Assembly (NCBI GenBank): GCA_002711965.1
Contig: PASM01000023.1
Coordinates: 11,987 to 44,159 of the forward strand
Source of the DNA: Chloroflexota bacterium
GTDB lineage: Bacteria > Chloroflexota > Dehalococcoidia > UBA1151 > TMED-70
DNA length: 32,173 nucleotides
Reading direction: 5' to 3'
Shown: piece by piece, positions 1-32,173 of the stretch
Layout: every line of letters starts with the position of its first letter
Position numbering within the stretch: position 1 is the stretch's first letter
Position numbers and translations under genes: made by a program
The notes under the pieces: model-generated
The model's input: the letters and a program-made list of their open reading frames with translations, nothing else
Told to the model about the DNA's origin: nothing
The model's database searches: none

Positions 1-267
1 GACATTGTTTATGTTGACGTTAATTCAATTGACAAAAATCTAAATCAATTTGATAAATTTGGAGAGATTGAATCTGTAAAAGCTGTCTCAGATCTATACA
101 TTCCTATATCAGGAAAGGTTATTGAAATAAACGAAGCACTATTAAATAATCCAGAGTTTGTAAATGAAGACTGCTACGATAAAGGATGGATTATAAAACT
201 TGAGATAAACGATAAAAAAGACTTAGATGAATTATTAGACTCTGAGGAATATGAAAAAATAATATAA
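1..267 (+). CDS. gcvH: Glycine cleavage system H protein (3' part)
   Basis: The reading frame is open from the first base and ends at TAA 265-267, so the 5' end lies outside the window. The H protein carries the aminomethyl group on a lipoyl-lysine between the P, T and L proteins of the glycine cleavage complex. The visible 88 residues hold the lipoylation motif (GEIESVKAVSD, lysine at codon 24 of the visible part), then PISGKVIEIN and the family's closing block with FVNEDCYDKGWI. These match the second half of a normal H protein. The stop overlaps the gcvPA start by one base (TAATG), showing translational coupling in a gcv operon. gcvT probably lies upstream, but that is not visible. Confidence 0.95.
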   Translation, partial: DIVYVDVNSIDKNLNQFDKFGEIESVKAVSDLYIPISGKVIEINEALLNNPEFVNEDCYDKGWIIKLEINDKKDLDELLDSEEYEKII

Positions 268-1580
268 TGAAAAATTCTCCATATATACCTAGTACAGATT
301 TAGATCAGAAAGAAATGCTTGAAACAATAGGGGCAAAAACTTTTAAAGATTTATTGAATGATGTCCCTGTAAAAAAGCTTTTTCCTTCTTTGGACCTTAA
401 AGAAGCATTGTCCGAACAAGAATTAGTAGAATTTTTTGAGCTAATTGCAAATAATAATTTTGCCTCAAAAGCTGTATCTAGCTATATGGGAGGAGGCGCA
501 TACAATCATTACATCCCTTCAACAGTGAAGTCAATGATTCAAAGAGGAGAATTTTTAACCTCTTATACTCCATATCAACCAGAGGCATCACAAGGAACAC
601 TACAGGTTGGGTTTGAATTTCAATCTATGATTGCTCAGCTTTTTGATATGGAAGTTTGTAACGCAGGAATGTACGACGGCCCCACAGCGCTAGCAGAAGC
701 TGCTCTAATGGCTTGCAGAATTAAACGTAACAATACTATTGTTATTCATAACAGCATTTCAGATAAGTCTCTTGAAGTAATCAAAGCTTATTCCAAGTGG
801 CAAAACATAACAATGATTAGCTACGATGATATTATTCATGAAAATGATTCATCTGAATATGGGTGTCTTCTTGTTCAATCTCCAAATCAATATGGAGAAA
901 TTGAAGACGTTGAAAAATTAGCTAATGAAATACATGCCAAAAATGGATTAATCGTTCAACACACATATCCTATTTCTTTGGGTCTACTGAAACCTCCTGG
1001 TCAATTAAATGTTGACATTGCAACTGCAGAAGGGCAACCATTGGGCGTTCCAGTGTCATTTGGAGGGCCATTTATTGGTCTTTTGACTTGCAAAAAAGAA
1101 TTCATTAGACAGTTGCCAGGTAGAATAATTGGTCAAACTGTTGATAAAAATAATAAAATATCATACGCCCTTACTCTTCAAACAAGAGAACAACATATAA
1201 GAAGGGAAAGTGCCACATCAAATATTTGTACAAGCACACAACTAATAGGTTTAATGGTAGCGGTCTACCTTGCTACTATGGGTCCCAACGGAATAAAAAG
1301 TATTGCGGAAACCTGTTATCATAGAGCCCACTATTTTGCTGCAGAATTAGACAAAATGGATAACTTTAGGCTTCTTTCAAATAATTTTTTCAATGAATTC
1401 ATTGTAGAAACTAAAATGGACATAACTAAAGTCAATAACATTTTATCTAAGAATAATATCGAAGGGGGCTTAGATGTTTCAGACAAAGATTCTAAAAAAA
1501 TAATGTTTGCTGTAACAGAATTAAATACACCTGAAATAATAAGTAAAACTATCCAAATATTAGGAGAAAACATTGATTAA
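267..1580 (+). CDS. gcvPA: Glycine dehydrogenase (decarboxylating) subunit 1
   Basis: This is the N-terminal half of the split P protein, the PLP-dependent glycine decarboxylase of the glycine cleavage system. With GcvPB it releases CO2 from glycine and passes the aminomethyl group to lipoylated GcvH. The 437-residue length is normal for GcvPA. Family blocks seen are YIPSTDLDQKEML at the N-terminus, YTPYQPEASQGTLQ near residues 101-114, the NAGMYDGPTA block near 131-140, and AEGQPLGVPVSFGGP near 252-266. The PLP lysine is in the partner subunit, as expected. The ATG overlaps the gcvH stop, and the 3' end overlaps gcvPB by 8 bp. Split GcvP occurs in Firmicutes, Chloroflexota, Thermotogota and archaea. 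Confidence 0.96.
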   Translation: MKNSPYIPSTDLDQKEMLETIGAKTFKDLLNDVPVKKLFPSLDLKEALSEQELVEFFELIANNNFASKAVSSYMGGGAYNHYIPSTVKSMIQRGEFLTSYTPYQPEASQGTLQVGFEFQSMIAQLFDMEVCNAGMYDGPTALAEAALMACRIKRNNTIVIHNSISDKSLEVIKAYSKWQNITMISYDDIIHENDSSEYGCLLVQSPNQYGEIEDVEKLANEIHAKNGLIVQHTYPISLGLLKPPGQLNVDIATAEGQPLGVPVSFGGPFIGLLTCKKEFIRQLPGRIIGQTVDKNNKISYALTLQTREQHIRRESATSNICTSTQLIGLMVAVYLATMGPNGIKSIAETCYHRAHYFAAELDKMDNFRLLSNNFFNEFIVETKMDITKVNNILSKNNIEGGLDVSDKDSKKIMFAVTELNTPEIISKTIQILGENID

Positions 1581-3018
1581 TAAAGAACAACCTCTTTTGA
1601 TGAATCAATCAAAAAAAGGAAGAAAGGCTATTAGTCTTCCAAAAGTAGGTGTCCCAGAATCTAAATTGCCTGATTCTAAGTTTCTTAGAAAAGATATCAA
1701 ATTGCCAGAAGTCGCTCAATTAGATTTAATCAGATATTTTACGAACCTTTCCTCACTAAATTATTCAATTGATACTAACTTTTATCCACTAGGATCTTGT
1801 ACGATGAAATACAATCCTAAGATTAATGAACATATTTCTGGTATAAATGGATTCGCATCATCTCATCCAAATCAATTAGATGAAAACATACAAGGAAATC
1901 TAGAGATTATGCATGATCTACAAAACGAATTAGGAGAAATTACAGGGCTACCTGCTGTTTCATTGGCTCCATTAGCTGGGGCGCAAGGTGAATATGCAGG
2001 CCTTCTTATCGCTAGAGAATATCACCTTCAAAATAAACAAGAAAACAGAAATATCGCCCTTATTCCAGACTCAGCACATGGAACCAACCCTGCTTCTGCT
2101 TCAATGGCAGGTTTAGAAGCGGTAACAATCAAGACAACTAAAGAAGGAGACATTGACTTAGAAGACCTAAAAGCCAATGTAAATGAAAACGTATCAGTGC
2201 TAATGTTGACACTTCCGTCTACATTAGGCTTATTTGAACCAAACATTTTAGAAATAACTAAAATTATTCATGATAATGGTGGCCTGGTGTATGCAGACGG
2301 AGCAAATTTAAACGCATTGCTTGGTATTACTAAATTTGGAGAATTAGGTGTAGATATATGCCATTCAAACTTACATAAAACATTTTCGACTCCTCATGGA
2401 GGAGGAGGCCCAGGATCTGGACCTGTAATGGTTGCAAAGTTTTTAGAAAAATATTTACCTTATCCGCACATAAAAAAAGATGGAAAGAAATACATACAAT
2501 ATAAACCTGAATTTTCTGTAGGAAGGCTTAATGGTTTTTACGGTTCATTTGGGATTTTAGTTAGAGCTTATGCATATATAAGATCATTAGGAGCAGAAGG
2601 CTTAAGAGAGATTTCTGAAAATGCAATAATTAATGCAAACTACATTCAAGAGCGTTTAAAAAACCATTATGAACTAACTTCCTCTAGAAGATGCATGCAT
2701 GAAACCGTATTGTCTGCTTCAAAGCAAAAAGAAGATGGCGTAAAAGCTATAGATATAGCAAAAAAATTACTCGATGAAGGGTTTCATGCTCCAACAATGT
2801 ACTTTCCATTAATTGTCGAAGAGGCATTGATGATAGAACCAACCGAAAGCGAATCGAAAGAAACAATTGATAAATTTATCAGTTCAATGATTAAAATAAG
2901 CGAACTATCTAAAACTAACCCTAAAGAAATTACTAATGCGCCTATTAATCTTCCTGTCGAAAGATTAGACGAAGCTCAAGCAGCTAGAAACCCTGTTTTA
3001 GCATGGGAAAAACAGTGA
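1573..3018 (+). CDS. gcvPB: Glycine dehydrogenase (decarboxylating) subunit 2
   Basis: C-terminal, PLP-binding half of split glycine decarboxylase, 481 aa. The PLP lysine is K269 in NLHKTFSTPHGGGGPG. Upstream are YPLGSCTMKYNP (71-82) and DSAHGTNPASASMAG (166-180), both strongly conserved in the family. I accept the TTG start at 1573 because AGGAG (1562-1566) lies six bases before it, inside the end of gcvPA. The two subunits therefore overlap by 8 bp and are probably translated in a coupled way. The C-terminal block ITNAPINLPVERLDEAQAARNP is also typical of the subunit. Confidence 0.96.
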   Translation: MINKEQPLLMNQSKKGRKAISLPKVGVPESKLPDSKFLRKDIKLPEVAQLDLIRYFTNLSSLNYSIDTNFYPLGSCTMKYNPKINEHISGINGFASSHPNQLDENIQGNLEIMHDLQNELGEITGLPAVSLAPLAGAQGEYAGLLIAREYHLQNKQENRNIALIPDSAHGTNPASASMAGLEAVTIKTTKEGDIDLEDLKANVNENVSVLMLTLPSTLGLFEPNILEITKIIHDNGGLVYADGANLNALLGITKFGELGVDICHSNLHKTFSTPHGGGGPGSGPVMVAKFLEKYLPYPHIKKDGKKYIQYKPEFSVGRLNGFYGSFGILVRAYAYIRSLGAEGLREISENAIINANYIQERLKNHYELTSSRRCMHETVLSASKQKEDGVKAIDIAKKLLDEGFHAPTMYFPLIVEEALMIEPTESESKETIDKFISSMIKISELSKTNPKEITNAPINLPVERLDEAQAARNPVLAWEKQ

Positions 3019-3971
3019 ACATTATAATCGGTAGTGATCATTTAGGTGAAAACTTTCCAGATTTACTACAGGACCTATTTCCCGAAGCAAATTTTATAAA
3101 AGCTTTTGATGAAAAAAATCAATTGATTCACATTCAAAATGCAGATGTTTTTTTTGGCTTTCCTTCAGAAAAATTAATCGAAAATGGATCCCATCTTCAA
3201 TGGATTGCGTGCCCTGGCACAGGTATAGATAAAATAATCAATAACGCTAAATCACTTAGTACCAAAACTATTATTACAAACGCGCCTTTAGCACACGTAA
3301 CGCCAATGGCAGAACATGTTGTAGGAACAATGGTTGGATTAGCGCATTCTTTCAAAAAGTTATTTGAAGATCAATCCAATAAAAAATGGGATGTTGATCA
3401 ATGGAATTCAAAAATAGTTGAATTAAAAGGTGGTAACGTTTGTATTTATGGGTATGGAAAATTAGGACAATCAATCGCAAAAAAACTAAGTGCTTTTGAA
3501 ATGAATATTTTCGCTATAGACCCCATAAGTAATATAAAAACAGGAATAGAAAAAAGCGTAAGCCATCCAAATGATTTAAATAAAATTTTAAAAATTTCAA
3601 ACTGGTTGATAATCGCATCTCCATTAATTAAAGAAACAGAAAACTTCATTAAAAAAGAAAATTTAATGCTTATGCCAAAAAACAGCTATGCAGTAATAAT
3701 TTCTAGAGGAGGCATCATTAATGAAGATGATCTATACGAGGCTCTAAATTCAGGTCATTTAGCTGGAGCCGGCATTGATGCTACTAAAATTGAGCCGCTT
3801 CCTAAGTCTTCTCCATTATGGGATGTTGAAAACGCAATTATTTCTCAACATGCATCAGCCTTATCTCCCGAAATGTACGAAGGCAGAAGAAAGATATTTA
3901 TTGAAAATTTGAGAAGATTTATAAACGGGAAAGATTTATTACATAAATGCGATTTAAGCAAAGGTTATTAA
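3003..3971 (+). CDS. D-isomer-specific 2-hydroxyacid dehydrogenase
   Basis: An NAD(P)-dependent dehydrogenase that interconverts 2-hydroxyacids and 2-oxoacids. The Rossmann dinucleotide motif is GYGKLGQ (150-156). The catalytic triad is visible: R235 in ISRGGIIN, E264 in TKIEPLP and H283 in SQHASALSPE. The substrate (glyoxylate, hydroxypyruvate, phosphoglycerate or other) cannot be told from sequence. The ATG at 3003 has no upstream ribosome site. A GTG at 3015 overlaps the gcvPB stop as GTGA, has GGGA in front of it, and would give MNIIIGSDH, so it may be the true start. The gene overlaps gcvPB and is followed after one base by the enolase-superfamily gene, so it belongs to the gcv operon. 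Confidence 0.9.
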   Translation: MGKTVNIIIGSDHLGENFPDLLQDLFPEANFIKAFDEKNQLIHIQNADVFFGFPSEKLIENGSHLQWIACPGTGIDKIINNAKSLSTKTIITNAPLAHVTPMAEHVVGTMVGLAHSFKKLFEDQSNKKWDVDQWNSKIVELKGGNVCIYGYGKLGQSIAKKLSAFEMNIFAIDPISNIKTGIEKSVSHPNDLNKILKISNWLIIASPLIKETENFIKKENLMLMPKNSYAVIISRGGIINEDDLYEALNSGHLAGAGIDATKIEPLPKSSPLWDVENAIISQHASALSPEMYEGRRKIFIENLRRFINGKDLLHKCDLSKGY

Positions 3972-3972
3972 T

Positions 3973-5154
3973 ATGAAAAGTAGTTGGATTAAAATTAATC
4001 AACTAAATTTTTTTTCCGTTCATGTCAGAGGAAATACTGAATGGAAATTTATGGAATTTGTTACTGACGATAATATTTCAGGAATTTCAGAAATTACTGA
4101 CACGCAATTAAACTCTCCGGTAACAAAAATTATTTCTAATTTATCAAATAGGATTAGAGGAGAAAAAATATTTTCAGAAAGTGAACTTCTTGCACTTATT
4201 GATAATGAAAATATTGCATCTAGAAATTTATCTACAGCTACTGCGGTAAGTGGTATAAGATCTGCCTTTTTAGATTTAATGTCTAAAAGAATGGAATTAC
4301 CTTTAAATAAATTCTTATATGAATTAAATCCAGGCTTAGAAAATACAAATAGCGAAACTGTTCAATTATACGCAAATATCAATAGATCTCTACTTCCTAA
4401 CGATCAAGGCCCTGTTAATAGAAGCCCTGAATCATTTGCAGATAGAGCCAAAGAATTTGAACAAAAGGGGTTCTTAACTATTAAATGTGCTCCATTTGAC
4501 GAATGTAAAAGTCCGTTTGAGGAAAAAAATAAAATACCTAAAGAATCAGCTTTAGGGCTAGAAAGAATTTCTGAAATAAAAAATAATCTTTCAAAGAAAA
4601 CAAAATTATTTGTAGACTGTCATTCAAGGTTCGATTTAAATTCAAGTTATTACTTACATGATGAGCTTTATGAAAGAGGAGTTGATTGGTTTGAAGAGCC
4701 TGTTGACCCTGAAAAAAATGAAAAAGAAATGATAAAAATCAATAACTATTCTAAAATTGCTACAGCAGGAGCTGAAATGACTTATGGAGCTGATAATTTT
4801 CGAAGATTGATAACAAATGAAGTAATCGACATTGTTATGCCTGATGTGAAATTTTGTGGAGGTCCAACAGAAGTAATAAATCTAGAAAAATCCATTCAAG
4901 ATCCCTCGCAAAAAATTTCTATGCACTGCCCATCAGGCCCTATCTCATTATTAACTTCTGCTCACATAACTTCATCAATTTCTTCAAAGCTTCCCCTTGA
5001 ACATGCAGTGAAAGAAGTACCATGGAGACATGAAGTTCTTTTGCCTAATGAAAAAATAATAAACGGTGAAATGCATTTACCAAAAGAAAATGGAATTGGA
5101 GCAACGTTAAATCCTGAGATTATTCACAATAAGGGAAAAATATGGCAAGAATAG
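3973..5154 (+). CDS. Enolase-superfamily enzyme (mandelate racemase/muconate lactonizing type)
   Basis: Predicted Mg-dependent acid-sugar dehydratase or racemase of the mandelate racemase subgroup, 393 aa. Aligned by eye, the metal ligands are D215 (FVDCHSRFD), E241 (WFEEPVDP) and E268 (TAGAEMTYG). The general acid/base dyad is D291 (VMPDVKFCGG) with H318 (SMHCPSGP). In the KxK position only the second lysine is kept (K171 in TIKCAPFD; the first is T169). Members of this group commonly make 2-keto-3-deoxy sugar acids by dehydration, but the substrate is not predictable here. It starts one base after the dehydrogenase stop and is the last gene of the operon. It meets the next, convergent gene with a two-base gap and no visible terminator. 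Confidence 0.85.
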   Translation: MKSSWIKINQLNFFSVHVRGNTEWKFMEFVTDDNISGISEITDTQLNSPVTKIISNLSNRIRGEKIFSESELLALIDNENIASRNLSTATAVSGIRSAFLDLMSKRMELPLNKFLYELNPGLENTNSETVQLYANINRSLLPNDQGPVNRSPESFADRAKEFEQKGFLTIKCAPFDECKSPFEEKNKIPKESALGLERISEIKNNLSKKTKLFVDCHSRFDLNSSYYLHDELYERGVDWFEEPVDPEKNEKEMIKINNYSKIATAGAEMTYGADNFRRLITNEVIDIVMPDVKFCGGPTEVINLEKSIQDPSQKISMHCPSGPISLLTSAHITSSISSKLPLEHAVKEVPWRHEVLLPNEKIINGEMHLPKENGIGATLNPEIIHNKGKIWQE

Positions 5155-5156
5155 AT

Positions 5157-5714
5157 TTATTTATTTAATAATTCTTTTCTTTTTTTTCTTGCAGTAATAA
5201 ATACAAATCCAATTCCAAATACAAATACAAGTTGCATAACTATAAAGCCATAAGAAAAGCTATTACTATTTAATGTCCTGTTTCTTTCAAAAATTTCTAT
5301 CTGTTCTGAAACCATGAAAACTTTTTTGCCATCATCAATTTCAAAATCCATTACCCAATTTCCTTGTTTTTCTAATCTAAGGATTGCTTGATAATAACCT
5401 TTCATCCCTGCAGATGAAAGTGCTGGAGATTTTTTTTTATTATCATTAAATAAGGGAGTTGCATAAACCTGTATTTTTAGGTTTTCAACTGCCTCTTTAG
5501 TTGTATTATCAACTACATTTATAGAAAATATTTGCTGTCCAACAACTGGATTTTTTGGAGAAAGAGATATGGAAACAAAATAGTTCTCTATTTTTTCTTC
5601 ATGAAACAGTTTGTACTGGGAATATCCTTCTCCTTGAGCATATAACAAAGAAGTTCCTTGGGTTTGAAATGCAATAAATAGAAGAAAAAATAAATACTTT
5701 AAATTCTTTTTCAT
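5157..5714 (-). CDS. Signal-peptide protein with YtkA/FixH-like domain and C-terminal anchor
   Basis: A small exported protein of unknown role. From the chosen ATG (5712-5714) it begins MKKNLKYLFFLLFIAF, a signal peptide ending near a SLLYAQG cleavage-like site. A beta-rich region follows with SLSPKNPVVGQQIFSINVVD, ending in LEKQGNWVMDFEI. This pattern (paired-strand segments and the closing GxW block) resembles YtkA/FixH-type domains, which often accompany copper or cytochrome oxidase assembly. A hydrophobic helix (about FIVMQLVFVFGIGFVFI) and the basic tail RKKRKELLNK anchor it with a short cytoplasmic end. An in-frame ATG at 5729 adds five residues, but the lysine-rich start makes the inner ATG likelier. 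A TATAAT lies on the minus strand at 5740-5745. The family assignment is tentative. Confidence 0.6.
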   Translation of the reverse strand: MKKNLKYLFFLLFIAFQTQGTSLLYAQGEGYSQYKLFHEEKIENYFVSISLSPKNPVVGQQIFSINVVDNTTKEAVENLKIQVYATPLFNDNKKKSPALSSAGMKGYYQAILRLEKQGNWVMDFEIDDGKKVFMVSEQIEIFERNRTLNSNSFSYGFIVMQLVFVFGIGFVFITARKKRKELLNK

Positions 5715-5756
5715 AATTAAATAATACATTATTGAAACTATTATAAAAAGAAATAA

Positions 5757-6758
5757 CTATCTTCTAATTCTTCCAGAAACATCACCCGATGCTACATCTT
5801 GAACTTCTTGAACTGTAGCCAAATTAAAATCTCCTTGAAAAGTATGAGCAAGGGCTGATGCAGCTACTCCAAATTCAACAATTTCTTGATTAGACATATC
5901 GCTATATAATCCATATATTAATCCTGCTGTAAATGCATCTCCGGCTCCAACCCTATCAACAATTTGAATTTGATATTTTTTTGAAGAATAGACTTTTTCC
6001 TTATTATAAAATAACCCCGCCCAATCGTTATGGTCGGCTGAAAAGCTTTCTCTCAAAGATAATCCAACTTGAGAAAAGTCATATTTTTTTGCAATATCTA
6101 CTAAAAGCTCTTTATACGACTCGTCTTCTTCATTTTTCACAAATTCTCCCAGCATTATTTCAGGGTCTTTTTTCCCACCAATTAAAATGTCTGTATATTC
6201 CATCAAGGGAATCATTGTTTCTTGAGCTTCTTCGGGTGACCATAAATTTGATCTATAATTAAGATCACAAGAAACTTTCACATTTCTTTTTTTTGCCTCT
6301 TTTAAGGCATAGATAGTTAATTCTTTTGTAGATTTAGACAAAGAAGGGGTTATGCCAGAGTAATGAAAAAGGTCACAATTATCAAAAATAACATCCCAAT
6401 CAAACTGATCCGGTGTAATTAAAGAAAATGAAGAACCTGTTCTGTCATAAACTATGTTTGAAGCCCTCATAGAAGCTCCATTTTCCAAATAATAAACAGC
6501 AAGCCTTTCTCCTTGTTTAGCAATGTAATCCGTACTAACTCCAAATTGCCTAACAGTGTTAATGCAGCTTTGCCCTATAGGGTTATCTGGCACAGAAGAA
6601 ACATAAAAAGTATTCATACCGAAATGAGAAAGAGACACTGCAACATTACATTCCGATCCAGCGTAAGTAATTTCAAAGTTTTTAGACTGTGTAAATCTTT
6701 CCTTGTTTAAAGTGGTTAATCTTAATAAAATTTCGCCAAACGTTACTATTTTATTCAT
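5757..6758 (-). CDS. kdgK: PfkB-family sugar kinase, probable 2-keto-3-deoxygluconate kinase
   Basis: Phosphorylates 2-keto-3-deoxy-D-gluconate (KDG) to KDPG for cleavage by an aldolase; PfkB/ribokinase fold. From the preferred start it opens MNKIVTFGEILLRLTT. The first PfkB signature (AGSECNVAVSLSHFG) follows, then the second, VDRVGAGDAFTAG, whose aspartate is the catalytic base. Length and start block match KDG kinases, but other ketose kinases share this pattern. An upstream in-frame ATG at 6797 would add 13 residues. I reject it because that extension overlaps a 24-bp palindrome better explained as an operator (6782-6805) and is not conserved in type. UxuA at 23839-24873 makes the substrate, supporting the call. 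Confidence 0.8.
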   Translation of the reverse strand: MNKIVTFGEILLRLTTLNKERFTQSKNFEITYAGSECNVAVSLSHFGMNTFYVSSVPDNPIGQSCINTVRQFGVSTDYIAKQGERLAVYYLENGASMRASNIVYDRTGSSFSLITPDQFDWDVIFDNCDLFHYSGITPSLSKSTKELTIYALKEAKKRNVKVSCDLNYRSNLWSPEEAQETMIPLMEYTDILIGGKKDPEIMLGEFVKNEEDESYKELLVDIAKKYDFSQVGLSLRESFSADHNDWAGLFYNKEKVYSSKKYQIQIVDRVGAGDAFTAGLIYGLYSDMSNQEIVEFGVAASALAHTFQGDFNLATVQEVQDVASGDVSGRIRR

Positions 6759-6781
6759 TTTAGAAAAAAATCCCCTTTTAT

Positions 6782-6805
6782 TTGTATATTTAAACAAATA
6801 TACAA
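6782..6805. promoter_or_regulatory. Perfect inverted repeat in the kdgK leader, likely operator
   Basis: Two perfect 10-bp arms, TTGTATATTT and AAATATACAA, flank a 4-bp centre (AAAC). It lies 24-47 bases upstream of the preferred kdgK ATG, between kdgK and the divergent transporter gene at 6856. The arm end TTGTATA resembles half-sites of GntR/FadR-type repressors, which commonly control sugar-acid genes. That family link is an inference, and no regulator gene is nearby. As RNA it could also fold into a 10-bp hairpin. Confidence 0.55.
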
Positions 6806-6840
6806 TTATGATTTGAAAAATAAAACCAATAAATAATTTA

Positions 6841-6854
6841 AAGTTTATAAACTT
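6841..6854. promoter_or_regulatory. 14-bp perfect palindrome before the EamA gene
   Basis: AAGTTTATAAACTT is fully self-complementary and ends one base before the TTG start at 6856. The same 12-bp core recurs upstream of the E1 alpha gene at 18515-18526. It could be an operator or part of a promoter. In so AT-rich a genome chance occurrence is possible. Confidence 0.3.
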
Positions 6855-6855
6855 A

Positions 6856-7752
6856 TTGACCGATCATAAAGAAAAAAGAGTAAGTCCAGATAAAAAAGGA
6901 ATAGCATTAGCATTCTTTTTATCTGTTCTATGGTCAGGGAATCCTATTTCTATAAAAATTGGCCTAGAAGATGCTCCTCCCTTAAGGTTAGGGTGGATGC
7001 GGTTTCTATTAGGTGGAATAGTAGCTATATTATGGGCTATTTATAATAAAGAGAAATTCGAGATTAGCAAAAAAGAAATTTTACCCCTTATTGGAGTAGG
7101 TTTGTTATTTTCTGTTCAGCTTGGTTTTATGAATGTAGGCCAAAATTTTACATCAGGAGGGCATGGAGTAATAATGATTACAACCTTTCCTTTGTGGTCA
7201 TCTATTTTTTCCCATTTATTTATTCCAAATGATAAATTAAGTAAACTGAAAATCTTTGGAATGGCAATTGCATACTCTGGAATAATCGTTTTATTTTGGG
7301 AGTCTCTTCAAAATTCAAAAACTGATTATTTATGGGGAGATATAATGATGCTCACGTCTGCAATGCTGTTAGGGGCAAGGCAAATTTATATTTCTCAAAT
7401 AGCTCAAGGAATTCGTCAAATTAATATTTTATTATCACAAGCTCTAATAGGAATAATTACTTTTTTTATTTTTTCTATGTTTTTTGAAAGCCAAAATTAT
7501 TTCATATCAATAAGTCTTATAGCTGCTCTTTTTTATCAAGGAGTGATTATTGCAGGATTTGGTTTTATTGGTCAGACCTGGTTATTGAAAAAATATTTAC
7601 CATCTAAAATAACAATCATTTCTCTATCTCAGCCTGTTTTTGGAGTTATGCTTGCATGGCTAGTTTTAGGAGAAGATCCTGGGGTTGAGCTTATTTTCGC
7701 AACAATATTAGTTGTTGCAGGGTCGTATATTTCAGTAAGAAATAGGACATAA
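6856..7752 (+). CDS. EamA/DMT-superfamily permease
   Basis: Integral membrane transporter with about ten hydrophobic helices in two EamA repeats, 298 aa. The first repeat contains GNPISIKIGLEDAPPLRLG, a typical start of EamA domains after the first helix. The second ends with LSQPVFGVMLAWLVLGE, the usual conserved helix 9 region. The family exports or imports metabolites such as amino acids, nucleosides or sugar-derived compounds, and the substrate is unknown. The start is TTG at 6856 because no ATG/GTG exists in frame between the upstream stop and the first helix. No ribosome site is visible, so translation may be leaderless. Divergent from kdgK, with which it shares a 97-bp control region. 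Confidence 0.85.
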   Translation: MTDHKEKRVSPDKKGIALAFFLSVLWSGNPISIKIGLEDAPPLRLGWMRFLLGGIVAILWAIYNKEKFEISKKEILPLIGVGLLFSVQLGFMNVGQNFTSGGHGVIMITTFPLWSSIFSHLFIPNDKLSKLKIFGMAIAYSGIIVLFWESLQNSKTDYLWGDIMMLTSAMLLGARQIYISQIAQGIRQINILLSQALIGIITFFIFSMFFESQNYFISISLIAALFYQGVIIAGFGFIGQTWLLKKYLPSKITIISLSQPVFGVMLAWLVLGEDPGVELIFATILVVAGSYISVRNRT

Positions 7753-7758
7753 AACTAG

Positions 7759-7797
7759 AAGTTTATTTTATAAGCACTAAAATTAAATAAACTTTTT
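7759..7797 (+). terminator. Possible AT-only intrinsic terminator after the EamA gene
   Basis: A 10-bp perfect inverted repeat (AAGTTTATTT at 7759-7768, AAATAAACTT at 7785-7794) has a 16-base loop, and its 3' arm runs into a short T tract (7793-7797). It starts seven bases after the transporter's stop. The stem has very little G+C and the loop is long, so it is a weak terminator candidate. Confidence 0.35.
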
Positions 7798-7802
7798 ATA
7801 TA

Positions 7803-8015
7803 ATGAAATTTTCTAATCCTAAACAAGCAGGACCTAAGATTAATAACAAAATATTATGCATTCCAATTCATTGTGGGTATTATTTTAGTTGTCATATAAA
7901 TACAAAATATCCCAACAAGGTTGATGAAAGAAAATGCATAAGATTTAGGCATGATTCTCGAAAACCTAAAATGGGTTTATCCATATACTCAAAACGCCTT
8001 CTTAAGAAATATTAA
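7803..8015 (+). CDS. Hypothetical small basic Cys/His-containing ORF
   Basis: A 70-codon frame not recognised as any family. It is rich in Lys/Arg and has four cysteines (C19, C24, C30 and C45), with a CIPIHCGYYFSCH cluster that could bind a metal if translated. No ribosome binding site precedes the ATG, and the candidate EamA terminator runs up to it. The 3' end overlaps the convergent CoA-transferase gene by 4 bp. It may be a chance ORF in the 259-bp gap between transporter and CoA transferase. Confidence 0.25.
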   Translation: MKFSNPKQAGPKINNKILCIPIHCGYYFSCHINTKYPNKVDERKCIRFRHDSRKPKMGLSIYSKRLLKKY

Positions 8016-9295
8016 AGATTTTTGCCAATAAAATTATTCTCATAAAGGGACTTTATTTGTTTCTCATCATACCCAATATTTAGCAAAACTTCTTTTGTAT
8101 TTTCTCCTAATAAAGGAGCTGTATTTAACTGTGCATTTCCGGTGGAAACATTAAAAATTGGCCCACTAGATCTTACTTTGCCTGCTGTTTTGTGATCAAG
8201 CTCTATAACATAATTGTTTTCTATCGCCTGTTTATTGTCTACTAGTTCTTCGGTGAATTGCATTGGTTCACAAGGAATATCATGTGACCTCAAATAAGCG
8301 ATCCAATCATCTGTATTTTTTTGTAAAAATTTATTTTCCATCTTTTGTTCAAAGTCTTTGCCTATTTTTAGCATTTCTTCAGGAGAAAACTTTTTTTGTT
8401 GGTCAAACCTAACATCTTCTAGATTAAATAAAGACGCAATCCTTTTTCTCGCGTGCATTGCGAGGCAACCAAGAGCAAGGGCGCCATTTTTAGTCTTATA
8501 AGCTCTGTAATATTGAGCTATTTGAGGAGCGCCTCCTTGAATAGAATAATCTTCTTGTATATCTTCATAAGGAACTTTTTTTTCAAAAAGATCTTCTTTT
8601 TTTTCATTGATCCATTTTTGAGCAGGGCTCAAATCTTTTTCAGCTTTCATAACTTGCATGGCTTGCATAGACAAAGCTTGAGCTAGCAAACTTGTCTGAA
8701 GAAGAACTCCCTTACCTGTACTTTTGGCTTGTAAAATACCAGAGACAACTCCTAAGGCCATAGCATAACCGGTTGAATAATCTATGTAAGAAGAAGATCT
8801 AACTGCACTTGGAGAACCATGATATACCTTATTTTCTGTGGACATTATTCCTGTATATGCTTGCATAATGAGATCAAACCCTGGCTCTGATGCTTTTTCT
8901 CCTTTTGGCCCATATGCTGTAGATTCCACATATACTAATTTAGGATTAATTTTTGATAAAGTATTCCAGTCATATTTTAACTTTTCAGAGGTAGAGGTTC
9001 TGTTATTTGAAATTACGGCATCTGCTTTAGCAACAATATCATGGCAAACTTTTTGACCTTCTATCGTTTTTAGATCAATGCAAACGCTTTTCTTTCCTCT
9101 ATTTAAAGCAATAAATAGTCTACTTTCTCCTTTGGGAGAGCTTGGAGAGGAGTGCCTCCAAGGTTCTCCAACTGGAGGTTCTATTTTAATTACTGTGGCT
9201 CCCAAGTCTGTTAAAAGTTGCCCTGATGTTGGGCCTGCAACAAAGTTTCCAAACTCTACAACAACGATATCCTGAAGTGGTCCACCTAAGGTCAT
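8012..9295 (-). CDS. CoA transferase family III (CaiB/BaiF)
   Basis: Transfers CoA between an acyl-CoA and a free carboxylic acid, 427 aa. The start block LQDIVVVEFGNFVAGPTSGQ and the LTDLGATVIKIEPP nucleotide/CoA-binding region are diagnostic of the family. The catalytic aspartate is D141 in EPGFDLIMQAYTG. A further conserved block, SYIDYSTGYAMALGVVSGIL, matches the usual DxxTG segment. The ATG at 9293-9295 has AGGA nine bases upstream. It is the third gene of a minus-strand set fmt-trpB-CoA transferase, 44 bp after trpB. The acid substrate (formyl, succinyl, carnitine-like and so on) cannot be assigned. Confidence 0.9.
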   Translation of the reverse strand: MTLGGPLQDIVVVEFGNFVAGPTSGQLLTDLGATVIKIEPPVGEPWRHSSPSSPKGESRLFIALNRGKKSVCIDLKTIEGQKVCHDIVAKADAVISNNRTSTSEKLKYDWNTLSKINPKLVYVESTAYGPKGEKASEPGFDLIMQAYTGIMSTENKVYHGSPSAVRSSSYIDYSTGYAMALGVVSGILQAKSTGKGVLLQTSLLAQALSMQAMQVMKAEKDLSPAQKWINEKKEDLFEKKVPYEDIQEDYSIQGGAPQIAQYYRAYKTKNGALALGCLAMHARKRIASLFNLEDVRFDQQKKFSPEEMLKIGKDFEQKMENKFLQKNTDDWIAYLRSHDIPCEPMQFTEELVDNKQAIENNYVIELDHKTAGKVRSSGPIFNVSTGNAQLNTAPLLGENTKEVLLNIGYDEKQIKSLYENNFIGKNL

Positions 9296-9339
9296 TTTTC
9301 TTTTTCCTAATAAAACTTTTGTATGATTATACTAAAAAT

Positions 9340-10545
9340 TTATTTTGAATCTATTTTTTTAGAAACTGTTTCCATATCTTTATCGCCTCTTCCTGATAAC
9401 AAAAACAATATGTCTTTATTAGGTTCTAGATTCTTAGTCCAATCTATCAAAAAGCCTAAAGCATGAGCAGGTTCTAATGCAGGAATAATCCCTTCTTCAA
9501 CTGATAAGAGCTTAAATCCATCTAATGCCATTTCGTCAGTTGCTGAAAAATATTTAGCACGCTCAATATCTTTTAAATATGAATGCTCAGGCCCCACTCC
9601 TGGATAATCTAATCCAGCAGATATGGAATGAGCTTCTTGTATCTGTCCATAATCATCCTGTAAAACATAACTTAATGATCCATGAAGAATGCCAGGGGTT
9701 CCTTTAGTCAAAGTAGCAGCATGTTTTTCAGTATTAATGCCTTCTCCACTTGCTTCTATTCCTATTAGCTCGACTGCTGGATCCTCTATAAATCCAGAAA
9801 AAATTCCAATAGCATTTGAGCCTCCTCCTACACAAGCAAGAACATAATCTGGTAATTTTCCTGTTTTTTCAAGAATTTGCTTTCTAGACTCTTGGCCTAT
9901 GATTGATTGAAATTCTCTAACTATATATGGGTAAGGATGCGGCCCAACAGCGCTTCCTATAATGTAATATGTACTTTCAACATTAGTTACCCAATCTCTA
10001 ATTGCTTCGTTACAAGCATCTTTTAATGTTCTTGAGCCTGATATCACAGGCACCACCTTAGCTCCAAGCATTTCTATTCGATAAACGTTTGGAGACTGTC
10101 GCTTTATATCTTCTTCTCCCATATAAATAATGCATTCGAGGTTTAGCATTGCGCATGCTGTAGCTGTGGCAACTCCATGTTGTCCTGCTCCTGTTTCTGC
10201 TATTATTCTTTTCTTGCCTAACCTTTTTGCCAAAAGAGCTTGGCCTAATGCATTATTTATTTTATGAGCTCCTGTATGAGCTAAATCTTCTCTTTTAATC
10301 CAAATATTTTGATTTAGCTTTCTCGATAAATTTTTAGCAAAATAAATTGGAGTAGGCCTGCCTACAAAATCTTTTTGTAAAGTAATTAATTCATCCCAAA
10401 AAGAGTCATCTTTAGAAATTTTTTCAAATGCTGTTTCAATTTCTTTCAATGAAGACATTAGTGTTTCAGGTACAAACTTGCCCCCAAATTTACCAAATCT
10501 TCCGTTTGATGATGGTTTATTTATTTTTTTTGTATCTTTTGTCAT
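9340..10545 (-). CDS. trpB: Tryptophan synthase beta chain
   Basis: Condenses indole with serine to make tryptophan; PLP enzyme normally paired with TrpA, 401 aa (usual length). The PLP lysine is K95 in [13 protein letters not shown]. The catalytic glutamate is E117 in AETGAGQHG, and the phosphate loop is [10 protein letters not shown]. The N-terminal [16 protein letters not shown] block is typical of TrpB1. No trpA or other trp gene lies beside it. Instead fmt precedes it by 34 bp and the CoA transferase follows, so trp genes are dispersed in this genome. Confidence 0.96.
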
Positions 10546-10579
10546 AACTTTTTCTTATTTAAAGGATAACAATTAGAGC

Positions 10580-11500
10580 TTATTTAGTCTCTAAAATTGT
10601 TTTAGATAAATCAAAATTATTAAAATAAGCATATGGTTCTATTATCTGTTTCCCTTCAAATTGAATTTTTTTCAAACAAAGCATATTTGAAGATGTATGA
10701 ATAAAAATATTGCCATTTATAGTTTCAATTTTTCCAGCTTTTTCAGAAGAGATGTCTGATAATTCTAAGTCATGCACAATAAATCTCTTTCCTAAATGAT
10801 AAGAGTATAATTTTGGCCAATCATAAAAAGCTCTAAATTTAGCATAAATATTAGAAGAGGCTTCATTCCAATTTATTTTTCCAGAATCTTTTTTTATCAA
10901 ATTTGTATATGAACCTTCATCTAAATTTTGAATTTCTTGTTTTAGTTTTTTATTTTCTAAATCTAAAAGAAATTTATTAATAATTTGTGAAGATTCATTA
11001 AATAATAATTTTAGAAGTTCTGAGTATTTTTCGTTTAAAGAAAGATTAAATTTTTTGCTCTGGTAAAGAATATTTCCAGAATCAATACCTTCATCCATTT
11101 GTATAATTGTAAAACCTGTTTGTTTATCTTGATTAAGAATAGTATTTTGAACAGGAGATGGGCCTCTATATTTTGGCAATAATGATGGATGGATATTAAT
11201 GGTTCCATACTTAGGAATATCTATTAGACTCTTTTTCAGTATTTTTCCATAAGCAACCACAACTGCTAAATCTGGATTTAACGCTTTTATTTGTCTTTCA
11301 AAGGTTTTATCTAAAATCTCAGGTTGGAAAACAGGAAATTTATCAGAAGAAAATTCTAAAATTTTAGAAACTTTAATATTTCTTCGTTTTGTAACAGTAG
11401 GAGACTTTTTAGATATAACTCCTAAAATTTCATTTTTTTTAGACAGCTCTATCAGTACGTCTAAAGATTCATCTGTTGTTCCGTAAAAAATTATTTTCAT
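10580..11500 (-). CDS. fmt: Methionyl-tRNA formyltransferase
   Basis: Formylates initiator Met-tRNA using 10-formyl-tetrahydrofolate, 306 aa. The active-site residues are in place: N102 and H104 in NIHPSLLPKYRGPSP and D140 in MDEGIDSGNIL. The C-terminal tRNA-binding domain is present (WNEASSNIYAKFRAFYDWP and after). The usual GTPxFA opening is weakened to GTTDES, a mild divergence. No def gene is adjacent, although def-fmt pairs are common. Transcribed away from dnaA across a 280-bp AT-rich spacer. Confidence 0.94.
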   Translation of the reverse strand: MKIIFYGTTDESLDVLIELSKKNEILGVISKKSPTVTKRRNIKVSKILEFSSDKFPVFQPEILDKTFERQIKALNPDLAVVVAYGKILKKSLIDIPKYGTINIHPSLLPKYRGPSPVQNTILNQDKQTGFTIIQMDEGIDSGNILYQSKKFNLSLNEKYSELLKLLFNESSQIINKFLLDLENKKLKQEIQNLDEGSYTNLIKKDSGKINWNEASSNIYAKFRAFYDWPKLYSYHLGKRFIVHDLELSDISSEKAGKIETINGNIFIHTSSNMLCLKKIQFEGKQIIEPYAYFNNFDLSKTILETK

Positions 11501-11780
11501 TAAGTTTTAAAATAAATATTAATTAAATTATAAGCGTTTATGTCTCAAAAAAATATTTTTTATCTTATTGGTGAAAAAAAAATATACGAAATTAAAAAAA
11601 AGACAAAAAATAATATATTTTTATTTTTTAAAAGCCTGTTATTAATATTTTTATATGCTATTTTTTGATCATGCGGTAATTATTGTTTCTATTTTTAGAA
11701 ATATTTCAAATTTTCTTCGTCGCAAAGAATCGCTACTTAAGTATTTATTTATATTTAATTTTTTTAACCTTAGGAGTTAA
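11501..11780. other. fmt-dnaA divergent spacer, extremely AT-rich
   Basis: This 280-bp region holds the promoters of fmt (-) and dnaA (+). The stretch 11550-11660 is almost entirely A and T, a character shared with DNA-unwinding elements. No DnaA-box-like 9-mer was found in it. AGGAG at 11772-11776 is the dnaA ribosome site. A 42-codon frame (11540-11668, +) begins MSQKNIFYLIGEKK and ends in a hydrophobic stretch. It lacks a ribosome site and is probably a chance reading of A/T runs. Confidence 0.5.
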
Positions 11781-13085
11781 ATGGATAATTTTAGTGCAAA
11801 AAATATATGGTCCGGAGCCCTTGGATATTTAGAAATGGTTGTCCAAGAAAGCATGTTTAAAACCTGGCTTAAAAATACAAAAGGCCTAACGATCGATGGT
11901 GATGAATTAATAGTTTCTGTTGAAAGTATCTTTGCTATTGAAATGCTTACAAAAAGATTAGAAGACTCTATTACAGAAGCACTAGTACAGACAATAGGAA
12001 AAAAATATAAACTTAAATATGTTCTTACTACAAATGAAATAGAACAAGCAAAAAAAACAGAATTAGGAAGAATAAAAGGATCCTGGGTTAACCCAAAATT
12101 TAACTTTGAAAACTTCATAACTGGATCTTCTAATTATTTAGCTTATGCCGCCGCAAAAAAGGTCTGTGAAAGCCCAGGGGCTCTGTATAACCCTCTATAT
12201 ATTTATGGTGAATGGGGATTAGGAAAAACACATCTAATTCAAGCAATAGCCAAAACATTAAAAGTCAAAGGATTAGATATAGTTTCTGTAACAGGAGAAT
12301 CTTATACAAATGATTTTGTAAAATCTATCAAGAATAATAATTTAAGTGAAATGAAGAAATATCGTGATTGCGACATATTTATCATAGATGATATTGATTT
12401 TTTCTCTGGTAAAAAACAAACAGTAGAATCTTTAATTCACATTATTAATCAGCTCCAATTATCAGAAAAACAGGTAATTGTAACTTCTTATAACCACCCA
12501 AATAAAATAAATATGTCTTCAAGATTAACATCAATATTAAAGTCTGGATTAATTGTAAAAATTCAAACCCCAGATAAAGAAACTGCAAGAAAATATATTT
12601 TGAATAAATTTAACAAGAATTTTAATAATTATGATGAAAAATTAATTGACTTTATTTCTTCTAAAAAATTTCATTCTTTTAGTGAAATTGAGGGAATCAT
12701 AAAATCATTAGTAGCACATACAGAACTCCTAAATAAAAACGTCTCTGAAGAAATGGTTTTAAACATAATTCAAGACTATAAATTAGAAACCATAAAAGAT
12801 ATAACAATTTCAATAGAAAAAATATTCAGTTTAATAAAATATATGTTCGGAATAGATGAAGCAGATTTAAAAAGCCGGAAAAACGATAAAAAAACCAACT
12901 ATGCTAGACATTTTGCAGCTTATCTATTAGTAGAAAAATCTAATTTTTCTACAGGTCAAGCAGGAAAGTTGCTGGGAAACCGAAACCATTCTACAATTAT
13001 TTATTCTGTCAACAAAATTAAAAAAGAGTTGTCAAAAAATGTTCAATTAAAGGCTGAAATAGAGAAAACTATTTTACAAAATTAA
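11781..13085 (+). CDS. dnaA: Chromosomal replication initiator DnaA, divergent
   Basis: Replication initiator, 434 aa, with a short linker between domain I (1-80) and the AAA+ domain. Walker A is GEWGLGKT (143-150) and Walker B is IIDDIDF (201-207). Domain IV ends in the HTH region with GNRNHSTIIYS (399-409) where most DnaA have GGRDHTTVLHA. Aligned to E. coli by eye, the arginine finger R285 is I252, sensor II R334 is S301 and sensor I D269 is Y237. The box VII arginine R281 (R248) and the minor-groove arginine R399 (R376) are kept. ATP binding looks possible, but the ATP-sensing contacts are not standard. The start is fixed by AGGAG four bases upstream. Divergent from fmt and followed by a candidate origin and obgE. 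Confidence 0.93.
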   Translation: MDNFSAKNIWSGALGYLEMVVQESMFKTWLKNTKGLTIDGDELIVSVESIFAIEMLTKRLEDSITEALVQTIGKKYKLKYVLTTNEIEQAKKTELGRIKGSWVNPKFNFENFITGSSNYLAYAAAKKVCESPGALYNPLYIYGEWGLGKTHLIQAIAKTLKVKGLDIVSVTGESYTNDFVKSIKNNNLSEMKKYRDCDIFIIDDIDFFSGKKQTVESLIHIINQLQLSEKQVIVTSYNHPNKINMSSRLTSILKSGLIVKIQTPDKETARKYILNKFNKNFNNYDEKLIDFISSKKFHSFSEIEGIIKSLVAHTELLNKNVSEEMVLNIIQDYKLETIKDITISIEKIFSLIKYMFGIDEADLKSRKNDKKTNYARHFAAYLLVEKSNFSTGQAGKLLGNRNHSTIIYSVNKIKKELSKNVQLKAEIEKTILQN

Positions 13086-13215
13086 TACTTTTCACCGAAA
13101 ATTAATTTCTTTCAACAGTTATTTACCTTTTTCAACAAAAATAATCCAACTTGAATACCATTCCTTTATTAACAATTTCAACACATTTAAATATTATTAT
13201 TAAATAAACATATAT
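13086..13215. other. Candidate oriC with DnaA-box-like 9-mers
   Basis: A 130-bp gap between dnaA and obgE holds repeated TTTCAACA-type words: CTTTCAACA 13109-13117, TTTTCAACA 13129-13137 and ATTTCAACA 13175-13183. TTATTAACA 13166-13174 abuts the last of these. The first two are exactly 20 bp apart, with TTATTTACC between them at 13119. They differ from TTATCCACA/TTTTCCACA mainly at the central CC. Position beside dnaA, the shift in gene direction around dnaA and AT-richness support an origin. No experimental or skew evidence is available here. Confidence 0.4.
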
Positions 13216-14466
13216 ATGATAGATAAATTAATAATAAAAGTTAAACCTGGTAATGGTGGAAAAGGATCAGTAAGTTTCAATAGGGACTCTAATAATTCTA
13301 GGGGTGGCCCAGATGGTGGTAATGGGGGATCTGGTGGAAATATAATATTGAAAGCTAATTCCAATCTATCAGATTTAAATAAATACTCATTTCAAAAAAG
13401 TTTTTTTGCTGAAAATGGAAATGATGGCTCTAAACAAAAGAAATCTGGATCAAAGGGAAAAAATTTAACTTTAGATTTGCCGATTGGGTGTTTGGTTTGG
13501 GAAATTTCAGGTGAAAATAAAACATTAGTAGCCTCAATGTTAAATGAAACATCCGAAATAGAATTATATTTAGGTGGATCAGGTGGAAAAGGAAACACCT
13601 CTTTTGTATCTTCTCAAAATAAAGAACCTTTGTTGGCTGAAGCGGGCCAGCATTCTCAAATCTATTCTTTGGAACTTGATTATAGAATATATTCTGATTT
13701 GTTATTACTAGGACTTCCTAATTCTGGCAAGTCTAGCTTTTTATCTTCTTTTTCAAATGCAAAACCTGAAATAAATACATATCCATACACAACCAGAGAG
13801 CCTGTAATAGCAATTTCCAAAGTCAATTATTCAAATATAAAAATTATTGAACTGCCGTCTATTGATAATGGAAAAGGATTGGGTGCTAATTACTTAAAAC
13901 ACTTATACTTTTCAAAATTTGTCTGCCTTACGGTTGAGCATGGAGAAAATATCATTGAACAGATTGACAATTTACTTGATTCTATTTCTTCTTTCGATGA
14001 AAATCTTTTAACTAAAAAGTTTATAGTTTTAATCTCAAAATCAGAAAATGTAAATTCAGATGAGAAAAAGATTATTAACAATAAATTGTTAGAAAAATTT
14101 CCCTTCCTTTCAACGCTTCCTTTTTATTTTTCTAATAAAAATTCAGAAAAAAATAAAGAAATACTACTTTTTGTTCTGAAAAATATGAGTGAAGTAAATA
14201 ACTCTGAAAATGATGCCTTTATACCAACTATAAATCTAAGAAATTTAAATATCAATAAAGTTAAAAAAACGCAAGATTTTTATGAAATACTTGATAGAAA
14301 TTTTATCCAGTTAGCTGAAGGGTCGGATTTAAGTAACTGGAAAGCTTTAGTTCAATTTCAATATAAACTAAAGTCATCTAAGATTTCCGACGAATTAAAT
14401 AATCTAGGGATAAAAAAAGGAGATAAAATAAAGATTTCTAATTATGAATTTACCTGGGAAGAATAA
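13216..14466 (+). CDS. obgE: Obg-family GTPase with degenerate G motifs
   Basis: Ribosome-associated Obg protein, 416 aa. The glycine-rich Obg fold (1-157) is well kept. The G domain has G1 GLPNSGKS (166-173) and G2 YPYTTREP (189-196). The G3 site, normally DxPG, reads ELPS (212-215) with a short switch II deletion, and G4, normally NKxD, reads SKSE (274-277). A C-terminal OCT-type domain (about 350-416, ending NLGIKKGDKIKISNYEFTW) is present, as in Firmicutes and Chloroflexota Obg. Loss of G3 and G4 residues suggests altered nucleotide use. The gene is intact, so it is probably functional in another way. Followed by nadD with a 23-bp overlap. Confidence 0.9.
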   Translation: MIDKLIIKVKPGNGGKGSVSFNRDSNNSRGGPDGGNGGSGGNIILKANSNLSDLNKYSFQKSFFAENGNDGSKQKKSGSKGKNLTLDLPIGCLVWEISGENKTLVASMLNETSEIELYLGGSGGKGNTSFVSSQNKEPLLAEAGQHSQIYSLELDYRIYSDLLLLGLPNSGKSSFLSSFSNAKPEINTYPYTTREPVIAISKVNYSNIKIIELPSIDNGKGLGANYLKHLYFSKFVCLTVEHGENIIEQIDNLLDSISSFDENLLTKKFIVLISKSENVNSDEKKIINNKLLEKFPFLSTLPFYFSNKNSEKNKEILLFVLKNMSEVNNSENDAFIPTINLRNLNINKVKKTQDFYEILDRNFIQLAEGSDLSNWKALVQFQYKLKSSKISDELNNLGIKKGDKIKISNYEFTWEE

Positions 14467-15049
14467 AAAAATAAAAAATCTAATTTTTGGAGGAACTTTT
14501 GACCCTATTCATTATGGTCATATTGAAATAGTCAAAAAAATCAATTTAAATTTTTCTCCTGAAAAAATATATGTTGTTCCATCTGGAAATCCCTATATGA
14601 AGCCCAAGCCTCCGGTTGCAACCCCTTTACAAAGACTTGAAATGTGTAAATTAGCTTTTAATGATTTCAACAGTGTAAAAATAATAGACTATGAAATATA
14701 TAGAGACACCCCCAGCTATACTTTCGATACTCTAAATTTTTTGTCATCTAAAAATATTCCTATTGATACATTAGCTTTAGGAGAGGATTCTTTTCTAGAA
14801 CTTGATAGTTGGAAACAAGGCGATTATTTAAAAAGAAAATATAATTTTATTGTTATAAAAAGATCTAAATCATCTAAATTTAGTTTAGAGAAGAATGACT
14901 GTTTTTATTTAGATAGAATTTCATCATTGAGCTCTTCTGCTATCAGAAAAAAAATTTTATTAAATCAATCAATAAATAACGATACCACAATAGAAATTGT
15001 AGATTATATAGAAGATAATATGTTATATAAAAATGGACAAAGCAACTAA
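14444..15049 (+). CDS. nadD: Nicotinate-nucleotide adenylyltransferase
   Basis: Adenylates nicotinate mononucleotide in NAD synthesis, 201 aa. The nucleotidyltransferase signature GGTFDPIHYGHIEI (about 17-30) and the C-terminal SSSAIRKKI motif mark the family. The YVVPSGNPYMKP segment and the PLQRLEM block are also typical of NadD. It begins at ATG 14444 inside the end of obgE, and no later start exists before the conserved motif. Obg-NadD linkage is common in Gram-positive and Chloroflexota genomes. It overlaps pyrE by 17 bp. Confidence 0.94.
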   Translation: MNLPGKNKKIKNLIFGGTFDPIHYGHIEIVKKINLNFSPEKIYVVPSGNPYMKPKPPVATPLQRLEMCKLAFNDFNSVKIIDYEIYRDTPSYTFDTLNFLSSKNIPIDTLALGEDSFLELDSWKQGDYLKRKYNFIVIKRSKSSKFSLEKNDCFYLDRISSLSSSAIRKKILLNQSINNDTTIEIVDYIEDNMLYKNGQSN

Positions 15050-15583
15050 GAAAAAATTATTAGAAAATGCAATTGATTTAAAAGCTCTTGTCTATGGTGA
15101 TTTTACATTATCAAGTGGTTTAAAATCTAATTTTTATTTTGATGGAAGATTATTGTCTATGGACCCTGAATCTTCACAAATTATAGCAAAATGGATAATT
15201 GATCTATCTATAAAACACAAAATAAGATTTATTGGTGGGCCTGCAGTTGCAGCTGTTCCGTTAATAGGAGCAACTGTTGCTATGTCAGCGAATACGGAGA
15301 ATCCTTTAAGTGGCTTTTTTGTTAGATCTGATAAAAAAGATCATGGTACTCAAAAACAAATTGAAGGAAATATTCAACCAAATTCATCAGTTATTGTTTT
15401 GGATGATACTATTTCGACCGGAGGCTCATTGTTTCAAGCAATTTCTGCAATTGAAGATTTTGGGTGCAATATAAGCCTTGTACTAAGCGTTCTCGATAGA
15501 AAAATGGGAGGATCTGAACAAATCCTTAATAAAGGATTTCATTATGAATCTATTTTTGAAATAAACCCTGATGGAGAATTTGT

Positions 15584-15587
<4 letters not shown>
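15033..15587 (+). CDS. pyrE: Orotate phosphoribosyltransferase
   Basis: Joins orotate to PRPP to form OMP in pyrimidine synthesis, 184 aa. The PRPP-binding motif is VIVLDDTISTGGS, and the flexible catalytic loop is RSDKKDHGTQKQIEG. The gene starts inside the nadD 3' end and its stop overlaps the TTG of the next gene (TTGA). That gives a four-gene coupled unit after dnaA. A short family member, but with all key motifs. Confidence 0.94.
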
Positions 15588-18406
<2,819 letters not shown>

Positions 18407-18439
18407 CTAGATATATAAATACTATATGATTTGAATACG

Positions 18440-18468
18440 ATTATAAAGTTATAGAAACCTATTTGTAA
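18440..18468 (-). promoter_or_regulatory. Candidate gyrB promoter
   Basis: On the minus strand a perfect TATAAT (18440-18445) lies 17 bp downstream of TTACAA (18463-18468), a partial -35 match. The predicted start would give a leader of about 75 nt that includes the (CG)6 tract and an AGGG/CCCT small repeat. Confidence 0.35.
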
Positions 18469-18514
18469 CTTTCATAAATAAATCAAACTTGATTAGATGA
18501 AAATAAAAAAGAAT

Positions 18515-18563
18515 AGTTTATAAACTTGACAATATTATTTCCCAACATGAAGATGTTTCCCAA
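18515..18563 (+). promoter_or_regulatory. Candidate promoter/operator region of the dehydrogenase cluster
   Basis: The palindrome AGTTTATAAACT (18515-18526) touches a consensus -35 TTGACA (18526-18531). Downstream is an inverted repeat AACAT-GAAG-ATGTT (18544-18557). It lies between two direct copies of TTTCCCAA (18538-18545 and 18556-18563), 18 bp apart. No good -10 is seen at the usual spacing, so activator dependence is possible. The E1 alpha ribosome site GGGAAG is at 18578-18583. Confidence 0.4.
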
Positions 18564-18587
18564 GAGTAAAAAAAATAGGGAAGAAAT

Positions 18588-19577
18588 ATGGAAATAACCA
18601 ATGATATTCAAAAATTAATGCTTCAAAGAATGTGGACCATAAGAACATTTGAAGAAAAAGTAATGGAAGTTCATGAAGCTGGAGAATTTGTAGGGGCCGC
18701 TCATCCTTATATTGGAGAAGAAGCTGTGGCTGTTGGAGTGTGCCTGGCTTTGAAAGATACAGATTATATAGCAGGAAACCATCGTTCTCATGGTCACCCG
18801 CTTGCAAAAGGCGGAAGTATAAAAAAAGCTATGGCAGAAATTTATGGAAAAGTAGATGGTTACTGTAACGGAAAGGGAGGATCAATGCACCTAGCAGATT
18901 TTTCTGTTGGAATTTTAGGTGAATCTGGAATTGTTGCATCTTCTGTCCCTGTGGCTACAGGAGCAGGGTTGGCTGCAAAAATAGGCAAAAAAGATTTTGT
19001 TTCTGTTGTTTTTTTTGGAGACGGAGCTTCTAACCAAGGAGCTTGCCACGAATCAATGAATCTCGCTTCAATATGGAAATTGCCAGTTATTTTTGTATGC
19101 GAGAACAATCAATTTGCCATAACCACTTCTTATCAAAACTCAGTAGCGGTTGATAATGTTTCTGATAGAGCCCCAGCCTATAATATGCCAGGAATTTTAG
19201 TCGATGGGCAAAATGCTGAAGCTATGTATGAAGCAACTACAGAGGCCGTGAAAAGGGCCAGGAATGGAGAAGGCCCTACTTTGATTGAAGGCTTGACATA
19301 CAGATTTGAGGAACACTCATTAGGGCTGGGTAGAGTTAGAAGAGGAGAGTATAGAACAGAAGAAGAAATTGATAAATGGAGAGAACGAGACCCTATTTTA
19401 ATTCATAAAAAGAAGCTTATAGACAGGGGTGTTCTATCTGAAGAAGAGTGTGATGAAATTGAGAAAAATTCATATGCGGAAACAGAAGACGCTGTTGAAT
19501 TTGCTAGAAATAGCAGCTTTCCTGAACCGGAAGATTTATTTGAGGATATGTGGGCAAACCCAATTCCGAAACCATAG
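18588..19577 (+). CDS. TPP-dependent dehydrogenase E1 component, alpha subunit
   Basis: Alpha subunit of a pyruvate/acetoin/branched-chain-type E1, 329 aa. The thiamine diphosphate motif starts at GDGASNQGACHE (144-155) and closes at CENNQ (171-175). The HRSHGHPLAKG loop (65-75) is present. The late YRFEEHSLGLGR replaces the more usual GHS signature, a small deviation. With the AcoX-like gene in the cluster, an acetoin dehydrogenase role is plausible, but pyruvate or another 2-oxoacid cannot be excluded. First gene of the cluster, preceded by a good ribosome site and divergent from gyrB. Confidence 0.9.
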   Translation: MEITNDIQKLMLQRMWTIRTFEEKVMEVHEAGEFVGAAHPYIGEEAVAVGVCLALKDTDYIAGNHRSHGHPLAKGGSIKKAMAEIYGKVDGYCNGKGGSMHLADFSVGILGESGIVASSVPVATGAGLAAKIGKKDFVSVVFFGDGASNQGACHESMNLASIWKLPVIFVCENNQFAITTSYQNSVAVDNVSDRAPAYNMPGILVDGQNAEAMYEATTEAVKRARNGEGPTLIEGLTYRFEEHSLGLGRVRRGEYRTEEEIDKWRERDPILIHKKKLIDRGVLSEEECDEIEKNSYAETEDAVEFARNSSFPEPEDLFEDMWANPIPKP

Positions 19578-19594
19578 CTATAAAAGGAGATAAA

Positions 19595-19644
19595 ATGGCA
19601 GAAAAAATTTTGCTGAAGCAATCAATGAAGCAATTGCAGAAGAA
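19595..19644 (+). other. Out-of-frame 5' end of the E1 beta gene (A6 slip site)
   Basis: AGGAG (19585-19589) sits five bases before ATG 19595. That frame reads MAEKILLKQ and stops after 17 codons. Moving -1 at the A6 run (19602-19607) gives AEKNFAEAINEAIAEEM running into the E1 beta frame at 19645. FAEAINEAIAEEMRRD is the standard opening of E1 beta proteins, so this is the real N-terminus, displaced by one base. Confidence 0.8.
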
Positions 19645-20553
19645 ATGAGAAGAGACCAAAATGTATTTATTATGGGAGAAGATATAAGGCTTTCTGTTTA
19701 TGGTGCTACCGCAAATCTTTACAATGAATTTGGAGATGAGCGAGTTTTGGATACACCATTATCAGAAAACGGTTTTTTTGGAGCAGCTATAGGCGCTTCT
19801 TTGGTTGGAATGAGACCAATAGTAGAAACAGTTACTAGTTTCATGTGGGTTGCAATGGATCAGCTTATTTCTCAGGCGGCAAAAATGCGATATATGTTTG
19901 GAGGGCAAGCAACCCTTCCTGTGGTTTATAGAGCTTCAATGATGTATGGAAGTGGATCTGCGGCACATCATTCTGACAGACCTTATCCTATGTTTATGAA
20001 TATGCCAGGCATAAAAATAGCTGTCCCTGCAAATCCTTCGGATGCTAAAGGTCTGTTGAAAACAGCTGTAAGAGATGATGATCCCGTAATAATTTTTGAA
20101 GATGCTAATCTTTATGGAACAAGAGGAGAAGTTGTTGAAGAAGAAATTCCTTTTGGAAAAGCGCAAATAGTTAAAGAAGGAACAGACTGTACTATTGTTG
20201 GGATTGCGGGCTCAGTAAATTTATCTCTGTCTGCTGCAAAAGAACTAGAAAAAGAAGGTATATCTGCTGAAGTTATAAACCCCAGAACATTGGTTCCTTT
20301 GGATAAAGAAACGATTTTAAATTCAGTTGAAAAAACAGGTCGCCTCATAGTTGTTGACCCTGCTCACAAAGTTTGCTCTGCAGCATCAGAGATATCTTCA
20401 ATAGTAGCCGAAGAGGGCTTTTGGTTTTTACAATCCCCAATTATGAAAGTTGCTTCTGAACAAGTGCATATTCCATACACTCCTTCATTAGAGAAACTTG
20501 TTTATCCAAATATAGAAAAAATAATTACAGCTACTAAGAAGGTAATGGAATAA
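19645..20553 (+). CDS. TPP-dependent dehydrogenase E1 component, beta subunit (apparent 5' frameshift)
   Basis: Transketolase-like E1 beta subunit; the continuous frame has 302 aa. It contains MGEDIRL, TPLSENGFFGAAIGASLVGMRPI and the C-terminal transketolase block with INPRTLVPLDKETI. The normal N-terminal 15-17 residues lie upstream in another frame (19595-19644). The strong ribosome site serves that upstream ATG, while ATG 19645 has only a weak AGAAGAA. Three explanations are open: a one-base sequence/assembly error, a true mutation rescued by internal initiation, or slippage on the A6 run. Four bases separate it from the HAD gene. Confidence 0.88.
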   Translation: MRRDQNVFIMGEDIRLSVYGATANLYNEFGDERVLDTPLSENGFFGAAIGASLVGMRPIVETVTSFMWVAMDQLISQAAKMRYMFGGQATLPVVYRASMMYGSGSAAHHSDRPYPMFMNMPGIKIAVPANPSDAKGLLKTAVRDDDPVIIFEDANLYGTRGEVVEEEIPFGKAQIVKEGTDCTIVGIAGSVNLSLSAAKELEKEGISAEVINPRTLVPLDKETILNSVEKTGRLIVVDPAHKVCSAASEISSIVAEEGFWFLQSPIMKVASEQVHIPYTPSLEKLVYPNIEKIITATKKVME

Positions 20554-20556
20554 ATT

Positions 20557-21264
20557 ATGATAAAAGCTTTGACCTTCGATTTATTTGGAACAATTTTAGA
20601 CTTGGAAAAAAGTACTAAACCTTCAATAAAAAATTTAATAGATAACAATAAGTCTTCAGTGTCCCCTGAAGAATTTTGGGCTTTTTTACGCCATAGACAG
20701 CGAATAGAACAATACCAAGATAACATTCTTGACCTAGGTCACAGCGGATATTTAAACACAGTTAAAAACGCATTTAAATATACTGCTAGAAAATTTAATA
20801 TGGAACCATCTCTAAAAGAGTTAGATTTATGGGATGATAATTGGCAAAACCTAATTCCTTTTTCTGAAGTTTCTGAAAACCTTCAATTAATGAACAAAAA
20901 CTTTTCTTTAATAGCATTATCTAATGGAAATAAGCCATTTTTGGAACATTTAGCAAAAAACAGAATAAAATTTGACTTTGAAAAGGTTATTTCTGTTGAA
21001 GAAGTAGGGGCCTTTAAGCCTTATTCAGGCGTTTATAGAAAAGCATCCTTAATATCAGGGTTTAATTTATCTGAAATTTTGATGGTTTCGGCCAATTCAT
21101 TTGATGTAATGGGGGCCAAGAGTTGCGGAATGAAAGGTGTTTACATCAACCGTTATAATTTGCCATATGAAGAGTGCCACAGAATGCTAAAGCCTGATTT
21201 TATTGTAAAAGACTTCAACGAGCTTTTTGAAAAACTAAGAAAAACAGGAGATGACCATGCCTAG
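20557..21264 (+). CDS. HAD hydrolase, haloacid dehalogenase type II-like
   Basis: 235-aa HAD-superfamily protein. The nucleophile is D8 in FDLFGTILD. The second aspartate of phosphatases (DxD) is replaced by F10, as in 2-haloacid dehalogenases. Motif II is ALSNGNKPF, the lysine motif is GAFKPYSGVYRKA and motif IV is SANSFDVMGAK, which also matches the L-2-haloacid dehalogenase type. The substrate is unknown. It is inserted between E1 beta and E2 (4-bp gap, then overlap), so it is co-expressed and may repair or remove a by-product of that complex. Confidence 0.82.
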   Translation: MIKALTFDLFGTILDLEKSTKPSIKNLIDNNKSSVSPEEFWAFLRHRQRIEQYQDNILDLGHSGYLNTVKNAFKYTARKFNMEPSLKELDLWDDNWQNLIPFSEVSENLQLMNKNFSLIALSNGNKPFLEHLAKNRIKFDFEKVISVEEVGAFKPYSGVYRKASLISGFNLSEILMVSANSFDVMGAKSCGMKGVYINRYNLPYEECHRMLKPDFIVKDFNELFEKLRKTGDDHA

Positions 21265-22432
21265 AGAAATAAATTTGCCACAATGGGGTATGGCAATGAA
21301 TGACGGGACTGTAATAAAATGGCTTAAATCTCAGGGAGAAGAGGTAAAAAAGGGAGAAGAATTAGTAGAAATAGAATCAACAAAAGTTAACGCGGCTGTT
21401 CAGGCTCCTTCTGATGGAATTCTAGGAAGAATTGATGTGAATGAAGGAACGTTAGTTCCTGTTGGTACTGTTTTGGGCTTGATATTACTTGAAGGGGAAA
21501 ATTTAAGTGATATTCCTTCAAAGCCTGATAAACCCAAGGAAGAAAAAGCTGAACCTGTTTCTCAATCTAAAAATAAGCCTTCAGAAAACAAAGTAATTGC
21601 TTCACCTAGAGCAAGAAACCTTGCTAAAAAATTAAATGTTGATCTTTCAAATGTAAAAGGTACAGGCCCATCTGGAAGAATTTCTGAAGAAGACGTTAAG
21701 TTATTTAATGATAATGGCAATTCTGTACAAGAGTCCGTAGATTCACATGAAAGTTTAGTTTTAGATGAAATCATTGAAAGTACAACCATTAGAGAAGTAA
21801 TTGCTAGCAGAATGACATCTAGTTCTCAAAACCCTCAGGTAACCCTTAATTCAAAAGCATGCGTTGATAATTTACTTGCTTATCAAAAAAAGCTAATTTC
21901 ACAATGGAGAAGTGAAAAAATCAGACCTCAAATCAACGACATTATAGTTAAAGTTGTTTCAAATACTTTAGAGGCTAATCCTAAATTAAATTCTCATTTT
22001 GTAAATAATGAGATGAAAGTTTGGAAAAATATTAATCTTGGGGTTGCAATGGCTGTTTCTGACGGTTTGATTGTCCCTGTGATTAAGAATTCTAATGATA
22101 AAGATTTTTTAGAAATAAGTAAAGAAATAAGAATTTTTTCAAAAAAAATAAAAGATAATAAAATAATGCCTGATGAGATTACTGGATCTAGCTTTACTAT
22201 ATCAAATCTTTCTTCCTATAATATTGAATATTTCAATCCTATAATTAATCCACCTGAAGTTGCTATATTGGGTCTTGGAAAAGTAAATAAAGAGGTTGCT
22301 TTTGATGAAAACGACAATCCTGTATTAAAGAATTTTATTTATCTTTCTCTTACATTTGACCACAGGGCTTTAGACGGAGTTCCTGCTTCAAACTTTATGG
22401 ACTCTCTAATAAAAAACATAGAAAGTATATAA
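21257..22432 (+). CDS. Dihydrolipoyl acyltransferase E2 component
   Basis: E2 core of the 2-oxoacid/acetoin dehydrogenase complex, about 391 aa. In order: a lipoyl domain with the lipoyl-lysine in EIESTKVNA, a charged linker rich in Pro/Lys/Glu, a peripheral subunit-binding domain (ASPRARNLAKKLNVDLSNV... ending GRISEEDV), and the catalytic acyltransferase domain. The active-site H and D are in DHRALDGVPAS. ATG 21251 has GGAG touching it, whereas ATG 21257 has it six bases upstream, so I choose 21257 (start MPREINLPQ). Single lipoyl domain, as in AcoC. No E3 gene follows. Confidence 0.92.
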   Translation: MPREINLPQWGMAMNDGTVIKWLKSQGEEVKKGEELVEIESTKVNAAVQAPSDGILGRIDVNEGTLVPVGTVLGLILLEGENLSDIPSKPDKPKEEKAEPVSQSKNKPSENKVIASPRARNLAKKLNVDLSNVKGTGPSGRISEEDVKLFNDNGNSVQESVDSHESLVLDEIIESTTIREVIASRMTSSSQNPQVTLNSKACVDNLLAYQKKLISQWRSEKIRPQINDIIVKVVSNTLEANPKLNSHFVNNEMKVWKNINLGVAMAVSDGLIVPVIKNSNDKDFLEISKEIRIFSKKIKDNKIMPDEITGSSFTISNLSSYNIEYFNPIINPPEVAILGLGKVNKEVAFDENDNPVLKNFIYLSLTFDHRALDGVPASNFMDSLIKNIESI

Positions 22433-22433
22433 A

Positions 22434-23396
22434 TTGGGTAGCGTAGGGATTATAGCTAACCCGTCTGCTGGAAAAGACATTAGAAGGCTTGTAGCCTCTG
22501 GAAGAGTCATTTCAAATCAAGAAAAAGCAAATATAATCACAAGATTTGTTAAAGGATTGGTATATAAAGGCGTTAATGAAATTTATTTTATGCCAGACAA
22601 ATCAGGTTTATTCCGACCTTGTGTAGAAGAATTAAAAAATGATTTAGACATGAAGTTCCTAGATACAAAACACTATGACGGGCCGGAACAAACTCTTCTT
22701 GCCGCTAAATTAATTAATCAGTTGAATTGCGATTGCGTTTTAGTTTTAGGAGGAGATGGTACAAACAGGCTTGTTGCAAAAAATATTGGAAATGTTCCCT
22801 TGATACCAATATCTACGGGCACGAATAATGCTTTTCCAATTATTATTGACCCAACAATAGCTGGACTAGCTACTGGGTTTTATATCATGACTAAAGGAGA
22901 AAAATTTAATAAAAATCTTATATCTCAAAAGCCTAAGCTCTCAATTTCAATTGATAATAAATATGAAGATATAGCATTGATAGACATGGCCATTAGTAAC
23001 CAAAACTTTGTCGGTTCAAAAGCTATTTGGGACCCAAATGTTTTAGATCATCTGTTTTTGACGCAATCTAATCCTGTTTCAATTGGCCTTTCTTCTATTG
23101 GCTCTAAAGTTACTAAAATCCCCAAAAATAAAGCAATTAAATTAGATTTTTCTAATAAGGGAGAGAAAATCTACGCTCCAATTGCCCCAGGGTTGATTTC
23201 AGAAATTTATATCAAAAATTGGCAGCTTTTTTCATATGATAAAAAATTTAATATATCTAATTATTCTGGAACTATAGCTCTAGATGGAGAGAGAGAAATA
23301 GAGATATACAAAAGAAATAAAATGGAAATAACTCTTCAAAAGCAAGGTCCGTTTGTATTAGATGTTATAAAATCGGTACATCAAGAAAATTTATAA
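22434..23396 (+). CDS. ATP-NAD kinase-like protein, AcoX family
   Basis: 320-aa protein with an NAD-kinase/diacylglycerol-kinase-type fold. The nucleotide motif GGDGTNR (106-112) and STGTNNAFP (127-135) are visible, along with NPSAGKDIRRL near the N-terminus. The combination matches AcoX, encoded with acetoin dehydrogenase genes in several bacteria, whose biochemical role is still unclear. The start is TTG 22434, one base after the E2 stop; no ATG/GTG alternative lies ahead of the conserved IIANP. It completes the E1-E2-AcoX module and is the main argument for an acetoin-type complex. Confidence 0.82.
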   Translation: MGSVGIIANPSAGKDIRRLVASGRVISNQEKANIITRFVKGLVYKGVNEIYFMPDKSGLFRPCVEELKNDLDMKFLDTKHYDGPEQTLLAAKLINQLNCDCVLVLGGDGTNRLVAKNIGNVPLIPISTGTNNAFPIIIDPTIAGLATGFYIMTKGEKFNKNLISQKPKLSISIDNKYEDIALIDMAISNQNFVGSKAIWDPNVLDHLFLTQSNPVSIGLSSIGSKVTKIPKNKAIKLDFSNKGEKIYAPIAPGLISEIYIKNWQLFSYDKKFNISNYSGTIALDGEREIEIYKRNKMEITLQKQGPFVLDVIKSVHQENL

Positions 23397-23414
23397 AAAA
23401 ATTAGGAGACATTA

Positions 23415-23807
23415 ATGCCTTACAAAGTAAATCATATTCATTTAAAGTCTAAAGACCCAAAAATTACTGCTGAATGGTTTGTAAAAGCTTTCAACGTTAA
23501 AATTATTTCTGAAACAGTACGACCTGTTGGGGATACATTTATTATCACTGAATCAGAGGGCGGACTTGCGATTAATATTTCAAGTGAAAGAACAAATGAA
23601 AAATTAGGCCCATCAGATGATGATGCACATTATGGACTAGAGCATTTTGGATTCGATACAGATGATATTGAGGCTGATATTGAGCGTTTAGTTGCTTTAG
23701 GAGCAGTGCATAAAGAAGGCCCACTTCCTCAGCCAGATGGAAGAAAAATAGGTTTTATTGGTGCTCCAGGTGGAATAAGAATAGAATTGATTCAACCTGC
23801 ACCATAA
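23415..23807 (+). CDS. VOC-family (glyoxalase/dioxygenase fold) protein
   Basis: 130-aa vicinal-oxygen-chelate domain. It starts NHIHLKSKDP, has GLEHFGFDTDDI in the middle (H77 likely ligand) and ends GIRIELIQ (E124 likely ligand). H7 or H9 is the probable first metal ligand. The family covers glyoxalases, dioxygenases and epimerases, so the reaction is open. A strong AGGAG precedes the ATG. It follows the AcoX-like gene by 18 bp and is probably the last gene of the transcript. Confidence 0.85.
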   Translation: MPYKVNHIHLKSKDPKITAEWFVKAFNVKIISETVRPVGDTFIITESEGGLAINISSERTNEKLGPSDDDAHYGLEHFGFDTDDIEADIERLVALGAVHKEGPLPQPDGRKIGFIGAPGGIRIELIQPAP

Positions 23808-23838
23808 ATTAGAAATTCTTTTATTTTAGGGTTAAGTA

Positions 23839-24873
23839 TTATTCTTTTCTTACCCATGGAATATTTCTGTGATGGCCTATTGATTGTAGTCCAGCAGCTA
23901 TATATCCGTAACAGTAAGAAAATGCGACCCCTTTATTATTTGGCCCTGAAATAGTTGGAACATGATCTGGCATAAGCATATATTCATAACCTACTTCTTT
24001 ATATGTTTTTAGTGCTTCAATCATATCTATTGATCCTTCGTCAGGAAATACTTCCATAAAGTCCAACTTTTTTCCCAATATGTTTCTAAAGTGGACGTTA
24101 AATATCTTTTTTCTTTCTCCAAAATATCTAATTACATCGAAAATCTCTTTACCGGGATCATCTAGCATTTCTGTAACAGTTCCTTGGCAAAAATTAAGGC
24201 CATGATATGGACTTTCATGCAAACTTATAAATTTTTTAAGACCATCAACAGTGCCTAGTACTCGAGTTACCCCTTTATATCCGTCAGGAGTATATGGATC
24301 ATGTGGATGGCATGCTAGACGAACTTTTAACTCTTCAGCAACAGGAACTATTTTATCCAAAAAATAATCAATTCTTTCCCAATTAGTATCTACATCTAAA
24401 ATACCTGCAATTCCAGGTTCAGCATTTTTATCCATTTTTTCCCATCGAAAAGTTGAATTTAATGACCCGCCCCTACCTTTTTCTTGCTCAGATCGTGGAA
24501 TACCTATTATATTCATGTTGTATTTTACTGCAGGAATCCCAACCTTTGAGCAAAGGGATAGAATATTTTGTATAGAATCAATTTCCTTGTCTCTTTCAGG
24601 TGATTTTCCAAGCATAATATTTGGGCTCTGTGATTTCTCAAGAGGCATTGAAGACAATGGTATTTGAACCATATCTAAAGTTAATCCATTTTTATTTAAT
24701 AATTCAATATGTCTTTCTAAAATTTCAGCAGTCCAATCGTGAGGATTTATTGCTTTATAATTTCCATTTTTATCTTCTTCAAAAGGATCTGCGCAAATAT
24801 TGTTAACTCCCAATTGAGACCATGCTTCAAGATCAGATATATTTCTCGGCGCAACTTGTGTTCCAACGTACAT
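23839..24873 (-). CDS. uxuA: Mannonate dehydratase (UxuA family)
   Basis: Dehydrates D-mannonate to 2-keto-3-deoxygluconate in hexuronate breakdown; TIM-barrel metalloenzyme, 344 aa. Family landmarks are VKYNMNIIG (116-124), ACHPHDPYTPDGYKGV (187-202), C229 in NFCQG, NVHFRNI (259-265), PDEGSIDM (277-284) and MPDHVPTISG (301-310). The metal-binding His, Cys and Asp residues expected for UxuA are all there. AAGGA lies eight bases before the ATG. It follows glpK by three bases in the same transcript. Product KDG is the substrate of the kinase at 5757-6758. Another acid-sugar substrate is possible. Confidence 0.85.
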   Translation of the reverse strand: MYVGTQVAPRNISDLEAWSQLGVNNICADPFEEDKNGNYKAINPHDWTAEILERHIELLNKNGLTLDMVQIPLSSMPLEKSQSPNIMLGKSPERDKEIDSIQNILSLCSKVGIPAVKYNMNIIGIPRSEQEKGRGGSLNSTFRWEKMDKNAEPGIAGILDVDTNWERIDYFLDKIVPVAEELKVRLACHPHDPYTPDGYKGVTRVLGTVDGLKKFISLHESPYHGLNFCQGTVTEMLDDPGKEIFDVIRYFGERKKIFNVHFRNILGKKLDFMEVFPDEGSIDMIEALKTYKEVGYEYMLMPDHVPTISGPNNKGVAFSYCYGYIAAGLQSIGHHRNIPWVRKE

Positions 24874-24876
24874 TTA

Positions 24877-26355
24877 TTATTCCTTTACTTTGATCTTATT
24901 TTCTATTAATTTTTTCCATTTTTTGTATTTCTTAGTATACACATTCTTGTTATTACTTATAGGATCAAATTCACTATACGGAATTTTAAATTTATAATCT
25001 ATATTAAATTTTTCTATGGCTAATTTTGCCACTCCCATTGAAGTGATTTCACTGTTAATTGAAGCTTTTACTTTTATGTTTAGTAAATCAGATAAAAATT
25101 GGCAAAAAAAAGGACTTTTTGACAGCCCACCATCAATTTTTAATACTTTGACAGGAAAGCTTATTGTTTCTTCTATTTTTTCCAATATTGCTTTTGTAGA
25201 AAAACCTATACTTTCAAAAGCTGAACGAATTATTTCTTCTTTTGTTGTGCCAGAATTTATGTTTTCTATGCTTGCTCTAATTTTTCCATCCCAAAAAGGT
25301 GCGCCCAAGCCATTTAATGCGGGAATAAGCTGAACATCATTTAATTGAGTTGAATTTAATTGATTTTCAATATCTTCAAAATTTTCAATTACATTTATTT
25401 TTTTAAGCCATTCTAAAGTTGATCCTGCTGAAAGAATACTTCCTTCTAGAGCATGCATGGTTTTTTCATTTTTCTTAAATGCTATTGTTGATAAAAAATT
25501 ATTATTGTAGCTAAATCTTTTTTCGCCAGTATCTATTAGAAGAAACCCTCCTGTCCCAAATGTACATTTTATTTCATATTGATTCCCATCTTTGTGTCCA
25601 TATAAAGACGACTGTTGATCTCCCAAAATTGCATTTATTTCTATTTCTTTTCCGAATAATGTTTTCTTAGTTTTTCCAAAAACAGCATCAGAGGGATGCA
25701 CTGAAGGAAAAATAGATTTGTCTAAATTAAGTAATGATAATAAACTTTCGTCCCATTCTTCTGTTTTGGTGTTAAACAACCCAGTTCTTGAAGCATTAGT
25801 TATTTCTATTTTATGCTCCTCACTATCTGTTAAATTTGCTAGAATCCATGTATCAATTGTTCCTATTCGGAGGCGGTTGTTTTTTAATGCATTATTTATT
25901 TCTTTGTTATTTTCGATGGCCCATATTATTTTTGAAAATGAAAAATAAGGGTCTATTTTCAGACCCGTAGATTCAATAAATTTTTTTTCAAATTCAGTAC
26001 TCTTTAATTTTTCACAAATTTTAATTCCTCTCAAGCATTGCCAGCTTATTGCATTTCCAAAAGGTTTTAGGGTCTTTTTATCCCAAAATACAACAGTTTC
26101 TCGTTGGTTTGTAAGTCCTATAGATAATATGTTTTTTATATTTATTCCTGAATCAAGTATTGCATTATTTATAGTTTTAATTACTGATTCAATAATTTTA
26201 TAAGGTTCTAATTCAACCCAACCATTTTCAGGATAAATTTCCTCCAACTTGATTTGGCTAGAAGATATTAAATTTAAATTTAAGTCATAAATAACAGATC
26301 TTGTAGATGTGCTTCCCTGATCGATTGATATTACATATTTTTTTTCACTATCCAT
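24877..26355 (-). CDS. glpK: Glycerol kinase
   Basis: FGGY-family kinase making glycerol-3-phosphate, 492 aa. The N-terminal phosphate loop is ISIDQGSTSTRSVIYD. The glycerol-binding residues of GlpK appear: Arg-Glu in TNQRETVVFW, Trp in AISWQC, Tyr in DPYFSFSK, Asp in LGDQQSSLYGH and Phe in GTGGFLL. The nucleotide-side motif KIDGGLSKSPFFCQF and GLGAPFWD are typical. Expressed with uxuA, a pairing not standard for either pathway, so a sugar-acid kinase role is a lesser alternative. Confidence 0.88.
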   Translation of the reverse strand: MDSEKKYVISIDQGSTSTRSVIYDLNLNLISSSQIKLEEIYPENGWVELEPYKIIESVIKTINNAILDSGINIKNILSIGLTNQRETVVFWDKKTLKPFGNAISWQCLRGIKICEKLKSTEFEKKFIESTGLKIDPYFSFSKIIWAIENNKEINNALKNNRLRIGTIDTWILANLTDSEEHKIEITNASRTGLFNTKTEEWDESLLSLLNLDKSIFPSVHPSDAVFGKTKKTLFGKEIEINAILGDQQSSLYGHKDGNQYEIKCTFGTGGFLLIDTGEKRFSYNNNFLSTIAFKKNEKTMHALEGSILSAGSTLEWLKKINVIENFEDIENQLNSTQLNDVQLIPALNGLGAPFWDGKIRASIENINSGTTKEEIIRSAFESIGFSTKAILEKIEETISFPVKVLKIDGGLSKSPFFCQFLSDLLNIKVKASINSEITSMGVAKLAIEKFNIDYKFKIPYSEFDPISNNKNVYTKKYKKWKKLIENKIKVKE

Positions 26356-26454
26356 AAAATAATTTTACATGATTATATACCTACTTAGGATCATAGGTTT
26401 TATAATTAGAAAAATGCAGTTTTATTAAATTCAAATAACTTCTATAATCTGAAA

Positions 26455-26979
26455 ATGACCATAGAAGAATTAATAATTTCATTTGTACGAATTTTCGCAT
26501 CTCTAATAGTTTTCAAGTTTAATTTTATAGGTGCATTTTTTGTAATATTAATAGATTTTTCAGATTTATTTATGATGAACTTAATTTCTTTAGGAGGAGT
26601 CAGGAATTATCAGGCTCTAGATAAATTTTTGGATTTATTCTATATCTCATTTTTTTTGCTTATAACTTTAAGATGGAGTTCTGCATTAAGAAATATAAGT
26701 ATATTTCTATTTGTTTTTAGGATATTTGGCTTTGTTCTTTTTGAAATTATTGAGGAAAGATTTATTTTATTTTTCTTCCCAAATATTTTTGAATTTTGGT
26801 TTATAGGTATTGCTTTTTTAAATCACTATAAATTTAAAATTACCAAAAATAAAATAATTATAGTTTTGTTTTTTTCTTTAGCCTTAAAGCTACTTCAAGA
26901 GTATATTTTGCACATATGGAAAGTTTTAGATAATTACCGTGCCGTAGACGTGGTTGGCTCAATTATAGAATTTTTTTAA
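26455..26979 (+). CDS. Hypothetical integral membrane protein
   Basis: A 174-aa protein with about five hydrophobic helices (near 8-36, 60-76, 80-100, 104-122 and 134-150). It is rich in Phe and Ile. Short loops hold the charged phrases VRNYQALDKFLDL (49-61) and EIIEERF. I do not recognise the family. No strong ribosome site is visible. It is flanked by divergent glpK and convergent uvrA, overlapping the latter's end by 4 bp. Length and consistent membrane pattern argue for a real gene. Confidence 0.6.
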   Translation: MTIEELIISFVRIFASLIVFKFNFIGAFFVILIDFSDLFMMNLISLGGVRNYQALDKFLDLFYISFFLLITLRWSSALRNISIFLFVFRIFGFVLFEIIEERFILFFFPNIFEFWFIGIAFLNHYKFKITKNKIIIVLFFSLALKLLQEYILHIWKVLDNYRAVDVVGSIIEFF

Positions 26980-29900
26980 ACAGGCCTTGATGCCCTTCTT
27001 CTGCGCCATCTACTAAGAGTATATTTTCTTTTTTTTATCTTTAAATTTTTTGGTCTTTCTGGAAGAAAGTCGTTTTTTATTTTTATTTGATTGCTTTTCT
27101 TTATTTTTTTTGTTTTATGCAATTTTCCTTCTGCTTTTTTATCACTCTTTATATTAGGGAGTTCGTTTAGAAATTTACCTGTTGCAGTTTTTGTTGATGC
27201 TACAAATTCAGGCGTTCCTTCACAAATTATTTCTCCTCCTTTTTCTCCAGCTTGAGGGCCTAGTTCAATTATCCAATCTGCATTTTTTATCATATCTAAA
27301 TGATGCTCTATTACCACTACAGAATTTCCATTTTTAACTAGAGCATGTAAAACATTTAATAGTTTAGAGCAATCATCAAAAGATAAACCTGTAGTTGGTT
27401 CGTCTAATATATAAAAAGTATTTCCAGTAGATCTTTTTGATAATTCTGTTGCTAATTTGATCCTTTGAGCCTCTCCACCTGATAATGTTGTTGCTGGTTG
27501 GCCAAGTTTTATATATCCTAATCCCACATTATTTAATGTTTCTAGCTTTTTCTTAATATTTGGTATATTTTCAAATATTTCGATAGAATCTTCAACTGTT
27601 TTGTTGAGAATATCGGCAATTGATTCTCCTTTAAATTTAATATCAAGGGCATCATTGTTATATCGTTTTCCGTTACATACTTCACAAGGAATAGTCACAT
27701 CTGGTAAAAATTGCATTTCTATTTCTTTGTATCCAGCTCCAGAACAATCCTCACATCTTCCCCCTTTTACGTTGAAAGAAAACCTTCCTGCTTTATAACC
27801 CCTACTCATTGCTTCAGGCATTTTTGCAAAAAGTTCTCTAATAGGAGTAAATAATCCTGTATAAGTAGCAGGATTTGATCTTGGAGTTCTTCCTATTGGA
27901 GATTGATCTATTACTATAATCTTGTCTATATTTTCAATTCCTTTAATCTCAGAGTATTTTCCTTCTTTTACAGATTTTTTTGTTATTTTTTTGAGCAGAG
28001 CCTTAGAAAGAATATCGTTAATTAGTGTACTTTTTCCTGAACCTGACACACCTGCAACACAAACAAAATTATTTAAAGGAATATTTACGTCAATATTTTT
28101 TAAATTATTTTCAGCAGCGCCTTTAATTTGTATATAATTTGAGCTTTTCTTTCTATTTTTTGGAATTGAAATTTCTTTTTTGCCAGACAAATACATTCCG
28201 GTGAGGGATTTTTCATTTTTCATTATTTCATCAGGCGATCCTTGAGCAACAACATTTCCACCATAAGAACCTGCCCCAGGCCCCATATCGATAATTTGAT
28301 CCGCAGATTTCATAACATATTCGTCGTGCTCTACGACAATAACTGTATTTCCAATATCTTTAAGGTTGATTAGCGTTTTAATTAATTTTTCATTATCTAT
28401 GGGGTGCAACCCTATTGAAGGCTCATCGCAAACATACATTACACCAGTTAATCCTGCGCCTATTTGAGTTGCCAATCTGATCCTTTGCCCTTCTCCTCCA
28501 GAAAGAGTAGAAGACATTCTGTCCAAGCTAATATACCCTAATCCTACTTCTCTAAGAAAAGATAACCTTGAATTAATTTCTTTAAAAATTTCTTCAGAAA
28601 TCTTTTTTTCACTTTCAGATAATAGATTTTTATTTTTATCTGTTTCGTTTATCCATTTAAAGCAATCGTCAATAGAAAGGCTTGTTGCTTCCATAATATT
28701 CTTTTCAAGAACCATTACAGACAGAGACTCTGGCTTTAGCCTTTCTCCTTTGCAATTTGAACAAGGGCTTTCAGACATAAATTTTAGAATTTCTTCTTTT
28801 ATTTTGTCAGAATCTGTGTTTAAGTACCTTTTTTCTATAGAAGGGATGAGTCCGTCAAAATACCTAAGTTGGAATTCTAAATCTTCTATGTTATCTTTTT
28901 TTGGAAACTCAGAATCTATGACTCCATATAAAAGCAAATTTAATATAGATTTATGTATTTTTTTTATAGGTGCGTTTTTATCAACTTCCAAGTCTTCAAG
29001 AATAGAGTAAAAGTTGTTTTTTTGCCAACTTACAACTATTCTTGCATCTTCAACTATATCCATCCCTTTTTCATTAATGGATGCATTGGCATCTCTTATT
29101 ATTAGATTGGGGTCGACTTCTAATGAAAAACCTAGGCCCGTACACTTTGTGCAGGCGCCGAAAGGGGTATTAAAAGAAAAGCTTCTAGGCTCTAGTTCAG
29201 ATAAAGATATATTGCATTCTGTGCACGCAAGAAGTTCAGAATATATGATTTCTTCTTCACTGATTTTGTCAACGTATATTACCCCGTTTCCATATTTCAG
29301 CCCTGTTTCCACCGAAGAAGAAATTCTGTTTTTATCTACATTTGAATTGATTATCAATCTGTCTATAACTATTTCAATATTGTGCCATTTATTTTTTTCT
29401 AGTTTTATTTCTTCATCTAGTTCGTAAATTTCACCGTCAACTCTTACTCGAGAAAAACCTTCAGATTTTATTTTTTCAAGCACATTAACATGCTGACCTT
29501 TCATATGCCTGATAACAGGAGCAAGAACCATAAACCTTGTTTCTTCCTCATAGTTAAATATGTCCTCAACTATTTTTTGTACGTCTTGTTTTTCAACAAG
29601 TTTTCCGCAATTGTAGCAATGAGGAATTCCTATTCGGGCGTATAAAAGTCTGAAATAATCATATATTTCGGTTACAGTACCTACGGTTGATCTTGGATTT
29701 TTAGAAACTCCTTTTTGATCAATTGAAATAGAAGGAGAAAGGCCGTCTATCTGATCGACGTCAGGTTTTTCCATTCTTCCTAAAAATTGTCTTGCATAAG
29801 CAGATAAAGATTCTACGTATCTTCTTTGACCTTCTGCATAAAGAGTATCAAACGCTAAGCTACTTTTGCCTGAACCAGAAACTCCTGTAATAACTACAAA

Positions 29901-29984
29901 TTTTTCTCTTGGAATGTCAAGATCGACATTTCTTAAGTTGTGCTCCCGAGCACCTTTTATTATTATTTTGCTTGATTTGACCAA
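26976..29984 (-). CDS. uvrA: Excinuclease ABC subunit A
   Basis: Damage-sensing ATPase of nucleotide excision repair, 1002 aa. The first Walker A is GVSGSGKS (34-41). The zinc-binding cysteine pairs are CYNCG, CTEC...CTKC, CSNC and CEDC...CEVC. Both ABC signatures, LSGGEGQRIRLA and LSGGEAQRIKLA, are present. The C-terminal tail, about 55 residues after FLNELPNIK, is strongly basic and ends SRWRRRRASRPV, an extension beyond the usual length of about 940 residues. Single gene, convergent with the membrane protein. Confidence 0.97.
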   Translation of the reverse strand: MVKSSKIIIKGAREHNLRNVDLDIPREKFVVITGVSGSGKSSLAFDTLYAEGQRRYVESLSAYARQFLGRMEKPDVDQIDGLSPSISIDQKGVSKNPRSTVGTVTEIYDYFRLLYARIGIPHCYNCGKLVEKQDVQKIVEDIFNYEEETRFMVLAPVIRHMKGQHVNVLEKIKSEGFSRVRVDGEIYELDEEIKLEKNKWHNIEIVIDRLIINSNVDKNRISSSVETGLKYGNGVIYVDKISEEEIIYSELLACTECNISLSELEPRSFSFNTPFGACTKCTGLGFSLEVDPNLIIRDANASINEKGMDIVEDARIVVSWQKNNFYSILEDLEVDKNAPIKKIHKSILNLLLYGVIDSEFPKKDNIEDLEFQLRYFDGLIPSIEKRYLNTDSDKIKEEILKFMSESPCSNCKGERLKPESLSVMVLEKNIMEATSLSIDDCFKWINETDKNKNLLSESEKKISEEIFKEINSRLSFLREVGLGYISLDRMSSTLSGGEGQRIRLATQIGAGLTGVMYVCDEPSIGLHPIDNEKLIKTLINLKDIGNTVIVVEHDEYVMKSADQIIDMGPGAGSYGGNVVAQGSPDEIMKNEKSLTGMYLSGKKEISIPKNRKKSSNYIQIKGAAENNLKNIDVNIPLNNFVCVAGVSGSGKSTLINDILSKALLKKITKKSVKEGKYSEIKGIENIDKIIVIDQSPIGRTPRSNPATYTGLFTPIRELFAKMPEAMSRGYKAGRFSFNVKGGRCEDCSGAGYKEIEMQFLPDVTIPCEVCNGKRYNNDALDIKFKGESIADILNKTVEDSIEIFENIPNIKKKLETLNNVGLGYIKLGQPATTLSGGEAQRIKLATELSKRSTGNTFYILDEPTTGLSFDDCSKLLNVLHALVKNGNSVVVIEHHLDMIKNADWIIELGPQAGEKGGEIICEGTPEFVASTKTATGKFLNELPNIKSDKKAEGKLHKTKKIKKSNQIKIKNDFLPERPKNLKIKKRKYTLSRWRRRRASRPV

Positions 29985-30112
29985 ATTCTGAGCTTTTTAT
30001 TTAATTCTATATATTTGTTTGTACTATTTCGATAAGCAAATTAAAACAATTTGATGATTAGAATATAATAATTGTATATAGTTTTAATAATCAAATTACG
30101 TATCTTATCTAA
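29985..30112. promoter_or_regulatory. uvrA / small-ORF divergent spacer
   Basis: On the plus strand TATAAT at 30064-30069 is a good -10, 43 bp before ATG 30113, without a clear -35. An imperfect inverted repeat (TTGATGATTA at 30051-30060, TAATAATCAA at 30085-30094; one mismatch) brackets it and could be an operator. No clear SOS-type (LexA) box for uvrA was recognised. Confidence 0.3.
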
Positions 30113-30433
30113 ATGAATAAAAATCCCAAAATACTAACAAAAGATCTTTTATATGAAATAGATAAGCTTGTTGAAGATATTCAAATAAAATCTGTATTAG
30201 ATCAGAAGAAAAAAATAAACACTATTTTTGCAGAAAATATTATCCCTTTACTTCTTGAAATAAAAACTTCTATAGAAATTGAATATTTTTCTCAACATGA
30301 TCTTAGAGAGAAAATTAATTATTGCCTCGCGTCTACTTCAGATATTGTAGATATTGACTCAGAGTATGCACCTTTCTACTCAAGAATGAGAGTAATGCGT
30401 GAAAATATTTTTCAAAAAATGAGTAATAAATAG
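30113..30433 (+). CDS. Hypothetical protein in frame ahead of ybeY
   Basis: 106-aa helical, charged protein without a recognised family; no signal peptide or membrane segment. It has no evident ribosome site. Its TAG stop (30431-30433) is followed immediately, in the same frame, by the ybeY coding region. It may be a separate small gene translated before ybeY, or the N-terminal part of a readthrough product. Confidence 0.55.
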   Translation: MNKNPKILTKDLLYEIDKLVEDIQIKSVLDQKKKINTIFAENIIPLLLEIKTSIEIEYFSQHDLREKINYCLASTSDIVDIDSEYAPFYSRMRVMRENIFQKMSNK

Positions 30434-30934
30434 CTGGAAAAGTCAAAGTCACAAGATAATATTTTTGTTTCATGTGAATCTTCAAGTTCTTGGGAAGAAT
30501 ATTTTGACCTAATAATAAAATCTATACAAACAACTAGAAAAGCAGAAAATATAAATGATTATTATAAATTTAATGTTTATTTAATTGATAATGAAGAGAT
30601 TGAAAAGTTAAATTCTGAGTTTTTAGATAATCATTATGAAACTGATGTTTTATCTTTCAATTTTTATGAAGGATGGAAAAATGGAAAGTTAATAGATGAG
30701 AACAATCTCTTCCCTGGTGAGGACTCAAAAAATGAAATTGGAGAAATTTACATATCTATTCCAAAAATTCAAACACAATCTTTAGAAAATGGCGTAAGTT
30801 TTTCAAAAGAATTATCCACAATGGCTGTTCATGGAGCACTTCATCTTTTAGGATATAACCATGAAGATATTTTGGAAGAAAAAATAATGTTTTCAAAAAC
30901 AGACGAAATATTAAAAAGTATTATTTTAGAATAG
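30434..30934 (+). CDS. ybeY: Endoribonuclease YbeY (non-canonical start)
   Basis: Zinc-dependent RNase for 16S rRNA maturation and ribosome quality control. The frame gives 166 residues. It contains ETDVLSFNFYEG, GEIYISIPK and the metal motif VHGALHLLGYNHED, with His codons at 30830, 30842 and 30860 (HxxxHxxxxxH). There is no ATG, GTG or TTG in frame before the zinc motif's own methionine. The frame opens directly after the TAG of the preceding ORF. A CTG at 30434 or an ATT at 30461 would give a normal-length protein. Readthrough of the UAG is the alternative. Followed by dnaX after three bases. Confidence 0.85.
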   Translation: MEKSKSQDNIFVSCESSSSWEEYFDLIIKSIQTTRKAENINDYYKFNVYLIDNEEIEKLNSEFLDNHYETDVLSFNFYEGWKNGKLIDENNLFPGEDSKNEIGEIYISIPKIQTQSLENGVSFSKELSTMAVHGALHLLGYNHEDILEEKIMFSKTDEILKSIILE

Positions 30935-30937
30935 ATT

Positions 30938-32173
30938 ATGAGTTTAAAAAGGGAAGTTTTATATCAAAAATGGAGACCTAAGCTATTTTCTGATGTTATG
31001 GGTCAAGATCATATCACTGTAACATTAAGAAATTCTTTGCTAAGAAATAAATATGCACACGCATACCTTTTTACTGGACCTAGAGGAGTTGGAAAAACAT
31101 CTACAGCTAGAATTTTAGCTAAAGCTCTCAATCTTGAAGTTGACGAACAAGGAGAACCAAAGATTGATTCTAAAATTTCTGAGGATATTGATAATGGTAA
31201 ATTTCTAGACCTTATAGAGATTGACGCAGCTTCAAATAGAAGAATTGATGACATTAGGTCTTTATTAGATAATGTTCAATTTATGCCATCATCAGGTAAA
31301 TATAAAGTTTATATTATCGATGAGGTGCATATGTTGACCAATGAAGCCTTCAATGCTCTTTTAAAAACTTTAGAAGAACCACCACCTCAGGTTATTATGA
31401 TTTTAGCTACAACTGAATATCAAAAATTACCAGAAACAATTGTATCTAGATGCCAAAGGTTTGATTTTAGAAATGTATCTAATTCAGAAGTAGTGAAAAG
31501 ATTAAAGTTTATAGCAGAAAATGAAAATATAGATTGCAAAGAAGAAATTTTATGGTTTATAGCAGAAAATTCTTCAGGTTCACTAAGAGACGCTTGTAAT
31601 TTATTAGAGCAATTATCAATAGCTTTTGATGAGATAACAATTGATAAAGCAAGAGAATTATTTGGAATCATAGATGAAAACTTATCTTTAAGCATATTAA
31701 AAATGATAATTGATGACAATAAAAAAGAACTCATTGAAACCCTTCAAGACCTTAGACTTAGGGGAATAGATTTCAAGATGCTTTCTAGCTCTATTATTGA
31801 TGTTTTGAGATTAGGGATATTTACTATTAATGGATCCACAGAAATTCAAGGATACTCTACAGATTTCATTAAGAGTACATCTTCAGTTTTTGATGGAATT
31901 GAATCTAAAAAATTAATCATAATTCTTGAAAAATTTATAGAAATGATCTCATTAAGAACAGAGCACTTTGATCCTCTTTTAGACTCTTCTCTAATGTACT
32001 TAACCTTCATGTTTGAAAGTAAAGCAATTCAAAAAGAAGAACTTCCAATAGAAAAAAATATTGCAATAGAAGATTCGCAAAAAAATGATACTCCGGTTCA
32101 AAAAAATAAACCAATAGAAAAAAATATTGTGATAGAAGATTCGCAAAAAAATGATACTCCGGTTCAAAAAAAT
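30938..32173 (+). CDS. dnaX: DNA polymerase III subunit gamma/tau (5' part)
   Basis: Clamp-loader ATPase; 412 codons are visible and the gene runs off the window. It starts SLKREVLYQKWRPKLFSDV. Walker A is GPRGVGKT (47-54), DEVH is at 128-131 and the SRC arginine-finger motif at 170-172. After AKALNL (61-66) the four zinc cysteines (normally C-x8-C-x2-C-x2-C) are all missing, yet EIDAASN (94-100) resumes normally. The segment after about residue 365 is a charged linker with a 22-residue tandem repeat. Upstream ybeY ends three bases before the ATG. Confidence 0.96.
   Translation, partial: MSLKREVLYQKWRPKLFSDVMGQDHITVTLRNSLLRNKYAHAYLFTGPRGVGKTSTARILAKALNLEVDEQGEPKIDSKISEDIDNGKFLDLIEIDAASNRRIDDIRSLLDNVQFMPSSGKYKVYIIDEVHMLTNEAFNALLKTLEEPPPQVIMILATTEYQKLPETIVSRCQRFDFRNVSNSEVVKRLKFIAENENIDCKEEILWFIAENSSGSLRDACNLLEQLSIAFDEITIDKARELFGIIDENLSLSILKMIIDDNKKELIETLQDLRLRGIDFKMLSSSIIDVLRLGIFTINGSTEIQGYSTDFIKSTSSVFDGIESKKLIIILEKFIEMISLRTEHFDPLLDSSLMYLTFMFESKAIQKEELPIEKNIAIEDSQKNDTPVQKNKPIEKNIVIEDSQKNDTPVQKN
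32045..32173 (+). repeat. 66-bp tandem repeat in dnaX
   Basis: Unit 1 is 32045-32110; unit 2 starts at 32111 and is cut by the window end. They encode PIEKNI(A/V)IEDSQKNDTP followed by VQKNK. The two copies differ at one codon (GCA versus GTG), implying recent duplication. More copies may follow. Confidence 0.9.

Follow-up and report, generated by a model that had tools for sequence, protein, structure and literature searches.

A naturally finger-less DnaA in marine Chloroflexota, encoded beside a putative origin with altered DnaA boxes

The trigger of bacterial chromosome replication is taken to be the arginine finger of DnaA together with the ATP state of this protein. In E. coli, the finger residue R285 has been described as needed for ATP-dependent activation, whereas the sensor II residue R334 is described as serving hydrolysis, RIDA and DDAH and as dispensable for functional initiation complexes (PMC5742627). 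An earlier note on the locus studied here had considered both residues to be needed at oriC in E. coli; going by that source, this is correct for R285, but not for R334. A basal unwinding system (BUS) has been outlined as a box with at most two mismatches to TTATCCACA, a second box with at most four and at least three 3′-NAN-5′ trios within 16 bases. The same source reports that strand separation failed with finger mutants of the DnaA proteins of B. subtilis, S. elongatus, H. pylori and D. radiodurans, and that those of the latter three species did not need ATP (PMC8287927). Furthermore, a rebuilt E. coli oriC in which all sites accept ATP- or ADP-DnaA (oriC-allADP) is stated to suppress the lethality of R285A, with hyper-initiation (Grimwade et al. 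2018, as given in the review PMC6727663). When searching titles and abstract openings of the open-licence literature, we came across no description of a natural DnaA without the finger.

We analysed a stretch of 32,173 nucleotides from a Chloroflexota bacterium (contig PASM01000023.1), hereafter called the window. Its DnaA scored above the Pfam cut-offs for PF11638 (DnaA_N, 32.7 bits), PF00308 (Bac_DnaA, 159.5 bits) and PF08299 (Bac_DnaA_C, 56.2 bits). The TIGR00362 equivalog score, however, was 333.7 bits and thus about 10 bits short of the cut-off of 343.9, which only one of nine genomes carrying this type of DnaA reached (G003, 344.7 bits). An AF2 monomer model of the protein (mean pLDDT 86.1, pTM 0.59) gave B. 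subtilis DnaA (8btg) and A. aeolicus DnaA as the best Foldseek matches. Judged from its sequence, the protein counts as a DnaA in descent, domain content and gene order, whereas its defining residues set it apart from the ATP-switch DnaAs. The coordinates of the gene, its key residues and the adjoining putative origin are collected in Table 1.

Table 1. Features of the dnaA locus in the window; residue equivalents follow E. coli K-12 DnaA
Feature	Position	Strand	Basis or remark
dnaA, finger-less DnaA	11781..13085	+	434 aa, ATG start; Pfam domains I, III and IV above cut-off
Walker A GEWGLGKT, residues 143-150, with clade-specific W145	12207..12230	+	alignment
Walker B IIDD, residues 201-204	12381..12392	+	alignment
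Sensor I position, D269 to Y237	12489..12491	+	Y in 42/42 clade rows
Box VII R281 kept, as R248	12522..12524	+	42/42 clade rows
Arginine finger position, R285 to I252	12534..12536	+	I 37 / M 5 of 42 clade rows
Clade-specific K254, possible substitute contact (putative role)	12540..12542	+	42/42 clade rows
Sensor II position, R334 to S301	12681..12683	+	S in 42/42 clade rows
DnaA-box minor-groove arginine, R399 to N368	12882..12884	+	N 24 / T 18 of 42 clade rows
Putative oriC, dnaA-obg gap	13086..13215	+	ten-sequence alignment, box counts, pattern in 9/9 genomes
Box CTTTCAACA	13109..13117	+	putative DnaA box
Box TTTTCAACA	13129..13137	+	putative DnaA box
Box TTATTAACA, first of abutting pair	13166..13174	+	putative DnaA box
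Box ATTTCAACA, second of abutting pair	13175..13183	+	putative DnaA box
Trio-like run ATA TTA TTA TTA	13191..13202	+	16 bases past 13174, the end of the pair's first box; fits the rule by eye

Residues were numbered by alignment to E. coli K-12 DnaA and the other rows. The clade of the window DnaA comprised 42 rows (the window, nine genome loci and 32 database proteins), near-duplicates included, of which 30 were distinct over domain III (E. coli 160-340). The earlier note had placed an intact Walker A and Walker B and the loss of R285, R334 and D269 at exactly the positions recovered by this alignment, and all three losses are fixed in the clade. The Walker A pattern G-x-x-G-x-GKT was found in 40 of the 42 rows, the other two being fragments, and the Walker B aspartates in all 42. 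In addition, we found a fourth loss which the note had not listed, that of R399, replaced by N or T in every clade row. Among the 134 rows outside the clade, R285 is present in 132 (the others being one X and one V) and R334 in 133 (one X). Position 269 is D in 115, N in 16 and another residue in three, and the R399 position is R (118) or K (14) in 132. Counting only distinct genomes outside the clade (n=75), R285 is found in 73 DnaAs, with X in one (L066, masked bases) and V in one (L063, which belongs to a second finger-less clade described below). After extending the set by additional loci and another protein search, we counted 287 rows that belong to neither finger-less clade: 286 of them carry R285, and one has an unreadable X there. 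Some genomes contribute more than one of these rows, and the database proteins among them are the top-scoring matches listed rather than a census. Because the losses are fixed across the 42 clade rows, they are not sequencing errors. We give practically no credence to an artefact of alignment, assembly or binning: the data are mostly metagenome-assembled genomes (MAGs) and metagenome proteins, but nine genomes of identical gene order and the 30 distinct domain III sequences concur, and box VII and the sensor motifs align ungapped.

Like the canonical bacterial DnaA (E. coli, B. subtilis; TIGR00362), the window protein has domains I, III and IV, both Walker motifs and DnaA structures as its best matches, and its gene adjoins an oriC-like gap. 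R281, R227, K243 and L290 are kept in all 42 clade rows and V211 of the single-stranded DNA H-motif in 41, with one gap. It differs in the absence of R285, D269, R334 and R399 and in its TIGR00362 score. The alignment with DnaA of related genomes, which the earlier note had proposed as a check, contained no replacement arginine for the finger anywhere in the clade. Instead, the clade has its own residues at the nucleotide pocket and the interface (W145, Y237, N238, I252, K254, K260, K271, Y272, K296 and S301), among them an invariant lysine, K254, two residues past the finger position. In the AF2 model, I252 lies in the helix 247-254, which K254 is predicted to end. This opens the alternative that the switch was rewired and not lost, and that K254 (beside the finger), K260 and K296 (near sensor II), lysines that are new in the clade, still sense ATP between protomers together with the pocket residues W145 and Y237. 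K254, K271 and K296 occur in all 42 clade rows and K260 in 41 (one R), and these lysines are rare outside the clade. However, sensor I and sensor II were lost together with the finger, and the second finger-less clade has S or A at the K254 position, so that K254 is no general replacement of the finger. We consider a rewired switch unlikely.

The finger-less DnaA belongs to a family of marine Chloroflexota bacteria. Among the best 120 of 5945 matches of a protein search, 32 relatives have at least 61% identity, and the next ones fall to 36%. Nine genomes of the clade were present among the 60 relatives searched; as these are nearby sequences of shared ancestry, counts over them are not independent. 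Each of these nine MAGs, whose completeness is not stated, has one full-length TIGR00362 match and a single match to the DnaA C-terminal domain PF08299, so no second DnaA was found; the presence of one was what the earlier note had named as changing its reading. The further weak TIGR00362 matches in the clade genomes are of two kinds: an ORF of 458-467 aa beside dnaB, which was read in four genomes and has no PF08299 match, and low-scoring matches, some with stop codons. DnaB itself scores above the cut-off in all nine clade genomes, and in each of them the 458-467-aa ORF shares the contig of dnaB, at a distance of no more than about 2 kb (L009-L012 among the loci). It carries two DnaC/DnaI-like AAA+ domains (Pfam and NCBIfam, both read-outs from L009) and, on these domain matches, is possibly a double-domain helicase loader. 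Matches of similar size are found in many relatives outside the clade.

The clade stem branch has 1.06 changes per column in DnaA compared to 0.22 in GyrB. Within the clade, six pairs of four close members gave dN of 0.042-0.132 and dS of 1.16-3.57 (NG86), and hence a dN/dS of about 0.03-0.07 with dS saturated. As read from these sequences, the history of the clade is a burst of change followed by conservation. Alternatively, the residues could lack adaptive meaning and the protein could work poorly, as a result of drift or relaxed selection in genomes that are small and AT-rich. The long stem is in line with this, as are the listed genome sizes of 0.9-1.5 Mb, the GC content of 0.30-0.31 on three contigs and the neighbouring Obg, which has lost the N of its NKxD motif in 10 of 10 clade sequences. 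On the other hand, dN/dS is low, the altered residues are themselves fixed, and no internal stop was found in dnaA in any of the nine clade genomes. We therefore regard drift as very improbable.

The gene order fmt-dnaA-obg-nadD-pyrE-mazG-gyrB is conserved in 9/9 clade genomes. Outside the clade, an obg match lies downstream of dnaA in 35 of 45 loci of relatives, and fmt upstream in many, some of these loci being short. The Obg of the window (13216-14466) has a decayed G domain, with S or T replacing the NKxD asparagine across the clade and changes in G3 in several sequences, and scores under the NCBIfam ObgE cut-offs. In non-clade sequences this asparagine is found in 30 of 35 (two gaps). On the other side of dnaA, the fmt-dnaA gap (window 11501-11780) contains an invariant TTCGTCGC element in 10 of 10 clade sequences. 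A search of the window against Rfam with gathering scores gave no match.

We compared 9-mers of the form NTWTNxACA on both strands of the dnaA-obg gap, in ten clade sequences and in 31 relatives with a gap of less than 450 bp. In the clade, position 6 (x) is A in 28 sites, G in one and C in none, whereas in the relatives it is C in 37, A in 12, T in five and G in five, with a C site in 21 of the 31. No exact TTATNCACA was found in the dnaA-obg gap of the clade; the gap of the clade locus L006 also carries TTCTCCACA, which lies outside the pattern counted. The motif NTWTNAACA, derived from the window, occurs 24 times in forward orientation in the other nine clade gaps, compared to a mean of 2.45 after shuffling, and none of 2000 shuffles was as high; taken singly, five clade gaps with two sites each were matched by 33-60 of 2000 shuffles. 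The pattern AACA-NTWTN-AACA-NNN-TTA, which was defined after the alignment had been viewed, occurs in the dnaA-obg gap of 9/9 genomes and five times elsewhere, while its reversed control occurs four times. The densest box cluster lies in the dnaA-obg gap in the window, in L002 and in the G008 contig. Taken together, and as far as its sequence goes, the gap resembles an oriC that contains both DnaA boxes and repeats of the trio type.

This gap resembles the basal unwinding system as published (PMC8287927) in its tandem boxes, its spacer of at most 16 bases and its four same-side NTN triplets. By eye, the abutting boxes TTATTAACA and ATTTCAACA have two and three mismatches to TTATCCACA, within the limits of the box rule; the trio-like run agrees with the trio rule as well, although such runs are easily found in AT-rich DNA. 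In contrast to the published system, the window boxes end in AACA, and a DnaA without the finger is found beside them where the reported finger mutants were inactive. These published failures count against the reading of the window DnaA as an initiator, and so do the GC skew of three contigs, which shows no clear turn at dnaA and no clear origin, and the box clusters of two contigs (densest elsewhere in G006, only tied with the gap in G009). The skew would suit a DnaA that has left initiation and is a transcription factor or dispensable, with replication by another route. Such DnaA independence is reported to have arisen repeatedly in cyanobacteria (PMC7198777), which would be a similar natural departure from the DnaA-oriC rule; but in the cyanobacteria described there dnaA is absent or dispensable, whereas the clade conserves it next to an origin-like gap. 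Moreover, the box array and the trio-like run adjoin dnaA in 10/10 clade sequences, and both the low dN/dS and the conserved V211 speak against this explanation, which we hold to be quite improbable. The earlier note had left open whether initiation is regulated differently or DnaA has a changed role. The conservation of an oriC-like region with shifted boxes next to dnaA makes it more probable that the protein still initiates than that its role has changed.

With moderate confidence we favour the reading that the window DnaA is the working chromosomal initiator of its lineage, with a dismantled nucleotide switch, at an origin with altered boxes. The protein would bind ATP through its intact Walker motifs, with no arginine finger to contact the γ-phosphate of the neighbour; with both sensors lost, normal ATP hydrolysis is improbable. 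The suggestion of the earlier note that ATP may be bound yet not read as usual is thus supported by the residues. Domain IV is expected to assemble on several same-strand boxes of the dnaA-obg oriC, the last two of them abutting, from where DnaA would pass onto the trio-like run. The interface may be held by the kept R281, R227, K243 and L290 and perhaps by the new K254 and K260. The boxes have moved to NTWTNAACA and the DNA-binding residues have changed, for instance R399 to N or T; the two changes may be causally linked. Assembly would then be blind to the nucleotide, and the timing of initiation would be set by the amount of DnaA or by partner proteins instead of the ATP/ADP state.

By analogy, the clade looks like a natural version of the E. 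coli oriC-allADP strain with DnaA R285A: the switch residues are gone and an array of similar boxes lies beside the gene. Both would combine a finger-less initiator with origin sites indifferent to the ATP or ADP form. However, the E. coli case, as reviewed (PMC6727663), is engineered and mistimed, whereas the clade is natural and its changes are fixed. Here the loss of the finger and of the two sensors is fixed in a natural lineage in which no further DnaA turned up, and the boxes beside the gene have changed. Because the switch residues are lost yet DnaA is strongly conserved beside a likely origin with shifted sites, the clade offers a natural test of the need for the ATP switch. Whether DnaA-ATP serves the mechanics of origin opening or timing only becomes testable with natural parts.

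The second finger-less clade consists of L063 (genome G053) and six further members from the protein search (P0121-P0126) with 63-96% identity. In these seven proteins position 285 is V in six and M in one, sensor I D and R399 are kept in all, and sensor II is R in six and G in one (P0123). Like the window clade it has lost the finger, and its only available dnaA-obg gap, that of G053, also has AACA-ending repeats: four xxxCCAACA sites of the AACCAACA type, two of them abutting, noticed post hoc. It differs in that R399 and most of the sensors are kept, and by GyrB it is a separate genome lineage. In the GyrB tree the window clade groups with G013, G014, G018, G023, G025, G029 and G036, the DnaAs of which keep R285, and G053 is placed elsewhere. 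GyrB, with a single genome representing the L063 clade, rejects a joint clade and hence one shared loss of the finger by 180 log units (p-AU 1.5e-88). The DnaA tree with the diagnostic columns masked, which has long branches, does not reject the joint clade (p-AU 0.677), and the joint tree even outscored the free one by 7.24 log units. A transfer of dnaA between the two lineages would be compatible with the trees. Tentatively, and with more doubt than confidence, we suggest that a nucleotide-blind DnaA evolved at least twice: the finger was lost in two separate Chloroflexota lineages, the sites beside dnaA became abutting 9-mers ending in AACA in both of them, and the box array, not the contact between ATP and arginine, would align the DnaA filament. 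If true, bacteria can do without the classical ATP/ADP-DnaA timer in nature.

A further odd DnaA group was observed in L060, L061 and L062 (genomes G018, G027 and G036). There, the Walker B residue D236 is replaced by G, R281 by E and D269 by N, and R285 and R334 are kept.
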